In this document: positions 1 to 64,000 of the stretch, one piece after another
How the letters are laid out: every line of letters starts with the position of its first letter
Numbering within the stretch: position 1 is the stretch's first letter
From: Weeksellaceae bacterium
GTDB lineage: Bacteria; Bacteroidota; Bacteroidia; Flavobacteriales; Weeksellaceae
Assembly (NCBI GenBank): GCA_019459455.1
Contig: JAIBEX010000009.1
Span: forward strand, 434,001 to 498,000
Direction of reading: 5' to 3'
Length of the DNA stretch: 64,000 nt
Translations under genes and position numbers: made by a program
Notes under the pieces: model-generated
Told to the model about the DNA's origin: nothing
The model's input: only the letters and a program-made list of their open reading frames with translations
Databases searched by the model: none

Positions 1-200
1 GTTACAAGCGAATTAACCATTGCTCCGGAAATCCTGGCGTCCCGGCCAATGACAAGGGTAAGGTCCTTTCTGTTGTGGTTTCGTTGCAGCAATGTGCCGA
101 AGGCAGCGGTAAATTTCACCACATCCACCGGTGTAAGGTTGTCGTTTACTTTACCTCCGATGGTTCCGCGGATTCCCGAAATGCTTTTGATTAAGGACAT
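1..200 (-). CDS. glmM: Phosphoglucosamine mutase, N-terminal part (cut by window edge)
   Basis: The reverse strand opens with ATG at 200 and reads MSLIKSISGIRGTIGG, then a stretch ending LVIGRDARISGAMV; the gene runs off the left edge after 66 codons. The SGIRG start and the GRDAR segment are typical of alpha-D-phosphohexomutases, and the SGIRGTIGG form is typical of Bacteroidota GlmM-type proteins. GlmM converts glucosamine-6-phosphate to glucosamine-1-phosphate, feeding UDP-GlcNAc for peptidoglycan and LPS. The catalytic phosphoserine lies beyond the edge, so a phosphomannomutase or phosphoglucomutase of the same family cannot be excluded. It has its own promoter just upstream. Confidence 0.8.
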   Translation of the reverse strand, partial: MSLIKSISGIRGTIGGKVNDNLTPVDVVKFTAAFGTLLQRNHNRKDLTLVIGRDARISGAMVNSLV

Positions 201-224
201 ATTTCTTTATTTTTTTTAGATATG

Positions 225-257
225 CAAAATTATGAATTCCTTTATAAAAATTAGCAA
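225..257 (-). promoter_or_regulatory. Promoter for glmM (-33 TTG, -7 TAATTTTG)
   Basis: On the reverse strand TAATTTTG (225-232) matches the Bacteroidota -7 consensus TAnnTTTG, and a TTG (255-257) lies 22 bases further upstream, the usual distance for the -33 element. The predicted transcript starts about 20 bases before the glmM ATG. Confidence 0.6.
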
Positions 258-345
258 AACAGTTACTAACAAAAGGATGGTGAAGTCATCCACATTCCAT
301 TAATTACTTGTGGATGCGCTGAACTGCGACTGGACCAAACCATCA

Positions 346-498
346 TTAACCGCATCCACAGTCACTGTCGCAGTTCTTCCCTTTGCTGTCAAACTTCCGT
401 GCTGAAAAATTTTTCCTGAAAATCCTGAATATAGAGTAGCTGGCAGCCAAGACCATAATGGCGATGATGATATACTGTATCAGGAGTGAGGTTTCCAT
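346..498 (-). CDS. FeoB-associated Cys-rich membrane peptide (50 aa)
   Basis: This is a short gene directly after feoB, starting six bases beyond its stop. The product is 50 residues: METSLLIQYIIIAIMVLAAS starts it, giving one membrane helix (about residues 5-20), then a basic stretch FRIFRKNFSARKF (about 24-36), then a Cys-rich tail KNCDSDCGCG ending the protein. That layout (one helix, positive patch, C-terminal cysteine cluster) is that of the small FeoB-associated Cys-rich membrane proteins annotated after feoB in many bacteria. The tail probably faces the cytoplasm and could bind iron or hold the FeoB pore complex; this is inference from position. It is the last gene of the feoA-feoB operon. 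Confidence 0.75.
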   Translation of the reverse strand: METSLLIQYIIIAIMVLAASYSIFRIFRKNFSARKFDSKGKNCDSDCGCG

Positions 499-504
499 AA
501 TTTA

Positions 505-2541
505 TTATTTGAAAATTTGAAAGGCAATAAGGGCCGCGATATACGCCAATCCCGTCATTGCCACCAACTGGATGAGCGTCCACTTCCAACTTTTGGTTTC
601 TCTGTACACCACCGCAATTGTAGAGATGCACTGCATGGCAAAGGCGTAATAAATCAGAATAGAAATGCCGGTGGCCAGGGAGAAAACTTTCCCGCCATCA
701 GGTTTTACATCATTCCGCATCTTATCAATCAATTTTTCATCCGGTGCGCCTTCATCCAGGCTGTACAGTGTGGCCATGGTCCCTACAAAAACCTCCCGTG
801 CCGCAAAACTTGAAATAATGGAAACTCCCATTTTCCAGTCGTAACCCAGTGGGGCAAAAACAGGTTCTATCGCGTTTCCCATCAAGGCCAGGTAGGATTG
901 GTCCAGGTGCACGTCCGTGGCAATCATCCGGTCTCCGCCCTGCCTTGGTCCTACATAACTTAAAGCCCAGAGAATGATGCTTACCGCAAGGATGACCTTA
1001 CCGGCACCGGTAATAAAATCCCATACCTTTTCAAGCATCAGCCTGAAATCGTAACCGAACAGGGGCATCTTGTAAAGCGGAAGATCCATCACCAGGAAAC
1101 TGTTTGTTTTCTGCCTGATCATCTTTTTCAAAACAAGAGAGGACAGCAAAGCCGTCACAAATCCAAGAAGATACATAGCCAGCAGGGCGATGGCCCGGTA
1201 GTCGATGCCCAGGAAATTTCCCTGGGGTATCACGAGAGCGATGATGATGCTGTAGACGGGAAGACGTGCTGCACAGGTCATAAAGGGAGTAACCAATATG
1301 GTGATGAGACGCTCCTTTACATTTTCAATATTCCTTGTAGACATGATGGCCGGAATTGCGCAGGCAACGCCCGAAACCAGCGGTACAATGCTCTTTCCAT
1401 TGAGCCCGAATGGTTTGAGAAAACGGTCCATTAAAAATACCACCCTGGCCATGTATCCTGAATCTTCCAGCAGATAGAGGAAATAGAGCAGAATTCCGAT
1501 CTGCGGGGCAAAAATGATGATTCCGCCCAGTCCGGGAATGATCCCATCAGCAACCAGACTGTTAAGCGGCCCCTGCGGGAGGACCGACCTGGCAAGTTCG
1601 GACAGCCAGATGAAACCACCGTCAATCCAGTTCATCGGAACCTCCGCCATGAAGAAGACCAGCTGGAACATAAGGAGCAGGATAGCGCCAAAGAAGAAGT
1701 AACCCCAAAACGGGTGTACCAGAACCTTATCTAATTTTTCAGTCAGCAATTCCTTGAATTGGGTCTTTTCGGTCACCACATTCCTAATAATCTTATCAAT
1801 ATTCTGATACCGGCGGATGGTTTCCTGGGTCTGCAGGCGCTTAGGCATAATGCACCTGGCTTCGGTTTCGTTCAGTTTCTCATGAACAGTATCAAGTTTC
1901 CCGATATAGGTATCCGAAGAAAGCAGGGTCCAGACTTTATAGGGGTTCTTTTCCTCCGTTTGTGAGGCAATCTTATGTACGATGGCCCGCTGCTCCAATG
2001 GGATTTCAAAAGTAACCAAGTCCGTCTTTCTGAATTCGTTCTTATAAATGGCCTCCCGGATTTCTTCAATCCCTATCTTTTCCTTCGCATTGGTTTGCAG
2101 CACTTTTACACCAATTTTCAGGGAGAGCTGTTCGAAATCAAGGGTAATGCCCCTTCTTTCGGCTTCATCAAGCTGATTGGCTATGAGCAGGAGCGGAATT
2201 CCTAAATCCTGGATCTGCTGAAAAAGCAGGAGTCCCCGCTTCACATTCATGGCATCCAGGATATAGACAACACCGGAATAATGTTGAATTTCATCAATTA
2301 AAAACTTGGTGAAAATCGCCTCGTCTTCAGAACTGGGGTATATACTGTAGGATCCGGGCAGGTCAATGACCTCAACCTCTTCATCTTTATAGATATAGTT
2401 ACCGGAGTGACTCGCCACGGTGACCCCAGCGTAGTTTCCTGTTTTCTGCTTTCTGTTGCAGAGCACGTTGAACACTGTGGATTTACCCACATTTGGGTTT
2501 CCTACAAGAAGGATCTGTTTATTTCTTTCAGCAGTGTGCAT
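505..2541 (-). CDS. feoB: Ferrous iron transport protein B
   Basis: FeoB imports Fe2+ across the inner membrane under control of an N-terminal G domain. From the ATG at 2541 the protein is 678 residues. G1 is GNPNVGKS at about 14-21, the G3 motif DLPG at 60-63, and the G domain is followed by a long membrane part with Gate-type repeats (for example GYMARVVFLMD and the VSGVACAIPAIMSTRNI region). A TTG 24 bases upstream (2565) would extend the frame into feoA; the ATG is preferred because it follows the feoA stop by one base. It lies between feoA and the small Cys-rich peptide, so all three are probably co-transcribed. Confidence 0.95.
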   Translation of the reverse strand: MHTAERNKQILLVGNPNVGKSTVFNVLCNRKQKTGNYAGVTVASHSGNYIYKDEEVEVIDLPGSYSIYPSSEDEAIFTKFLIDEIQHYSGVVYILDAMNVKRGLLLFQQIQDLGIPLLLIANQLDEAERRGITLDFEQLSLKIGVKVLQTNAKEKIGIEEIREAIYKNEFRKTDLVTFEIPLEQRAIVHKIASQTEEKNPYKVWTLLSSDTYIGKLDTVHEKLNETEARCIMPKRLQTQETIRRYQNIDKIIRNVVTEKTQFKELLTEKLDKVLVHPFWGYFFFGAILLLMFQLVFFMAEVPMNWIDGGFIWLSELARSVLPQGPLNSLVADGIIPGLGGIIIFAPQIGILLYFLYLLEDSGYMARVVFLMDRFLKPFGLNGKSIVPLVSGVACAIPAIMSTRNIENVKERLITILVTPFMTCAARLPVYSIIIALVIPQGNFLGIDYRAIALLAMYLLGFVTALLSSLVLKKMIRQKTNSFLVMDLPLYKMPLFGYDFRLMLEKVWDFITGAGKVILAVSIILWALSYVGPRQGGDRMIATDVHLDQSYLALMGNAIEPVFAPLGYDWKMGVSIISSFAAREVFVGTMATLYSLDEGAPDEKLIDKMRNDVKPDGGKVFSLATGISILIYYAFAMQCISTIAVVYRETKSWKWTLIQLVAMTGLAYIAALIAFQIFK

Positions 2542-2542
2542 C

Positions 2543-2800
2543 TCAATTGTCAAGATTTTCCACAATGATAAAGCGTGCCTCTTCTTCCCGAAGGGCTATG
2601 CGGCTCCTTTCTTCGCCAAACTCTATATAAAGAGGGCCGCGGAACGGTGCCTGATAAAGAATCCTGAAGGTGGTTTCCGGGAGCAGACCCATTTCAATGA
2701 TCTTGCCGGGCATCTCCAGATGGTCATTTTCATAATCCACAATCCTGCCCAATATGTTTTTGGGAAAGCAGCACAGTTTGTTTGAAAGGTCGTTCTTCAA
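2543..2800 (-). CDS. feoA: Ferrous iron transport protein A
   Basis: FeoA is a small SH3-like cytoplasmic protein that supports FeoB. The 85 residues include the core GRIVDYENDHLEMPGKIIEMG and, further on, LYQAPFRGPLYIEF, both like FeoA domains. There is no in-frame ATG: upstream of 2800 the frame reaches a stop (TAA at 2828-2830) without one, so translation most likely begins at the TTG at 2800, about 17 bases after a good -7 box. The unusual start may keep FeoA levels low. It is the first gene of the feo operon, one base from feoB. Confidence 0.85.
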   Translation of the reverse strand: MKNDLSNKLCCFPKNILGRIVDYENDHLEMPGKIIEMGLLPETTFRILYQAPFRGPLYIEFGEERSRIALREEEARFIIVENLDN

Positions 2801-2817
2801 GCCTGGTAAATTTGCTG

Positions 2818-2825
2818 CAAATATA
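2818..2825 (-). promoter_or_regulatory. -7 promoter box of the feo operon (TATATTTG)
   Basis: TATATTTG on the reverse strand is a perfect TAnnTTTG match, 17 bases before the proposed TTG start of feoA. No clear -33 TTG and no obvious Fur-like palindrome were seen beside it. Confidence 0.55.
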
Positions 2826-2882
2826 CGTTATTTAAATTAAATCTAAATAAGGATTGAGGAGTTTGAAGTGATTCATATCATA

Positions 2883-2914
2883 CAAAAAAGCCCAATACAT
2901 TGCTGTACCGGACT
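2883..2914 (-). terminator. Terminator after the first GLPGLI gene
   Basis: Read leftward, a ten-pair stem (2905-2914 with 2889-2898, three G-U pairs) encloses a six-base loop and is followed by a run of T. It lies about 25 bases after the stop of the GLPGLI gene at 2940. Confidence 0.7.
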
Positions 2915-2939
2915 TCCCATTTAAAATTTAGTTAATATG

Positions 2940-3824
2940 TTATTTTTTCTTCGCAGAAGGCTGCGCAATTTCAATCGGGTTATTATTTGATCCATAAAAA
3001 TCCTTCGCGAATTTTTCCTGATCCTTAATGAATTCTCCTACTGTCTTGTCGGACCCCGGCATCTTTCTGCCCATCATTTCAGGAGTCATATAGGGGCGCA
3101 TTTCAGCGAGGGGATCTGCTTTAAAATTTTCCAGGGATTTTTCGAATTTATCCCGTGCTACCACCACTACATTCTGGCTCATCCCGTACTTGGCGTTGAT
3201 TTTTTCGGCATAAGACTGTTCTTCCCAGTTCGCAATTTTCTTATTGCCCTTCAGCGTCCAGCTGTAATTCTGTTTGTCATCTTCCACCTTAACAATGAGA
3301 CCCGGAAGTCCTCCAAATTTGTAAGGTCCGTCCGGAAACGGAATTTCTGTTGTAAACCAGGCGGTCCATTTTCTTCCACCATATTCTGTTGTGGCTTTCT
3401 GGGTATTGTATTCCCCTATTTTTTCCTTCTGTGGAAGGATGGTCCAACTCAATTTGTCTGCCTCTTCATAACCAAACCTTTTCATGCTGATCTGGTCCGA
3501 ATAGGTCACCTTCATGTCAGGGTACTTTTTTTCTATTTTATGTGAGAATTTCGGCATTCTGATGGATTTCATAATGTCTTTCCAGACGCCGTTCTTTTCC
3601 ATGGCTTCCACCTCCATTTTAATGATCGAATCCTGAGCTGGCACAGTAAAATCCTGATAAATGGATTTCTCCGGAACAATGTCAAGCGAGGTCATCACTT
3701 TCTCCGTACGGGTGGAGTCTTTCTTTGGCTTAAAAGTTAGTTCGTAAAAGAACCGGTTGGCCGTTTGCTGAGCATTCACAGCAAAGAAAAAGGTGAGTAG
3801 AAAAAGGCTTATTGTTTTTTTCAT
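2940..3824 (-). CDS. GLPGLI family secreted protein
   Basis: The 294-residue protein starts with a cleavable signal peptide, MKKTISLFLLTFFFAVNAQ, so it is exported. The family signature GLPGLI lies at residues 172-177, inside PYKFGGLPGLIVKVED, preceded by a Trp-rich segment (RKWTAWFTTEIPFPDG). The biochemical role of the family is unknown; members are commonly found beside TonB-type receptors in Bacteroidota. It ends in a basic tail (SAKKK). A second member lies at 4517-5419 with the motif at the same residue numbers, so the two are probably an old duplication. Here the gene stands alone and is divergent from the DinB-like gene. Confidence 0.85.
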   Translation of the reverse strand: MKKTISLFLLTFFFAVNAQQTANRFFYELTFKPKKDSTRTEKVMTSLDIVPEKSIYQDFTVPAQDSIIKMEVEAMEKNGVWKDIMKSIRMPKFSHKIEKKYPDMKVTYSDQISMKRFGYEEADKLSWTILPQKEKIGEYNTQKATTEYGGRKWTAWFTTEIPFPDGPYKFGGLPGLIVKVEDDKQNYSWTLKGNKKIANWEEQSYAEKINAKYGMSQNVVVVARDKFEKSLENFKADPLAEMRPYMTPEMMGRKMPGSDKTVGEFIKDQEKFAKDFYGSNNNPIEIAQPSAKKK

Positions 3825-3942
3825 TTTTCAATATTTACTAATTAGTGAGGGGAAAACCCGATATGTTACATTATTTGATTGATTTTTAACAATATGTTAA
3901 ATTAAATTTTCGCACAAAATTTCTAACTTTAAACAAAAATTT

Positions 3943-4440
3943 ATGGAAACTTTGCCTTACTTAAGAAAAGAACTCCAGCAGGAGTACGACACGACAAAGA
4001 AATTCTTAGCGCTTTTCCCGCAGGGAAAAAATGACTATGCCCCGCATGAGAAAAGCATGAAACTGATGCCACTCGCCACCCATCTTGTGGAAATTTTCGG
4101 ATGGCCTCATTTTATGATGACCACAGAAAAACTTGATTTTGCATCTGGTGAATACCAACCTACCATATTAACAGACAGAGCCGGACTGGAGAAAAAATTT
4201 GAAGAAGAATATGCGAAAAGTAAGGAAACTTTAAATACCATCAAAGAAGAGGATCTGAACGGCCGATGGACCATGAGTATGGGTGATCACCTGATTGCTG
4301 ATTACAATAAATATGAGGCTATTAGGGTAGCTCTGGACCAGATCACACACCACCGCGCACAACTCGGGGTGTATTACCGTCTGATGGATATTCCGCTGCC
4401 CGGAAGTTACGGCCCAACAGCAGACGATGAAAGTTTTTAA
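3943..4440 (+). CDS. DinB family protein
   Basis: This 165-residue protein has the four-helix DinB/YfiT layout. Candidate metal ligands are H47 (in LATHLVE) and H136/H137 (in DQITHHRAQ), which match the usual positions of the His triad. Members are metal-dependent hydrolases or thiol transferases, or uncharacterised; the substrate cannot be told from sequence. No signal peptide, so it is cytoplasmic. It is a single-gene unit between two GLPGLI genes on the other strand, and a strong hairpin follows it. Upstream, TAACTTTA near 3922 is one mismatch from a -7 box. Confidence 0.8.
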   Translation: METLPYLRKELQQEYDTTKKFLALFPQGKNDYAPHEKSMKLMPLATHLVEIFGWPHFMMTTEKLDFASGEYQPTILTDRAGLEKKFEEEYAKSKETLNTIKEEDLNGRWTMSMGDHLIADYNKYEAIRVALDQITHHRAQLGVYYRLMDIPLPGSYGPTADDESF

Positions 4441-4483
4441 GCTCAATCGCCTTCAGTTAGTGCGAGATCTATTCTTCAAGAAC

Positions 4484-4517
4484 AATAATTCCCGGTTTTT
4501 TGCTGCCGGGAGTTATT
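4484..4517. terminator. Bidirectional terminator between DinB-like and GLPGLI genes
   Basis: A 12-pair stem (4484-4495 with 4506-4517, one G-U pair) with a T-rich loop closes both convergent genes. The right arm reaches the first base of the stop codon of the leftward GLPGLI gene. Confidence 0.7.
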
Positions 4518-5419
4518 TATTTTGAGAAAAGAGAAGGTTCTATTTTGTTGTTGTTTTTTGCCTCGGCTTCCTTCACACGACTTTCCATATTGCGATAAAT
4601 TTCATTCATGTTGGTTAACTCTCTGCCATCTGATGTTTTCATTCTTACTACGACTTGATGCTCTGCTGAATTCTTCATCATCATTTCCCGCATTCCTTTT
4701 GCGGGATCGTTCAGGTAATCCTGCCATATTTTTTTGAATTTCTTTTCATCAACCTCAATTTCTTTTCTGTCGAAAATTCCGGCAGTCATTCCCGGAGCTT
4801 TTATTTCGGTATCAAAACCCTTTCCCTCTATTTTTTTATTTGCCACCAAAATCATAATATGGCTCGCTGTGGCATCTTCAGCTTTTACAATAAGCCCTGG
4901 CAGTCCATGGAATTTATAGGGTCCGTCCTGAAAAGGAATGTTTGGAGAAAACCAAGCAATCCAAGCTCTCCCACCAAAACTTGCGGTCGCTTTCTGTGCT
5001 TCATACTCGCCAATTTTCTGGGTTTCGGGAAGTATTTTCCATGTTAATTTTTCATCCTCCAAAATTTTGTACTTATCCTGCCCGATGGAACTAATTAAAA
5101 AAGTTTTGAAATCTGGGTAGGATTTAAGTACCTGGTAATTAATTTTACCCAATCTCTCATTTCTGTTCATTTTAAAGTTGTTGGAGCCCATGGAAATTTG
5201 CTTGTCAAAATCGGCCTTCATAATGGAATCCTGAACATACCTGTCGTGGCTGTAATATCTGGAGCCATTTTTGCTAACATCCAACACCATCATTTCTTTG
5301 CGAATGGTGTCTTTTTCATTTATATTGGGAATATACTGGTATTCGTAGATAAAGCGGTTGGTTTGAGCTCCTGCAGCAATTGCGAATAGCGTAAAAATGA
5401 GCACGAAATTTTTCATCAT
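4517..5419 (-). CDS. GLPGLI family secreted protein, receptor-linked
   Basis: The product is 300 residues from the double ATG at 5419/5416. The longer open frame upstream overlaps the receptor gene and has no signal sequence, whereas MMKNFVLIFTLFAIAAGAQ is a clean signal peptide; hence the chosen start. GLPGLI lies at 172-177 in PYKFHGLPGLIVKAED, with the family's Trp-containing strand before it. The start is 22 bases after the stop of the outer-membrane receptor at 5442-8141, so the two are surely one transcript. This pairing is the recurrent one for the family and suggests a periplasmic partner for the receptor; the function is unknown. Confidence 0.85.
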   Translation of the reverse strand: MMKNFVLIFTLFAIAAGAQTNRFIYEYQYIPNINEKDTIRKEMMVLDVSKNGSRYYSHDRYVQDSIMKADFDKQISMGSNNFKMNRNERLGKINYQVLKSYPDFKTFLISSIGQDKYKILEDEKLTWKILPETQKIGEYEAQKATASFGGRAWIAWFSPNIPFQDGPYKFHGLPGLIVKAEDATASHIMILVANKKIEGKGFDTEIKAPGMTAGIFDRKEIEVDEKKFKKIWQDYLNDPAKGMREMMMKNSAEHQVVVRMKTSDGRELTNMNEIYRNMESRVKEAEAKNNNKIEPSLFSK

Positions 5420-5441
5420 TCTATGTGGTTTTTCAAGATCA

Positions 5442-8141
5442 CTATTTAAAATTAAATTTGACCGAGAACATGACCTGACTCGGACGGATTCTGATCCTTT
5501 CGAACGAGAATCTGTCCGCGCTGTCAAATACCCTTTCAAATACTTTCTTATCGGCAATATTCAGCCATTTAAGTTCAAAGTCCACCTTTTTTGCCGCCCA
5601 TGCGTACTGATAGGTCAGATCGTAGAAGCCGTTTTTAAAATGCTGATTTCCGCTTGAATAATTTAGCTGGTCCCAGTTCAGAGCAACTGAATGATTTTCC
5701 AGAGGATACAGCGTAAGTCCCAGGTTGTGATTGAAACTGCCGGTCTCCGTGTTTCCATAAACACTGCTGTTCCGGCCCCATCCTTTGCTAAAGTTGTAAT
5801 CCAGCGTCATCCATGAAAAGTACGCGTTATTCAGTTTAAAACTAAGGTTTTGTGTGGAGTTCTTATTCTCATAAATCTCACCTCCAAGCGCATTATCCGA
5901 CGTTGAAGTCGAATTTCTGAATGAAAGGGACAGGTTTGATTTGAATTTTGGAAAGTATTTTCCAATCTCCGCACTTTGCGAATTGCTGACGATTTGGTTG
6001 TCCTGCACCTTGTAGCTTACAATGCCGAAACCGACGCCCCTGCTCAAATCGGCAATAAGATTACGGTCCGTCTGCGAAATACTGTAATTTACATTAAAGA
6101 ACAGGTTGTTCAGCGGGTTTCTGTACTCAATTCGTGTTCCTGCACGTTTGGATTCGGTTTCAGAAACGGGATTGGCAGGATCCATTGCGGCAAATGAAGT
6201 CGGCTGGGTCATCATTATGCCACCGTACAGATCATTCACCGACGCAAAATTGTAATTCCAGTTTCCGGTAAGGGCGGCCTTCCAGAACGACGCAAACGAA
6301 TACTGTATGAAACCTGAAGGCTCGAAGGTCGTTTTGGTGAAGTCTTTGTCTAAAAACCTTCCCGGATCCTGGGCGCTGAGGATGTTGAAGTTAACCGGAA
6401 GCTGAATACCAACCGTCCACGCTTCAGATTTATAATTTAAACCCAGGGCTGCATACGGTACCGTTTCGGAAAAGCGCAGGTCATTCGTAAATTCTGCACG
6501 ACGGGTATTGTAGGGAACATAGGCAAACTCCAGAATTTCCGAGTCTAATCTGTTGGAGGTATAGTTGAGTCCAATTTCAGGGGTAAAGGTCCAGAATTTC
6601 TTTGTAAAACCCATGGTTGCTGAATGGTTGGCTTCAAAAGTCTTCATCCTGAAATCCTGCGTGACCCTGGACAGGTTTCCCATTAAATTAGCGAAAACAT
6701 CCGGCGCAATTTCAGTTGGGTAATAAACATAGCTTCCGGGTGTTACCCGAAGGCGCTGGTCATCATCCTGATAGCTGATATAAGACATTACATTGAGCAT
6801 TTTGCTTTTCAGCGGTATTATAGAGCTCAGTGAGTTTTGAAATGAGGTCGTGGGTGAGCTCAGGGATTGGGATGAATTCTTGTTCAGCAGATCACTTACC
6901 GAGTTTTTGAAATCGGTAACTGCCCGGTCCTCATTCCAGAACTGGTTGAAGGTGGTTATGTTTTTAAAGAAACCCTGTTTCGCGTTCTTCGTGAAGATAA
7001 GTTCCCCTTTTGCTTTATTGGTATAGAGATTATTTTCAAAGGTATTGAAGGTCGTGAAATCCTCTATCTTGAAATAGGTTTCCTCATATGATTCTCTTTC
7101 TACAGCATTGTTGGTATAGTTCCCGCTCACTTTCAGTTCCCACTCCTTGTTTTTGAAAGGGGTCGTCAGTACGTTCGCACTCAGGAAATGGATGTTGTTC
7201 ATCAGATATCTTTTCTCCGGCAGGCTGGGTACAGAGGCGCGCTCCACATTCAGCCAGTTCGTCTGCGAGGCATTGCTGCGGCGGCCTTCCCAGCGGTTTC
7301 CCATGGCGAACATATTTCCCTCATTCTCCACTGTTTCTCCGGTATTGTTGGTTTTGTAGTTTACCACCCACTGATTTTTCTGGCCGAAAAACATCGGCGT
7401 CAGTTTCACATTCCAGATTGCGGGATCTGCAATACCGACGCCTACTTCACCACGTCCAGTCATGGTGACCTGTTTCTTCAGTTTAATATTGATTGCTGCC
7501 TGATCCGAAGGGACTTTGTCCTGCAATATCTTCACGGGCTGGTGATTCTCCAGAACCTCCACTTTCTGCACGGCATCTTTCGGGAGTGCATTGTTCACCA
7601 CGCCATATCCGCCTTCCATCAGGTCTTTGCCGTTCACATAGAATTTAGACAGTGGCTGCCCCTGATACAGGATGGACCCATCCTTGTTGACTTCAATTCC
7701 CGGCATCCTTTTCAGCACATCTGCCAGCGTCCGGTCGTTTTTTGCATCAAAAGACTTAATGTCATACGAAATGGTGTCTCCTCTTTTGGTAATAAGTTTT
7801 GACTTAAGCAGTACCTCCTTTATTTCAGTTGCTTCAGTAGGCAGCGTAAAATCCAGATTCTGACTGTCATTCTGAACGCTTTGCGTGATGGGTTTATGAT
7901 TAAAAGCTTTCACCTTAAGGTCTAAAGAGGTCTCGGACGAGCTGAAAGTCACTTTATACTCCCCTTTTGAATTGGTGATGGCATAGGCGATAATTGCATC
8001 CTTGCCCTTTTCCTCTACAGTTACACTGGCACTTGGCACAAGTTCGCCGTCGGAATTCTTTACCTTCCCGGAAATTGTTTTCTGTGCAAAAGTAAGGACT
8101 GAGAAAAAGATTAAAAAAGAGAAGAGCAACTTGTTTTTCAT
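5442..8141 (-). CDS. TonB-dependent receptor-like outer-membrane protein with carboxypeptidase-regulatory-like domain
   Basis: The 899-residue protein has a signal peptide (MKNKLLFSFLIFFSVLTFAQ), an N-terminal Ig-like carboxypeptidase regulatory domain (about 20-105, starting KTISGKVKNSDGELVPSA), a plug-like domain (about 115-230, with TLADVLKRMPGIEV and FYVNGKDLMEGG) and a long beta-barrel that ends in Phe-X-Phe (KFNFK). It belongs to the group usually labelled outer membrane beta-barrel / TonB-dependent receptor in flavobacteria. I see no obvious TonB box and no SusD partner, so a SusCD glycan importer is unlikely. Its partner is the GLPGLI protein directly downstream. The upstream region carries unusual repeats (8148-8192). 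Confidence 0.85.
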   Translation of the reverse strand: MKNKLLFSFLIFFSVLTFAQKTISGKVKNSDGELVPSASVTVEEKGKDAIIAYAITNSKGEYKVTFSSSETSLDLKVKAFNHKPITQSVQNDSQNLDFTLPTEATEIKEVLLKSKLITKRGDTISYDIKSFDAKNDRTLADVLKRMPGIEVNKDGSILYQGQPLSKFYVNGKDLMEGGYGVVNNALPKDAVQKVEVLENHQPVKILQDKVPSDQAAINIKLKKQVTMTGRGEVGVGIADPAIWNVKLTPMFFGQKNQWVVNYKTNNTGETVENEGNMFAMGNRWEGRRSNASQTNWLNVERASVPSLPEKRYLMNNIHFLSANVLTTPFKNKEWELKVSGNYTNNAVERESYEETYFKIEDFTTFNTFENNLYTNKAKGELIFTKNAKQGFFKNITTFNQFWNEDRAVTDFKNSVSDLLNKNSSQSLSSPTTSFQNSLSSIIPLKSKMLNVMSYISYQDDDQRLRVTPGSYVYYPTEIAPDVFANLMGNLSRVTQDFRMKTFEANHSATMGFTKKFWTFTPEIGLNYTSNRLDSEILEFAYVPYNTRRAEFTNDLRFSETVPYAALGLNYKSEAWTVGIQLPVNFNILSAQDPGRFLDKDFTKTTFEPSGFIQYSFASFWKAALTGNWNYNFASVNDLYGGIMMTQPTSFAAMDPANPVSETESKRAGTRIEYRNPLNNLFFNVNYSISQTDRNLIADLSRGVGFGIVSYKVQDNQIVSNSQSAEIGKYFPKFKSNLSLSFRNSTSTSDNALGGEIYENKNSTQNLSFKLNNAYFSWMTLDYNFSKGWGRNSSVYGNTETGSFNHNLGLTLYPLENHSVALNWDQLNYSSGNQHFKNGFYDLTYQYAWAAKKVDFELKWLNIADKKVFERVFDSADRFSFERIRIRPSQVMFSVKFNFK

Positions 8142-8147
8142 AGGTTG

Positions 8148-8192
8148 TTTTATAGCATTAGTCCGCTTTTTATAGCATTTGTTACAAAGCGG
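8148..8192. promoter_or_regulatory. Operator-like direct and inverted repeats before the receptor gene
   Basis: TTTTATAGCATT occurs twice, at 8148-8159 and 8168-8179, exactly 20 bases apart, which is about two helical turns. An inverted repeat CCGCTTT (8163-8169) / AAAGCGG (8186-8192) spans the second copy. The block begins seven bases before the receptor ATG, so a bound protein or a folded leader could control the receptor/GLPGLI transcript. The function is inference. Confidence 0.4.
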
Positions 8193-8267
8193 ATTGGTAA
8201 TACGCCTGCCATAAACGCACTTTAATGATTAAATTGACTTAAATTAACGTTCTGAAAAATAAATTAA

Positions 8268-8275
8268 TAATTTTG
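8268..8275 (+). promoter_or_regulatory. -7 promoter box (TAATTTTG) of the cupin-like gene
   Basis: A perfect TAnnTTTG box ending 19 bases before the ATG at 8295. Confidence 0.55.
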
Positions 8276-8294
8276 CATCCTAATTTTCATTAAA

Positions 8295-9179
8295 ATGGGC
8301 ATCATTCTTAAACCGATAGATGTGGTGGAAGACATCACCAGAGAGGAATTCTACGCGAAGTACCTGAAGCCAAGAAAGCCTGTTGTAATCCGGAACATGG
8401 CCCGCACCTGGCCCGCCTACCAGAAGTGGACGCTGGATTATCTGAAGCAGGCCGTAGGTGATGTTGAAGTTCCGCTTCACAATTCTTCCAAAGCCGATCC
8501 TTCGGCCCCAATTAATGCCCCGGTTGCAAAAATGAAATTCGGCGAGTACGTCGATTTGATTAAGGACAGTCCCACAGACCTCAGGATTTTCCTCTTCGAC
8601 CCCATAAAAGCCGCACCACAGCTCGTAAAAGACTATGTTGCACCCAAAGATCTTATGGGCGGCTTTCTGGATAAGTATCCGAACATGTTTTTCGGCGGCA
8701 AAGGTTCCCTGACCTTTCTTCATTATGATATAGACCTCGCACACATTTTCCATACCCACTTTAACGGCCGCAAGCATGTCCTGCTTTTTGAAAATAAGTG
8801 GAAGAAACGGCTCTACAAAATACCATTTGCGACTTATGCGCTGGAAAATTACGATATCTCCAATCCCGATTTTGAGAAATTTCCTGCCCTCGACGGCGTG
8901 GAAGGTGTAGAGTGTTTTCTGGAACATGGTGATACCCTGTTCATGCCTACCGGATACTGGCACTGGATGAAGTATCTGGACGGGAGTTTTTCAATCTCCC
9001 TCAGGGCCTGGGATAAATCCTGGGCCGTGAAGGCGCGGTCACTGATCAATCTTACCGTTCAGCGGAATTTTGACAATTTTATGAAGGGTGTTTTCAAGAA
9101 AAGATATATGGACTGGAAGGAGAAGAAAGCCGTTGAAAACGCAAATTATGCCCTGAAAAAAAATCTGCCTAAAAGATAG
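8295..9179 (+). CDS. Cupin-like / JmjC-type Fe(II) 2-oxoglutarate oxygenase
   Basis: The 294-residue protein has the JmjC cupin-8 pattern: FxH-x-D metal ligands at H143 and D145 (LHYDIDLAH) and a distal His at H223 within MPTGYWHWM, preceded by GDTLFMPTG. K160-H161 (GRKHVLLF) sits where the 2-oxoglutarate-binding Lys is common. These enzymes hydroxylate proteins (ribosomal proteins, for instance) or small molecules; the substrate is unknown. The N-terminal KPVVIRNMARTWPA matches the usual cupin-like domain opening. No signal peptide, so cytoplasmic. The C-terminal 60 residues are basic and helical. The stop directly abuts the stop of the leftward gene at 9180. Confidence 0.8.
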   Translation: MGIILKPIDVVEDITREEFYAKYLKPRKPVVIRNMARTWPAYQKWTLDYLKQAVGDVEVPLHNSSKADPSAPINAPVAKMKFGEYVDLIKDSPTDLRIFLFDPIKAAPQLVKDYVAPKDLMGGFLDKYPNMFFGGKGSLTFLHYDIDLAHIFHTHFNGRKHVLLFENKWKKRLYKIPFATYALENYDISNPDFEKFPALDGVEGVECFLEHGDTLFMPTGYWHWMKYLDGSFSISLRAWDKSWAVKARSLINLTVQRNFDNFMKGVFKKRYMDWKEKKAVENANYALKKNLPKR

Positions 9180-9467
9180 CTACAAGTCTGCAATGCTGGC
9201 TGCCAGCATCATCAGGACCGTAAGCACATTAAGCAGGAAGGGGTAAAATGAGGTTGATTTAACGAGAAAACCCTCCTTCTTCCACTGTATTCCATTAATA
9301 ATCAAAAGGATAAATCCTGCCAATATCGTAGGAATGGTAAGCAACTCCAGCAGGCCTCGGAAGACATGTCCTGACGTATTTTTTACGTCAATAGCAATAG
9401 CAGACAGTAAGATCAGTGTTAAGATGTACACGAAACAGAAAATACTGATGATTAATTTATACTTCAT
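9180..9467 (-). CDS. Small hypothetical membrane protein (95 aa)
   Basis: I do not recognise this protein. It is 95 residues with three predicted membrane helices: about 5-25 (LIISIFCFVYILTLILLS), about 40-60 (LTIPTILAGFILLIING) and about 75-92 (FLLNVLTVLMMLAAS), with a short basic loop (QWKKEGFLVK) between the last two. It starts seven bases after the M14 carboxypeptidase stop, so it is probably translated from the same transcript. Its stop codon touches the stop of the convergent cupin-like gene with no base between them. Confidence 0.65.
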   Translation of the reverse strand: MKYKLIISIFCFVYILTLILLSAIAIDVKNTSGHVFRGLLELLTIPTILAGFILLIINGIQWKKEGFLVKSTSFYPFLLNVLTVLMMLAASIADL

Positions 9468-9474
9468 GACCAGA

Positions 9475-11172
9475 TCAGGGAATCCTGAAAATTGGGTACC
9501 GGTTCACCGTACCTTCGTAATACACAGAATTTTTATAAATCCAGTCCAACTGTGCGCTTCCATCCTTTGCAAAATCGGGATCGCCCTCTTTTTTAAGTTG
9601 GAAAGTCTCACGTAAGACCTTATCATTCTTAAGAAGTTCCTCCGCAGTGTCTTCGAATACATAGTCTGAAAAATATTCCTTCTGTCCTAAAACCGCATCA
9701 AAGAAATTCCAGTTGAAAAAGGAATCCGTGGCTTGCGGCTCCAGGGTTTCAAGGAGGTATTTTACACCTTCCTGCTCTGTAGAAACCAGGATATCACCTT
9801 TTCTAAAGTTAATTTTACTGATTTCGGTGGTGGTGTGGGTTTCATAATGAAGATAGTGGCCTTCGAATGGATTCTTTACCGTTTTGAAATCGCCAATCCG
9901 ATACATTTCAACCTGCATCACGGAATCATTCCCTATTTCCTTCATTCTGATCTTATTCCTCTTAAGGGTTTCGATCACCTGATGTTCGGATTTGGGGACT
10001 ACATAATATCGCGGGATAATGATCTCCTTAATGGGTTTATATTCTGTATAGAATTTAACCTTCTTGTTAAAGGGTTTCGTTCTGTCGTAATAAAGCCTTT
10101 GCTTCCCCGAAACTCCGCTGGGTTTTTTCCCGGATTCATATCCTTTAAAATCAATCATCCGGAATTTTGATTCATTAAGTTTCCACTGTAGGGTATACTT
10201 TTTTCCCGGCCTTACTTCGGACAGGCTTTCCCTCTTTATTTTTTGAATTACTGATGCGTTTTCGCCTACATATTCAATTGAATGGAGCATATATTCGTAT
10301 GTTGCCCTGACCCTGTCTTTATAAGGCTTCAGCATGTGCGTTTCCACCACAGTTCCGAGGGTGTTGAAAAGCGCAGTATAGCCGGTAGCATACCTAGGCG
10401 AGTCCATAAAGGCAGGAAAACCTCCATCGGGCGGATCTCCGTGGACATTCACATAAGGGGTGGTAAGAATGCCGTTATTTTCAAGTTGCCGCAGGATTTC
10501 AGGCTGCATTTTTTGGTGAAAGAAATCCCCTAAAGTCCTGCCCAGCCTTTCTTTGTTGGTGGAAATGTAGGTAAAAAGATACTGATAATCTGCGCCGTTA
10601 CTCACATGATTATCAATGAAATAAATCGGTTTATAATGATGAAAGAACTGCTGGAAAGCCTTTGCATTTTCACTGTCATTCTTTATGAAATCACGGTTCA
10701 GGTCGTAATTCCGGGCATTCCCGCGGAAACCGTATTCTTCAGGTCCATTTTGGTTTGCCCGGCTGAATTTTCCCCGGCGCATCATTCCGGAAATATTATA
10801 GCTCTGTACCGCCGCAACTCTAAGGTTTTCAGACTGTATTTTCCCGGTCGCCAGGTCCCGCATCAGCATCATGGTGGCATCGATTCCATCCGGTTCGCCA
10901 GGATGAATACCGTTATTGATCAGGATGATGGGAAGGTCTTTGCTTTTTGATGGAGAAAATACGACCACTTTTATAGGTTCGCCGTTGTCGTCGCTTCCGA
11001 AGTTTTCAATGGATATTGTTTCAAAGTCTTCATCTAAGGTGGAGTAATACTGCACCATTTCCTCATAGGTAGTGCTCTGGTTGCCATTTCCCTTCTCATA
11101 AGGTGTCTGTAGTTCTGGCTGCGCGCTCGCAATAGTTGATAGGAGTAGGGTAAAGATGATAATTAGCTTCAT
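9475..11172 (-). CDS. Secreted M14 family zinc carboxypeptidase
   Basis: The 565-residue protein begins at the ATG at 11172 with signal peptide MKLIIIFTLLLSTIASAQ; a TTG two codons upstream is less likely. Zinc ligands fit M14: H90 and E93 in GIHPGEPDG, H189 in IDNHVSNG, with substrate residues in NYDLNRDF and a catalytic Glu at E277 (VVETHM). It probably trims peptides or peptidoglycan fragments in the periplasm or outside the cell. About 250 residues follow the catalytic domain without a recognised fold. There is no Por-type C-terminal sorting domain. The small membrane protein gene follows by seven bases. Confidence 0.85.
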   Translation of the reverse strand: MKLIIIFTLLLSTIASAQPELQTPYEKGNGNQSTTYEEMVQYYSTLDEDFETISIENFGSDDNGEPIKVVVFSPSKSKDLPIILINNGIHPGEPDGIDATMMLMRDLATGKIQSENLRVAAVQSYNISGMMRRGKFSRANQNGPEEYGFRGNARNYDLNRDFIKNDSENAKAFQQFFHHYKPIYFIDNHVSNGADYQYLFTYISTNKERLGRTLGDFFHQKMQPEILRQLENNGILTTPYVNVHGDPPDGGFPAFMDSPRYATGYTALFNTLGTVVETHMLKPYKDRVRATYEYMLHSIEYVGENASVIQKIKRESLSEVRPGKKYTLQWKLNESKFRMIDFKGYESGKKPSGVSGKQRLYYDRTKPFNKKVKFYTEYKPIKEIIIPRYYVVPKSEHQVIETLKRNKIRMKEIGNDSVMQVEMYRIGDFKTVKNPFEGHYLHYETHTTTEISKINFRKGDILVSTEQEGVKYLLETLEPQATDSFFNWNFFDAVLGQKEYFSDYVFEDTAEELLKNDKVLRETFQLKKEGDPDFAKDGSAQLDWIYKNSVYYEGTVNRYPIFRIP

Positions 11173-11200
11173 CTGCAAAGGTTTATTGACGAAAATACAT

Positions 11201-11228
11201 AAAAATTCCTGAAAAATTTCAGGAATTT
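11201..11228 (-). terminator. Terminator after lepA
   Basis: A near-perfect palindrome with 12-base arms (11203-11214 and 11217-11228) followed, reading leftward, by T residues. It lies about 26 bases after the lepA stop and just upstream of the carboxypeptidase gene. Confidence 0.7.
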
Positions 11229-11253
11229 GTATAATGTGTAGTTAAATCAGCAT

Positions 11254-13050
11254 TTAGTCATTCAACTTCAATACCGCCATAAATGCAGATTGCGGAACCT
11301 CTACCCTGCCGATCTGCTTCATCTTTTTCTTACCTTCTTTCTGTTTTTCAAGGAGTTTACGTTTTCTGGAAATATCCCCACCGTAACATTTTGCAGTTAC
11401 GTCCTTTCTCAATGCTTTGATTGTTTCCCTGGCGATCACTTTCGCTCCAAGCGCGGCCTGGACTGCGATATCAAACTGCTGCCTCGGGATCAGTTCACGT
11501 AGTTTTTCACACATTCTCTTGCCTATATAATACGCGTTACTGTCATGAATAAGGGAAGAAAGCGCATCTACCATATCTCCGTTGATCAGAATATCCATTT
11601 TTACAAGTTTGGAAGGCCTGAAACCAATCGGATGGTAATCGAAAGAGGCATATCCTTTAGAAATAGATTTCAAGCGGTCATAAAAATCAAAAACAACCTC
11701 ACCCAGAGGCATATTGAAAACAAGCTCTACCCGGTCTGCCGTCAGATAGCTCTGGTTAACAATCTCTCCCCGTTTCTCTATGCAAAGCGTCATTACCGGA
11801 CCTACAAAATCAGATTTCGTAATGATGGTGGCTTTGATGAAGGGCTCCTCCACCCTTTCCATAATGGTCGGATCCATCAGTTCAGAAGGATTATTAATCA
11901 GAATCGGTGTGTCCGGATTTCTCTTCGTATAACCCAGGTAGGAAACGTTAGGAACGGTAGTTATGACATCCATATTAAACTCGCGGTCGAGTCTTTCCTG
12001 TACGATTTCCATATGCAGCATTCCGAGGAATCCACACCGGAACCCGAAACCAAGTGCCGCCGAACTTTCCGGCTCAAAAACCAAAGAGGCATCATTAAGT
12101 CTTAGTTTTTCCAGAGAAAATCTTAATTCTTCAAAATCCTCCGCTTCAATGGGATAAATTCCTGCGAAAACCATGGGTTTTACCTCCTCAAAACCTTCAA
12201 TGGCAGCCGTGGCACCATTTTCAAAAGAGGTAATCGTATCGCCTACCTTCACTTCCCGGGCATCTTTAATTCCGGAAATTATATAACCTACGTCTCCAGT
12301 TTTAATCTCCGCTTTTGGTGCCTGCTTCAATTTCAGCGTTCCAACTTCGTCGGCTTCGTACATTTTGCCCGTAGCCATAAACTTAATTCGCTGTCCCTTT
12401 CTGATGCTACCGTTCACCACTTTAAAATAAGCCTCTATTCCCCTGAAAGGGTTGTATACGGAGTCGAAAACGAGCGCCTGCAACGGACCGTCTTCATTCC
12501 CTACCGGTGCCGGAATTCTCTTTACAATATGCTCCAGCAGTTCATGAACGCCCTCGCCTGTCTTTCCGGATACGCGGAGGACATCCTCATATTCGCAGCC
12601 AATAAGGTCCATAATCTCGTCAGTGACTTCCTCAGGATTCGCTGAGGGCAAATCTATTTTATTGAGGATCGGAATAATGGTCAAATCATTCTCCAGCGCC
12701 AGATATAAATTGCTTATGGTCTGTGCCTGAATGCTTTGCGCCGCGTCTACAATCAGAAGAGCACCTTCGCAGGCGGCGATTGAACGTGAAACCTCGTAAG
12801 AGAAATCTACGTGTCCGGGCGTATCAATAAGGTTTAAAGTATATTTTTCACCTTTAAGTTCATAATCCATCTGGATGGCGTGGGATTTTATGGTAATTCC
12901 CCGTTCCTTCTCCAGATCCATATCATCCAGCGTCTGCGACTGCAATTCCCTCTGCGTTACCGTGTTGGTATATTCCAGGAGCCGGTCGGCCAAAGTGGAT
13001 TTACCATGGTCTATATGAGCAATGATGCAAAAATTGCGTATGTTTTTCAT
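11254..13050 (-). CDS. lepA: Elongation factor 4 (back-translocating GTPase LepA)
   Basis: The 598-residue length is typical. The GTPase domain shows G1 AHIDHGKS at 11-18, G2 region RGIT, and G3 DTPGHVDF, followed by the elongation-factor domains and the LepA-specific C-terminal domain ([19 protein letters not shown], near the end). LepA binds the ribosome, promotes back-translocation and supports translation under stress or initiation. It is transcribed on its own, with a clear -7 box upstream and a terminator downstream. Confidence 0.97.
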
Positions 13051-13069
13051 CTAAAAAATTAAGTGGTTG

Positions 13070-13077
13070 CAAATTTA
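13070..13077 (-). promoter_or_regulatory. -7 promoter box (TAAATTTG) of lepA
   Basis: Perfect TAnnTTTG on the reverse strand, 19 bases before the ATG at 13050; it lies just after the terminator of the preceding operon, as expected for an independent unit. Confidence 0.6.
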
Positions 13078-13100
13078 GTGTTTTTTAAAAGATACTTAAT

Positions 13101-13138
13101 AAAAAAGACGACCTTCACAATAAATTGCAAAGGTCGTC
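13101..13138 (-). terminator. Terminator of the sigma-factor operon
   Basis: A nine-pair perfect stem (13107-13115 with 13130-13138) closing a 14-base loop, followed leftward by six T. It lies 22 bases after the stop of the Spy-like gene. Confidence 0.8.
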
Positions 13139-13160
13139 CAAACATTAAAAAAATAAACTA

Positions 13161-13772
13161 TTATGGTCGTCTGCTCTGGGTTCTGAACCCGTTATTATTA
13201 TCTCTCAGAGGTGTTCTTCCATTGGTTTCCTGCAGTTGTCTGCCACGGTCTTCAGTTTCCCTGCTCCTGTTCATTTGCCCTCCTCTGTTCTGGTCTTCAC
13301 TCTTACGGTCCATTATTTTGTTCCGCATCATGCCTTCATTTTGAAACATTTCCAGAATCTGTTGAGGTTTCACCACTTTCTGGAATTTTTCTGAATATCT
13401 TTTCCGGTTGTCCAGCAACTGCTGGCCCAGTTCAAAACTCTTTTCCAGTTCCTTTTTGGCCTCGCTGTCATTCAGTCCTTCGTAGTTCTGGCTTGACTTG
13501 AACTTCTCTTTTATCTGCTTCTGGCTTTCTTGATACTCGTTATAAAGATTTTTAAAATCGTTTTTCTTATCCTCCGGCACTTCCAGCTCTTCCACCATCA
13601 TGTTTTCCCTAAACTGCTTCAATAACTGCACCCGCTCTTCAGGCTTCATCTTATTGATGAGTTCTTTACGCTGCTCCGGTTTCAAGGTCCGCCAGTTTTT
13701 GATATCCTGACTTTTTGCAAATCCCAGCGAAAAAAGAGCGATTACGGCTAAAATTCTATTAAGTTTTTTCAT
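13161..13772 (-). CDS. Spy/CpxP-like periplasmic protein of the ECF operon
   Basis: I do not recognise a named family with certainty. The 203 residues start with a signal peptide (MKKLNRILAVIALFSLGFAKSQ), then a highly charged helical body (about 25-150) rich in Lys, Glu and Gln, with LKPEQRKELINKMKPEERVQ, resembling periplasmic Spy/CpxP-type proteins. The last 50 residues are Arg/Asn/Gly-rich and probably disordered. It is the third gene of an operon behind an ECF sigma factor and a membrane-anchored anti-sigma-like protein, which suggests it is part of envelope-stress sensing or response. The role is inference. Confidence 0.6.
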   Translation of the reverse strand: MKKLNRILAVIALFSLGFAKSQDIKNWRTLKPEQRKELINKMKPEERVQLLKQFRENMMVEELEVPEDKKNDFKNLYNEYQESQKQIKEKFKSSQNYEGLNDSEAKKELEKSFELGQQLLDNRKRYSEKFQKVVKPQQILEMFQNEGMMRNKIMDRKSEDQNRGGQMNRSRETEDRGRQLQETNGRTPLRDNNNGFRTQSRRP

Positions 13773-13790
13773 CTTTTTTCAGATTCGCTT

Positions 13791-14345
13791 TTAGTTATAC
13801 AAATCAAGGTAAACATCCTGTTCTGAGTTCTGCGACAGTGCCGCAAGATCTTCCGCACTGAAATCCTCTAAAATCATCTCCATTTGCTTCTCGGCTTTCG
13901 GCACGGCTGCCAACGTTTTGTTCGCCTGACTTACTGGCTTTGCTGCTACCGGTTGTCTTTCATTTTGATTTTCAATTTCAGCTAAAGTTAAATCGTTAAC
14001 CAGAGTAATATAATTTTCGGTGGAGGCTGGCACCGTATTGCTGTTACCTTCAGGCTGTTTATCTAATCCTACATTGGCAACATTCTGATTTTCTGTCTTC
14101 TGTGCAAAAGTATCATTTTTGTCCGTATCTAAATTATACAGAAAGGTTCCTCCAAATACTAAGGCGATTGCTGCAGCTGCAGCATACCATAAGTTGAATT
14201 TGGGCTGTATTGTTGGCCGTTCCGTTACCGGGCTTACCGTCTTTCCTACTTCCCGCATCACATTTGCCTGCACCGTTTCGAAAAAATCAGGCGGTGTCGT
14301 ATAAATGTTCTTGCGTTCCAGTTTCTCTATATCTAAATTTCTCAT
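13791..14345 (-). CDS. Putative anti-sigma factor (single-pass membrane protein)
   Basis: From the ATG at 14345 the protein has 184 residues. The N-terminal part (MRNLDIEKLERKNIYTTPPDFFE) would be cytoplasmic, one membrane helix follows (about 53-70, YAAAAAIALVFGGTFLYNL), and the rest is a low-complexity periplasmic domain ending DVYLDLYN. It lacks the HxxxCxxC zinc motif of classical anti-sigma factors. The call rests on position: ten bases after the ECF sigma gene and before the Spy-like gene. It is likely the regulator of that sigma factor, but could be another membrane partner. Confidence 0.55.
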   Translation of the reverse strand: MRNLDIEKLERKNIYTTPPDFFETVQANVMREVGKTVSPVTERPTIQPKFNLWYAAAAAIALVFGGTFLYNLDTDKNDTFAQKTENQNVANVGLDKQPEGNSNTVPASTENYITLVNDLTLAEIENQNERQPVAAKPVSQANKTLAAVPKAEKQMEMILEDFSAEDLAALSQNSEQDVYLDLYN

Positions 14346-14355
14346 GTTCAAAAAA

Positions 14356-14907
14356 TTACGATTCGTAATTTGCTTTTATATATTCTTCAATTTTCTGTTT
14401 GGCATAATGATAATTCGTCTTCAGCGTTCCTACGGACATATCCACAATTTTAGAAATCTCTTCGTAGGGTAAATCATCATAATACCTCATCGTAAATACC
14501 AGTTTCTGCTTTTCGGGCAGGGTCTGTATCGCTTTCTGCAGCAAGATCTGTATCTCGTCTCCGTCTGCCGAAACATTGTCAGCAACAAGGTTCATCAAAT
14601 GATAGTCCGGATCTTCATCCGTTTTCTGCATCTTTTTCATCTTGTTAAGCTGCTGAAGTGCTTCGTTGGTAGCGATTCTGTAAAGCCAGGTGTACAACTG
14701 GCTGTCCTGCTTAAACTGATGAAAATTCTGATATACTTTTATAAAAGTATCCTGAAGTACGTCCTGAGCAAGATCGTGATCCACAATCATACGCCTGATA
14801 TGCCAGTACAGGCGGCTCTGATAAGCATCCATTAAAGTACGAAGTCCTTTTTCCTGGCTTCGTTCCTCCTTCATCATCGCAATTATTTCTGCGTCTTGTG
14901 GCTTCAT
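14356..14907 (-). CDS. ECF RNA polymerase sigma factor
   Basis: The 183-residue protein has the two sigma domains of the ECF class: region 2 at about 28-95 (DLAQDVLQDTFIKVYQNF, with YTWLYRIATNEAL) and region 4 at about 125-178 (LPEKQKLVFTMRYYDDLPYEEIS, then VGTLKTNYHYAKQKI). It directs RNA polymerase to a small regulon, probably envelope stress. It is the first gene of a three-gene operon with an anti-sigma-like membrane protein and a secreted protein. TATATTTA near 14931 on the reverse strand is one base off the -7 box and may be its promoter. Confidence 0.92.
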   Translation of the reverse strand: MKPQDAEIIAMMKEERSQEKGLRTLMDAYQSRLYWHIRRMIVDHDLAQDVLQDTFIKVYQNFHQFKQDSQLYTWLYRIATNEALQQLNKMKKMQKTDEDPDYHLMNLVADNVSADGDEIQILLQKAIQTLPEKQKLVFTMRYYDDLPYEEISKIVDMSVGTLKTNYHYAKQKIEEYIKANYES

Positions 14908-14987
14908 TGGGTGCTCGTGGTTTTGATTGTAAATATAATTAAAAGTTAAATTAATACGTCAACTTTTAGTCCAAAGCATGAAAACCT

Positions 14988-14995
14988 TATCTTTG
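14988..14995 (+). promoter_or_regulatory. -7 promoter box (TATCTTTG) abutting the DUF2520 gene start
   Basis: A perfect TAnnTTTG box separated by only four bases from the ATG at 15000. With the usual spacing the transcript would start at or within a base of the A of ATG, so the mRNA should be leaderless. Confidence 0.55.
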
Positions 14996-14999
14996 TTCA

Positions 15000-15749
15000 A
15001 TGGACATCGTCATTATTGGTTCAGGAAATGTGGCCTATCATCTTGCAGGTGCATTCTCGCAAAAAGGGATAAAGATCAGCCAGCTCTTTGGCCGAAACGA
15101 AACGGACTTAAAAGCCATCTCACAGGAGTTTGACATTCCCTTTTCGACCAGCGAACTCAACGATGCTGATTTGTATCTGATTTGCGTGAGTGACAATGCC
15201 GTGCACGAAGTTTCCGGACTCATAACGGCGGAGAACTGTCTGGTGGCACACACCTCGGGCTCACTGCCAATGGAATCCCTGAAAGGAAGTTACCGTAAAG
15301 CAAGTTGCTATCCACTGCAGACTTTTTCCAAATCCAGAGCGCAGGACTATTCCAAAATTCCTTTCTTTATTGAAGCGGAAAACGGCGCGGATCTGATTTT
15401 GCTTAAGGATCTGGCTTCTAAAATTTCTAATAATGTTATGGAAAGCAGTTACGAAAAGAGAAAGTACATCCACATCACCGCCATATTTGCCTGCAATTTT
15501 GTGAACCACCTCTTTGCGCGGGCCAAGGAAATTTCGGACAGCCAGGATATTCCTTTCAGCTATTTTAAGCCCCTGATTGCGGAAACCGTTGAGAAAATTG
15601 GTTTTATGGAGCCCAAAGATGCGCAGACCGGCCCGGCCGTGAGGAATGACAAACGGGTGCTAAACCTTCATGAAGAACTTTTAGACGGTATGCATCTGGA
15701 AATTTATAGGACATTAAATAAATCGATCAAAGAAATGTATGAGTTATAA
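15000..15749 (+). CDS. Rossmann-like and DUF2520 domain protein
   Basis: The 249-residue protein has an N-terminal NAD(P)-binding Rossmann domain (GSGNVAYHLAGAF at about 7-19) and a C-terminal DUF2520 domain (YPLQTFSKSR and the helical KRKYIHITAIFACNFVNHL region). The family resembles ketopantoate/pyrroline-5-carboxylate reductase folds, but its substrate is not established. It overlaps kdsC by 11 bases, so both are translated from one transcript, linking it loosely to envelope genes. Its promoter appears to drive a leaderless mRNA. Confidence 0.85.
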   Translation: MDIVIIGSGNVAYHLAGAFSQKGIKISQLFGRNETDLKAISQEFDIPFSTSELNDADLYLICVSDNAVHEVSGLITAENCLVAHTSGSLPMESLKGSYRKASCYPLQTFSKSRAQDYSKIPFFIEAENGADLILLKDLASKISNNVMESSYEKRKYIHITAIFACNFVNHLFARAKEISDSQDIPFSYFKPLIAETVEKIGFMEPKDAQTGPAVRNDKRVLNLHEELLDGMHLEIYRTLNKSIKEMYEL

Positions 15750-16257
15750 AGAAAAACTAAAGGACATTAAGGCATTTGTGTTTGATGTGGACGGTGTTTT
15801 TACCGACGGCAGTGTATATCTGATGCCCGGAGGTCATATGTGCCGTGTGATGAGTGTGCTTGATGGCTATGCAGTAGTTAAGGCAGTCCGGGAAAACTAT
15901 ATGATTGGTGTCATTACCGGCGGAAATGACCCGGATGTGAAGCACCGGATCCATTACCTGGGGATTCAGGACTATTACGCAAAATCACCTAATAAAATGG
16001 TTGATTATGAGCACTTTAAATCAAAACATAGTCTGAGCGATGATGAAATATTGGTGATGGGAGACGATATTCCGGATATTCGGATCATGGAAGCGGGCCA
16101 TATTTCAGCATGTCCTGAAAATGCAGTCCCGGAAGTCAAAGAAATATCCCATTATATCTCTCCAGTTCAGGGCGGAAAAGGAGCTGTGCGCGATGTCATA
16201 GAACAGGTGATGAAAGTGCAGGGCAAATGGACGGAGGACAATACACAAAGTGTTTAG
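15739..16257 (+). CDS. kdsC: 3-deoxy-D-manno-octulosonate 8-phosphate phosphatase-type HAD hydrolase
   Basis: The 172-residue HAD-III protein carries motif I DVDGVFTDG (D16 nucleophile, D18 acid/base), a short cap-less body, and the acidic motif GDDIPD. Length, DGVFTDG and the ITGG segment match KdsC, which removes phosphate from Kdo-8-phosphate for lipopolysaccharide. An N-acylneuraminate-type homologue is the main alternative. It overlaps the DUF2520 gene by 11 bases and is followed after 33 bases by maf. Confidence 0.85.
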   Translation: MSYKEKLKDIKAFVFDVDGVFTDGSVYLMPGGHMCRVMSVLDGYAVVKAVRENYMIGVITGGNDPDVKHRIHYLGIQDYYAKSPNKMVDYEHFKSKHSLSDDEILVMGDDIPDIRIMEAGHISACPENAVPEVKEISHYISPVQGGKGAVRDVIEQVMKVQGKWTEDNTQSV

Positions 16258-16290
16258 CAACTCCCTTTACCATTCTCATAAAATTACACC

Positions 16291-16848
16291 ATGAAAATAC
16301 TGTTGGGGTCCAATTCCCCCCGCCGGAAAGAGCTTTTGGACCAGTTAGGATACAACTTTGAGGTGGTTTCAATTGACTGCGATGAAAAGTATCCTGATGA
16401 GCTTAAAACCGAAAATATTGCCGGGTTTCTGTCGGAACTGAAAGCTAATTCATTCCGCGAAGTAATCAATGATGAAGTCCTGATTACGGCAGATACCATC
16501 GTGGCCTTAGATGGTGGTGTCCTGGGAAAGCCCAAAGACCGCGACGAGGCTCTTGAGATTTTACAGCAGCTTTCCGGGAAGATGCATGAAGTTTATACCG
16601 GTATTACCATTCGCACAGCTGACAAAACACGCACCACAGTGGATTTGGCCAAAGTATACTTTGAAGACATCAGCCGTTCAGAAGCTGAATTTTATATAAA
16701 AAATTACCACCCGTTCGATAAAGCAGGAAGTTATGGCATCCAGGACTGGCTGGGAATGTCAAAGATCAGTAGGATTGAAGGCAGTTACTATACCGTCATG
16801 GGCCTGCCCACACATATGATTTATAAGCTGTTGCACGAAATAATTTAA
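16291..16848 (+). CDS. maf: Maf family nucleotide pyrophosphatase
   Basis: The 185-residue protein begins MKILLGSNSPRRKELL, the conserved nucleotide-binding SxSPRRxELL motif of Maf. The catalytic region ITADTIVALDGGVLGKP and the following YTGITI fit the dTTP/UTP pyrophosphatase branch. Maf hydrolyses nucleoside triphosphates including modified ones, limiting their incorporation, and is linked to septum inhibition in some species. It belongs to the rightward set DUF2520-kdsC-maf. Confidence 0.92.
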   Translation: MKILLGSNSPRRKELLDQLGYNFEVVSIDCDEKYPDELKTENIAGFLSELKANSFREVINDEVLITADTIVALDGGVLGKPKDRDEALEILQQLSGKMHEVYTGITIRTADKTRTTVDLAKVYFEDISRSEAEFYIKNYHPFDKAGSYGIQDWLGMSKISRIEGSYYTVMGLPTHMIYKLLHEII

Positions 16849-16941
16849 GGTTTGTTTTTCAAAACTAAATTATCCTTATTTTTACACAGAATAACTTCGC
16901 TTTTTATAATAAAAAGCACATTATCAAGTTATAATACAGCA

Positions 16942-19428
16942 ATGAAAAAAACGATATTTTATATTTTCCTAATCTTTATTGTGCTGGCCTGTGCAGCAAA
17001 ACGACCCGAAAAACGTTCCCGTTTCCTGAAGGGGTTCTCCACAGAGTACAATACGCTTTTCAATGCGAAAGACGCACTGAATACAGAATTCAGCGACAGA
17101 ACGAAGGCTCACAAGGATAATTTTTATGCTCCGTACATCAATCTGCTGACATACGAAGAACAGCCTGTTGGTAGTGAGATTGGACAGTCGGCTGTATTTG
17201 CTGAGTCCGCAATGGGTAAGAATGCAGCATTCGGAACCGTTGCAGCGCCGGGACAACCCGCCTCTGAAGATAAAGGCGCAACCATTCTGGAGATTGCAGA
17301 AGCAAAAGCGCTGAAAACCATAGATAAATATTCAGTTATCAGGGACGGGCAGGAAAAAAATGACAAAATATTTGATGCCTATATAACGCTGGCACAGTCC
17401 CGAATCTACATGGGAAAATATTTGCAGGCGCTGGATGCGCTGAATACTGTGTTCGTTAAGATGAAAGACGACAAAAGGCTTCCACTTGCAAAGATCTATC
17501 AGGGTCTTGCATATGCTAAGATGAAGGATTATTTTAAAGCCAATGAAATTTTTGTCAATCTGAAAACCAAAGACCTTAAGAAGGATTACCAGAAACTTTT
17601 GGGTATCTATTATTCGGAATCTCTTCTGGAATCAGGAAAAAAAGATGCTGCTATCGCAGAACTTGGGGATGCATTTGAAGTAAACGGCAACAGAAAACTG
17701 AAGAGCCGCATCGCATTTTTGAGGGGCCAGATTCTGGCAAGCCAGGGTAAGACAGTGGAGGCACGTGAAAGTTTTGTTTCTGCTTATAAATTTTCCAATG
17801 ATTTTGAATTTGAGGTGAAATCCCAGGTTGAAATTGCCAAAACCTACAACAGCAAAGACGACTACACCGGGGCAAAAAAATATTTGGAAGGAATCAGTAA
17901 AAAAGGAACCTATGCTTCCCGAAAAAATGAGTTCTATTACGCACTGGGTCTCATGGCTGCAAATGCCGGTAAAAAAGAGGAAGCTAAGGAATACTTTATG
18001 AAATCACTGGCAGAAAAAGTATCAGATCCGCAAATCCGCGGACTCAGCTATTATGAAATAGGAAGGGGCTATCTGAATGAAAATGAGTACATCGCTGCAG
18101 GAGCCTATTATGATTCTGCCATTACAGCGATGACCTACGAACCTACCCGGGTGGTTCTTCAGGAGCAGTCGAACAACATCAAGAAGCTGGCAAAAAACTA
18201 TTATTTGGTCAAAAAGAATGACAGTATGCTCGCTTTGGCTAAAATGACCGAACCCGACCGTATTGCCTACTTCAACAAATACATCGAGGCCATAAAACTC
18301 AAAGAGGAAGCGGCAGAACGCGAAAGGACCAGGGAAGAACGCAGTAAGGGTTTTGATACCGGAGACTATTCCGCCAATTCAATATTTGCCGGACAAACCG
18401 CCTCTTTTGAGGATTTTGGAACTTCCAGCAAAGGTTTTTATTTTGGCAATACCAATACAGTTTCCAAAGGTTCCTCGGAATTCAAACAGATTTGGGGGAC
18501 CCGCACTTTATCTGACAACTGGCGGTACTCAGCGAAAATGTCCTCTCTGGAAGATGCTAAAAATGAGGCGCTGGGGATTACCTCCGTTGCGGATCCACGA
18601 CGCTTTGAGCCTTCTTTCTATATAGAGAAAATTCCAAGGGATGCTGGTTCGCTGGCCCAACTTAAAAAAGACAGGGACACCGCATCGCTGGGAATGGGCA
18701 TCATGTATGATGATTATTTTTCGAATACGGCCCTTTCAACGAAAACGCTGTATGATTTGGTAGACAACAGACCTGAGGAGAAGGTGATGCTGCAGGCACT
18801 TTATGAAATCTTTGCGATGAATTATGAAAAGAACCCTTCTGCTTCCGAACGGGCAAAACAGATCTTACTTACAGACTATCCTTACAGTTCCTACGCAGAG
18901 TTTGCACGTAATCCAAGAAACAGCAGCTTTGTAAAATCCAATGTAGATGCTGAAAACGCTTATCAAACTGCTTTTACACTCTATGAAGGTGAACGGTTTG
19001 ATGAAAGCAGGCAGATGCTTGAACAGTCGGTCGCCCGCTTCCCGAATGATGCCCTGATCCCAAAATTCGCACTGCTTAATGCATTCATTGCAGGAAAAAC
19101 GAGTGGAAAAGAGGTCATGATTCTCCAGCTGGAACAAATCGCACTGAACTACGAGAAAACGCCGGAGGGTGAGCGGGCTAAACAGATGCTCATCTGGCTG
19201 AAAAGTGATTTGCAGGTGCAGATGACCGATGACCGCGGTAATGTTTTGAAGCAGCCCCAGAAGCCTGCTGAAAATAATGTCCCCGCCTTTGGAACCAATC
19301 CACCTAATGTCTCACAAAAGGAAATCGAGCAGAAACAGGCTGAAGAAGAAATGCAGAAAGTGATACAACAGAAGGAGGAGATACGCCGGCAAGAGGAAGG
19401 CCAAAACAAACCGAAAGGAAAAAAATAG
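16942..19428 (+). CDS. Type IX secretion/gliding periplasmic lipoprotein PorW/SprE-like
   Basis: From the ATG at 16942 the protein has 828 residues; an upstream ATG (16852) would bury the signal sequence, so it is rejected. A lipoprotein signal (KKTIFYIFLIFIVLAC) gives Cys at about 17. Then come many TPR-like helical repeats (for example DYFKANEIFVNLKTKDLKK, KYLQALDALNTVFVKM), and a Glu/Gln/Lys-rich C-terminal tail that may be disordered. The start STEYNTLFNAKDAL resembles SprE/PorW, the TPR lipoprotein needed for type IX secretion and gliding in Flavobacterium. The family call is from memory of the family's layout and is moderate. It is followed by a clear terminator. Confidence 0.75.
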   Translation: MKKTIFYIFLIFIVLACAAKRPEKRSRFLKGFSTEYNTLFNAKDALNTEFSDRTKAHKDNFYAPYINLLTYEEQPVGSEIGQSAVFAESAMGKNAAFGTVAAPGQPASEDKGATILEIAEAKALKTIDKYSVIRDGQEKNDKIFDAYITLAQSRIYMGKYLQALDALNTVFVKMKDDKRLPLAKIYQGLAYAKMKDYFKANEIFVNLKTKDLKKDYQKLLGIYYSESLLESGKKDAAIAELGDAFEVNGNRKLKSRIAFLRGQILASQGKTVEARESFVSAYKFSNDFEFEVKSQVEIAKTYNSKDDYTGAKKYLEGISKKGTYASRKNEFYYALGLMAANAGKKEEAKEYFMKSLAEKVSDPQIRGLSYYEIGRGYLNENEYIAAGAYYDSAITAMTYEPTRVVLQEQSNNIKKLAKNYYLVKKNDSMLALAKMTEPDRIAYFNKYIEAIKLKEEAAERERTREERSKGFDTGDYSANSIFAGQTASFEDFGTSSKGFYFGNTNTVSKGSSEFKQIWGTRTLSDNWRYSAKMSSLEDAKNEALGITSVADPRRFEPSFYIEKIPRDAGSLAQLKKDRDTASLGMGIMYDDYFSNTALSTKTLYDLVDNRPEEKVMLQALYEIFAMNYEKNPSASERAKQILLTDYPYSSYAEFARNPRNSSFVKSNVDAENAYQTAFTLYEGERFDESRQMLEQSVARFPNDALIPKFALLNAFIAGKTSGKEVMILQLEQIALNYEKTPEGERAKQMLIWLKSDLQVQMTDDRGNVLKQPQKPAENNVPAFGTNPPNVSQKEIEQKQAEEEMQKVIQQKEEIRRQEEGQNKPKGKK

Positions 19429-19432
19429 ATTG

Positions 19433-19466
19433 AAAAAAGCGAAGAACTGCTCTTCGCTTTTTTTTT
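19433..19466 (+). terminator. Terminator after the SprE-like gene
   Basis: GCGAAGA (19439-19445), loop ACTGC, TCTTCGC (19451-19457), then nine T. It extends with A-T pairs on the outside, and lies five bases after the stop codon. Confidence 0.85.
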
Positions 19467-19527
19467 GCCTTGGTCATCGTGTTTTTAGTGTTTACGCTGC
19501 CTGCGACCTGCAATTTTCAGTGATGGC

Positions 19528-20202
19528 TCAGGATGATTTCTTCTTCACACCCTGAAAATCTTTCAGATAAAAAGGTTCAAAATAGGCTACATCCTCAAAA
19601 TCACCTTTGCTGAATTTTTCCACCGATTTTTTTATAAGGTATTTCGCTGATGGATATATTATATCACTATAATCTGCTAACGGTAGCTGAAGGATTTCCT
19701 TTGCCTTTGTAGCACCATCGCCCACAATGAGTACTTTCCTGTCGCGGAATTCTTCAAAAGATGCATCATACAGGATTTTCGCCTCTGTATTCCTGAGCAG
19801 CACGCCGGAATTTCCATCATAGATAGCAGTATAGACCTCCATACGCCTTGCATCGACCATTGGAATAATATAATCATAATCACCACCTAAAAAGGGCTCT
19901 ATCATCGTCTCAAGTGAATTTACCGCTATCAGGGGGATGCTTAATCCAAAACAGAACCCTTTTGCGGAAGATGCGGCAATACGGAGTCCGGTGTACGAGC
20001 CAGGGCCCATACCCAGGGAAACAGCGTCCAGATCCTTCAGGGTGATTTCGGCTCCTTCCAGTGCCCATTCTACAAAGGTGTGCAGGCTTTCTGACTGTTT
20101 ATAGTTTTCCGAGACTTCTTCACAAAGACAAAGCAGTTCCTTACCATCAGAAATGGCAACAGAACAGTTTTTAGAAGAGGTTTCAATGTGGAGGATTTTC
20201 AT
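19528..20202 (-). CDS. tsaB: tRNA threonylcarbamoyladenosine biosynthesis protein TsaB
   Basis: The 224-residue protein starts MKILHIETSSKNCSVAI, the ASKHA opening of TsaB, with LGMGPGSYTGLRIA at about 63-76, the family signature. TsaB partners TsaD and TsaE in making t6A37 on ANN-reading tRNAs. It has no catalytic metal site, as expected. It is the last leftward gene of the segment but has its own -7 box four bases before the ATG, pointing to a leaderless transcript. The last residues are basic (GVKKKSS). Confidence 0.92.
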   Translation of the reverse strand: MKILHIETSSKNCSVAISDGKELLCLCEEVSENYKQSESLHTFVEWALEGAEITLKDLDAVSLGMGPGSYTGLRIAASSAKGFCFGLSIPLIAVNSLETMIEPFLGGDYDYIIPMVDARRMEVYTAIYDGNSGVLLRNTEAKILYDASFEEFRDRKVLIVGDGATKAKEILQLPLADYSDIIYPSAKYLIKKSVEKFSKGDFEDVAYFEPFYLKDFQGVKKKSS

Positions 20203-20206
20203 GCAG

Positions 20207-20214
20207 CAAATTTA
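20207..20214 (-). promoter_or_regulatory. -7 promoter box (TAAATTTG) abutting tsaB start
   Basis: Perfect TAnnTTTG on the reverse strand with only four bases (CTGC) before the ATG at 20202; predicted transcription start coincides with the start codon. Confidence 0.55.
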
Positions 20215-20253
20215 GTAAAACCAAAACACTCTCATCAGATGCAGAAATGGAAT

Positions 20254-21006
20254 TTATAGATTTTTATAAACCGTCCGCGGCTCGCTTTGTGCCTGTGGAT
20301 ATATGGTCAGGTCAGATATTGCAACATGTTGCGGTGCACTGATACAATAGAAAATAGCATCTGCAATATCAGCCGGTTCAAGTGCCTTGTATCCCTGATA
20401 AACGCCCTGCGCCCTCTTATCGTCTCCTTTGAAACGGACTTTTGAGAAATCGGTTTGCACGAGTCCCGGCTGAATGTTGGTTACCTTCATCCCAAACTCC
20501 GTAAGTTCCAGCCGCATGCCTTCGGAAATGACATCCACGGCTCTCTTAGAGGCGCAGTACACCACTCCATTCGCATACGTCTGTCTTGCGGCCACCGAAG
20601 AAATATTCACAATATGTCCGGTCTTTCTTGCCTGCATACCAGGAATGATAAGTTTTGAAACATACAGGATTCCCTTCACGTTTCCGTCCAACATAGCATC
20701 CCAGTCTTCAATATTCCCATCAGCAAGCGGTTCCAGGCCGTGGGCGTTGCCTGCATTGTTGATGAGGACATCAATGTCTTTCCAGTTTTCTGGCAGTGAA
20801 CGGATTGCCGATTGCACTTCACTGAAATTCCTTTGGTCAAAGCCAAGGGTGTGGATTTCCGCGTAGGCTGAAAGTTCTTTTTTAACCTCTTCCAGAATAG
20901 CCTTGCGCCGGCCGCAGATGATGATTCTGAAACCGTTCTTTGCCATAAGCGTTGCTGTGGCTTTGCCAATTCCGGAGGTGGCGCCCGTGATGAATGCAGT
21001 TTTCAT
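20254..21006 (-). CDS. SDR family NAD(P)-dependent oxidoreductase
   Basis: The 250-residue protein begins MKTAFITGATSGIGKATA with the TGxxxGIG cofactor motif, then NNAGN at about 87-91, catalytic Ser in NISSV and YxxxK in VYCASKRAV. The R-R at about 33-34 (CGRRKA) suggests NADPH. It resembles the YdfG-type 3-hydroxy acid dehydrogenases, but the substrate cannot be fixed from sequence. It follows the yraN gene by 24 bases in a leftward cluster and has no strong own promoter. Confidence 0.85.
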   Translation of the reverse strand: MKTAFITGATSGIGKATATLMAKNGFRIIICGRRKAILEEVKKELSAYAEIHTLGFDQRNFSEVQSAIRSLPENWKDIDVLINNAGNAHGLEPLADGNIEDWDAMLDGNVKGILYVSKLIIPGMQARKTGHIVNISSVAARQTYANGVVYCASKRAVDVISEGMRLELTEFGMKVTNIQPGLVQTDFSKVRFKGDDKRAQGVYQGYKALEPADIADAIFYCISAPQHVAISDLTIYPQAQSEPRTVYKNL

Positions 21007-21030
21007 TAATATTTGAAATAAAAATTATAT

Positions 21031-21402
21031 TTAATTCGCGTCCATTGCTTCAAAGGCGCTTTCGATGTGGGTTATTTCCAGTTTTCCTGTAGCGTCCGGG
21101 AGGACGGAAATTATGTCAAACCGCACTTCCTCATTCCTGTTTTCCTGTTTCATAAACTCATCAGCAGCGGTGACGATAAGCCGCATTTTTTTCTTGTTTA
21201 CCGCTTCGTGAGGCTCAAAAAATGCATCCGAGGCGCGTGCCTTCACTTCAACCATGATTACAAGATCAGCGAAGCTGGCAATGATATCGATCTCCGCCTT
21301 CTGGTAGCGGAAATTACTCCTGATAATCCCATAGCCCTTGTCTTTCAGAAAGGCTTTAGCTAGTTCTTCGGCCAATTGTCCAAAGTCGTTATGTTCGGCC
21401 AT
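21031..21402 (-). CDS. YraN family (UPF0102) nuclease-like protein
   Basis: The 123-residue protein has the PD-(D/E)xK core of the UPF0102 family: E12/E13 in AEELAKAFL, YQKAEIDIIA (E37, D39) and VMVEVKARA (E52, K54), the usual EVK motif. The family is widespread, related to Holliday-junction/endonuclease folds, and its function is not settled. It starts ten bases after the ldcA stop and ends 24 bases before the SDR gene. Confidence 0.85.
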   Translation of the reverse strand: MAEHNDFGQLAEELAKAFLKDKGYGIIRSNFRYQKAEIDIIASFADLVIMVEVKARASDAFFEPHEAVNKKKMRLIVTAADEFMKQENRNEEVRFDIISVLPDATGKLEITHIESAFEAMDAN

Positions 21403-21412
21403 ATCATTGTTG

Positions 21413-22342
21413 CTAAAAACTGACTTTCACTTCCTCCCCAACTTCCATAGATATATTCGCTCCGATAATCAGCGGACGGTTATCATGAATATGTCCGTTT
21501 GGAAAGCCAAAAACAGCAGGAAAAGTATATTTTGAAATCCGTTCCGCTATGAGCTGGTAAGAGAATGCATCAAAACTTTCTTCGTAATTCTTATTCTCTT
21601 TTTCCTCTTCCATCAGGGTCATTCCGCCTACAATGAGTCCCTTTATCTTTCTGAAAACTCCGGCAAGCTCCAATGCCATCATCATACGGTCCAAGGCATA
21701 GAATTTCTCGCCGATGTCCTCAATAAAGAGGATTTTGTCCCTAAAGTCAAAGGTATAGGGCGTTCCCAACGACGCATAGATGAGTGCAAGGTTGCCGCCA
21801 ATAAGAGTACCTTCAGTAACACCCAATTTGTTATAGGGGTTTTTTTCTATTGTGTACGAAGGAAATTTTCCCTTCAGAATGTTAAATGTAAGCGCATAAC
21901 TTTCGTCGGAAACTCCGAAACTGGAAGTTTTAATAGTCTGCGCGTGAATGGAAGCGAAACTGTTCTTCAGGAGATAGCTTTGGATTACAGTGTTATCGGA
22001 ATACCCGATGTACCATTTCGGTTTCTTTCGGAATTCTGAAAGCTTCAGGTGTCCCAGTAAATGCTGACAGCCGTAACCTCCTCTCGAAGTCCAGATTGCC
22101 GACACTTCATCACTGTTGAGTGCCCAATTCATATCCGAAATCCTCTGCTTTTCCGTACCGGCATATTGATATCCGTGGGAGAATTTACTGTACAGGTATT
22201 TGCCCAAAACAGGCTCGTAACCATTTGATTCAATTAATTTTAGCCCATTTTTTATCTGGGATTCCTCTACTACTCCTGCAGGGGAAATGATGGCAATGCG
22301 GTCGCCTTTTGTCAGTGATTTGGGGAATATAATCGCTTTCAT
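21413..22342 (-). CDS. ldcA: LD-carboxypeptidase (peptidase S66 family)
   Basis: The 309-residue protein has the S66 opening LTKGDRIAIISPAG, and the catalytic triad region: nucleophile S115 in YIGYSDNTV, Glu in FIEDIGEK, and His in NGHIHDNRPLI. LdcA removes the terminal D-Ala from tetrapeptides during peptidoglycan recycling. A microcin-immunity MccF-type role is possible in the family but less likely in this cluster. It overlaps the LysE-type gene by four bases, so translation is coupled. Confidence 0.88.
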   Translation of the reverse strand: MKAIIFPKSLTKGDRIAIISPAGVVEESQIKNGLKLIESNGYEPVLGKYLYSKFSHGYQYAGTEKQRISDMNWALNSDEVSAIWTSRGGYGCQHLLGHLKLSEFRKKPKWYIGYSDNTVIQSYLLKNSFASIHAQTIKTSSFGVSDESYALTFNILKGKFPSYTIEKNPYNKLGVTEGTLIGGNLALIYASLGTPYTFDFRDKILFIEDIGEKFYALDRMMMALELAGVFRKIKGLIVGGMTLMEEEKENKNYEESFDAFSYQLIAERISKYTFPAVFGFPNGHIHDNRPLIIGANISMEVGEEVKVSF

Positions 22343-23022
22343 TCCTGCAGGTGTTTCTGTTCTGTTTTCTCTGCTTCTTCCAGTTTCCTGTCAAACTGAT
22401 TGAACATTTTAAAACTCTGTAAAAATATAAAAATGCTGAATCCCACTAGGATAAAGCCGACTCCTTTTCTGATTTGATTGGCAAGCCTTTCAGTCAGTTT
22501 ATAGTGAAACTGCTTGGCAAGAGAGATCTTCAGGAAATCAATAGCGAGGTAGGTTCCCACGACCAGCGCCATATATAAGAGAAACTCGTCCAGTTTTGGG
22601 TAAGCGTTGCGTACTGAAATAACCGTAAAAAGCCAGAAAAGAACTACGCCGATGTTGAGAATGTTAAAAAAAAAGCCATTCAGGAAGGTTTTTATATAAT
22701 TCTGACTGATCATCTTCTCCTCTCCAGCCAAATGCATTTTTGTCCGGGAAACAATCATGTACACCGCATAAATGAGGACGATAAAGGCCGTAATCCGGTA
22801 AAATCCCGGATGTTTGTCTATTATCTGAACCAAATCTCCGCTTGCGAAATATGCTGCAGCAATACAAATCACGTCCGCTAACAGTACTCCCATATCCAGG
22901 GCAAGGGCGTGTTTTGGACCACGCGAAAAACTGGTTTCAATAAGGAGAAAAAATATCGGTCCAATGAAGACCAAACTCAGCATCACCCCCAATCCAACTG
23001 CAGAAAATATAAGTTCAATCAT
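22339..23022 (-). CDS. LysE family transporter
   Basis: The 227-residue membrane protein has six predicted helices, with the family's N-terminal GVMLSLVFIGPIFFLLIETS (about 12-31) and an MGVLLADVICIA segment. LysE/RhtB proteins export amino acids. It ends in a charged tail (EEAEKTEQKHLQE). It starts 30 bases after the rnr stop and overlaps the ldcA start by four bases, so export of peptidoglycan-derived amino acids is conceivable but not shown. Confidence 0.8.
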   Translation of the reverse strand: MIELIFSAVGLGVMLSLVFIGPIFFLLIETSFSRGPKHALALDMGVLLADVICIAAAYFASGDLVQIIDKHPGFYRITAFIVLIYAVYMIVSRTKMHLAGEEKMISQNYIKTFLNGFFFNILNIGVVLFWLFTVISVRNAYPKLDEFLLYMALVVGTYLAIDFLKISLAKQFHYKLTERLANQIRKGVGFILVGFSIFIFLQSFKMFNQFDRKLEEAEKTEQKHLQE

Positions 23023-23052
23023 TATAAATGCAATTCCGTAAATGACGAAAGG

Positions 23053-25206
23053 TTAATCTACGATTTTGAAATCGAGTTGCTTAGCAATAAGATTGGCCTT
23101 CATCACTTTAATTTTAACGGTGTCTCCGAGCTGGAACTGACGTCCATGACGTGAGCCGTTCACTGCATGGCTTTTTGGGTCGTAGCTGTAGCTGTCATCA
23201 GTTAGGTCCCGAAGTTTAATGAGGCCTTCCGCACCGTTTTCCGGAATCTGAACCCAAAATCCAAATTCTGCAACCCCTGAAATAACACCCTCAAAGGTTT
23301 CACCCAGGTGTTTTTCCATAAATTTGACCTGCATGAACTTAATGCTGTCGCGTTCTGCATCGGCAGCGAGCCTTTCCATTGCCGAACAGTGCTTGGATTG
23401 CTCCTCGACATCGTTTTTATTTGGCGATTTGCCCCCATCCAGATAATGCTGAAGAATTCTGTGCGCAATTAAATCGGGGTACCTCCGGATAGGCGATGTA
23501 AAGTGGGAATAATACTCAAAGCCGAGACCATAGTGACCAATAGGATTGGTGGAATACACGGCTTTACTCATAGACCGCATAGCCAGGGTTTCTATCATAT
23601 TTTCTTCGGGCTTCCCCTTAACATTCTGCAAAAGCGTGTTCATGCTTTCCGTCACTCTTTTGGTATTCGCCAAATCCATTTTATAGCCAAATGTGGATAC
23701 AAAATCACGCAAGGATTCAAGTTTTGCCGGATCAGGATCATCGTGAATACGGTAGATAAAGGTATTGTTGGTTGGAGTTCCTTTCTTGTTGAGGGAAACA
23801 AATTCCGAAACCTTTCTGTTAGCCAGAAGCATGAATTCCTCAATGAGGTGATTGGAATCTTTGCTCATTTTGAAGTAAACGCCGATGGGTTCATTGTTTT
23901 CATCTAAGTTAAAGCGTACTTCACTTCTGTCGAAGGTGATAGCTCCATCCTTTATTCTCCTGTCTCTCAATATTTTAGCAAGGCGGTCGAAAACCAAGAT
24001 TTCCTCTGCCAGGTCACCTTCTCCGGTCTCTATCCTTTCCTGGGCTTCCTCATAGCTGAACCTTCTGTCGGAATGGATGACGGTTCTACCAAACCACTGT
24101 TTGTGGATCTCCGCATTATCGTCCATTTCAAAAACGGCGGAAAATGTATATTTATCTTCATTTGGGCGAAGTGAACAAACCCCGTTACTGAGGACCTCTG
24201 GCAGCATCGGTACTACCCTGTCAACAAGATATACTGAAGTTGCCCGGTTGTAAGCTTCCTCATCCAGCAGAGTGCCTGGAATCACATAATGTGACACATC
24301 GGCAATGTGGACACCAATTTCCCAGTTTCCGTTTTCCAGTTTCCTCAAAGAGATTGCATCATCGAAATCCTTCGCATCTTTTGGGTCAATTGTAAACGTG
24401 AGGGTTTCCCGCATATCCCACCGTTTTGCCACCTCACCCTCACGGACTTCACGGTCAATGGCGTTGGCCTCCCTTTCCACTTCTTCAGGAAATTCGTAGG
24501 GCAGACCGTATTCAGCAAGGATGGAATGTATTTCGGTTTCGTGCTCGCCGGGAGCTCCCAATACCTGGATAATCTCGCCCTCGGGGTTTTTGTCGCCGGC
24601 TTTCCAGCCCAGCATCCTCACAACCACCTTATCGCCATGCGAAGCTCCGTTGAACTTATCTTTTTTGACGAAGATATCGGTACTTACATTTTTTTTATCT
24701 GAAACAACAAAGCCGAATTCCTTGTGAGCTATATATTCCAGGGTTCCAACAAATTCGGTCCGTTTCCGGGTGATGACCTCCAGTACCGACCCTTCCATCT
24801 TCTTCCCTTTATACTGATAGGTTACCATAAGAACCGTATCTCCCTGCATGGCATCCTTCACGTTTTTAGAATGTACGAACACATCATCGTCCAGTTCCTC
24901 CACCTTAACATATGCGTTACCGCTCTGGTTGAAGTCGATGACACCTGTGAGCGTTCCTGCAATTTTTAGGTTGACGATATACTTTCCCTTCTCTACTTCC
25001 TGAACACGCTGATCGGCCAGCAGTTTGTGCAGCGCTTGCACCACCTGCTCCCTCTGACGCGGATTCTTATAGTCTATCCCATCAGCAATCTGCTTATAGT
25101 TATAGATTTTGGAGGATTGTTCGTTCATGAACTGGAGGATTCTCCTGCCTATTTCCTGAAGCTTGTGATTGTTCTTGTGCGATATAAATTTGCCTTCTTT
25201 TGCCAT
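23053..25206 (-). CDS. rnr: Ribonuclease R
   Basis: The 717-residue protein has an N-terminal winged-helix region (about 15-75), cold-shock domains (GTLTGVIDFNQSGNAYV and GTLEYIAHKEFGFVV), an RNB catalytic domain (DAKDFDDAISL, with the Asp cluster that holds Mg2+) and a C-terminal S1 domain (GVISGVAEFGFWVQIPE). RNase R digests structured RNA 3' to 5', including in ribosome quality control. It begins 28 bases after rpiB. Its length and domain order are normal. Confidence 0.95.
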   Translation of the reverse strand: MAKEGKFISHKNNHKLQEIGRRILQFMNEQSSKIYNYKQIADGIDYKNPRQREQVVQALHKLLADQRVQEVEKGKYIVNLKIAGTLTGVIDFNQSGNAYVKVEELDDDVFVHSKNVKDAMQGDTVLMVTYQYKGKKMEGSVLEVITRKRTEFVGTLEYIAHKEFGFVVSDKKNVSTDIFVKKDKFNGASHGDKVVVRMLGWKAGDKNPEGEIIQVLGAPGEHETEIHSILAEYGLPYEFPEEVEREANAIDREVREGEVAKRWDMRETLTFTIDPKDAKDFDDAISLRKLENGNWEIGVHIADVSHYVIPGTLLDEEAYNRATSVYLVDRVVPMLPEVLSNGVCSLRPNEDKYTFSAVFEMDDNAEIHKQWFGRTVIHSDRRFSYEEAQERIETGEGDLAEEILVFDRLAKILRDRRIKDGAITFDRSEVRFNLDENNEPIGVYFKMSKDSNHLIEEFMLLANRKVSEFVSLNKKGTPTNNTFIYRIHDDPDPAKLESLRDFVSTFGYKMDLANTKRVTESMNTLLQNVKGKPEENMIETLAMRSMSKAVYSTNPIGHYGLGFEYYSHFTSPIRRYPDLIAHRILQHYLDGGKSPNKNDVEEQSKHCSAMERLAADAERDSIKFMQVKFMEKHLGETFEGVISGVAEFGFWVQIPENGAEGLIKLRDLTDDSYSYDPKSHAVNGSRHGRQFQLGDTVKIKVMKANLIAKQLDFKIVD

Positions 25207-25234
25207 ATAATATTATTGTGTGTGTAGGTTTAAA

Positions 25235-25666
25235 TTAGCAGTATGAAATCTTATCTACCCTGTTCTGGTGCCTTCCGCCTTCAAAATCAGTGGTCAGGAA
25301 CCTTTCCACGATATCCAGAGCCAGTTCACTTGCAATAAACCTGGCAGGAAGCGAAATCATGTTGGCATTGTTGTGCTTTCTGGCCAATTCAGCAAGTTCG
25401 GGCATCCAGCAAAGTGCACACCTGATGTCCTGATGTTTATTGGCCGTCATCTGTACCCCGTTGCCGCTTCCGCAAATCAGAATTCCCAGCTCATTTTCGC
25501 CCTTTTCTACGGAAGTTGCCGAGGGATGGACGAAATCGGGATAATCTACCGACTCACCCGAAAAAGTACCGAAATCCTGGATCTCATATTTACTTCCGAA
25601 ATGCTTCTTGATGATTTCCTTATATTCAAAACCTGCATGATCGCAGGCAATAGCTATTTTTTTCAT
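25235..25666 (-). CDS. rpiB: Ribose-5-phosphate isomerase B
   Basis: The 143-residue protein opens MKKIAIACDHAGFEYKE and has the ILICGSGNGVQM active-site loop with Cys and the RCALCWM region, all typical of RpiB/LacAB isomerases. It interconverts ribose-5- and ribulose-5-phosphate in the pentose phosphate pathway. It is the first gene of the leftward cluster, with a promoter box 29 bases upstream. Confidence 0.92.
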   Translation of the reverse strand: MKKIAIACDHAGFEYKEIIKKHFGSKYEIQDFGTFSGESVDYPDFVHPSATSVEKGENELGILICGSGNGVQMTANKHQDIRCALCWMPELAELARKHNNANMISLPARFIASELALDIVERFLTTDFEGGRHQNRVDKISYC

Positions 25667-25695
25667 TTTACTCTTGTTATAACTTACAATTCTTA

Positions 25696-25703
25696 CAAAT
25701 TTA
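25696..25703 (-). promoter_or_regulatory. -7 promoter box (TAAATTTG) of rpiB
   Basis: Perfect TAnnTTTG on the reverse strand, 29 bases before the rpiB ATG, heading the rpiB-rnr-lysE-ldcA-yraN-SDR series. Confidence 0.6.
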
Positions 25704-25775
25704 ACATTATTAATATAAATGGAAATTTTTTACAGCCTAAATCTATTTCAACCTACACTAAATTTACCGGAAAAC

Positions 25776-25865
25776 CTAGCTCCCGCTAGTAATGCAAGCG
25801 GTTACACGCAACAGGACAGGAATCACCAGGAGCAAAAGGAGATATAGCAGACGGCGCTTGCCCAT
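25776..25865 (-). CDS. Possible small hydrophobic peptide (29 aa)
   Basis: I do not recognise this. The frame from ATG at 25865 to TAG encodes a 29-residue peptide: basic start MGKRR, a long hydrophobic stretch LLYLLLLLVIPVLL, then RVTACITSGS. It looks like a lone membrane anchor or signal sequence with a Cys (TAC) at the end of the hydrophobic part. The GC-rich composition here contrasts with the AT-rich flanks and fits coding or structured RNA. The frame is open upstream to a stop near 25930, with a TTG at about 25916 as another possible start. No good promoter box is seen. A non-coding or fortuitous open frame is equally possible. Confidence 0.3.
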   Translation of the reverse strand: MGKRRLLYLLLLLVIPVLLRVTACITSGS

Positions 25866-26350
25866 GCTGGGGCGTGGTTTCGGGGCAATGCGGTAGAGAA
25901 TCGCCCAAACATTCAAAAAACATTGTGAACATCACACCCACACCGTGTTGGTAACTATACAAAACAATTGTTTTCAATATTCACATTAAATTCATAATGC
26001 GATTAGTTTTTGGATTAACGTCGATTTTTTTGAAGAAAGTTTACCGGTGCTTGGCGGTAGGTTTTCCATAATGTGATTACTGATATAGGTCGCCCACAAA
26101 AGTTACTGACATTTGCGGATAACCATAATATACGGTTAACAGTCAACGCATTGTATTGTTACTAAAATGTGATGGCCATGCAGGGTACCTGTTACGAAAA
26201 AAATACCTTTTATTTCTCCACAAACCCTTCGTCTACAACAACACTACTCATTTCTTCTTTTAATAAATAAAGTATAATGTAGATAAGATGAAGCTTTGGG
26301 GATTGTGGAATTTTAACTTCATTTTAATTCTTCATCGTCTGAATTAATCT

Positions 26351-26358
26351 TAAATTTG
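26351..26358 (+). promoter_or_regulatory. -7 promoter box (TAAATTTG) of pgk
   Basis: Perfect TAnnTTTG, 23 bases before the ATG at 26382. Between box and start, AGGGAG (26373-26378) is one of the few Shine-Dalgarno-like sequences in the window. Confidence 0.6.
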
Positions 26359-26381
26359 TAAAACTAAAAACAGGGAGATTT

Positions 26382-27572
26382 ATGAAAACAGTTAACGATT
26401 TTAATTTTAAAGATAAGAAAGCATTGGTAAGAGTGGATTTTAACGTTCCGCAGAGTGCTGATCTGAAAGTTACTGACAATACGCGAATCCAGGCGGTGAA
26501 ACCTACAGTTGAGAAAATACTGAACGATGGGGGTTCGGTGATACTAATGACGCATTTAGGCAGACCTAAAGGAAAGGCATCTGAGGAATTTTCTTTAAAG
26601 AATATTGTTTCGGAAATTGAGGAAGTTTTTGGAAAGAAAGTGATGTTCTGTGCAGACTGCCTGGGAGAAGAAGCTAACCGTATGACGACGGAACTGCAGC
26701 CCGGAAGTATTCTCCTGCTGGAAAACCTGAGATTTTACAACGAGGAAGAGGAAGGGGATACGGCGTTTGCCGAAAAAATTTCAAAATATGCGGATGCCTA
26801 TGTGAACGATGCGTTTGGTACAGCCCACCGTGCGCATGCTTCAACTGCGATTATTGCCCAGTATTTTCCTTCAACTAAATTTTTCGGTTTATTGATGGCA
26901 AAAGAACTTGAAGCGGTTGAGAAAGTTTTGAAAAAAGGGGAGAAGCCTGTTACAGCTATAATTGGAGGATCCAAGGTTTCATCCAAGATTACAATAATAG
27001 AAAATATGCTTCCGGCAATAGATAACCTTATCATTGGTGGAGGAATGGCCTTTACGTTTGTAAAAGCTTTGGGCGGGACCATCGGTAACTCAATTGTCGA
27101 GGAAGACAAGATGGATTTGGCGCTGGATATTCTGGCACGCGCGAAAGCTGGGAATGTCACGGTTTATCTGCCGGTAGATGTTATAGGAGCGGATGAGTTC
27201 AGCAATGATGCGGAGACAAAGGAAATAGATATCTACGAAATACCGGAAGGCTGGATGGGGCTTGATGCCGGACCTAAATCACAAAAACTCTTTCACGATG
27301 TTATTATGAACTCCAGGACGATTCTCTGGAACGGTCCAATCGGGGTCTTCGAAATGCCGAATTTTTCTGCCGGAACGGTTGCGCTTGGCAACAGTATTGC
27401 AGAATCTACAGTATTGGGTGCATTTTCGCTTGTTGGAGGAGGGGACAGTGTTGCTTTCGTAAAACAGTTTGGATATGATGAGAAGGTAAGCTATGTGTCT
27501 ACCGGTGGAGGGGCAATGCTTGAAAGTTTGGAAGGTAAGGAACTGCCGGGAGTGAAAGCCGTCAACAGCTAA
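26382..27572 (+). CDS. pgk: Phosphoglycerate kinase
   Basis: The 396-residue length is standard. The N-terminal VRVDFNVPQ motif (about 17-25), the THLGRPKG segment, and the C-terminal GGGDSVAFV nucleotide loop followed by VSTGGGAMLE are all present. It makes ATP in glycolysis and works in reverse in gluconeogenesis. The gene stands alone, with a promoter box upstream and a strong terminator downstream, as expected for an abundantly expressed housekeeping gene. Confidence 0.97.
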   Translation: MKTVNDFNFKDKKALVRVDFNVPQSADLKVTDNTRIQAVKPTVEKILNDGGSVILMTHLGRPKGKASEEFSLKNIVSEIEEVFGKKVMFCADCLGEEANRMTTELQPGSILLLENLRFYNEEEEGDTAFAEKISKYADAYVNDAFGTAHRAHASTAIIAQYFPSTKFFGLLMAKELEAVEKVLKKGEKPVTAIIGGSKVSSKITIIENMLPAIDNLIIGGGMAFTFVKALGGTIGNSIVEEDKMDLALDILARAKAGNVTVYLPVDVIGADEFSNDAETKEIDIYEIPEGWMGLDAGPKSQKLFHDVIMNSRTILWNGPIGVFEMPNFSAGTVALGNSIAESTVLGAFSLVGGGDSVAFVKQFGYDEKVSYVSTGGGAMLESLEGKELPGVKAVNS

Positions 27573-27602
27573 TAATAAACTAAAGATTTCGATTATATTT
27601 TG

Positions 27603-27631
27603 AAAGTTTCCATCATGATGGAAACTTTTTT
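27603..27631 (+). terminator. Terminator after pgk
   Basis: A perfect inverted repeat with 12-base arms (27603-27614 and 27617-27628) followed by T residues, 30 bases after the pgk stop. Confidence 0.8.
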
Positions 27632-27758
27632 CATTTTCTGTACCTTACGGGTAAAGTTTTTAATTTATTATCTTTTTTTGTCGTTTCCTATAATATGATA
27701 AAAATTGGCGGTAAATGAGCGAAAAAACGACTCAGGAAACGGGCCTAAAATCGCAGAA

Positions 27759-28577
27759 CTATTTTTTTTCGATAATGTATATCAAGCTGGAAAATTCCCC
27801 GTTTTTTATAGCCTTAAAATTAGAAATCGCTCCAAATATCATCCCACGGATACAAAAAGCAGGTGATTTTTTATATTTTTCACTCAACATAGAAATGTAA
27901 AAGGAATCGAGTAAGAGTGGTTTGATTTTTTTTATTTTCCACTTGTCATTGTTCATTAAATTTTCCATCCCTGCTTTTGTGAAATGATATACGTGTCTTG
28001 GTACATCGTAGGCTGCCCAATATTCTCCATAACGTCTGGCATCATCGGATGTTGGATTGGGCACTGCAATGATTAGTAATCCGTTGTTATTCAGTTTATT
28101 ATGAAAATATTTAAGCATATCTTCTTGATTATCAATATGTTCGAATACATGCCAAAGCGTTATGGCGTCAAGACTTTTATCTTCCAGCGTATGAATGTCA
28201 TTAACAATACTGGCCTTTCCAATTTTATCGGCAGCGAAACTTCTGGCGGATTCGTTTGGTTCAAATCCCACGGTATTAAAATCATCTTCGATGAATTTAA
28301 GGAATTCACCGGCACCGCAACCGTAGTCAAGGACCTTCGCATTTTTATTCACTTCCTGTGCGAGGATATTCCTTTTATAATTAAGGTTGAAACGTTGTAG
28401 GACTTTATACAGTTTTTCCTTCAAACTGCCAGAATCCTGATGATGTGAAATATAGTCTGTACTTTCATAATATCGGGAGAGATCCTCAGGAACAGGTTTT
28501 GTCCTGAATACACCCTTGGTTCCTGTTTCTACGATTTCAAAGGTTTCCTGTGTCAGAAAGTGATCTTTAATTTTCAT
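27759..28577 (-). CDS. Class I SAM-dependent methyltransferase
   Basis: The 272-residue protein has SAM-binding motif I VLDYGCGAGEFL (about 85-96), acidic VGFEPN after strand 2 and a DAITLWHVFEHI motif at about 137-148, matching the methyltransferase-11/23 group of O- or C-methylases. The substrate is unknown. The C-terminal part contains a hydrophobic PAFCIRGMIFGAISNF stretch that may touch the membrane. It follows mnmG leftward with a parS-like site between them. No zinc-finger is visible. Confidence 0.8.
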   Translation of the reverse strand: MKIKDHFLTQETFEIVETGTKGVFRTKPVPEDLSRYYESTDYISHHQDSGSLKEKLYKVLQRFNLNYKRNILAQEVNKNAKVLDYGCGAGEFLKFIEDDFNTVGFEPNESARSFAADKIGKASIVNDIHTLEDKSLDAITLWHVFEHIDNQEDMLKYFHNKLNNNGLLIIAVPNPTSDDARRYGEYWAAYDVPRHVYHFTKAGMENLMNNDKWKIKKIKPLLLDSFYISMLSEKYKKSPAFCIRGMIFGAISNFKAIKNGEFSSLIYIIEKK

Positions 28578-28603
28578 ACTGTAATGTAAATTTTATTACT
28601 TAA

Positions 28604-28619
28604 TGTTTCACGTGAAACA
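28604..28619. promoter_or_regulatory. parS-like ParB binding site 1
   Basis: TGTTTCACGTGAAACA matches the bacterial chromosomal parS consensus TGTTNCACGTGAAACA exactly, and one more matched base on each side makes an 18-base perfect palindrome (28603-28620). It lies ten bases after the mnmG stop. ParB loads here and SMC follows, so such sites cluster near the origin. Binding is inference from the consensus. Confidence 0.75.
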
Positions 28620-28629
28620 TGTTCCTTTT

Positions 28630-30492
28630 TTATCTGCCCAGGAATATAAGAAGCACATTAATGTCAGCAGGGGATACACCGCTTATACGGCCTGCCTGTG
28701 CTATCGTCTTCGGCATTACTTTCGCTAGTTTTTGCTTTGCTTCAGATGATAACGAACCGATTTTGGAAAAGTCAAAATTTTCCGGAATCCGTATGGTTTC
28801 CAACCGGTTTAGTTTAGCCACATTTTCTTTCTCCTTTTCAATGTACCCCCTGTACTTAATATTGATTTCCGCCTGTTCGCGGACTTCAATTGAATAGTTG
28901 CCAGAAACTTCTTTAATAAAATCAACGTTTTCAAGTTTTTCAAGGGTCATATTAGGTCTCGTAAGAATCTGCGCTGCACGGTAGGCTTGATCAACAGGGG
29001 AGGAGTCTATACCTTGTAGAATAGGATTAATTATTCCCGGTTTTAGCGAGGTTTCCTTTAGGAAGGTTTCCAGTTCGTCACTTTTATTAATTTTATCATG
29101 GACGTTTCGGAGCCTTAATTCATCTGCCAAACCTAAATGATAGGCTTTTTCTGTCAATCGAATGTCCGCATTATCCTGTCTGAGGAGCAATCTGTATTCA
29201 GCGCGAGAGGTGAACATCCGGTACGGTTCCTCGGTTCCTTTTGTAATTAAATCGTCTATTAGAACTCCTATATAGGCCTCATCTCGATTGAGGATGAACT
29301 CTGCCTTCTCATGTACCTTATTGTGAGCATTAATACCTGCCATTAACCCCTGGCCTGCGGCTTCCTCGTATCCCGTGGTACCATTGATCTGACCTGCAAA
29401 ATAGAGGTATTCGATCAGCTTGGTTTCGAGGGTGTGATAAAGTTGAGTAGGAGGGAAGTAGTCATATTCTATCGCATAACCTGGACGGAATACTTTAACG
29501 TTTGCGAATCCGGGAATATGCCGCATGGCTTTGATCTGGACGTCTTCTGGAAGTGATGAACTGAAGCCGTTTACATAAATCTCGCACGTTTTCCAACCCT
29601 CTGGCTCTACAAATAGCTGGTGTCGGTTTCTTTCTGCAAAACGGTTAATTTTATCCTCTATACTGGGGCAGTATCTTGGACCCGTACTCTGTATTGTACC
29701 ATTAAACATGGGACTTCTGTCAAATCCTTCCCGTAAGATGTCATGTACGGTCTCGTTGGTATAAACGATGTGGCAACTCAGCTGTTTTGTAAGTTTTGGC
29801 GTATTTGAATAAGAGAATTTCTGCGGATTCTCATCGCCTTTCTGTTCTTCCATGATGGAAAAGTCGAGACTTCGGCCGTCAACTCGGGGTGGGGTGCCGG
29901 TCTTCATCCTTCCGGCTTCAAAACCTAAAGATACCAGCTGTTCAGTAATACCGAATGCGCGCGGTTCTCCCATACGTCCGCCTCCCAACTGTTTATCGCC
30001 TACATGTATCAGGCCGTTGAGAAATGTACCGTTTGTCAATACCACTGATTTACCTTTAATCGTAATTCCAAGGGAAGTAACGACGCCGGTTACTTTGTTG
30101 TTCTCAATCAAGAGGCTTTTAACCATGTCCTGGAAGAAATCAAGGTTTGGGGTTCTTTCCAGAGCGAGCCTCCATTCTTCAGCAAACAGCATGCGGTCAT
30201 TCTGTGTCCGTGGTGACCACATGGCAGGACCTTTCGAAAGGTTAAGCATCTTGAATTGTATTGCGGATTTGTCTGCAACAATTCCGGAATAACCTCCCAG
30301 GGCATCTATTTCCCGTACAATCTGTCCTTTTGCAATTCCGCCCATTGCGGGATTGCAGGACATCTGTCCGATGGTTTGCATGTTCATTGTAATAAGCAGC
30401 GTTTTGGAGCCAAGATTCGCGGCTGCAGCAGCGGCTTCACAACCTGCATGTCCTGCACCAACCACAATGACATCATATGTTTCGTTTATCAT
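28630..30492 (-). CDS. mnmG: tRNA uridine-5-carboxymethylaminomethyl(34) synthesis enzyme MnmG
   Basis: From the ATG at 30492 the protein has 620 residues, the usual size; a longer in-frame start (30594) would run across the parS-like site and is rejected. The FAD motif VVGAGHAGCEAA (about 8-19), SCNPAMGGIAKG and GRMGEPRAFGIT are signatures of MnmG (GidA). With MnmE it builds cmnm5U34 on tRNA. A parS-like palindrome lies on each side. MnmG genes sit near ParAB and the origin in many bacteria, which fits. Confidence 0.96.
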   Translation of the reverse strand: MINETYDVIVVGAGHAGCEAAAAAANLGSKTLLITMNMQTIGQMSCNPAMGGIAKGQIVREIDALGGYSGIVADKSAIQFKMLNLSKGPAMWSPRTQNDRMLFAEEWRLALERTPNLDFFQDMVKSLLIENNKVTGVVTSLGITIKGKSVVLTNGTFLNGLIHVGDKQLGGGRMGEPRAFGITEQLVSLGFEAGRMKTGTPPRVDGRSLDFSIMEEQKGDENPQKFSYSNTPKLTKQLSCHIVYTNETVHDILREGFDRSPMFNGTIQSTGPRYCPSIEDKINRFAERNRHQLFVEPEGWKTCEIYVNGFSSSLPEDVQIKAMRHIPGFANVKVFRPGYAIEYDYFPPTQLYHTLETKLIEYLYFAGQINGTTGYEEAAGQGLMAGINAHNKVHEKAEFILNRDEAYIGVLIDDLITKGTEEPYRMFTSRAEYRLLLRQDNADIRLTEKAYHLGLADELRLRNVHDKINKSDELETFLKETSLKPGIINPILQGIDSSPVDQAYRAAQILTRPNMTLEKLENVDFIKEVSGNYSIEVREQAEINIKYRGYIEKEKENVAKLNRLETIRIPENFDFSKIGSLSSEAKQKLAKVMPKTIAQAGRISGVSPADINVLLIFLGR

Positions 30493-30525
30493 TTGTTTGA
30501 TAAAATTCTTATTTAAATTAGATAT

Positions 30526-30541
30526 AGTTTCACGTGAAACA
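30526..30541. promoter_or_regulatory. parS-like ParB binding site 2
   Basis: AGTTTCACGTGAAACA differs from the parS consensus only at the first base; GTTTCACGTGAAAC (30527-30540) is a perfect 14-base palindrome. It lies 34 bases upstream of the mnmG ATG, in its likely promoter region, so ParB could also affect mnmG transcription. Confidence 0.65.
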
Positions 30542-30560
30542 TTACCCCTATGTGAATTGC

Positions 30561-30614
30561 TAAAAATTACTTCGACGGTGCAGTTAGCGTGCAACAGGGT
30601 TCCTACGAAGTAAT
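30561..30614 (-). terminator. Hairpin after ybeY, probable terminator
   Basis: A perfect nine-base stem (30566-30574 with 30606-30614) closes a 31-base loop and is followed leftward by four to five T. The loop itself can form a small TGCA/TGCA helix. It lies 22 bases after the ybeY stop and before the parS-like site. Confidence 0.55.
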
Positions 30615-30635
30615 CAATCTACCGAAGAAATGCAA

Positions 30636-31049
30636 TTATTTTAGAAATAGCGACAAATAATGGTCTTCCTTCCTGCGCATTTCAAGCACCTCTACCTTAG
30701 ATTTATCACCATATCCACAGAGGTGTAATACTCCATGCGCGATGACTCTAAATAGTTCAGAATCAAATCCTTGGCCCAAAGAAACTGCGTTTTCAGAAAT
30801 GCGGGGCAAAGATACAAAAATATCCCCTGAAATGGTTTTGCCCTTCACGTAATCAAATGTAATAATATCTGTATAATAGTCGTGGCTGAGGAAATCCCGG
30901 TTTACCTTAAGGAGATATTGATCGTCGCAGAAGATATAGTTGATGTCGCCAGGTTTCTTATCTTCCGCATAAATCAAATCTTCCAACCACTGTTTTACTG
31001 TGGGATTAATGGGTATTTCGGAAATATTTTCAAAGAAAAACTGTATCAT
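30636..31049 (-). CDS. ybeY: Endoribonuclease YbeY
   Basis: The 137-residue protein has the YbeY metal motif HGVLHLCGYGD near residue 109. The usual motif ends in a third His (HGxLHLxGyxH); here the corresponding residue is Asp. Asp at this position seems common in Bacteroidota members as I recall, so activity is not ruled out. YbeY matures 16S rRNA and takes part in ribosome quality control. It begins one base after the patatin gene stop and is the last gene of that operon. Confidence 0.9.
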   Translation of the reverse strand: MIQFFFENISEIPINPTVKQWLEDLIYAEDKKPGDINYIFCDDQYLLKVNRDFLSHDYYTDIITFDYVKGKTISGDIFVSLPRISENAVSLGQGFDSELFRVIAHGVLHLCGYGDKSKVEVLEMRRKEDHYLSLFLK

Positions 31050-31050
31050 A

Positions 31051-33216
31051 TCAGAACCAATGACCTAAAATTACGCTGAAAATACCATTATTGCGGCTTA
31101 AAGAATGGCTGTAATTAAGTTTTATCTGTCCAACTGGAGATTTATACCCTGCAGTTATGCCCGCTGATGATTCGGATATATGTAGAATATCATCGACCTC
31201 TATATCATTAAAAAGGTTTGCCAGGCTCACCGTTGCGTCCAGGTAATAATTTTTATAAACATTGAACTGCAATGTGTTAGAGGCGGTCAAAATATTTCGG
31301 GTAGCGGACTGTCCGAACTCATATCCCTGTAGCTTCGTAAAGTTGCCCAGATTTTGTTCAAAAATTCCACCAATTCTATACAATTGGTAAGGCGAAACTT
31401 CTTCTCCCATGGTAAAGCCACCTACAAGACCCAATCTGTAGGTCAGCCAACTGAGTAACGGAAAATTGAACTGGGAGCTAATCTTGGTCTGGAAAGTTCG
31501 GCCTTCCTGCTCCTCATTCAGGAGGTCAAGCAGTTCTCCTTCAGCATGTAACAGTAACCCTTTAGTAGGGAAACTCTTGTCATCCTGGGTATCTGTTTTT
31601 ATGAAGACGTATGGATTAATGAGATTATCGGCCTGCGAGTATCTGGATTCTCCAACATTCTTTGATTCATAATAGTCATGGCTAATCCCTCCTCCAATCG
31701 CATATTTATCCCTCCAAATAGACTGAATAAAGACTTCATTGTGAATCCAGTTCCAACTCTGGAACACATTGGAATCCACATCCTTAAGATCGAGCGACAT
31801 TCCGGAAGCATAGACTCCAAAACCAGGAATATATCCATTATCAATGAAGTAGTTCAGATAATAGCGCGGTTTGTCGCCGATAACTACATCGAGTGAGACC
31901 GTAGAATTCCGGAAAAGCAGTCTTTTTGCAGTAGCATTGATCAGAAGTCCTGTCTTGAAGACTTCGTCGTAATGAAGACCAAACTTAAGGAAAAACCGGG
32001 TGTCATCTTCTGTTACTGTTAATTTCAAATAGTTCCTGTTCTCCTCCTGTATGATGTCGTAATTAATTAGTTTATAGTTATTTGTAGCGTACAGTTTATC
32101 AATCATCTTATTGACGCCTCCGTAGGAGAGTAAGGCTGGGAGTTTAAGGTTCATTTTTCCTTCTACGTAATTCTTCCGGAAAATGTGGTTGTTCTCCAGG
32201 ATAAGACTGTCAATTTTATACATATTGGAATACACCATATTCATTGGAGTCCTAAGCAGGTTTTCTTTTCGCCTGGGGAGCAGAGAAAGGGTGTTCCAAT
32301 ATTTTTGAGCTTCCACATAACCGGAGTCCAGGATCGCCTGTTTAGCATCGTAACTGGTAGCACTCATTCCGGTAAGATCAGGATGAATGTTAATGTCGGT
32401 ATATTTATATTGGTTTTTCGTCTCTTTCTGGATACCGAAATCAATTACTTGGTTCAGAATGGCAAGCGCACTTTGAAGATTGGCACGACTGGCCAGTCCC
32501 TGGCTCAGATCGACACCTATTACAACATCAATACCTTTGTCCTTGAGCGGCTTTGAAGGGTAATTAATAGTCATCGCCCCATCAATGTACAACGAATCGC
32601 CTATTTTTACAGGGTCCATGAGCGATGGAAAGGCTGAACTGGCCATAATTGCACTTACGAGATCGCCTTTTTCAAAGATTTCAATCTTTCCACTTTCCAG
32701 ATTGGTGGCGATGCACATGAACGGAATCGGAAGTTTTGAAAAATCATCAATGGTTGATACATTTTTGAAAAGTTCCTTCAGTAGATAAATATTCTTTTGG
32801 CCCGTTGATATGGCTTTAGGGAGTACGTTTACTTTACCGTCCTTCACCGGAATCGTCAGTATATATTTATCGACCGCTTTATTAAAAAAGGAGGTTTCCT
32901 CGCGGGTTTTTTCGTTGGCAATGATGGTGTAGAAATCGGTATCCATCACAATCTTCTCAATGTCCTTTCCTGTGAAACCCGATGCATAAAGACCCCCAAC
33001 AATAGCGCCCATGCTTGTACCTGAAATATAGTCTACTTTCACGCCCAGCGAGTCCAGGACTTTCAGAACACCAATGTGGGCAAATCCCTTCGCGCCACCT
33101 CCGGACAGTGAAAGTCCGATTCTGGGGTTGGGGGGGATTATAAACCCCTCCTTTACCTGACCCTTCAGTAATATCAGGTTAGCGAAGACCGCGAAAATGA
33201 GAATAAATCTTACCAT
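31051..33216 (-). CDS. Patatin-like phospholipase with outer-membrane barrel domain
   Basis: The 721-residue protein has a signal peptide (MVRFILIFAVFANLILLKG), a patatin domain with the oxyanion loop GGGAKG (about 39-44), nucleophile S68 in GTSMG and D212 in IDGA, then a POTRA-like segment and a BamA/TamA-type beta-barrel ending ILGHWF. This layout resembles the type Vd secreted lipase PlpD and Bacteroidota patatins. It would act in or on the outer membrane, splitting phospholipids. It lies one base from murF-alr and from ybeY, inside an operon. Confidence 0.85.
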   Translation of the reverse strand: MVRFILIFAVFANLILLKGQVKEGFIIPPNPRIGLSLSGGGAKGFAHIGVLKVLDSLGVKVDYISGTSMGAIVGGLYASGFTGKDIEKIVMDTDFYTIIANEKTREETSFFNKAVDKYILTIPVKDGKVNVLPKAISTGQKNIYLLKELFKNVSTIDDFSKLPIPFMCIATNLESGKIEIFEKGDLVSAIMASSAFPSLMDPVKIGDSLYIDGAMTINYPSKPLKDKGIDVVIGVDLSQGLASRANLQSALAILNQVIDFGIQKETKNQYKYTDINIHPDLTGMSATSYDAKQAILDSGYVEAQKYWNTLSLLPRRKENLLRTPMNMVYSNMYKIDSLILENNHIFRKNYVEGKMNLKLPALLSYGGVNKMIDKLYATNNYKLINYDIIQEENRNYLKLTVTEDDTRFFLKFGLHYDEVFKTGLLINATAKRLLFRNSTVSLDVVIGDKPRYYLNYFIDNGYIPGFGVYASGMSLDLKDVDSNVFQSWNWIHNEVFIQSIWRDKYAIGGGISHDYYESKNVGESRYSQADNLINPYVFIKTDTQDDKSFPTKGLLLHAEGELLDLLNEEQEGRTFQTKISSQFNFPLLSWLTYRLGLVGGFTMGEEVSPYQLYRIGGIFEQNLGNFTKLQGYEFGQSATRNILTASNTLQFNVYKNYYLDATVSLANLFNDIEVDDILHISESSAGITAGYKSPVGQIKLNYSHSLSRNNGIFSVILGHWF

Positions 33217-35667
33217 TCAATTTTTTATATATATCCTTTTTACCCGCCTCGAAATGGAGGTCAGGACTTCATAGGGAATTGTTTTGCAATATGCTGCAAA
33301 CTGCTCCAGTGTTGGTTTGGAATTAAAGATAATTACTTCGTCGCCTTCCTGAACATCCGCATTTCCTATGTCGATCATCATCATATCCATACAGACATTA
33401 CCCACAATCGGGAAAAGTTTGTTTTTAATGGAAATATTGCCAACCATATTTCCAATAAGTCGGGGTATTCCGTCGGCGTAACCTACCGGCACAGTTGCAA
33501 TTCTTGTATCGCTTGGGGCGATATGACGTCTGCTGTATCCAACAGATTCCCCTTTCTTAACTTCTGAGATTTGCGAGATCACTGTTTTTAGCACCACCGC
33601 GCTATGCAGCTGTTTTCTGATTTTAGCACTGGATGATATCCCCACCATTCCGATGCCAATTCGTACCATATCAAACTGATGTTCAGGAAATGTTGTAATC
33701 CCTGCCGAATTCAGAATGTGAAGAGTCGGCCTATACCCAAGGGCCGAGATCATAAATTGCGTATTTTCCGTGAATATTTCAATCTGTTTCAGCGTATATT
33801 CCTTTTCCCCGTCCATATCTGAAGTCGATAGGTGGCTGAAAATACTGGCTACCTGAAGGTTCATTGCATTTATTTTTGAGGTAAGTTGGGCCAATTCAAA
33901 AGTTTTGAAACCCAGCCGGTGCATGCCTGTTTCCAATTTTATATGAATAGGGTACTGCTTGCTAACCCCCTGTTCCTGAAGTGCTTCATAGAAAAGATCC
34001 AGGACCCTGAAACTGTAAATTTCGGGCTCCAGGTTATACTCAATAATGGAGTGGTAGCTGTGCTGTTCGGGATTCATCACAATGATAGGAGTCGTAATTC
34101 CATTTTTTCTTAAATCCGCTCCCTCGTCTGCGTACGCGACCCCTAAGTAATCAATGTGATGGTGCTGCAAAAACTCCGCAATTTCATATCCGCCCAAACC
34201 ATAGGAATATGCCTTAACCATCGCCATCATCTTCGTTTCGGGATGCAAAAGGGCTTTATGGACATTGATGTTGTGAAGTATAGCGTTCAGATTCACCTCC
34301 ATCACGGTATCATGCTTCTGGAGTTCCAGGAGGTTTTTAACTTTTTCAATGGCGAACTTCCTTGCTCCCTTAAGCAGGATCAGCGAATCCTCAATATGAT
34401 TAAGTTGCTGACTTTCAATCAACTCCAGAGTGTCATTAAACGAGTAGGTTTCCGTGGCAAAATATTTTTCGTACTGTGTAATCGATTCTCCAACCAAAAA
34501 AACACAGTCGAATTGCTGGTCATTAACCAGTGCGGCGACCTCGCGGTACAGAACGTCAGGATCTTCCTTAACGTCCACAATATCTGTAAGTATAAGTGTT
34601 TTCTTTTCTTTTTTATACTCCCTGATGAACTGAAAAGCGATTTTTAGAGAGTCAATGTCAAGGTTAAAAGAATCATTGATGACCAGGTTGTTGCGAATTC
34701 CGTTGATACTTTCAAGCCTCATTTCCACCGATTTTAGGCTGCTTAGTTTTTCAACAATCTTTTCATTGGTTAGACCAAATTCCTTCAGTACGGCTATAAT
34801 CGCCAGGGCATTCATAAGGGTGGCTTCATCCCGTTTTAAAAGGGGGAATATTATTTCTTCGCCGAAATAGGTCACTTTTATTTCTTTCCCATTATTTCTC
34901 CAATCGGAAACGGGTTTGAGGTCATTAGATGGCCAGAAACCATAGGAGACGAGTTTTCTTCCGTTAAAAGCGCTTTTTATTTTATTGAAAGCCAACAGAT
35001 TATCGCCGTTAAAAATGATGATGGGCGAGCTTTTAAATAGCCTGATCTTTTCGTCAATCAATTCCTCTTCGGAGGCGAAATTAGCGGAATGGGCGGTACC
35101 GATATGGGTCAGGATACCAATTTCGGGTGAAAATATATCTTCAAGTAGGGACATCTCTCCAGGTTTTGAGATTCCCACCTCAAAAATTCCTACCCTGTGT
35201 TTTTCATTAATTTCAAGGAGGGAAAGGGGAAGCCCAATCTGTGAATTGAAACTCTTCGGACTTTTTACCGTATCATAGTCGCTCCATAAACTTTGGTATA
35301 GCCATTCCTTTACTATGGTCTTACCGTTACTGCCGGTAATTCCTACAGTCCTCAGGTGCTTAAAGCACTTAAGATGTTTTTTTGCCAACTGCTGGATAAA
35401 GGAAACCGAATCCTCGACCAAAATCCAGCTAATGTCTTCTGTATCAACTGTTTTATGTTCTGAAATGATGACTTTAATTCCTTTCTCAATAGCTGTATTA
35501 ATATATTTTTCACCGCTGTTTTTAGTGGTATTTATGGCGAGGAATGCCCTGTCCTGAACGGAAAAAAGGCTTCGGCTGTCAAAGGCAATATTTTTGACTC
35601 GTAAATCACCATCACCAACTATTTTACTGCAGGTCATGTCTGCAATTTCGTTTGCTGTATAGTTCAT
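33217..35667 (-). CDS. Bifunctional MurF ligase / alanine racemase
   Basis: The 816-residue fusion has an N-terminal MurF part (P-loop GSNGKT at 112-117, then [14 protein letters not shown] and [10 protein letters not shown]) and a C-terminal PLP alanine racemase (from about 455, with PLP Lys K485 in MVKAYSYG and the VGYSRRH and VGYADGIPR tyrosine motifs). MurF adds D-Ala-D-Ala to UDP-MurNAc-tripeptide and Alr supplies D-Ala, so one chain makes and uses the precursor. Such fusions are typical of Bacteroidota. It overlaps tdk by four bases and abuts the patatin gene. Confidence 0.93.
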
Positions 35668-36257
35668 TCCTCTACATTTTTGTTCAGCACCTGATCCGCA
35701 AAAACACGCCGGCTTACTGCCTCGTAACTTTCTGTTTCCCCCAGCTCCACCAGGTTTTTACTGTTTGTAGTCCTCATCGAATAATTCGCCAGATTACCTG
35801 TCTTCTTGCAGATGGCGTGAACTTTAGTAACATATTCAGCAGTTGCCATTAAGTTGGGCATCGCGCCGAAAGGGCGGCCAAGAAAATCCATGTCAAGACC
35901 CGCAACAACAACCCTAACACCATTGTTAGCCAGCTTGTTAGCTACCTCTACGATTCCTTCATCAAAAAACTGTGCCTCATCAATTCCAACGACGTCGCAA
36001 GTCGATCCCAGCAGCAAGATTTCATTTGAACTTTCCACAGGAGTACTTCTGATGCGGTTCAGATTGTGGGAGACCACTTCCTCCTCGTGATATCTGGTGT
36101 CAATTTTGGGTTTAAAAATTTCAACGTTCTGGCCCGCCATTTCAGCACGGCGCAACCTCCGGATGAGCTCTTCGGTTTTTCCCGAAAACATCGATCCACA
36201 AATAACTTCCATCCAGCCACTTTGTTTGGAATGATTTATTGTATTTTCTAAAAACAT
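35664..36257 (-). CDS. tdk: Thymidine kinase
   Basis: The 197-residue protein has the P-loop GSMFSGKT (21-28), the DEAQFF Walker B motif and a lasso-like C-terminal segment with [16 protein letters not shown]. It phosphorylates thymidine in salvage. The second Cys of the usual CxxC pair is missing: the region reads AICKKTGN, and the C-terminal CxxC/H pair is replaced by SRRVF, so the structural zinc site is probably absent. It is the first gene of tdk-murF/alr-patatin-ybeY and has a promoter box upstream. Confidence 0.92.
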
Positions 36258-36283
36258 TTGTTACTTTAGCCGTATAATAAATT

Positions 36284-36291
36284 CAAAATTA
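36284..36291 (-). promoter_or_regulatory. -7 promoter box (TAATTTTG) of the tdk operon
   Basis: Perfect TAnnTTTG on the reverse strand, 26 bases before the tdk ATG. The region is shared with the rightward gene at 36316, for which no clear box was seen. Confidence 0.55.
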
Positions 36292-36315
36292 CGCAAAATT
36301 TAACAAGAAATTCCA

Positions 36316-37371
36316 ATGCTAAGTTTTCAAGAAATACAGGAAGTGGCCTTTCGGGATGCAAAAGACATCATAGAAAGTCTTCAAACAGTAAATTCTGCTG
36401 AAGAATTAAAGGATAGAAAGGAAGACGTTCACGAACTTCAGGATTTGCTGACGTTTCTTGCAGTCTCTGAAAAGTTTGGGCATCGTCAAAACGAAGGATT
36501 TCGGGAGAATACCGATTTACATCTGGTTGACCTGGATGAGGAAGAAGATGAACAGACAGAAACTGAAGATAAATATATTGCGGAGGAAGAGGTAATCTTC
36601 AACAATACTTTTAATCAGATTGATGATTCCGAAATCCACCATCCTGAAATTGGCATTGATATTCTGGAGGAAGAAGCGGTGTTTAACAATGAACTCAATG
36701 AAATTGAAGCGGCAAACCTGGCTCCAATAGCGGAAATGCAGCAAACCGAAATTTCGGAAGATGAAGAAGATGCTGAGTCAGAAACGGTAAGTTACATGCG
36801 CGCTGAAAATCCTGAGGAGAGCAGGGACCATGAAGAGCCCGATGTTTTCGTTGAAGAGGAGCCCTCAGCCGCTCCGGTGGATGTCAGTGAAAACAGAAGA
36901 AAGATTGTTGAAATCGAAAGGGAGGAAAAAATGCAGCAGTTAAATGAGGCCGCCGCCCTTATCCAGGAGCAGCACGAGGAGAAAAAGTTCAGACTTTCAA
37001 ACATCAAAGGCCTTAAAAAGATACAGTCTCTATTTGAGGAAGACCCTCTGGAAGAACGGTTAAAGGAGGATGAGGCAGCAGAACCTGTTTCAGGAAGTCT
37101 GCTTAAAACAAACGTCCGAACAGATTTTATGGAGGCGGAAAAGCCGAAGAATGAATTCAAACTCGACCTTAACGATAAGATTGCTTTTTCTAAGATGCTT
37201 TTTGGAGGTAGTCAAACCAAGATGAATGAAACCATTACCGCATTGAATAGTTTTAAAACCCTTGAAGAGGCAAGAGAATACCTGAGTGAGGCCTATTACA
37301 AATACAACTGGGATAAATCTGACGAATATGCACAAAGACTCTGGAGCCTGGTGGAAAATAAATTTATTTAA
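36316..37371 (+). CDS. Acidic hypothetical protein (351 aa)
   Basis: I do not recognise a named family. The 351 residues have a helical N-terminal part (about 1-58), a very acidic low-complexity middle (about 70-200) with two copies of an EEE-x-x-FNN element (EEEVIFNNTFNQI and EEEAVFNNELNEI), a charged coiled-coil part (about 195-245), and a conserved-looking C-terminal segment from about 290 (LNDKIAFSKMLFGG, then YKYNWDKSDEYAQRLW). There is no signal peptide. That final segment looks like one I recall in unannotated flavobacterial proteins, but I cannot name it. It is followed after 15 bases by a Mur-ligase-like gene, so they may be co-transcribed. Confidence 0.7.
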   Translation: MLSFQEIQEVAFRDAKDIIESLQTVNSAEELKDRKEDVHELQDLLTFLAVSEKFGHRQNEGFRENTDLHLVDLDEEEDEQTETEDKYIAEEEVIFNNTFNQIDDSEIHHPEIGIDILEEEAVFNNELNEIEAANLAPIAEMQQTEISEDEEDAESETVSYMRAENPEESRDHEEPDVFVEEEPSAAPVDVSENRRKIVEIEREEKMQQLNEAAALIQEQHEEKKFRLSNIKGLKKIQSLFEEDPLEERLKEDEAAEPVSGSLLKTNVRTDFMEAEKPKNEFKLDLNDKIAFSKMLFGGSQTKMNETITALNSFKTLEEAREYLSEAYYKYNWDKSDEYAQRLWSLVENKFI

Positions 37372-37386
37372 GATTAAAAATCATTT

Positions 37387-38763
37387 ATGATCAACAAAAT
37401 CTCCGACTTTCAGGATGTTTTTTTTATTGGGATTGCGGGAGTCGGAATGAGTGCGATTGCACAGTATCTGAAAGGAATCGGGAAGGAGGTTTCCGGCAGC
37501 GACCGTTATTTTCACCCAAACGAGTATAATAAAACGAGAGAGCAACTTGAAGCAGATGGGATTCAGTGTTTTTTGCAGGATGGCAGCGGAATAACAGACA
37601 AGACCGAGTTGATTGTTGTTTCAACTGCGATTGAAGACACAGTTTTCGAGGTACAGAAGGCCAAAGAGTTTGGAATACCGATCATCAAAAGAAGTGAGCT
37701 GCTGGCCATTATCGCCACCAGCAAAAAAACCATCGCGGTGGCAGGTACTTCAGGAAAATCAACTACCTCCGCAATGCTCTACCAGATTTTGCTGGATGCG
37801 AATCTCGAACCGAGCATTATTTCCGGAGCGGGCTTAACAAGCATCATCAAACAGGGAAAAATTGGGAACGCAGCGGTAGGAAGTGGGGAGTGGCTTATCA
37901 TTGAAGCGGACGAAAGTGACGGTTCTGTGGTCCAGTATAAACCTGAAATAGGACTTTTGCTCAACATAGACAAAGACCATCAGGAAATCGCTGAACTCAT
38001 CGGGTTATTCGGAACATTTAAAAATAATACCAAGAGTTTGTTTATTGTTAATCAGTCAAATATACTGGCTAAAAGTTTATCTGAAGATCATAATGCTGAT
38101 TTTGGTTTTGAAGATGAAATAGCAGGATATTCCGCCCATAATTTCCATCAGAATGGCCTTTCCCTGACCTTTGAAGTGCTGAACCAAAAATTTGAGATGA
38201 CCTCTCTTGGCAGGCATTCGGTGGAAAACGCCACGGCAGCCATTGCTGTTGCCCACCAGATTGGCGTCGGTTTAAAGACCTGCGCGGAAAGTTTAGCCAA
38301 GTACGAAGGTATTTACCGCCGTCACCAAATTCTCGGTCAGAAGAACGGTGTATGGGTCATCGACGATTATGCGCACAACCCAGCGAAATGTGCAGCTTCC
38401 ATCAGAGCCTGTCAGCCGTTGGCAGAAAAAGTGGTTGCCTGGTTCCAGCCTCACGGTTATGGACCCACCAGATTTCTAAAACATGATTTTGTGGAGGATA
38501 TTTCAGCTGCATTACGGCCTCAGGATGAGATATGGATGAGTGAGATATTCTATGCAGGAGGAACTGCCGTTAAAGATATATCGGCAAACGACCTTATCGA
38601 GGACATCAGAGCAAAGGGAAAAAATGCCCATTTTGTTGAAGACCGGAACGAATTGCTCGAAGCCCTGCGACCGAAGCTTACCGAAGGCACGGTACTGCTG
38701 TTGATGGGAGCCCGGGACCCGGGACTCGAAGAATTCTGCAAAAACCTTTATGATAATATATAA
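37387..38763 (+). CDS. MurC-like Mur ligase family protein with altered P-loop
   Basis: The 458-residue protein has the Mur ligase three-domain order. The N-terminal UDP-binding domain is MurC-like (FFIGIAGVGMSAIAQYL), the P-loop reads GTSGKST at 120-126 instead of the usual GTHGKTTT, then come EADESD at about 173-178 and a C-terminal DDYAHNPAKC where MurC has a second His. It could be a UDP-MurNAc:L-Ala ligase, an Mpl-type recycling ligase or a paralogue with another substrate; sequence alone does not decide. It overlaps rsmI by one base (TAATG). Confidence 0.7.
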   Translation: MINKISDFQDVFFIGIAGVGMSAIAQYLKGIGKEVSGSDRYFHPNEYNKTREQLEADGIQCFLQDGSGITDKTELIVVSTAIEDTVFEVQKAKEFGIPIIKRSELLAIIATSKKTIAVAGTSGKSTTSAMLYQILLDANLEPSIISGAGLTSIIKQGKIGNAAVGSGEWLIIEADESDGSVVQYKPEIGLLLNIDKDHQEIAELIGLFGTFKNNTKSLFIVNQSNILAKSLSEDHNADFGFEDEIAGYSAHNFHQNGLSLTFEVLNQKFEMTSLGRHSVENATAAIAVAHQIGVGLKTCAESLAKYEGIYRRHQILGQKNGVWVIDDYAHNPAKCAASIRACQPLAEKVVAWFQPHGYGPTRFLKHDFVEDISAALRPQDEIWMSEIFYAGGTAVKDISANDLIEDIRAKGKNAHFVEDRNELLEALRPKLTEGTVLLLMGARDPGLEEFCKNLYDNI

Positions 38764-39437
38764 TGTCAGGTATCCTTTATTTTGTTCCGACACCAATTGG
38801 TAACCTTGAAGACATGACCTTCCGGGCGGTAAGGATGCTTAAGGAGGTGGATTATATCCTCTGCGAAGATACCCGGACTTCCGGCGTTCTTTTAAAGCAT
38901 TACGAAATAGCTAAACCACTCAGATCCTATCACTTACACAACGAACATCAAACAACGCATAAGGTGATTGATGACCTGAAAAACGGTCAGAATATCGCCA
39001 TCATAACTGATGCCGGAACTCCGGGAATTTCTGATCCGGGTTATCTTCTGGCAAAAGCGGTTTCCGATGAGCGTCTTGAAATGCAGTGTCTGCCAGGTGC
39101 CACCGCATTTGTTCCCGCCCTGGTCGTTTCCGGATTACCGAACAACGAATTTCTATTCGCTGGATTCCTGCCGCAGAAGAAAGGGAGGCAAACCAAACTG
39201 AAGCAACTCTCGGAAGAGAAAAAAACCATAATTTTGTACGAAAGCCCGCACAAGATCAACACGACGCTGGAGCAGATCCGGGAATTCTTCGGTGAGGAAA
39301 CCAAAATCAGCCTGAGCCGTGAACTGTCCAAGAAGTTTGAGGAAACAAAACGCGGCACCATTACAGAGCTCATTGAGTTCTCAAAAGGTAAAACATTGAA
39401 AGGTGAGATTGTCCTCATCATCAACAATTCGATTTAA
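38763..39437 (+). CDS. rsmI: 16S rRNA (cytidine(1402)-2'-O)-methyltransferase RsmI
   Basis: The 224-residue protein begins LYFVPTPIGNLEDMTFRAV, the RsmI opening, with EDTRTSGVLLKHY and ITDAGTPGISDPGYLL (about 80-95). It belongs to the tetrapyrrole methylase fold and methylates C1402 in the ribosomal P site. Its ATG shares the last A of the upstream stop, so translation is coupled. It is followed after ten bases by fabG. Confidence 0.95.
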   Translation: MSGILYFVPTPIGNLEDMTFRAVRMLKEVDYILCEDTRTSGVLLKHYEIAKPLRSYHLHNEHQTTHKVIDDLKNGQNIAIITDAGTPGISDPGYLLAKAVSDERLEMQCLPGATAFVPALVVSGLPNNEFLFAGFLPQKKGRQTKLKQLSEEKKTIILYESPHKINTTLEQIREFFGEETKISLSRELSKKFEETKRGTITELIEFSKGKTLKGEIVLIINNSI

Positions 39438-39447
39438 AAATTAAAAT

Positions 39448-40191
39448 ATGGGATTATTAGAAGGAAAAGTAGCGCTCATCACCGGCGGGTCCAGAGGAAT
39501 AGGAAAAGGGATTGTAGAAATCTTTGCCAAAGAGGGTGCTCAGGTTGCGTTTACATATGCCGGTTCGGTGGAGAAAGCTGCTGAGCTGGAAAAATCACTG
39601 AGTTCCACCACCAAGATAAAGGGTTATCAAAGCGATGCTTCAGATTTCGACGCTGCACAGAAACTTGTGGATGATGTGATCGCAGAATTCGGGAAAGTTG
39701 ACATTCTGATCAACAATGCCGGAATAACACGCGATAATCTACTTTTGAGAATGAACAAGGACGACTGGGACCTCATTATGAAAACCAACCTTGATTCCGT
39801 ATTCAACCTTACAAAAGCAGTCATAAAACCGATGATGAAAGCCAGAAACGGTTCCATCATCAACATGTCGTCGGTCGTGGGAATTCAGGGAAATGCAGGG
39901 CAGGCGAATTATGCGGCTTCCAAAGCGGGGGTAATAGGCTTCACGAAGTCGGTGGCACTGGAATTGGGATCGCGTAACATCCGCTGCAATGCAATTGCAC
40001 CGGGTTTCATTGAAACCGAAATGACCTCTGCTTTAGACGAAAAAGTGATTGAAGAATGGAGAAATGATGTACCGCTGAAACGTGGCGGAAAGCCGGAGGA
40101 TGTGGCAAATGCCTGTGTATTTCTCGGAAGTGAAAGGTCTGCATATATCACAGGGCAGGTCCTGAACGTTTGCGGCGGACTTTTAACCTAA
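39448..40191 (+). CDS. fabG: 3-oxoacyl-[acyl-carrier-protein] reductase
   Basis: The 247-residue SDR protein has TGGSRGIGKGI at about 12-22, NNAGITRDN (about 86-94), catalytic Ser in NMSSVVG, YAASKAG and the tail SERSAYITGQVLNVCGG typical of FabG. It reduces 3-oxoacyl-ACP in fatty acid elongation with NADPH. It is the last gene of the rightward 36-40 kb series and is closed by a strong hairpin. Confidence 0.93.
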   Translation: MGLLEGKVALITGGSRGIGKGIVEIFAKEGAQVAFTYAGSVEKAAELEKSLSSTTKIKGYQSDASDFDAAQKLVDDVIAEFGKVDILINNAGITRDNLLLRMNKDDWDLIMKTNLDSVFNLTKAVIKPMMKARNGSIINMSSVVGIQGNAGQANYAASKAGVIGFTKSVALELGSRNIRCNAIAPGFIETEMTSALDEKVIEEWRNDVPLKRGGKPEDVANACVFLGSERSAYITGQVLNVCGGLLT

Positions 40192-40232
40192 CAGGAATAT
40201 TGCTGAAAATTGACTGCATTCACCGAAGAAAC

Positions 40233-40269
40233 AAAAACCCTTTCAACAACGATTTGAAAGGGTTTTTTT
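40233..40269. terminator. Terminator between fabG and the GNAT gene
   Basis: A 13-pair stem (40233-40245 with 40255-40267) with a nine-base loop and T-run on the plus side, A-run on the other, so it can serve both convergent genes. Confidence 0.8.
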
Positions 40270-40290
40270 GACGATGGAAATGCAATGCCG

Positions 40291-40737
40291 TTATTTTAAA
40301 TTCTTCCTGAAACAAACCGAGTTTTCAACCCCGGCGTACGGGCCATAGTTTGCGATCCGTTCATAGGACTTTTCATAAAGCCCGATGGCGTCGGTCTGGC
40401 CTTTTCCAGTTTCCAGAATCAGGCTTTTAAAGCCCAATTCAGCCGCCCATTTTTCAAGTTCTGAAAGGATTGCTGATGCATAGCCTTTACCCCGGAATTC
40501 AGGGATAACAAACATCCTTTTCACTTCTGCAGAAAGTGCGTCAAATGGCTTTACTGCTCCGCAACCCACGGCATTTCCCTCTTCGTATAGAATCACAGAG
40601 TTGGTGAGCGTATCAATGCCGTTAAACTGATCGTAGAATGCGTGATCGTCGCCGTCAACATACGCCAGATACTCATCCAGCATCTTTACGAGTTGTATAA
40701 AATCCTGGTTTTCTGCTGTTGTCCTTATGATTTTCAT
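40291..40737 (-). CDS. GNAT family N-acetyltransferase
   Basis: The 148-residue protein has the acetyl-CoA binding motif in VKRMFVIPEFRGKGYASAIL (RGKGYA, about 81-86) and a C-terminal GLYEKSYERI segment. Substrate unknown; no signal peptide. It lies 35 bases after guaC on the same strand and may be co-transcribed with it. The start DNA lacks a clear promoter box. Confidence 0.85.
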   Translation of the reverse strand: MKIIRTTAENQDFIQLVKMLDEYLAYVDGDDHAFYDQFNGIDTLTNSVILYEEGNAVGCGAVKPFDALSAEVKRMFVIPEFRGKGYASAILSELEKWAAELGFKSLILETGKGQTDAIGLYEKSYERIANYGPYAGVENSVCFRKNLK

Positions 40738-40772
40738 TTACTATTATTTCTGTTTTACGGATGATTGAGAAC

Positions 40773-41813
40773 TCAGTCTCCGAAAACCTCGTTATGCTGT
40801 TCGGCTACACGGATAAAGGTTGTTCTTTTAGACAGTTCCTTGAGCTGCGACGCACCCACGTAGGTACAGGTGGAACGCACACCGCCCAGAATATCCTTAA
40901 CCGTATGCGCCACGGCCCCACGATAGGGAACCTGTACGGTCTTACCTTCGGACGCGCGGTATTCCGCAACTCCACCGGAATGTTTGTCCATTGCGGTTTG
41001 GGAACTCATTCCGTAAAACTGCCTGAATTTCTTTCCGTTTTCTTCAACCATTTCGCCGCCGCTTTCCTCGTGTCCGGCAAACATGCCTCCGAGCATCACA
41101 AAATCAGCACCGCCGCCGAAAGCTTTGGCCACATCGCCTGGAACTTTGCAGCCACCGTCGGAAATGATGTGTCCGCCCAGGCCGTGAGCAGCATCTGCAC
41201 ATTCTATGATGGCCGAAAGCTGGGGATAACCCACGCCGGTCTTTATTCTGGTGGTGCAAACAGAACCCGGGCCGATGCCAACTTTAATGAGGTCTGCGCC
41301 GGCGAGTATGAGTTCTTCCACCATTTCTCCGGTCACTACATTCCCTGCGATGATGGTCTTTGTAGGGAAATGTTTCCTGATTCTCTTTACAAATTCCACA
41401 AAATGTTCGGAATAGCCATTTGCCACGTCAATGCAGAGAAATTCTATCTTAGGGTGGTTTTGTACGATTGTTTTTATCTTCTCCTCATCTGCTTTTCCTG
41501 TACCCGTGCTCAAGGCAATGTATTCATAGATGGAATCCGGTTGTTTGTTGAGGAAGTCATGCCATTCTTCAGAAGTATAATGTTTGTGAATGGCGGTCAT
41601 AATGCCTTCTTTTGCGAGAGCCGCCGCCATTTCAAAAGTTCCCACGGTATCCATGTTTGCAGCGATGATGGGTACACCAGCCCATTTCTTACCCGAATTT
41701 CTGAAGATAAAAGTGCGTGCAAGGCTTACTTCGGAGCGTGATTTCAATGTGGACCGTTTAGGGCGTATCATGACGTCTTTAAACCCCAGTTTTATTTCGT
41801 ATTCTATGCGCAT
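40773..41813 (-). CDS. guaC: GMP reductase
   Basis: The 346-residue protein is of GMP reductase size; there are no CBS domains. It has the catalytic Cys in GPGSVCTTR, the NADP region AGNVVTGEM, and [10 protein letters not shown]. GuaC turns GMP to IMP with NADPH in purine salvage. IMP dehydrogenase would be longer. The gene is on the reverse strand, 113 bases from the fdhA stop. Confidence 0.92.
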
Positions 41814-41926
41814 TTTTTAGATTTGATCTTATAAAAATAAATAAAGTACACCTAAAGTGAAAGGTGCGGGATGTAAATTTTTACGTCCATACCTGGTACT
41901 TTTTATTCCTCCAAAGCGGCGGTTGG

Positions 41927-44683
41927 TTAGTAACTTTCCAAATCTTTTGCCTCTGCCAGTTTCTTGAATTTTCCTTTGCTTTTCCGGATGCGGCAGCTTA
42001 CGACCTTGTATTCCGGACACATGGCTTCGGAGCAGTGTTCATCCGATGTAATGATATTAAGCATTACTTCAGGAAAATGGAAGGTGGAACTTAAGATACC
42101 CGGTTTCATTTCATCAGAAATTCGGGCTTTTATGTCCACTTTTCCACGCGGCGATTCTACGCACACAAATTCTCCGTCGTTGATGCCTTCTTTTGCTGCA
42201 TCTTCCGGATTAATGAGCAGTACGTCTTCTGTCAGTATTTCTACATTTCCCGTCCTTCTGGTCATTGCACCACAGTTGTAATGCTCAAGTTCGCGGTTGG
42301 TGGTGATGATGTAGGGATAATCCTTGCCGTGTTTTTCAACCTCATTGGACTCCCGGAAATCGATAAACGTAAATTTCCCCCGTCCCCGGTTAAATTCTTT
42401 TACGTGAAGCAACTTGGTATCGGTGCCGTCCGGCGCTACCGGCCACTGTTTTCCGCTGTTTCCCAGTTCGTCCCATTTTACGCCGGCAAAAAATGGAACA
42501 ATCTGAGAAATTTCCTCCAGCATTCCTTTGGCGGTGTAATCCGGTTGTGGATAACCCATAAGGTTCATAAGGTCCACGATAATCTGTCCGTCAGTCTTTG
42601 TTCCTTCCAATGGCTTGACAACCCGCTGAACCCGCTGGATACGTCGTTCACCATTCGTGAAAGTCCCCTCTTTTTCCAGGAATGAGGTTCCCGGAAGGAT
42701 TACGGTGGCATGTTTGGCGGTTTCGGTCATGAAAAGTTCCTGAACGATCAGTAAGTCCAGGCTGTCCAGGGCTTTCATCACTTTTTGGGTATTGGGATCA
42801 GTCTGCACCACATCTTCACCAATGAGCCAGAGTGCTTTCAGTTTCCCCTCAATGGCCGCATCGAACATTTCAGGTATCTTATAGCCGATGTGCAGTGGAA
42901 GCTGACGGTTGTAAAAGAGGTTGTATTTTTCGTTAATTTCCGGATCTGTTACATCCAGGTATCCGGCACCCTGATGAGGCTGGCAGCCCATGTCCGCTGC
43001 TCCCTGAACATTGTTCTGTCCACGTAAAGGATTAACACCGGCACCAATTTTTCCGATGTTTCCTGTAATCATCGCCAAATCGGCAATGAGCTGGACAGTG
43101 AACGTGCCCTGCATCTGTTCGGTTACACCCAAACCATGAAATTCCATTGCTGCATCGGCTGTAGCATAAGCGATGGAAGCTTCGCGGACGAGTTCTTTTT
43201 TTACGCCGGTAATGCTTTCAAGTTCATCGATATTGAGGTTCAGGATTTCACTCTTCATTTCATCATAACCTTCAGTACGCAGACGGATGAATTCCTCATC
43301 TTCCAAACCTTCGGAAATGATGTAATAGAGCATCATGTTAAGAAGCGCTACGTTGGTTCCGGGCCTCAGTTGAAGGTGATATTTAGCATATTTGGCAAGT
43401 TCTATTTTTCTGGGATCGATTACGATGCCGGTTACGCCTTTCATCATCCGCTGTTTGATTCTTGCTCCCGTTACCGGATGGGCAACGGTCGGGTTTGCCC
43501 CAATGACGAGAATACAGTCTGTGAAAGCAAGGTCTTCAATAGAATTGGTAGCTGCTCCGGTACCGAAAGCCCTTTGCATACCCAATGCGGTGGGAGAATG
43601 GCAGACCCTCGCACAGCAGTCGATATTGTTTGTCCCGACAACGGCGCGCATGAATTTCTGCATGAGATAGTTTTCTTCGTTGGGAGTCCTTGCAGAGGAT
43701 ATTCCGGCGATGGCATCAGGTCCGCTTTCAGCCATTATTGTTTTAAATTTTTCTACAATGAACGCATAAGCTTCTTCCCAGCTCACCTCCTCAAAATGTC
43801 CGTTTCGTTTAATCATCGGGCTTCGGAGCCGGTCTGCATGGTTATAGAATTTAAAAGCATATCTCCCTTTCAGACAGGTATGTCCTAAATTTGCCTCGGC
43901 ATCGTAAGGACTGGTAATGGAAATGATCTCTTCGCCTCGGGTAGCGACATTCAGGTTGCAGCCTACTCCGCAGTAGGTACAGACTGTTCTGGTTACTTTC
44001 TCGGGAATAATTTCAGACATCTGAAAGATATCCGTAATTGCATCTGTAGGGCACGTTTGGGAACATGCACCACAACTTACGCAGTCCGATTCCATGAAAC
44101 TGACGTCCATTCCTTTAATGATATGGGCATCAAAACCTCTTCCGGCCATGTTCAGCACCATTTGCCCCTGCACTTCGTCGCAGGCCCGTATACAGCGGAA
44201 ACAGTTGATGCACATGTTGAGGTCCGACCGCATATAAGGATGACTTGTATCGGGCAGGAAGTGATTTTTACCGGCTGACTCATACCTGACCTCCGTTATG
44301 CCGATGGTTTGGACCACCTGTTGGAATTCTGAAGGTTGTTGGTCGGCCTTAAAGCGCTGCTCTTCCGGAAGGTCAGACAATACCAGTTCCAGAATATTCC
44401 TCCTTAAATTCACGATATTTGGCGAATCAGGAAAAAGATAGAGATTTGCGGCTACCGGTGAATGGCAGGAAGCCATTGCCTTTGTTTTGCCGTCGCGTTC
44501 CAGCGCAACATCCACACAGCAAACGCGGCAGGATCCGAAAGGTTCCAGGTTCGGTGCGTCGCAAAGGGTGGGAACCGACTGCTGGCCTTTATGTCTGCGA
44601 ATGAAAGAAAGCATTGTTTCGCCAGGCACAAATTCAAAAGGTTGATTATTAATGTATGCAATGTTGTTCATCTTTGAAAGCAT
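41927..44683 (-). CDS. Formate dehydrogenase alpha subunit (NAD-type, molybdenum/W)
   Basis: The 918-residue protein has a 2Fe-2S domain (Cys at 41, 52, 55, 73), 4Fe-4S ferredoxin clusters (CINCFRCIRAC and CVSCGACSQTC), a further CxxCxxxC...C near 235-270, and the active Cys at 361 in ARVCHSP, where selenocysteine stands in E. coli FdhF. The remaining two thirds is the molybdopterin domain (GINDGEFVCVESPRG near the C-terminus). It oxidises formate to CO2. Its ATG shares one base with the beta-subunit stop (TAATG); an ATG four codons on is an alternative. No FdhD is visible here. Confidence 0.93.
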   Translation of the reverse strand: MLSKMNNIAYINNQPFEFVPGETMLSFIRRHKGQQSVPTLCDAPNLEPFGSCRVCCVDVALERDGKTKAMASCHSPVAANLYLFPDSPNIVNLRRNILELVLSDLPEEQRFKADQQPSEFQQVVQTIGITEVRYESAGKNHFLPDTSHPYMRSDLNMCINCFRCIRACDEVQGQMVLNMAGRGFDAHIIKGMDVSFMESDCVSCGACSQTCPTDAITDIFQMSEIIPEKVTRTVCTYCGVGCNLNVATRGEEIISITSPYDAEANLGHTCLKGRYAFKFYNHADRLRSPMIKRNGHFEEVSWEEAYAFIVEKFKTIMAESGPDAIAGISSARTPNEENYLMQKFMRAVVGTNNIDCCARVCHSPTALGMQRAFGTGAATNSIEDLAFTDCILVIGANPTVAHPVTGARIKQRMMKGVTGIVIDPRKIELAKYAKYHLQLRPGTNVALLNMMLYYIISEGLEDEEFIRLRTEGYDEMKSEILNLNIDELESITGVKKELVREASIAYATADAAMEFHGLGVTEQMQGTFTVQLIADLAMITGNIGKIGAGVNPLRGQNNVQGAADMGCQPHQGAGYLDVTDPEINEKYNLFYNRQLPLHIGYKIPEMFDAAIEGKLKALWLIGEDVVQTDPNTQKVMKALDSLDLLIVQELFMTETAKHATVILPGTSFLEKEGTFTNGERRIQRVQRVVKPLEGTKTDGQIIVDLMNLMGYPQPDYTAKGMLEEISQIVPFFAGVKWDELGNSGKQWPVAPDGTDTKLLHVKEFNRGRGKFTFIDFRESNEVEKHGKDYPYIITTNRELEHYNCGAMTRRTGNVEILTEDVLLINPEDAAKEGINDGEFVCVESPRGKVDIKARISDEMKPGILSSTFHFPEVMLNIITSDEHCSEAMCPEYKVVSCRIRKSKGKFKKLAEAKDLESY

Positions 44684-46335
44684 TAATTGAAATGTAGGTT
44701 CAGTTCTTCACCGAAATACTGGAGGGCATTCCTTGCCGGTAAAGGGATGCCACCGCCGTGCGCACACAATGAACCCTGCTGTAGGGTGCTCAACAAATCC
44801 TGGAAAAGCTCAAGGTTAATAGGTTTCATATCGTGGGCCGCACTGTGCAGCATCTCATGGGCACGTCTGGTCCCAAGACGGCAGGGAAAGCATTTGCCGC
44901 AGCTTTCAAAAGCAGCGAACTCAAAAAGATGTTCCAGATATTTTATCATTGGGAAATCCTGTGGGATGCAGACAATAGAAGCGTGGCCTAACAGAAAACC
45001 TTCCGCAGCAAAGGATTCAAAATCTATGGAAAGAGCCGGGATTTTTTCTACCGGGACAATTCCACCCAGCGGCCCTCCAATATGAAGCGCTTTAACTTCT
45101 TTACGGAAACCGCCACCATATTCGTAAATGACTTTTTCAAGAGGGGTACCCATTTCCACCTCTACAATCCCCGGCTTATTGAAAAGGCCATCCAGGGAAA
45201 CCAGTTTTGTGCCCCGGGATTTTTCAGTGCCCAGTTTGGCGTATTCGGACCCCCCGTGCTGTATAATCCAGGTTGCTGCGGCAAGTGTTTCCACATTATT
45301 TACTACAGTAGGCTTAAGGAAAAGACCCTGCTGGGTGGGGAATGGGGGTCGGGTACGGACTTCCGGCCGCTGCCCTTCGATGGCGTTGATGAGGGCGGTT
45401 TCCTCGCCGCAGATGTAGGCTCCCTGCGCTTTTATCACTTTAAAATTAAAGGTAAATCCGGTATTGAGAATATTTTCTCCTACGAGGTGATTTGCGTAAA
45501 GTTCCTGCACCGTTTGTTCCAGGATATTTACTGCTTCGGGATATTCCGCCCTTATAAAAAGCACGCCCCAGTTGGCTCCCGTACATAGGCCTGCCACCAA
45601 CATTCCGAAAAGTACGGAAAGCGGCCTTTCTTCTAGAAGGTAACGGTCGGAAAATGCCCCCGGATCACCTTCATCCGCATTGCAGATGATGAATTTATCG
45701 GTGGAAATTTCGTTCCTGCAGCCTTCCCATTTAATGCCCATTGGAAAACCTGCACCTCCCCGGCCCCGTATCTGAGAATCCTTTATTTCCTGTAAAAGTT
45801 TGTCGGCGGGTCTTTTTAGCGTTTCCTGCAACAGATTTTTAAAGACCGGTATATCGTTAAACGGTTCGGTAAGCAATGGTTTAACCGGCGTAACCGAATA
45901 GCGTCCATTCTGTCCGCCTTTCTTCTCTCTGATCAGTTCCTCAAGATGATCTATGCTGTTACCAGAAAAATTTTTTCCATCATAATGGAAGGATGAATTT
46001 TCGTGGCAGCGGCCAAGACAGGTCATGTGACCCACGGCCTCGGCGTCGAAGTGCTGCATCACTTTATCATGAACCCTGTCCTGAGTTCCTGCGCAAAGAC
46101 AGGCAGAACCGTTACAGATGTATATTTCCTTACCACGGTTTTCAGGTTTCATGAAATCATATGCCGTTATGCTCCCATAGGTATTTGCATCGCCCATCAA
46201 AAATTCATCTGCAAGTTGCTCAAGATGCTGAAAAGAGGGAGTCCCTCCGTCATTAACGGAAACTTTACCCATTTTATCAAAAAGGTTTTGCTGCATGCCT
46301 TTTCGGCCGGAAAGCGCACTTAAATTTTTGGACAT
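44683..46335 (-). CDS. Formate dehydrogenase beta subunit (NuoE/NuoF-like)
   Basis: From the ATG at 46335 the protein has 550 residues; a GTG two codons upstream is possible. The N-terminal domain is thioredoxin-like 2Fe-2S (ICNGSACLCAG, C-x4-C, and CLGRC, C-x3-C). The main part is NuoF-like: GRGGAGFPMG for FMN/NADH, and the C-terminal 4Fe-4S motif ESCGKCFPCRLG with a later Cys in LCAHGGG. It passes electrons from formate to NAD+. It pairs with the alpha subunit by one-base overlap, in the order beta then alpha. Confidence 0.9.
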   Translation of the reverse strand: MSKNLSALSGRKGMQQNLFDKMGKVSVNDGGTPSFQHLEQLADEFLMGDANTYGSITAYDFMKPENRGKEIYICNGSACLCAGTQDRVHDKVMQHFDAEAVGHMTCLGRCHENSSFHYDGKNFSGNSIDHLEELIREKKGGQNGRYSVTPVKPLLTEPFNDIPVFKNLLQETLKRPADKLLQEIKDSQIRGRGGAGFPMGIKWEGCRNEISTDKFIICNADEGDPGAFSDRYLLEERPLSVLFGMLVAGLCTGANWGVLFIRAEYPEAVNILEQTVQELYANHLVGENILNTGFTFNFKVIKAQGAYICGEETALINAIEGQRPEVRTRPPFPTQQGLFLKPTVVNNVETLAAATWIIQHGGSEYAKLGTEKSRGTKLVSLDGLFNKPGIVEVEMGTPLEKVIYEYGGGFRKEVKALHIGGPLGGIVPVEKIPALSIDFESFAAEGFLLGHASIVCIPQDFPMIKYLEHLFEFAAFESCGKCFPCRLGTRRAHEMLHSAAHDMKPINLELFQDLLSTLQQGSLCAHGGGIPLPARNALQYFGEELNLHFN

Positions 46336-46339
46336 TACC

Positions 46340-46362
46340 ACTTCATTTTAGAAAAGTGAAGT
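46340..46362. repeat. Inverted repeat at the fdh operon start
   Basis: ACTTCATTTT and AAAA(G)TGAAGT form a ten-pair stem with one bulged base and a two-base loop, ending five bases before the beta-subunit ATG at 46335. More GAAGT elements lie at 46383-46392. It may be a regulatory site or hide the ribosome site; function not shown. Confidence 0.4.
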
Positions 46363-46436
46363 TAAGAAAAATTTTTCTGCGGAAGTTGAAGTGGAAATTT
46401 TAGGAAGTAATAATTAGGAGCTTCAGAGGAATCGTT

Positions 46437-46444
46437 TATATTTG
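46437..46444 (+). promoter_or_regulatory. -7 promoter box (TATATTTG) of the CPBP-like gene
   Basis: Perfect TAnnTTTG, 25 bases before the ATG at 46470. Confidence 0.55.
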
Positions 46445-46469
46445 TCTTAAATCAATCCCTGAAGATCCT

Positions 46470-47117
46470 ATGTGGGTGTTTATTTTAAGTTGCGCTGCCT
46501 TTGCGCTGGTTCTCGTTATCAGCTATAAAAAAAAATCCCTTCGCCTTCTGAATGATGATGCTGCGGTAAAACATCCCGGACTCATGATCTTTTTGAATGT
46601 ATCCGGAATTTTCCTGTTCGGAATCTTACCTGCATTGGTTTACCCATTTCCCAACTTCTTTGTACAGGAAAACAGCCTACTTAAAATGTTCGTATTAATT
46701 ACTTTAGTATTGACTACTTCCTTTGTCGCATTCCGGGTGGCAGAAAAGGATCTTGAGAAAAGGATCTTCACGGTGGCTCCTACATTGCTCAGTTGGAATT
46801 TCTTATCACTCTATTTCCTGGTCCGCATCCTGTTCATAAGTGCGTACGAACTCTGGTTCCGGGGTTTCTTCCTGGAATACAGCACGGAAAATTATGGTAT
46901 TGTGTACGCCGTAACCATCAATGTTGTACTGTATGTATTGCTGCACGTGGTGAATGGTAAAAGGGAAATGCTGTCGTGTATCCCTTTTGGAATTTTACTC
47001 TGTCTTATGGCAATCTGGTTCGGCTCACCATTGCCTGCGGTATTCATTCACCTGGCGCTAACGATTCCCTATGATATTCAGTTTGTGAGGATTAAGTCTA
47101 AAACTCTAGTAGCATAA
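46470..47117 (+). CDS. CPBP-like intramembrane protease family protein
   Basis: The 215-residue membrane protein has about six or seven helices. Motifs of the CPBP (Abi) family are partly kept: SAYELWFRGFFLEY (about 123-136) corresponds to EExxxR with one Glu, then NVVLYVLLHVVNG and AVFIHLALTIPYD supply the two His-containing helices. The first Glu of EExxxR is replaced by Tyr, so activity is uncertain. It could be a protease or an inactive relative. The gene has its own promoter box and is convergent with surE. Confidence 0.65.
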   Translation: MWVFILSCAAFALVLVISYKKKSLRLLNDDAAVKHPGLMIFLNVSGIFLFGILPALVYPFPNFFVQENSLLKMFVLITLVLTTSFVAFRVAEKDLEKRIFTVAPTLLSWNFLSLYFLVRILFISAYELWFRGFFLEYSTENYGIVYAVTINVVLYVLLHVVNGKREMLSCIPFGILLCLMAIWFGSPLPAVFIHLALTIPYDIQFVRIKSKTLVA

Positions 47118-47143
47118 AAATCATTCATTGACCGGTTTTAAGG

Positions 47144-47911
47144 TCAACTGTTCAAAATTGCGCCCAAATCCGCCATGTATTCATGAGCGGTCAGGTCAAA
47201 TTTCACTGGGACCACCGAAATATAGCCGTCGGCCAGGGCATTTTCATCAGCATCTACACCATTGTCCATATTGTTAAAGTAGCCTGCAAGCCAGTAGTAT
47301 TTTTTTCCGTGTGGGTTGATGCGTTCATCAAAACTTTCCTCCCACTTCGCAATGGCCTGCCTGCAAACCTTTACCCCTTTAATCTGGTCTTTTTTCAGCT
47401 TAGGAATGTTTACATTTAGTACAACACCCTTAGGCAGTGGGTTTTCCAGCGTTTTCAGTACAATTCTCTGAATAAATTCTTTGGCTTGCCCGAAATCAGC
47501 GTCCCAACTGAAATCAAGCAGTGAAAAACCGATGGCCTGAAGCCCCTCTACACCAGCCTCTACGGCGGCGGACATTGTCCCTGAATAAATGACGTTAATC
47601 GAGGAGTTTGCGCCGTGGTTAATGCCCGAAACTACAATGTCCGGCCTTCTTGTCATTATTTTATCCAAAGCAAATTTCACGCAGTCCACAGGGGTTCCGC
47701 TAAGCGAATAGTCTTTCTGCGGTCCGTCCAGCTGTATCTCTTCAAACGTAAGGGTGGAGTTGATGGTGATTGCATGCCCTTTTCCGCTCTGTGGAGAATT
47801 GGGCGCAACCACGGTTACATCGCCAATTTCATTCATAAATTCTACGAGTCTCCTTACGCCCGGAGCGGTGATTCCATCGTCATTAGTCACTAATATCTGA
47901 GGTCTTTGCAT
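47144..47911 (-). CDS. surE: 5'/3'-nucleotidase SurE
   Basis: The 255-residue protein opens PQILVTNDDGITAPGV with the catalytic acidic pair D11/D12, keeps APNSPQSGKGHAIT and SGINHGANSS, all SurE signatures. It hydrolyses nucleoside monophosphates and polyphosphate and is linked to stationary-phase survival. A promoter box lies 19 bases upstream. The gene is divergent from prc. Confidence 0.95.
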   Translation of the reverse strand: MQRPQILVTNDDGITAPGVRRLVEFMNEIGDVTVVAPNSPQSGKGHAITINSTLTFEEIQLDGPQKDYSLSGTPVDCVKFALDKIMTRRPDIVVSGINHGANSSINVIYSGTMSAAVEAGVEGLQAIGFSLLDFSWDADFGQAKEFIQRIVLKTLENPLPKGVVLNVNIPKLKKDQIKGVKVCRQAIAKWEESFDERINPHGKKYYWLAGYFNNMDNGVDADENALADGYISVVPVKFDLTAHEYMADLGAILNS

Positions 47912-47930
47912 ACTGAATTCTGATTTTGAA

Positions 47931-47938
47931 CAAAATTA
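47931..47938 (-). promoter_or_regulatory. -7 promoter box (TAATTTTG) of surE
   Basis: Perfect TAnnTTTG on the reverse strand, 19 bases before the surE ATG. Confidence 0.6.
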
Positions 47939-47972
47939 ATCAAAAAACCCCCGGAAATTATCATTTAGGTAT

Positions 47973-47980
47973 TAAATTTG
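47973..47980 (+). promoter_or_regulatory. -7 promoter box (TAAATTTG) of prc
   Basis: Perfect TAnnTTTG on the plus strand, giving a leader of about 60 bases before the ATG at 48046; with the surE box it makes a divergent promoter pair. Confidence 0.5.
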
Positions 47981-48045
47981 AAGTTCTGTTAATCCGTGTA
48001 ACAATGGCGGTGAAATACTAACTAATAACAACATAAGATTAGAAT

Positions 48046-50172
48046 ATGTTCAATAAATTTAAACTCAATAAATTACTTTTATTTATCCCTTTGATGAGTC
48101 TGATGTTCTGCTTTAATGCAGCGCAAAATGATGATGAAAAAATGCAGACCATAATGGTGAGTGTAAAAAATACGCTTTCATACCTTCATTACAGTCCAAG
48201 ACCAATCAACGATGCATATTCTCAGGAAGTGTATGACAAATATTTTGAAATGGTGGACTTCGGGAAAAGATATTTTCTGCAGGCGGATATGGATGAGTTC
48301 AGCAAACATAAAACGAAACTGGATGATTACCTGAATAAAGGTGACCTGACCTTCTACAAACTTACAGTTGACCGCTTGTACCAAAGGGTTGATGACATTG
48401 ACAAGATCACTCAGGATATTTTCAGCAAACCCATCAATTTAAATGAAGATGAAACGCTGGTCCTGGAGCACAAAATCAAGAAGTCCCCATCAAGTAAGGA
48501 AGAACAGTACAATGAATGGAGAAAATTTATCAAATACAATATTCTTCAGGAAATGGAAACGCTGAACAGCAGGGAAGAAACCCAGCGCAAGAAAAAAGAC
48601 AGCGTGCAAAAGTTTGGTTTGAAGGACACTATAAAACTTGAAATCCTAAGCCCCGAACAGAAACTTACCAAAGCAACAGGCGAGGTGAAGGATTATTTGG
48701 GAGAGACTTTCACGAGGTTCAAGAAGAGGAAAAAAATGGATTGGTTTACCGTATATATGAATGCGTACTCAGAGGTTTTCGACCCACACACCAACTATTT
48801 TTCGCCAAGGGACAAGGAGGATTTTGATGTGAATTTCACAGGTAAGGTTATCGGAATCGGTGCAATTATACAGGAAAAGAAAGGGAATCTGTACTTGGGA
48901 GCCCTGTCCATCGGAGCGCCCGCCTGGAAGTCAAAGCAACTGGCGGAAGGCGACCGTATCCTGAAGGTTAGAACGCTGCCCGGAAAAGAAGCGGTAAATG
49001 TCGTGGGAATGCTTTCCGACGAAGCGGTGAGGCTGATTCGTGGCAAAGAAGGAACACAGGTAACACTTACTGTTGAGAAAAAGGACAAAACAATTAAGGA
49101 GGTTACCATGATCCGCGAAGAAGTGGCCATGGAAGACACCTATGCCCGAAGCATCATCATCAATTCCAAGGATGGTAAGAAATATGGATTCATCAATCTT
49201 CCCGGGTTCAATGCGGAATTTGACAAGGAAGGCGGAAGGAATGCTTCAGATGATATTAAGAATGAAATCATTAAACTTAAAGCGCAGAATGTTCAGGGCA
49301 TTATACTGGACCTTAGGAACAACGGCGGCGGATCATTGACGGAAGTAGGCGACATTATGGGTCTCTTCATGAATGCGGGACCTTATGTGCAAGTAAAGGA
49401 CGGAAACGGAAAAATACAGACGCTGCGAAACAAAACCAACAGCGCTGTATGGACAGGGCCTTTGGCAATAATGCAGAACGAGCTGTCCGCGTCAGCTTCA
49501 GAGATTCTTGCAGGTGCAATGCAGGACTATGGCCGGGCAGTAGTAGTAGGCTCGCCACAGTCTTTCGGTAAAGGTACCGTGCAGACCTTCGTAGATCTTA
49601 ACAGGTTTTTAAACACGAATGACGATTTCGGGTCGCTGAAACTAACCATCCAGAAGTTTTACAGGATAACAGGTGAGTCCACCCAGAAAAAGGGGATTGA
49701 GTCCGACATTCAGATGAAAGACTTCTTCACCTACTCTGAAATTGGGGAGCGGTATGACGATAACGCGCTGGCGTGGGATAAAATCCCCTCAGTAACATTT
49801 CAGACGGTGAACGGGATTAACATCCCTAAAATGAAGCAGAACAGCGCACAGAGAATGGCCCTGAACACTAACTACCAATTGCTACTGGAATCTGCACAGT
49901 GGAAAGAGAACCTGGAGAAAGAACACAGCATAACGGTAAACCAGGCCAAGTTCTTTGAGGTGATGAAGCAGAGAAAAGACCAGATTAAGAAGTTTGAAAA
50001 ACTGGATAAATTCAGTAACGGACTGAGCTTTGCGATTTACCCGCAAGAAGTGGAGAGACAGAAAACAGATGAAGCATTTAAGAAAAAAACCGAGAACTGG
50101 ACAAAAATGCTAGGAAAAGACCTCTATCTGCAGGAAGCGGTGAACATCATCTCGGAAATGATTAAGGCTTAG
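48046..50172 (+). CDS. Carboxy-terminal processing peptidase (S41, Prc/Tsp type)
   Basis: The 708-residue protein has an N-terminal hydrophobic signal (LLLFIPLMSLMFCFNAA), an all-helical tail-specific protease N-terminal domain, a PDZ domain (about 245-330, with GIGAIIQEKKGNLYLG) and the S41 catalytic domain (NELSASASEILAGAMQDYG with Ser, SFGKGTVQ with Lys). The KTENWTKMLGKDLYLQE C-terminal part is as in Tsp/Prc. It degrades or trims periplasmic proteins by their C-terminal ends. It has a promoter box and a terminator, so it is a single-gene unit. Confidence 0.92.
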   Translation: MFNKFKLNKLLLFIPLMSLMFCFNAAQNDDEKMQTIMVSVKNTLSYLHYSPRPINDAYSQEVYDKYFEMVDFGKRYFLQADMDEFSKHKTKLDDYLNKGDLTFYKLTVDRLYQRVDDIDKITQDIFSKPINLNEDETLVLEHKIKKSPSSKEEQYNEWRKFIKYNILQEMETLNSREETQRKKKDSVQKFGLKDTIKLEILSPEQKLTKATGEVKDYLGETFTRFKKRKKMDWFTVYMNAYSEVFDPHTNYFSPRDKEDFDVNFTGKVIGIGAIIQEKKGNLYLGALSIGAPAWKSKQLAEGDRILKVRTLPGKEAVNVVGMLSDEAVRLIRGKEGTQVTLTVEKKDKTIKEVTMIREEVAMEDTYARSIIINSKDGKKYGFINLPGFNAEFDKEGGRNASDDIKNEIIKLKAQNVQGIILDLRNNGGGSLTEVGDIMGLFMNAGPYVQVKDGNGKIQTLRNKTNSAVWTGPLAIMQNELSASASEILAGAMQDYGRAVVVGSPQSFGKGTVQTFVDLNRFLNTNDDFGSLKLTIQKFYRITGESTQKKGIESDIQMKDFFTYSEIGERYDDNALAWDKIPSVTFQTVNGINIPKMKQNSAQRMALNTNYQLLLESAQWKENLEKEHSITVNQAKFFEVMKQRKDQIKKFEKLDKFSNGLSFAIYPQEVERQKTDEAFKKKTENWTKMLGKDLYLQEAVNIISEMIKA

Positions 50173-50186
50173 CCTTCTTTAAAAAT

Positions 50187-50222
50187 AAAAATTCGTCACT
50201 TGAAAAAGCGACGAATTTTTTT
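50187..50222 (+). terminator. Terminator after prc
   Basis: An 11-pair stem (50187-50197 with 50210-50220) and a loop of about 12 bases, followed by T residues; the A-rich left arm can also serve the leftward sodC gene. Confidence 0.75.
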
Positions 50223-50240
50223 ATGTCGAAAGGAAGTGTA

Positions 50241-50747
50241 TTATTTAATTTCCACGCATCCAATCCTTCCTCCAGCGTTGCCGGTAGGCTGCGTTTTAAA
50301 ATCATCTGCCTGCTGATGTATAATGATTGCTTTACCGTACAGGTTCTTGGTCTCGTGGCTGCATCCAAGACACCATTGGTCCGTTTTCATAATAAGCCTG
50401 GCGGTACCGTTTTTATCGGCTTTAAGATTTCCCAAATCCCCTGCGTGATGTTCTCCCACGCCCCATTTCCCGTGGTCATGGGATGTAGGGTTCCAGTGTC
50501 CTCCTGCAGAACTTCCGTCCAGAGATGAACAATCCCCCTTTTCATGTATATGAGCCGCATGAATTCCGTTAGGATTGAGTTTGAGGACATTCATGTCCAA
50601 TTCCACTGTTTTGCCTGTCTGAGTGAATTTGGCTGTTCCCTGAACATCCGAGTTGCTTTTGCTCTGAATGGGATACGTTTTGGTTGTAACGCAGGAGGTT
50701 ACCAGAAAAAGAGCCGCAGCCGCTAAAGGTAAAGTTGATTGTTTCAT
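50241..50747 (-). CDS. Cu/Zn superoxide dismutase family lipoprotein
   Basis: From the ATG at 50747 the protein has 168 residues; the longer frame upstream is rejected because the signal sequence starts here (MKQSTLPLAAAALFLVTSC). Cys 19 fits a lipobox, so it is membrane-anchored. Metal residues are all visible: HIH (Cu), GGHWNP (bridging His), the HDHGKWG/EHHAGD pair and IIHQQADDF (Cu). The tail PTGNAGGRIGC is the family signature. It removes periplasmic superoxide. It is a single leftward gene, with TAAATTTA upstream one base off a -7 box. Confidence 0.9.
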   Translation of the reverse strand: MKQSTLPLAAAALFLVTSCVTTKTYPIQSKSNSDVQGTAKFTQTGKTVELDMNVLKLNPNGIHAAHIHEKGDCSSLDGSSAGGHWNPTSHDHGKWGVGEHHAGDLGNLKADKNGTARLIMKTDQWCLGCSHETKNLYGKAIIIHQQADDFKTQPTGNAGGRIGCVEIK

Positions 50748-50884
50748 TTGAAAATTTTTATTTACTAAATTTAGCACTATTTTTCCTAGCATAGGCCAGT
50801 ATATGGCTAATTTAATAAATTAGAAAAAAATTTTATAACAGAATAATTGCTAAGTTAATTACTGAAGGGCCGTTCAAGTGGGGC

Positions 50885-52072
50885 TCAGGCAATTACACCA
50901 CTTCCCAAAAGTTCCCCGTCCAGATACCATGCAGCGAACTGACCTTCTGCAATTGCAGACTGCGGTGTTTCGAATTCAATGAAGAAACCTTCAGCGAATT
51001 GGTACAGTGTCGCCGGCTCCAAGGTCTGGCGATAGCGGATTCTTGCTTCTACTTTCATGGAGTCCCCGTTTTTTAGCCGCAGATCCTCACGGAGCCAGTG
51101 GACATCGGGATTTTCAATTTTCAGTGCTTTGCGGTAAAGACCCGGAAAGTTTTTCCCTTCGCCAACAAAGACGATATTGTTTTCCATGTCCCGTGAGACA
51201 ATGAAACAGCTTTCCTTATGACCCCCGATCCCAAGGCCTTTACTCTGACCAATTGTGAAAAACTGCGCTCCCTGGTGTCTTCCTATAACCTTTCCGTCAC
51301 TCTTCGCATATCTTATTTTCGCCGAAAGGTATTCAAGTTCTTCAACCTTGGAGGAAAATACCGGTACTGGCTGGTGAAAAGGTTCAAAATCCTTAAAAAT
51401 TTCCACAATCTCCCCGGTTTTGGGGACCAACTGCTGCTGCAGAAAAGTGGGAAGGCTTACTTTTCCGATAAAGCACAGCCCTTGTGAATCTTTTTTATCC
51501 GCAGTTACCAGACCCAGTTCTTTTGCGATTTCCCGAACTTCGGGCTTGGTCAGTTCACCAATAGGGAAGAGGGCTTTAGAAAGTTGGTCCTGATTCAGCT
51601 GACAAAGAAAATAAGACTGGTCCTTGTTCACGTCTTTCCCCGCCAGCAGCTGATACACATCCTTCCCTTCCTCACTTTTAAATGAATTCAGCCGTGCATA
51701 GTGCCCAGTGGCTACTTTATCGGCGCCCAGCGAGAGTGCGGTATCCAAAAAGACATCGAATTTCACTTCACGGTTGCAGAGGACATCTGGATTTGGGGTC
51801 CGCCCTTTTTCGTACTCGGCGAACATATAATCCACAATTCTCTCCTTGTACAGGTCGCTCATATCAATCACCTGATAGGGAATGCCGAGTTTCTGAGCCA
51901 CCATCAGCGCATCATTACTGTCTTCAATCCACGGACATTCGTCCTCAAGCGTTACCGAAGCATCATTCCAATTGCGCATGAACAACGCAACCACTTCATG
52001 TCCCTGCTGCTGAAGCAGATAGGCAGCCACCGAGGAATCCACACCTCCGGAAAGTCCAACAACAATTTTCAT
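50885..52072 (-). CDS. mnmA: tRNA 2-thiouridine(34) synthase MnmA
   Basis: The 395-residue protein has the PP-loop GLSGGVDSS (6-14), catalytic Cys in [12 protein letters not shown] and a second in DSQGLCFIG, plus the C-terminal beta-barrel domains. It thiolates U34 of Lys, Glu and Gln tRNAs. With mnmG and tsaB in the window it is part of the anticodon-loop modification set. A promoter box lies 17 bases upstream. Confidence 0.95.
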
Positions 52073-52089
52073 CCGAAACTAAATTTTTG

Positions 52090-52097
52090 CAAATTTA
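52090..52097 (-). promoter_or_regulatory. -7 promoter box (TAAATTTG) of mnmA
   Basis: Perfect TAnnTTTG on the reverse strand, 17 bases before the mnmA ATG. Confidence 0.6.
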
Positions 52098-52179
52098 CGG
52101 TTTTAGGGTCGATATAGCATCTTCGCCATATGAATGGTATAAATTTCGCTCATTGGAATTTCATATCTTAATTCAATAG

Positions 52180-52722
52180 ATGATGAAAAAAATACTGTTC
52201 TTATCGGTGGTAATTTCCGGTACATTAGCCTTTTCACAGGTGGGAACCCGTCTTCCTTCCGCACAGATTGGGGATTCAAAATGGACCTTTGGCGGGTACG
52301 CCGGTTTGGGAGGCGCCTTTGGAAGTGGCGGAGGCACAACACTATATATTACCCCGCGGGTGGGATACAAGGTGACAGACAATTTCGAAACGGGTATCGC
52401 GGGTAATTTTTCCTGGAACAACTCAAAATATTATTCTTCGACCATGGTGGGGGCAGGGCCCTTTGCAAATTATTATTTTGGAAGAAGCTTCTATGCTTCC
52501 GGTCTTTTTCAGCACTATCTGATTTCAGGCACGGATAAAGTTTATGACCAGAAATATAACAGTAATGAAAACGCACTATATCTGGGAGGCGGATATATGC
52601 AGAAGTTAGGAGAAAGAACGTATATGCAGATTGGGGCGATGTATAATGTTCTGTACGATTCCAACAACTCGGTTTTTGGCGGCGGTTTTGTTCCAAATGT
52701 CGGCATTGTTTACGGACTCTGA
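52180..52722 (+). CDS. Small outer-membrane beta-barrel protein
   Basis: I do not recognise a named family. The 180-residue protein starts with a signal peptide (MMKKILFLSVVISGTLAFSQ) and continues as glycine- and aromatic-rich alternating strands (GGYAGLGGAFGSGGG, NYYFGRSFYASGLFQHY), ending VGIVYGL, the pattern of an eight-strand OmpW/OmpX-like barrel. The gene has a double ATG (52180 and 52183). It is probably a surface or porin-like protein of unknown partner, convergent with clpC. Confidence 0.7.
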   Translation: MMKKILFLSVVISGTLAFSQVGTRLPSAQIGDSKWTFGGYAGLGGAFGSGGGTTLYITPRVGYKVTDNFETGIAGNFSWNNSKYYSSTMVGAGPFANYYFGRSFYASGLFQHYLISGTDKVYDQKYNSNENALYLGGGYMQKLGERTYMQIGAMYNVLYDSNNSVFGGGFVPNVGIVYGL

Positions 52723-52749
52723 TTTTGGCAATGAACTTAGTAATATAAA

Positions 52750-52785
52750 AAAATCCGCCCCATTTTGTGATGAGACGGATTTTGT
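52750..52785. terminator. Terminator between the barrel gene and clpC
   Basis: An eight-pair stem (52750-52757 with 52776-52783), T-rich on the plus side and, on the reverse strand, followed by T from the A run. It lies between two convergent genes. Confidence 0.6.
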
Positions 52786-52799
52786 TTTAGAATAAATTT

Positions 52800-55322
52800 C
52801 TATGCTTTTTCTTTTTTCCCTTTCGGAGCCACCTCTTTTTCCAGGCCGTCCTTCGCTTCGTTAAGTTTCAGGACAATTGTTTCTCCCTCAGAAATCTGCT
52901 TGTTTACGAGCATCTCCGCGATGAGGTCTTCAATGTATTTTTGAATTGCACGTTTCAGCGGACGAGCTCCGAAATCTTTATCCCAACCTTTTTCCGCTAT
53001 GAATTCCTGAGCTTCTTCGGTAAGTTCTACAGCGTAACCCAATTTTTCCAGTCTTGCATAAAGCTTGGAAAGCTCCAGATTGATGATTTTCCTGATATCT
53101 TCAATGGACAGCGAATTGAAGATTATGATGTCATCAATTCTGTTCAGGAATTCGGGTGCAAAGGCTTTTTTAAGGGCATTTTCAATGGTGGAGCGTGCCC
53201 GTGCGTCGGTTGTGGATTTTTTTGCCGTTGTTCCGAATCCAACACCATCACCAAAATCCTTGAGGTCTCTGGTTCCGATATTTGAGGTAAGGATGATGAT
53301 TGTATTTCTAAAGTCGATCTTCCTTCCCAAACTGTCCGTAATATGTCCTTCATCAAGGATTTGCAGCAGGATATTAAATACATCGGGATGTGCTTTCTCA
53401 ATTTCATCAAGCAAAAGGACCGCATAAGGCTTCCTTCTTATCGCTTCAGTCAGCTGACCACCTTCTTCATAACCCACATATCCCGGAGGCGCACCCACAA
53501 GACGGGAAACTGCAAATTTCTCCATGTATTCACTCATGTCAATACGGATAAGTGCCTCATCGCTGTCGAAGAGTTCCCGCGCCATCACTTTTGCAAGTTC
53601 AGTTTTACCAACACCTGTGGTTCCAAGGAATATAAAGGTTCCGATAGGTCTGTTCGGATCTTTAAGTCCCGCCCTGTTTCTTTGAATCGCTTTAACAACC
53701 TTCTTCACGGCCTCTTCCTGCCCGATTACCTTCCCGTTCAATTTATCGTCCATCTGGGCAAGCTTGTCGAGCTCGTTTTTGCCGACTTTCGTTACCGGAA
53801 TGCCACTCATCATGGAAACGACCTCAGCCACATTTTCTTCTGTCACGACTTCTTTTTTCTCCTTCACGTCCTTATCCCATTTTTCCTGGGCGGAGGCAAG
53901 TTCCATGGTCAGCCTTTCTTCTTCATCTTTAAGTTTGCGGGCTTCAAGGTAATCCTGTGCCTTTACCGCTTTCTGTTTCTGCTCTTTTATCTCTTCGATT
54001 TTTTTCTCATTCACAATGATCTCGGTAGGGACCTTCATGTTTTTTATATACACCCTGGAGCCGGCTTCATCCATCGCATCAATAGCTTTATCCGGTAAAA
54101 ACCGGTCGGTAATGTATCTCGCAGTCAGGTTAACACATGCTGCAATGGCCTCGTCCGTGTACGTGACGTTGTGATGATCTTCGTATTTGTCTTTGATCTG
54201 GTTTAAGATAAGGATGGTTTCATCGATGGTAGTAGGTTCTACCATCACTTTCTGAAATCTCCTTTCCAAAGCACCGTCTTTTTCAATATACTGACGGTAT
54301 TCGTCAAGCGTTGTTGCTCCAATGCACTGAATTTCGCCTCTGGCCAGTGCTGGTTTGAACATATTGGATGCATCAAGGCTTCCGGTAGAAGATCCTGCGC
54401 CTACAATCGTGTGGAGCTCATCAATGAAAAGGATTACATCTCTATTTTTTTCAAGCTCGGTCATGATGGCCTTCATCCTTTCTTCAAACTGGCCACGGTA
54501 TTTTGTACCAGCCACCAAGCTGGCGAGGTCCAGGGTGATGACCCGCTTTCCATAAAGTACGCGCGACACTTTTTTCTGATGAATCCTAAGTGCAAGACCC
54601 TCTGCAATTGCAGATTTACCTACACCTGGCTCTCCGATGAGAAGTGGGTTATTCTTTTTTCTTCTGGACAGTATTTGCGAAACCCGTTCAATTTCTTTCT
54701 CCCGGCCGATTACCGGATCAAGTTTTCCGTCTCTGGCAAGGGTCGTAAGGTCGCGGCCAAAATTGTCTAGGGTTGGAGTTTTGCTTTTCCCTGAACCAAT
54801 ATTTCCCCCCGGTTTCTTCATCTGCCCATATTCTTCTCTTTCTTCGTCATCATCATACGCACTCATTTTAGGGCTATCGCCGCTGTTTTTAAGCATGGTC
54901 TGATATTCCTTGGACACACGTTCGTAATCTACATCATAAGCGCCGAGAATATTAGAAGTAGGGTCTTCAAATTTATATAGGATCCCCAAGAGCAGGTGAA
55001 CCGTGTTGATTTCGGTGCTTCTGTATTGCCGGCATTCCAGTTCGGAGCGCTTCACCGCTTGGTCCGCCATTTTTGTAAATGAAATATTAGGAACTTCCTC
55101 GGCAAGTGGATTGATGCCGGAAGCGTTCATAGTTTCAATTTTTCTCCGGATTTGGGTAAGGTCTGCATTCAGATTCTGAAGGATTTCCTTCGCAGAGTTT
55201 TCGGTCTTGATGATGCCTAAAAGTAAGTGCTCTGTGTTCAGGAATTCGCTTTTCAGTCTGCGTGCTTCGTTTTTGCTGTGTTTGAAAACTTTGTCCAAAC
55301 CATCTGAAAATTTATAATCCAT
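52800..55322 (-). CDS. clpC: ATP-dependent Clp protease ATP-binding subunit ClpC
   Basis: The 840-residue protein has two Clp N repeats (about 1-145), AAA+ module 1 (Walker A GEPGVGKS), a middle region with an UVR-like helical segment (YLEARKLKDEEERLTME), and AAA+ module 2 (GTTGVGKTE, LLDEIEKAHPDV). The lack of a long coiled-coil M domain separates it from ClpB. It unfolds proteins for ClpP. The tail EVAPKGKKEKA is basic. A -7 box and a leader of about 45 bases precede it. Confidence 0.94.
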   Translation of the reverse strand: MDYKFSDGLDKVFKHSKNEARRLKSEFLNTEHLLLGIIKTENSAKEILQNLNADLTQIRRKIETMNASGINPLAEEVPNISFTKMADQAVKRSELECRQYRSTEINTVHLLLGILYKFEDPTSNILGAYDVDYERVSKEYQTMLKNSGDSPKMSAYDDDEEREEYGQMKKPGGNIGSGKSKTPTLDNFGRDLTTLARDGKLDPVIGREKEIERVSQILSRRKKNNPLLIGEPGVGKSAIAEGLALRIHQKKVSRVLYGKRVITLDLASLVAGTKYRGQFEERMKAIMTELEKNRDVILFIDELHTIVGAGSSTGSLDASNMFKPALARGEIQCIGATTLDEYRQYIEKDGALERRFQKVMVEPTTIDETILILNQIKDKYEDHHNVTYTDEAIAACVNLTARYITDRFLPDKAIDAMDEAGSRVYIKNMKVPTEIIVNEKKIEEIKEQKQKAVKAQDYLEARKLKDEEERLTMELASAQEKWDKDVKEKKEVVTEENVAEVVSMMSGIPVTKVGKNELDKLAQMDDKLNGKVIGQEEAVKKVVKAIQRNRAGLKDPNRPIGTFIFLGTTGVGKTELAKVMARELFDSDEALIRIDMSEYMEKFAVSRLVGAPPGYVGYEEGGQLTEAIRRKPYAVLLLDEIEKAHPDVFNILLQILDEGHITDSLGRKIDFRNTIIILTSNIGTRDLKDFGDGVGFGTTAKKSTTDARARSTIENALKKAFAPEFLNRIDDIIIFNSLSIEDIRKIINLELSKLYARLEKLGYAVELTEEAQEFIAEKGWDKDFGARPLKRAIQKYIEDLIAEMLVNKQISEGETIVLKLNEAKDGLEKEVAPKGKKEKA

Positions 55323-55370
55323 AATAAGGTCTCATATTTATTAAGGGAGTGAATTCTTTCCTTAGATACT

Positions 55371-55378
55371 CAAAGTTA
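55371..55378 (-). promoter_or_regulatory. -7 promoter box (TAACTTTG) of clpC
   Basis: Perfect TAnnTTTG on the reverse strand, 48 bases before the clpC ATG. Confidence 0.5.
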
Positions 55379-55448
55379 CAAATACTTTACCAAAAGCTAA
55401 ATAATGACTTTCTGGCAGGATTGTTTTTTTTATCTTCCTGAAAATGAT

Positions 55449-55456
55449 TAGATTTG
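55449..55456 (+). promoter_or_regulatory. -7 promoter box (TAGATTTG) of the small membrane protein gene
   Basis: Perfect TAnnTTTG on the plus strand, 19 bases before the ATG at 55476, heading the series to 58195. Confidence 0.55.
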
Positions 55457-55475
55457 CCCTCCTAAAAATAAATGT

Positions 55476-55694
55476 ATGAGTCCAGAAACTGCAAGTTATT
55501 TCGGTTATGCCGCATCTTTTTTCATTGTTTTAAGTTTTATTCTGAAGGACCTGAAAAAAGTACGGCTCGTTAATGTGATCGGATGCATTCTTTTCGTAAT
55601 TTATGGGATCTTCAGTGGGATGCTTTGGCCTATCATTATTCCAAATGCCATCCTTTGCTTCATACAGGCCTACCACCTGCTTAAAAAAGACTAA
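55476..55694 (+). CDS. YgjV-like small membrane protein
   Basis: The 72-residue protein has a start ETASYFGYAASFFIVLSFILKD and then two more helices (VRLVNVIGCILFVIYGIF, then PIIIPNAILCFIQAYHLL), giving three membrane segments with the GY-x-A-S and N-x-x-G-C-I patterns of the YgjV/PQ-loop-like small inner membrane family. The function is unknown. It lies nine bases before a glycosyltransferase gene and is likely the first gene of that transcript. Confidence 0.7.
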   Translation: MSPETASYFGYAASFFIVLSFILKDLKKVRLVNVIGCILFVIYGIFSGMLWPIIIPNAILCFIQAYHLLKKD

Positions 55695-55703
55695 CTTTTC
55701 CCG

Positions 55704-56804
55704 ATGAAAATTCTGGTTTCTGCATTCAGCAACCTCTATACTGACCAGCGCATTGAAAAGGTCTGTGAAACGCTCCATGCCAACGGACATCAGGTAGAAC
55801 TTCTGGGGAATGACTGGGGCGGTGAGGGCGAAATGGACCGCCCGTATCCCTTTTTCCGCATCCGGCATTCCACAAAGCTACTCCGATTCGCGTACCTCGA
55901 ATTTCAGTGGAAACTTTACCGTGAATTAAACAGGAGGGTGGATAAACAGACGGTTCTGCTGGCAAACGATTTGGACGCACTGCTTCCTAACGTTTTGATT
56001 TCCAAAAAACTTAACATTCCTCTTGTTTTTGATAGTCATGAGATTTTTACCGAAATGCCTGCAATAAAAGGACGCTGGACGCAAAAGGTCTGGAAGTTTC
56101 TGGAGCAGCACCTGGTTCCCGGCACGAAATACATGATGACCGAAAGTTACAGTTACGCGGCTTGGTTCAAAAAGGAATACGGCGTAGATCCGGTGGTCGT
56201 GCGGAATATCCCACTGGCCCTCAAAAAAAAGATAGACATCCCTGTTAATAATCCTAAAGTCATTCTTTATCAGGGTGTTATTAATCAGTCAAGAGGAATT
56301 CCATCAGCAATTCTTGCAATGAAATATCTGGACAATGCAGTGCTGAAGATTGCCGGCGACGGTCCCAAAAAGGCGGAGTATGAGGCATTGGCTGAGAAAG
56401 AACACCTTCAGGATAAGGTGATGTTTCTTGGCCGCCTCCATCCTACTGAATTGCGGAAGGTCACCCGAACAGCCGATGTGGGTCTTAGTGTAGAAGAGAA
56501 CGGAGGGGTGAGTTACCTGTATTCCCTGCCCAACAAAGTAGCTGACTGTATCCAGTCAAGAGTTCCCCTGGTCATGATTAACTTTCCGGAGATGCTTAAG
56601 GTGTATTCGCAGTTTAAAGTGGGTGAAATTGTTGAAAATCATGATCCCCGGAACCTGGCTGATAAAATACGTGTTGTAATCAGTAATGGTCGGGAATACT
56701 ATCAGGTGGAGTTGGAAAAAGCTGCTAATGAACTTTGTTGGGAAAAGGAAGAACCTAAGATACTTGAACTTTTTAACAAAGTTGAAAAGGAAAACTTTCG
56801 CTAA
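55704..56804 (+). CDS. Glycosyltransferase family 4 protein
   Basis: The 366-residue protein has the GT-B two-domain layout. It begins ILVSAFSNLYTDQRIEKV and has in the second half LYQGVINQSRGIPSAI and KIAGDGPKKAEYEAL with VMFLGRLHPTEL, plus the catalytic-loop region GVSYLYSLPNKVADCI typical of GT4 enzymes. It probably adds a sugar to a cell-surface glycan or lipid. The acceptor is not known. It is followed nine bases on by sufE. Confidence 0.82.
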   Translation: MKILVSAFSNLYTDQRIEKVCETLHANGHQVELLGNDWGGEGEMDRPYPFFRIRHSTKLLRFAYLEFQWKLYRELNRRVDKQTVLLANDLDALLPNVLISKKLNIPLVFDSHEIFTEMPAIKGRWTQKVWKFLEQHLVPGTKYMMTESYSYAAWFKKEYGVDPVVVRNIPLALKKKIDIPVNNPKVILYQGVINQSRGIPSAILAMKYLDNAVLKIAGDGPKKAEYEALAEKEHLQDKVMFLGRLHPTELRKVTRTADVGLSVEENGGVSYLYSLPNKVADCIQSRVPLVMINFPEMLKVYSQFKVGEIVENHDPRNLADKIRVVISNGREYYQVELEKAANELCWEKEEPKILELFNKVEKENFR

Positions 56805-56813
56805 TTTTGCAGG

Positions 56814-57233
56814 ATGACAATTAAAGAAAAACAGCAGGAACTTGTTGATGAATTTGCATTTCTGGAGGACTGGGAACAGCGGTATGAATATCTGATTGAC
56901 CTCGGCAAGCAGCTGAAACCAATTCCGGAAGCCAAAAAGACCGACGATAATCTGATTAAAGGATGCCAGTCCAAAGTCTGGATCGATGCTGAATTCCGGG
57001 ACGGAAAACTGTTTTTCAATGCCGATTCTGACGGGATTTTGCCCAAAGGGATTGTTGCCCTGCTGGTCTCCATTTACAGCGGTCATTCCACCGAAGAAAT
57101 ACTGGTCTCGGACTTTGAATTTATTTCCCAAATCGGGCTTCAGGAATTCCTTTCTCCTTCCCGTGCCAACGGACTCATGGCAATGACGAAGCAGATTAAG
57201 TTTTATGCAGTCGCGTACCAGCTAAAATCGTGA
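56814..57233 (+). CDS. sufE: Cysteine desulfuration protein SufE
   Basis: The 139-residue protein has the persulfide Cys C51 in IKGCQSKVWI, preceded by the LIKG motif, and a C-terminal LSPSRANGLMAM segment typical of SufE. It takes sulfur from SufS and gives it to the SufBCD scaffold for Fe-S clusters. The stop overlaps a GTG start of the next gene by four bases (GTGA), which couples translation. Its neighbours are glycosyltransferases, so the operon is mixed. Confidence 0.93.
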   Translation: MTIKEKQQELVDEFAFLEDWEQRYEYLIDLGKQLKPIPEAKKTDDNLIKGCQSKVWIDAEFRDGKLFFNADSDGILPKGIVALLVSIYSGHSTEEILVSDFEFISQIGLQEFLSPSRANGLMAMTKQIKFYAVAYQLKS

Positions 57234-58195
57234 AGAGAATCTTGGCATACCGGTTTTCCGCCTTTGGCGACGTTGCTATGGCCGCGGTGGTCATTCGCGA
57301 GTTCCTGGAACAGAATCCGGAAACGGAGGTGGTCATGGTCTCCCGTGAACATTTTAAACCCTTATTCGACGAAATTCCGCATGTTGTATTTAAAGGAATC
57401 AATCTGGATGATTTTAAAGGCTTTTTCGGGATGCACAGGCTTTCAGCGGAACTTGTAGCCGAATTTAACCCCACACATATTGCAGACCTGCATGACGTGA
57501 TACGCACCAAAATCCTGAAGCGGAGTTTCTCCAGGAAAGGATTTAAGGTGGCCGTCATCAACAAAGGAAAAGAAGAAAAGGAAATTCTGACAGATGTCTG
57601 GAACCTTGATAAAAAGCCACTTAGAATGACAGTGGAACGGTATGCAGATGTATTCCGGGACCTTGGTTTTACTTTAGAATTGTCACATGCTCTCAGGCCA
57701 CAGCATTCCGAACGTTCGGGGATTGGTTTTGCACCTTTTGCTCAGCATAAAGGAAAGATGCTGCCGCTGGAGAAGTCGTTTGAACTCGCGCGGCAGCTCG
57801 CCGAAAAAAACCGGATTTATTTCTTTGGCGGCGGTCAGGAAGAAGTGCAAACGCTCGACAGGTGGGCGAAGGAAATTCCGAATACGGAAAACCTGGCCGG
57901 AAAACTGACTTTGACGGAAGAGCTACACCGAATTAAACAATTGGAAACCATGGTCTCTATGGATTCGGCGAATATGCACCTGGCAAGTCTGGTTGGGACA
58001 CGCTGTATTTCAGTTTGGGGATCCACCCATTATTTTGCCGGCTTCCTCGGTTATGGGCAAAGTGCGGACGATATCGTGCATGTGAAAGACCTTACGTGCA
58101 GGCCCTGCTCCGTTTTTGGCGATAAGGAATGTTACCGCGGCGATTATGCCTGCCTGGAAGAAATCCACATCCAGAAAATCCTTGAAAAAATATAA
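57230..58195 (+). CDS. Glycosyltransferase family 9 (LPS heptosyltransferase-like)
   Basis: The 321-residue protein begins at a GTG (57230) and opens ILAYRFSAFGDVAMAAVVI, the RxSxxGDv motif of GT9. Further on it has GFAPFAQHKGKMLP, an IYFFGGGQEE stretch and MVSMDSANMHLASLVGT before WGSTHY, typical of the ADP-heptose:LPS group. CRPCSVFGDKEC near the end contains a Cys-rich segment common in GT9. It probably adds a core sugar to LPS. It overlaps sufE and ends before the tRNA hairpins. Confidence 0.85.
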   Translation: MKRILAYRFSAFGDVAMAAVVIREFLEQNPETEVVMVSREHFKPLFDEIPHVVFKGINLDDFKGFFGMHRLSAELVAEFNPTHIADLHDVIRTKILKRSFSRKGFKVAVINKGKEEKEILTDVWNLDKKPLRMTVERYADVFRDLGFTLELSHALRPQHSERSGIGFAPFAQHKGKMLPLEKSFELARQLAEKNRIYFFGGGQEEVQTLDRWAKEIPNTENLAGKLTLTEELHRIKQLETMVSMDSANMHLASLVGTRCISVWGSTHYFAGFLGYGQSADDIVHVKDLTCRPCSVFGDKECYRGDYACLEEIHIQKILEKI

Positions 58196-58200
58196 AAACA

Positions 58201-58230
58201 AAAAAAAATCTCAGATTTCTCTGAGATTTT
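58201..58230. terminator. Hairpin A after the first tRNA-Val and the GT9 gene
   Basis: A perfect ten-pair stem (58206-58215 with 58220-58229) and a TTTC loop, flanked by A and T runs, able to end the leftward tRNA transcript and the rightward glycosyltransferase transcript. It is identical in sequence to hairpin B at 58315-58344. Confidence 0.75.
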
Positions 58231-58239
58231 CCTTTTATG

Positions 58240-58314
58240 TGGGCAGTACTGGATTCGAACCAGCGACCTTTGCGATGTCAACGCAATGCTCTAAACCAAC
58301 TGAGCTAACTGCCC
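58240..58314 (-). tRNA. tRNA-Val, anticodon GAC
   Basis: The reverse strand folds as a full cloverleaf: acceptor GGGCAGT/ACTGCCC, D arm GCTCAGTTGG, anticodon stem TTGCG/CGCAA around TTGACAT, T arm with GGTTCGAATCC. Anticodon GAC reads the GUC and GUU valine codons. The discriminator is A, and no CCA is encoded. It is downstream of the UAC-type valine tRNA in one transcript. Confidence 0.92.
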
Positions 58315-58344
58315 AAAAAAAAATCTCAGATTTCTCTGAGATTT
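58315..58344 (-). terminator. Hairpin B between the two tRNA-Val genes
   Basis: The same ten-pair stem and TTTC loop as hairpin A (58321-58330 with 58335-58344), followed leftward by T residues. It lies directly between the two tRNA genes and could be a processing or partial termination signal. Confidence 0.7.
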
Positions 58345-58345
58345 G

Positions 58346-58420
58346 TGGGCCCTGAGGGATTCGAACCCCCGACCCTCTGGGTGTAAACCAGATGCTCTGA
58401 ACCAACTGAGCTAAGAGCCC
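58346..58420 (-). tRNA. tRNA-Val, anticodon TAC
   Basis: Cloverleaf on the reverse strand: acceptor GGGCTCT/AGGGCCC (one T-G pair), D arm GCTCAGTTGG, anticodon stem TCTGG/CCAGA around TTTACAC, T arm with GGTTCGAATCC. Anticodon UAC reads GUA and GUG. No CCA is encoded. The promoter box lies upstream at 58456. Confidence 0.92.
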
Positions 58421-58455
58421 TAATCCTTTATTTGATCTCTCAAATTTTGGTTCGG

Positions 58456-58463
58456 CAAATATA
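58456..58463 (-). promoter_or_regulatory. -7 promoter box (TATATTTG) of the tRNA-Val pair
   Basis: Perfect TAnnTTTG on the reverse strand, 35 bases before the first tRNA base and 10 bases after the folC stop. Confidence 0.55.
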
Positions 58464-58473
58464 CAACCATTTT

Positions 58474-59712
58474 TTATTTCTGCAAATTTTTTTCTAAAAA
58501 TTCACCTACAACAAAGTTGCTTCCGCCAATAAAAATCATATCGTCTTTTTTAACGTTTTGTCCCGCAGCAAGATAACCGGACTGTACGTTTTGAAAAATT
58601 TTATAATCTACTTCCGATTTTTTCAGGAGTTCTTCATATTCTTCAGGGTTACGCCCACGGTTCACGTAGGGTTTTACAAAATAGAACCGGGCGTTTCCAG
58701 GCAGAATTTTCAGGATGTCCTCTATCTTCTTGTCTTTTACAAACCCTAAAACAATATGTTTGAATTGTTTTATGCTGTTCAGCTGGCCGAAGACCTCCTG
58801 TAAACCCGCCTGGTTATGGGCAGTATCACAAATGGTTAGCGGGTCTTTCGAAAATTCGAACCACCGTCCGATGAAATTTGTATTTTGGTGAACATGCAAC
58901 AGTCCCGATTTTAACTGTTGATCCGTAATCTGAACACCCGATTTCTGAAGGGTCTTCACGAGAGCAAGAACCACCTTTATATTCTTGCGCTGGTAATTTC
59001 CTTTTAAATCTGATTCCAGAGATGTATCAATTGTCGAAGCGTCAATGAAATCCGCGCCCATTTCCAATGCTTTATCCCCTATGATTTTTTTTACAACTCC
59101 ATTTTTGTCACCACTGATAATGGGCGTATTTTCTTTTATAATGCCGGCTTTTTCAGCAGCGATTGCCTCCACAGTGTCACCCAATATATTCTGGTGGTCC
59201 AGCGCAACATTGGTGATGGCCGTTACCATGGGCTTTATAAGGTTGGTGGAATCCAGGCGACCCCCCAAACCAACTTCAATGATGGCATAGTCCACTTTAT
59301 TCTGATAGAAGTATTCAAAGGCCATTACCGTCGTGAATTCAAAGAACGACGGGCGAATGTTCCCCGGCAGTGTCTTCAGTTTCTCAATGAAGTCGAAAAC
59401 AAACTCGCGGGTACAGTTTTCGCCATTTATCCTGATCCTTTCGGTAAAATCGATGAGGTGGGGAGAATTGTAAACACCTATTTTATAACCGGCCTCCTGT
59501 AAAACAGAAGCCAGCATATTACTCGTAGACCCTTTCCCGTTGGTTCCGCCAATATGTATGGTATTGATCTTATCCTGCGGATTCCCAAAAAATGCGCAAA
59601 GTTTTGTGATATTCTGCAGTCCGGGTTTGTAGGCTTTCTTACCGTCGATCTGGTAATTGGGTGCCTGAACAAAGAGCCAGTCTATTGCTTCCTGATATTC
59701 CTGGTTTGTCAT
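58474..59712 (-). CDS. folC: Bifunctional folylpolyglutamate synthase / dihydrofolate synthase
   Basis: From the ATG at 59712 the protein has 412 residues; the longer frame upstream (to 59781) lacks homology-like sequence and is rejected. It has the P-loop IHIGGTNGKGSTSN, GVYNSPHLIDFTERI and an ALDHQNILGDTVEAIAAEK segment, all FolC signatures. It glutamylates folates and joins dihydropteroate with glutamate. Upstream, CAAATTTG at 59717-59724 is one base off a -7 box. Confidence 0.93.
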   Translation of the reverse strand: MTNQEYQEAIDWLFVQAPNYQIDGKKAYKPGLQNITKLCAFFGNPQDKINTIHIGGTNGKGSTSNMLASVLQEAGYKIGVYNSPHLIDFTERIRINGENCTREFVFDFIEKLKTLPGNIRPSFFEFTTVMAFEYFYQNKVDYAIIEVGLGGRLDSTNLIKPMVTAITNVALDHQNILGDTVEAIAAEKAGIIKENTPIISGDKNGVVKKIIGDKALEMGADFIDASTIDTSLESDLKGNYQRKNIKVVLALVKTLQKSGVQITDQQLKSGLLHVHQNTNFIGRWFEFSKDPLTICDTAHNQAGLQEVFGQLNSIKQFKHIVLGFVKDKKIEDILKILPGNARFYFVKPYVNRGRNPEEYEELLKKSEVDYKIFQNVQSGYLAAGQNVKKDDMIFIGGSNFVVGEFLEKNLQK

Positions 59713-59809
59713 TCGGCAAATTTGTAAAAAGATTTTGACTGCTAAAACAATCCGGGTCAAAAATTGTAACATTTTCCTCAATCCGGCGTCTAATCCCTTA
59801 AAATAGCGA

Positions 59810-61150
59810 ATGAAAAGACTTTTGGTTTTTACTTTAGGATGTGCGTTTCTTGGTGTAAATGCCCAGAAAAAGTGGACGCTTCAGGAATCCGTGGAATACG
59901 CGGTGCAGAATAACCTGCAGGTCATCAGTTCGCAATACAGCCAAAAGATTCAGGAAAACACCCTTCAGATCGCAAAAAGGGAGTACCTGCCCTCTGTTTC
60001 CGGCAACATCAACAATAATTTCTCCTTCGGTCAGGGTCGTGATTTTTTTGGAACTACACAGAGGAATGACAATTTCACCAACAGTACCAACGTAGGTGCA
60101 GACATGCTGCTCTTCAACCATGGACGAATTGAAAAAAACATACGAAAGACCGAATTTGACCTTGAAGCCACCGGTTATGATGTGGAACGCATTAAAAATG
60201 ACATCTCTTTGCAGGTCGCTCAGCAGTATCTTCAGATTATGCTTAATAAGGAGGTCGAAAAGATTGCGGAGAGTTCCCTACAAAATGCAAAGAAGCAGTA
60301 TGACCGCGCTAAGATAACCACCGAGGTAGGTACAACAGCCAAGACTGTGCTTGCAGAAGCAGAAGCAGCGCTGGCCAGGGAAAGACAGAATGTAAAAAAT
60401 GCAGAGATCAATACAGACAGAAGCCTTTTTGCGCTGGCTCAGCTCCTGAGGTTGTCTGATTATAAAAATTTCGACGTTGCTGAGGTCGATATTCAGCAGA
60501 AACCCCAGCCGCCCCTTCATTCTGCCGCAAACATCATAGAGACCGCGTATCAGAACCAGCCCCAGATCAAAGCCGCTGAAAGCCGCATTAAAGCCGCGGA
60601 GGCACAGACCGAACTGACAGAAACAGCCTTTTGGCCCACCGTTTCTGCAAGTGCAGGGATTGGCTCTTCGTATTTTAACTCCTTGGTTAAGCGTTACGAT
60701 CAAAATGGAAATCTGGTGAAAGACCCCAGCTTTTTTCAGCAGTATCAGGATACCTTTGGTCAGCAGTTAGGCGTCTCAGCTAATATTCCGATTTTCAACA
60801 AAGGAATCACGAAACTGCAGGTGGAGCAAAGTAAGATCAATCAGCAGGTTGCACAAAACACCCTGGAGATGCAGAAGCAGGAGGTTCTTCAGAATGTACA
60901 GCGGTCTCAGTTCGATGCAGAGGCTAACTATGAATCGTATCTGGCTGCCCTGGATACAGAGAAAAGTTCCGCACTGGCACTGGACTTCGCGGAAAAAAGT
61001 TATGCTGCCGGTCGGTCTACCATCTATGATGTCAATGTCGCAAGGAACAACTACGCCAACGCTCAGGGTTCGGTAGCGCAGGCTAAATACAATTATCTTT
61101 TCAGCCTGAAATTGCTAAACTTCTACGCCGGAATTCCAATCACCTTATAG
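59810..61150 (+). CDS. TolC family outer-membrane protein
   Basis: The 446-residue protein has a signal peptide (MKRLLVFTLGCAFLGVNAQ) and the TolC layout: TLQESVEYAVQNNLQV, long coiled helices rich in Ala, Lys and Gln (about 120-220 and 330-430), and the repeat-like DVNVARNNYANAQGSV at the end. It is the channel of a type I export or efflux system. No inner-membrane pump or membrane fusion protein lies beside it here. Confidence 0.85.
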   Translation: MKRLLVFTLGCAFLGVNAQKKWTLQESVEYAVQNNLQVISSQYSQKIQENTLQIAKREYLPSVSGNINNNFSFGQGRDFFGTTQRNDNFTNSTNVGADMLLFNHGRIEKNIRKTEFDLEATGYDVERIKNDISLQVAQQYLQIMLNKEVEKIAESSLQNAKKQYDRAKITTEVGTTAKTVLAEAEAALARERQNVKNAEINTDRSLFALAQLLRLSDYKNFDVAEVDIQQKPQPPLHSAANIIETAYQNQPQIKAAESRIKAAEAQTELTETAFWPTVSASAGIGSSYFNSLVKRYDQNGNLVKDPSFFQQYQDTFGQQLGVSANIPIFNKGITKLQVEQSKINQQVAQNTLEMQKQEVLQNVQRSQFDAEANYESYLAALDTEKSSALALDFAEKSYAAGRSTIYDVNVARNNYANAQGSVAQAKYNYLFSLKLLNFYAGIPITL

Positions 61151-61192
61151 CACCTTCATCCTTACACTCGGTTAAGGACTATGCTACCATAA

Positions 61193-61783
61193 ATGTCGGT
61201 CACCATTTTACAGAAATATCTGCCTGAAGGCTCCATGCCCTTTCTCAAGAAGTGGTTTGGGGAACACTATATGCACATCAAAATCACCCGTGGCCGAAAT
61301 TCGAAACTCGGGGATTATCGCAAAATGCCCGATAACAGTCACCAGATTACGGTAAATTCCACCCTGCAGCCGCAGCTTTTTTTCTTCGTCCTTACCCATG
61401 AGCTGGCCCATCTACTGGCGTTTGATACATCGGGTAGGAGCATATCGCCACACGGCCCCCAGTGGAAGAACCTTTTCCGCGAGATGCTTCTCGAAAGCAT
61501 TGAGGTTTATTCTGAAGACCTTAAACCAATTATCCTGAAGTTTTCCAGGACACCAAAAGCAAATTTCATGGCAAGCCCGGAACTTGTTAGATATTTTCAT
61601 ATTGAAGATTATCAGGATGAAACAAACTTTGTTGATGACTTAAATCTTCAGGATAAGTTTATGTACCGAAAGCAGACATATATCATAGAGCAGAAGCTTA
61701 AAAAAAACTATCTTTGTATGAACCTGAACAATGGGAAAAAGTATATTTTTAAACCGTTAGCCAGGGTAGAGAAAACAAGCTAA
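61193..61783 (+). CDS. SprT-like domain protein
   Basis: The 196-residue protein has a zinc-protease HExxH motif (LTHELAHLLAF, with Glu catalytic) and a downstream His in SPHGPQWKNLF, as in SprT/Spartan-type metallopeptidases, which in other organisms resolve DNA-protein cross-links. There is no Cys zinc ribbon in the C-terminal half. It follows tolC by 42 bases and lies two bases before manC. Confidence 0.8.
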   Translation: MSVTILQKYLPEGSMPFLKKWFGEHYMHIKITRGRNSKLGDYRKMPDNSHQITVNSTLQPQLFFFVLTHELAHLLAFDTSGRSISPHGPQWKNLFREMLLESIEVYSEDLKPIILKFSRTPKANFMASPELVRYFHIEDYQDETNFVDDLNLQDKFMYRKQTYIIEQKLKKNYLCMNLNNGKKYIFKPLARVEKTS

Positions 61784-61785
61784 TT

Positions 61786-62868
61786 ATGTTAAAATCAAAT
61801 AATTACTGTGTGATTATGGCGGGTGGCATCGGAAGCAGATTCTGGCCCATGAGCACACAGAAATTTCCGAAACAGTTTCAGGATATATTGGGTACGGGCC
61901 GCACGATGATTCAGCAAACCTACGACCGCATCAGTCAGATTATTCCAGCCGAAAATATTTACATCATCACCAATAAGGAGTATGTGGAACTCTCGCATTC
62001 GCAACTTCCGGACATCCCTGCAGAAAATATTGTGGGTGAACCGATGATGAAAAATACCGCTGCCTGCAACATTTATATGGCCAGCAAAATCGCCGGAAAA
62101 TCGCCCGATGCGAACCTGATCATCCTTCCTGCAGATCATTTGATTTTAAAGGAGCAGACCTTTCTGGAAAAGGTAAATTATGCTTTTGAACTCGCTTCGA
62201 AAAACGACTATCTGATTACCCTGGGAATTACACCAACGCGTCCCGATACGGGTTATGGCTATATTCAGTTCATTGAAAAGCAAGGTTCAGAGGTTGCTAA
62301 GGTGAAAACTTTTACAGAAAAACCGAGTCTGGAAATCGCAAAGGCATTTTTGGATAGTGGCGATTTTCTGTGGAACGCCGGAATTTTTGTCTGGAATGTA
62401 AAAAGTATTACGAAAGCCTTCGAAAGTTATCTTCCCGAGATGGCCGAGCAGTTTATCTCCTGTGAATACAATACAAGCAAGGAGGTGGACTGCATTGAAC
62501 TTATTTATCCAAAAGTGAACAAGATTTCCATTGATAACGGAATCCTGGAAAAGGCCAAAAACGTTTATGTAATTCCTGCAGACCTCGGTTGGAGCGATCT
62601 GGGCACCTGGACTTCCGTCTATGAAAATGCAGAGAAGGAAGAAAATAAGAACGCCGTGAATTCCCCTTATGTAATAACGTACAACGCTAAAGGAAATATC
62701 GTTCGCCTGAAAAACAACAATAAAGCGGCCATCATTGACGGGCTGAAGAATTATATCATCGTAGATACGGACAAAGCGCTGTTGATCTGTCCGCGGGACA
62801 ACGACCAGCTCATCAAACAGTATGTGCAGGATTTGAAGAATTTCAAAAAAGGAGATAAATTTTTATAA
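61786..62868 (+). CDS. manC: Mannose-1-phosphate guanylyltransferase
   Basis: The 360-residue protein has the nucleotidyltransferase signature MAGGIGSRFWPMS with KFPKQF after it, then ADHLI, and FTEKPSLEIAK with LWNAGIFVW. It makes GDP-mannose from mannose-1-phosphate and GTP for surface polysaccharides. The single-domain length means no fused mannose-6-phosphate isomerase cupin domain. It is linked to the SprT-like gene by two bases. Confidence 0.92.
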   Translation: MLKSNNYCVIMAGGIGSRFWPMSTQKFPKQFQDILGTGRTMIQQTYDRISQIIPAENIYIITNKEYVELSHSQLPDIPAENIVGEPMMKNTAACNIYMASKIAGKSPDANLIILPADHLILKEQTFLEKVNYAFELASKNDYLITLGITPTRPDTGYGYIQFIEKQGSEVAKVKTFTEKPSLEIAKAFLDSGDFLWNAGIFVWNVKSITKAFESYLPEMAEQFISCEYNTSKEVDCIELIYPKVNKISIDNGILEKAKNVYVIPADLGWSDLGTWTSVYENAEKEENKNAVNSPYVITYNAKGNIVRLKNNNKAAIIDGLKNYIIVDTDKALLICPRDNDQLIKQYVQDLKNFKKGDKFL

Positions 62869-62948
62869 ACCTCATGTACTAAGTTGGTGGGATTTTTGTT
62901 TAATAAAGAACAAGATGCTGTTTGATTGCACGGTTATCTACTATTAAA

Positions 62949-63656
62949 ATGAAAAAATTTATATTCTTCAGTCTTCTTATTACTGCAAATCTCGTTCTTT
63001 CGCAGGAAAAGAAGGTGACGCTGATTACTTCAGATAGCATACTTAAAAACCTTCTTCCCAACCAAAATCTGGATTTTTGGACCGTAGTGTATTATGTTGA
63101 TAAGAAGGATCATCTGGTAAAATCGTACGGAAAAGGGAGCTATGTTCCTATGTCCGAGGGTTTCAGAATTAACCCTCATGAGCAGGGATTTTATTATATC
63201 GCGTATGGAAAGGGAGGAAAAACATCTTATGCTGCCGACCTGGAGTCGCTCCGTACCTTTATCGGAGAAATAGATAATGGAGAAGAGGCTGCGCTGGCCG
63301 CTCTGACAAACGGTTATCTGATTGATTTTGAATTCAAGGATTATGCGGCAAACTATGAAGATAAAGGCAGTTATTTTTTAGTAGACGCCGGGAAAGTGAG
63401 TTCCCTGAATTGTCCGTTGGCAAAAACTCACTATTCTATGATGGTTGATAAGAAAAGCGGAGCAATTACAGAAGAGAAAGATCTGGGCCAGTATTTCGAG
63501 TTATACGGCAAGGACTGCAAGAATAACCCGCATTACAGTGCGCTCGACAAGCAGATTGAGGAGGCAAAACTGCGTGCTGAAGAACAGAAAAAAATACAGA
63601 AGGAGATCACAATGAAAATGGAGAAAAGACTCCGTAAACTTCAAAGGAAAGACTAG
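62949..63656 (+). CDS. Hypothetical secreted protein (235 aa)
   Basis: I do not recognise this. From the ATG at 62949 it has a signal peptide (MKKFIFFSLLITANLVLSQ) followed by a mixed domain with GKGSYVPMSEGFRINPHEQG, YIAYGKGGKT, and an acidic FKDYAANYEDKGSYF stretch. Two Cys (about 156 and 186) could pair in the periplasm. The last 45 residues are a charged coiled-coil (DKQIEEAKLRAEEQKKIQKE). Its stop overlaps that of the leftward bcp gene in a CTAG. Promoter unclear. Confidence 0.65.
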   Translation: MKKFIFFSLLITANLVLSQEKKVTLITSDSILKNLLPNQNLDFWTVVYYVDKKDHLVKSYGKGSYVPMSEGFRINPHEQGFYYIAYGKGGKTSYAADLESLRTFIGEIDNGEEAALAALTNGYLIDFEFKDYAANYEDKGSYFLVDAGKVSSLNCPLAKTHYSMMVDKKSGAITEEKDLGQYFELYGKDCKNNPHYSALDKQIEEAKLRAEEQKKIQKEITMKMEKRLRKLQRKD

Positions 63657-64000
63657 TTTTTTTTCAGAATTTGCTGGGCAGCTTCTTTGGATTTTACCTT
63701 ATCTATGACCCTTACGCAGATTCCTTCTTCATTGAAAATAAAAGTGGTACGTACAATTCCCATATAGGTTTTGCCAAAAGTTTTCTTTTGCTGCCACACC
63801 CCAAACTTTTCAATGATTTCCCTGTTTTCATCAGCCAGCAAATCGTATTGAAAACCGAATTTCGTGTGAAAAGTTTTCTGTTTTTTAACCGAATCCGCTG
63901 ATATTCCAATAAGTTCGAATCCTTCTTCTCTTAGGTTTTGCAGATGATCATTTAGATTACAGGCTTCCACCGTGCAGGTTGGAGTATTGGCTTGAGGATA
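63653..64000 (-). CDS. bcp: Thiol peroxidase BCP, C-terminal part (cut by window edge)
   Basis: The frame continues beyond the right edge. The first visible residues read YPQANTPTCTVEACNLNDHL, the active-site loop with the peroxidatic Cys in TPTC and a second Cys five residues on (C-x4-C) as in the BCP/PrxQ class. The rest, with LIGISADSVKKQKTFHTKF and VRTTFIFNEEG, is typical. It reduces hydroperoxides with thioredoxin. It is convergent with the secreted protein gene. Confidence 0.88.
   Translation of the reverse strand, partial: YPQANTPTCTVEACNLNDHLQNLREEGFELIGISADSVKKQKTFHTKFGFQYDLLADENREIIEKFGVWQQKKTFGKTYMGIVRTTFIFNEEGICVRVIDKVKSKEAAQQILKKN

Follow-up and report, generated by a model that had tools for sequence, protein, structure and literature searches.

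What kind of sequence forms a GC-rich island of about 135 bases in the AT-rich gap between rpiB and pgk? The gap belongs to the window analysed here, a stretch of 64,000 nucleotides from a Weeksellaceae contig, and is bordered on the left by rpiB (25235-25666, minus strand) and on the right by pgk (26382-27572, plus strand), in a gene order (rnr, rpiB, pgk) common to six relatives (L002-L007). The compositional contrast reported in the initial annotation is borne out by GC counts: 0.563 for the island (25776-25910), against 0.229 in the left flank (25667-25775) and 0.325 in the right flank (25911-26381), that is, 56% against 23% and 33%, with 0.434 for the whole window. The hairpin words listed there are present as well (CTAGC at 25776, GCTAG at 25785, CCGCT at 25783 and AGCGG at 25797). 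GC content is what stands out within the gap; neither the length of the 29-codon leftward frame nor the fold exceeds chance, the predicted RNA structure being no more stable than those of shuffled sequences on the plus strand (z +0.76; 158 of 200 shuffles as stable) or on the minus strand (z -0.80; 39 of 200).

Three explanations had been offered at the outset: a small membrane peptide, a structured RNA, or the leftover of a repeat family. The last of these is supported by alignment, by a covariance model and by a count of retained base pairs, and it is very probable that the island is a decayed copy of Flavo-1, a structured repeat scattered between genes, in its longer version of about 115-155 nt. 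The island would be conspicuous in an AT-rich origin region because the high GC content of the Flavo-1 element has been retained. A puzzling GC-rich island is most likely resolved in this way as a fossil repeat; in itself it is ordinary, and the new points are the extended architecture of the repeat and the probable chromosome origin in which it lies. At the DNA level, searches with the gap and the island turned up no further copy in their own genome (best other E value 0.28), matches in 59 relatives covered pgk-side parts of the gap and in none of them the island, and an Rfam scan of the gap gave weak matches only (STnc180, IS605-orfB-I, ZNRD1-AS1_2), all far below cut-off.

The identification came from the same spot in other genomes. 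A pgk scan of genome contigs yielded 80 named loci, mainly Kaistella and Chryseobacterium, and in three of the Kaistella gaps (K. gelatinilytica L118, K. soli L121, K. pullorum L126) GC content peaks where the window has its island. These three share a motif with K. chaponensis (L116), which in L126 reads GTGAGCGATGGAAGCGG...GGAGTAGTAGCGGACAGC, and the Rfam scan gave Flavo-1 (RF01705) matches at the corresponding place of 29.5 bits in L126, 29.0 in L118 and 25.9 in L121 (cut-off 42 bits), with nothing at E<=1 in L116; a separate Flavo-1 copy in L118 scores 59.4 bits. A search of 36 sister-genus genomes recovered further same-place copies (L235, L240, L244, L250), and three other matches in it are the same gaps as L116, L118 and L121. 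Eight related genomes, four of them named Kaistella, carry the element at the island's place and on its strand, with a length of about 115-155 nt. Its core resembles the Rfam Flavo-1 RNA, sharing with it a helix broken by small symmetric internal loops as well as the dispersed occurrence; it differs in three additions that the 76-position Rfam model lacks: an outer helix, a second arm and a 3' end that recurs (usually ...GCCCAAAA).

Is this longer structure real? Eight related elements were aligned (alignment A1), and a structure was written for them by combining the Rfam core with the minimum-energy folds of L126 and L240, a derivation from members of the same set that leans in its favour. 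Within A1, 8 of 20 pairs are changed on both sides and 93.1% of cells are paired; the covariation score was reached by none of 500 shuffles, while a second measure, the number of further pair types, was not beyond shuffles (135 of 500 reach the same number). The outer helix pairs as GCGTG/CACGC, GCATG/CATGC or GTGTG/CACAC in different elements and the second arm as CCC/GGG; in L243 the words GATTG and CAATC are present, misaligned by one column. The structure rests on covariation, because the minimum-energy folds of the other related elements differ wholly or partly from it and most of these elements are no more stable than shuffles (for example, 193 of 200 shuffles are as stable as L121).

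Copies elsewhere in the genomes extend this result. Among 21 further copies outside the model, drawn from 18 genomes (15 of the sister genus and 3 of the window's genus), 14 of 20 pairs are changed on both sides and 99.0% are paired, against 29-45% in slid controls, in an alignment that was fitted to the R1 model described below and leans in favour to that extent. The consensus of 18 of the 21 ends in GGCGAGGGAATCGCCCAAAA. A restriction of the outer helix and tail to copies at the origin was considered and rejected: the outer helix is paired at 97% of cells in these 21 copies elsewhere. Rfam's 76-position model thus appears truncated, in that the outer helix, the second arm and the recurring 3' end covary or are conserved with the motif. 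Flavo-1 is widespread, and a longer form should help work on its identity. Away from the origin, the extended copies at L287-L304, L306, L310 and L314 have the outer helix and the second arm, and most of them an end like GCCCAAAA.

For the window copy itself (25779-25909, plus strand), alignment, a covariance model and the pair count point to a decayed extended element: an RF01705-like core with outer helix, second arm and ...CGCCCAAA end. The 5' half of the core (25788-25806, plus strand) reads AGTAATGCAAGCGGTTACA, compared with AGTGATGGAAGCGGTTACC in Kaistella soli L121; the 3' half (25837-25855, plus strand) reads AGGAGATATAGCAGACGGC, compared with AGGAGTAGTAGCGGACAGC in Kaistella pullorum L126; and the 3' end (25894-25909, plus strand) reads TAGAGAATCGCCCAAA where the consensus of the other copies is GAGGGAATCGCCCAAA. 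Both core halves are present in the right order and on the right strand, by alignment and by the model, and the alignment to L121 spans nearly the whole length of the island, from AGTAATG (25788) through CGCCCAAA (25909). The summed local alignment score of the island against the eight related elements is 1138, a value that none of 1000 shuffles reached (maximum 1034), and when the window was tiled on both strands with 934 stretches of 137 bases, scored in the same way, the one at 25757 came first with 1026, the next best having 908. Singly, five of the eight elements were matched as well by only 0-9 of 1000 shuffles; the alignments to L244 (74 of 1000 shuffles as good), L235 (363) and L243 (682) are within the shuffle range.

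Covariance-model searches gave a divided answer. The model R1, built from the eight relatives with the window left out, placed its best match in 901 bases searched with filters off at 25780-25899 on the plus strand (10.5 bits, E 0.0061; next best 2.3). Over the whole 64-kb window with default filters the island was not listed, nor was it among the five matches at E<=1 in its own genome. The Rfam Flavo-1 model gave no match to the window copy in a 221-base search, nor at the gathering score in the whole window; that score (42 bits) is also above those of the same-place relatives (25.9-29.5 bits; none for L116). Covariance-model support for the window copy is weak on its own; alignment and position lend good support to homology with Flavo-1. 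The pair count points to decay: the window copy keeps 12 of the 20 pairs of the extended structure, compared with 20 in L121, L118, L126, L240 and L250, 19 in L244 and L235, and 10 in L243, which is itself diverged and misaligned (13 when re-added alone). Its core helices are not all formed, and it differs from known Flavo-1 RNAs in failing the Rfam model and in having lost 8 of 20 pairs. Decay of the copy is supported by this combination of homology along 25788-25909, the same place and strand, and broken helices. Because those 8 pairs are lost, it probably no longer works as Flavo-1 does. The suggestion of a structured RNA survives for the family, whose structure is attested by covariation, and is not supported for the window copy, with its 12 of 20 pairs and a fold like those of shuffles.

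The repeat is abundant in these bacteria. At E<=0.001, R1 finds at least one match in 36 of 36 sister-genus genomes (1-28 each among the matches listed), and at E<=0.01 the Rfam model matches 123 of 148 family genomes and none of 14 control genomes; the window's own genome has six other Flavo-1 copies at E<=0.001, three of them over the cut-off. Copies at the rpiB-pgk gap are rarer: R1 detects one in 7 of the 30 sister-genus gaps examined among the 36 genomes (all of them in the model's own set or identical to a member) and in 4 of the 80 named loci, and none in the gap of the three other genomes of the window's genus. In some genomes without an R1 match there are what look by eye to be remnants (e.g., ACTTCACGCCAAAAAA in L249). 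In at least 9 of the 36 sister-genus genomes (G028, G168, G086, G127, G182, G072, G188, G194, G136) another Flavo-1 copy, oriented as the gap element, is placed about 12-14 kb beyond the rpiB end of the gap; by hand comparison of positions, these copies may correspond to one another. No bias in the orientation of copies relative to replication direction was apparent by eye, uncounted, in two genomes.

The common place, the common strand and the similar flanks would be accounted for by one ancestral copy with repeated loss: the ancestor shared by the Kaistella group and the window's genus probably already had a Flavo-1 element here, flanked by what would have been the promoter of rpiB on one side and the origin's DnaA boxes on the other. 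Another possibility is that separate Flavo-1 elements inserted at one site, as might be suggested by their scattered presence and by the gaps of the three other genomes of the window's genus, where R1 finds nothing. On a quick tree of pgk and rpiB (42 rows; 10 of 39 inner branches with support below 80, and L250 only 26% filled), gap copies occur in L235 with L244, in L240, in L243 and L246 within a group of three, in L126 and L250 within another, and in L232; the window branches with L002 and L004 (support 98), both without an R1 match.

Away from dnaA, the remainder of the gap is a probable chromosome origin, a reading absent from the initial annotation, and the island lies between its DnaA boxes and the promoter of rpiB; judged by alignment, GC skew and DnaA-box counts, the neighbouring 450 bp (25911-26360), partly conserved between relatives, would work as oriC. 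A word scan of the window's gap found three DnaA-box-like words within 173 bases, each with one mismatch and none perfect: TTATCCGCA (26114-26122, minus strand), TTCTCCACA (26214-26222, plus strand) and TTATCTACA (26278-26286, minus strand). In the alignment of seven gaps, a conserved word CTACAACAACA (26233-26243, plus strand; exact in six of the seven sequences, with one change in the seventh) precedes an AT-rich stretch that may be the unwinding region. Of 81 gaps, 23 hold the exact word, its distance from pgk varying little (146-191 bases), and 46 hold CTCAACAACA. The letters of CTACAACAACA do not match the consensus of a textbook DnaA-trio, which makes that reading less likely. The Bacteroidetes -7 promoter motif is TAnnTTTG, and TAAATTTGT occurs on both sides of the island: at 25695-25703 (minus strand) as the probable -7 element of the rpiB promoter, found in six of seven aligned gaps, and at 26351-26359 (plus strand) as that of the pgk promoter, with TAAATTTG in all seven.

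Could the skew and the DnaA-like words have some other cause, such as strand bias of the flanking genes, the gap not being an origin at all? This is unlikely, though parts of the record lean that way. The group's skew is weak and was unevenly sampled; in the window alone its minimum is at 54.9 kb; the window's single perfect DnaA box (42546) is outside the gap; and at up to two mismatches the gap's 500-base bin ties with two other window bins in DnaA-box-like words. Against these points, sampled skew switches sign at the gap in three genomes. On the window's contig (C14; dnaA is on another, C19) 11 of the 13 pieces to the left have negative skew, and 9 of the 10 to the right have positive skew; in G002, 40 unevenly placed pieces put the cumulative minimum in the piece ending at 1638000, with the gap match at 1638045; and in G028, less clearly, the minimum over 20 pieces is in the piece ending at 1439000, with a gap match at 1439002, a value (-2101) nearly equalled at 1.26 Mb (-2081). 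DnaA-box-like words with at most one mismatch number 235 in 81 gaps, at least one in every gap, against 18.35 expected from base shuffles, and at 4.51 per kb they are about 20-fold denser than downstream, from within pgk (0.225 per kb); the 81 gaps are related rather than independent, and eight of the 80 named gaps, longer than 2 kb, were left out.

The rpiB-pgk gap is put forward as a concrete oriC candidate for Kaistella and relatives. It resembles bacterial oriC regions in being intergenic, with a skew switch, a cluster of DnaA-box-like words and an AT-rich stretch, and differs from them in lying between rpiB and pgk rather than beside dnaA and, in the window, in boxes that all have at least one mismatch. 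Within open-licence papers we found no account of an rpiB-pgk origin in this group, and a search of PMC8287927 for Bacteroidetes terms gave none. One single-contig genome (L250; G132:C1 from base 1) is linearised at the start of pgk, adjoining the probable origin. Eight Chryseobacterium loci (L142, L145, L147, L162, L168, L170, L177, L192) have about 1.6 kb of extra DNA between rpiB and pgk, in gaps of 2.2-2.35 kb.

What might such an element be, and does it do anything at the origin? REP and BIME repeats, mobilised by RAYT transposases, are short, GC-rich, structured, intergenic and present in many copies. Flavo-1 seems like them in these respects and seems to differ in fold and length; our best guess is that it belongs with REP-like repeats and is not an mRNA leader, since both probable flanking promoters point away from the window copy, which would leave it out of either mRNA. 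Comparative genomics brought Flavo-1 to light, and a table lists it for Bacteroidetes (PMC2864571); in Flavobacterium psychrophilum its matches fall sense and antisense to transcribed regions alike, many lie outside such regions, and no functional clue emerges (PMC9723704). Within open-licence papers we found no function for the intact element and no description of its extended form.

A more speculative extension, which we regard as unlikely, is that Flavo-1 is a REP-like mobile unit of about 115-155 nt (outer helix, two arms, GCCCAAAA end), one copy of which settled inside the origin of the Kaistella group, where its covarying fold would have been kept in several lineages as an aid to origin activity, the role having been lost, or passed to a changed fold, in the window's lineage. 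Less likely still is that the island today functions at the origin as a structured element, RNA or DNA, its own fold having replaced that of Flavo-1: it might be a site shaping DnaA assembly or a short RNA made at oriC. Copies with covarying helices do occur at the spot in 7 of the 30 sister-genus gaps examined and in K. pullorum L126; on the other hand, R1 matches nothing at the gap in 76 of the 80 named loci (it could have passed over decayed copies), the fold of the window copy is no better than those of shuffles, and at least 9 of 36 genomes have the additional copy about 12-14 kb off on the rpiB side, so that a fixed position is perhaps not specific to the origin.

A decayed Flavo-1 copy remains by far the preferred reading of the island, and the idea that it encodes a small hydrophobic membrane peptide of 29 residues, read leftward, is the least probable of all. 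The ATG frame of 29 codons described in the initial annotation does exist (25776-25865, minus strand; MGKRRLLYLLLLLVIPVLLRVTACITSGS), as the 3' part of a 46-aa TTG-started frame (25776-25916, minus strand), and has a basic start and a hydrophobic core. Its length is unremarkable, since 1036 of 2000 dinucleotide shuffles of 25741-25960 contain an ATG frame of at least 29 codons. Its hydrophobicity is mildly unusual: the 17-residue hydropathy is 2.69, a value of at least 2.2 together with at least 29 codons occurs in 30 of 2000 shuffles, and of the window's 199 ATG frames of 29-60 aa, 6 reach 2.2. A peptide search of 197 family genomes gave no convincing relative, the best match outside the frame's own locus having E 0.033; such matches, at 0.03 or worse, were taken as noise. 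The corresponding minus-strand register is open for 30-98 codons in all eight related elements with their flanks, five of them with an ATG, which might seem to favour a peptide; GC-rich DNA, however, is expected to hold open registers, and the starts, lengths and ends of these frames differ among the elements. Over 17 residues their ATG frames, of 21-65 aa, reach a hydropathy of 0.89-1.43, compared with 2.69 for the window's frame; the hydrophobic core is therefore not shared, and the frame is judged incidental.
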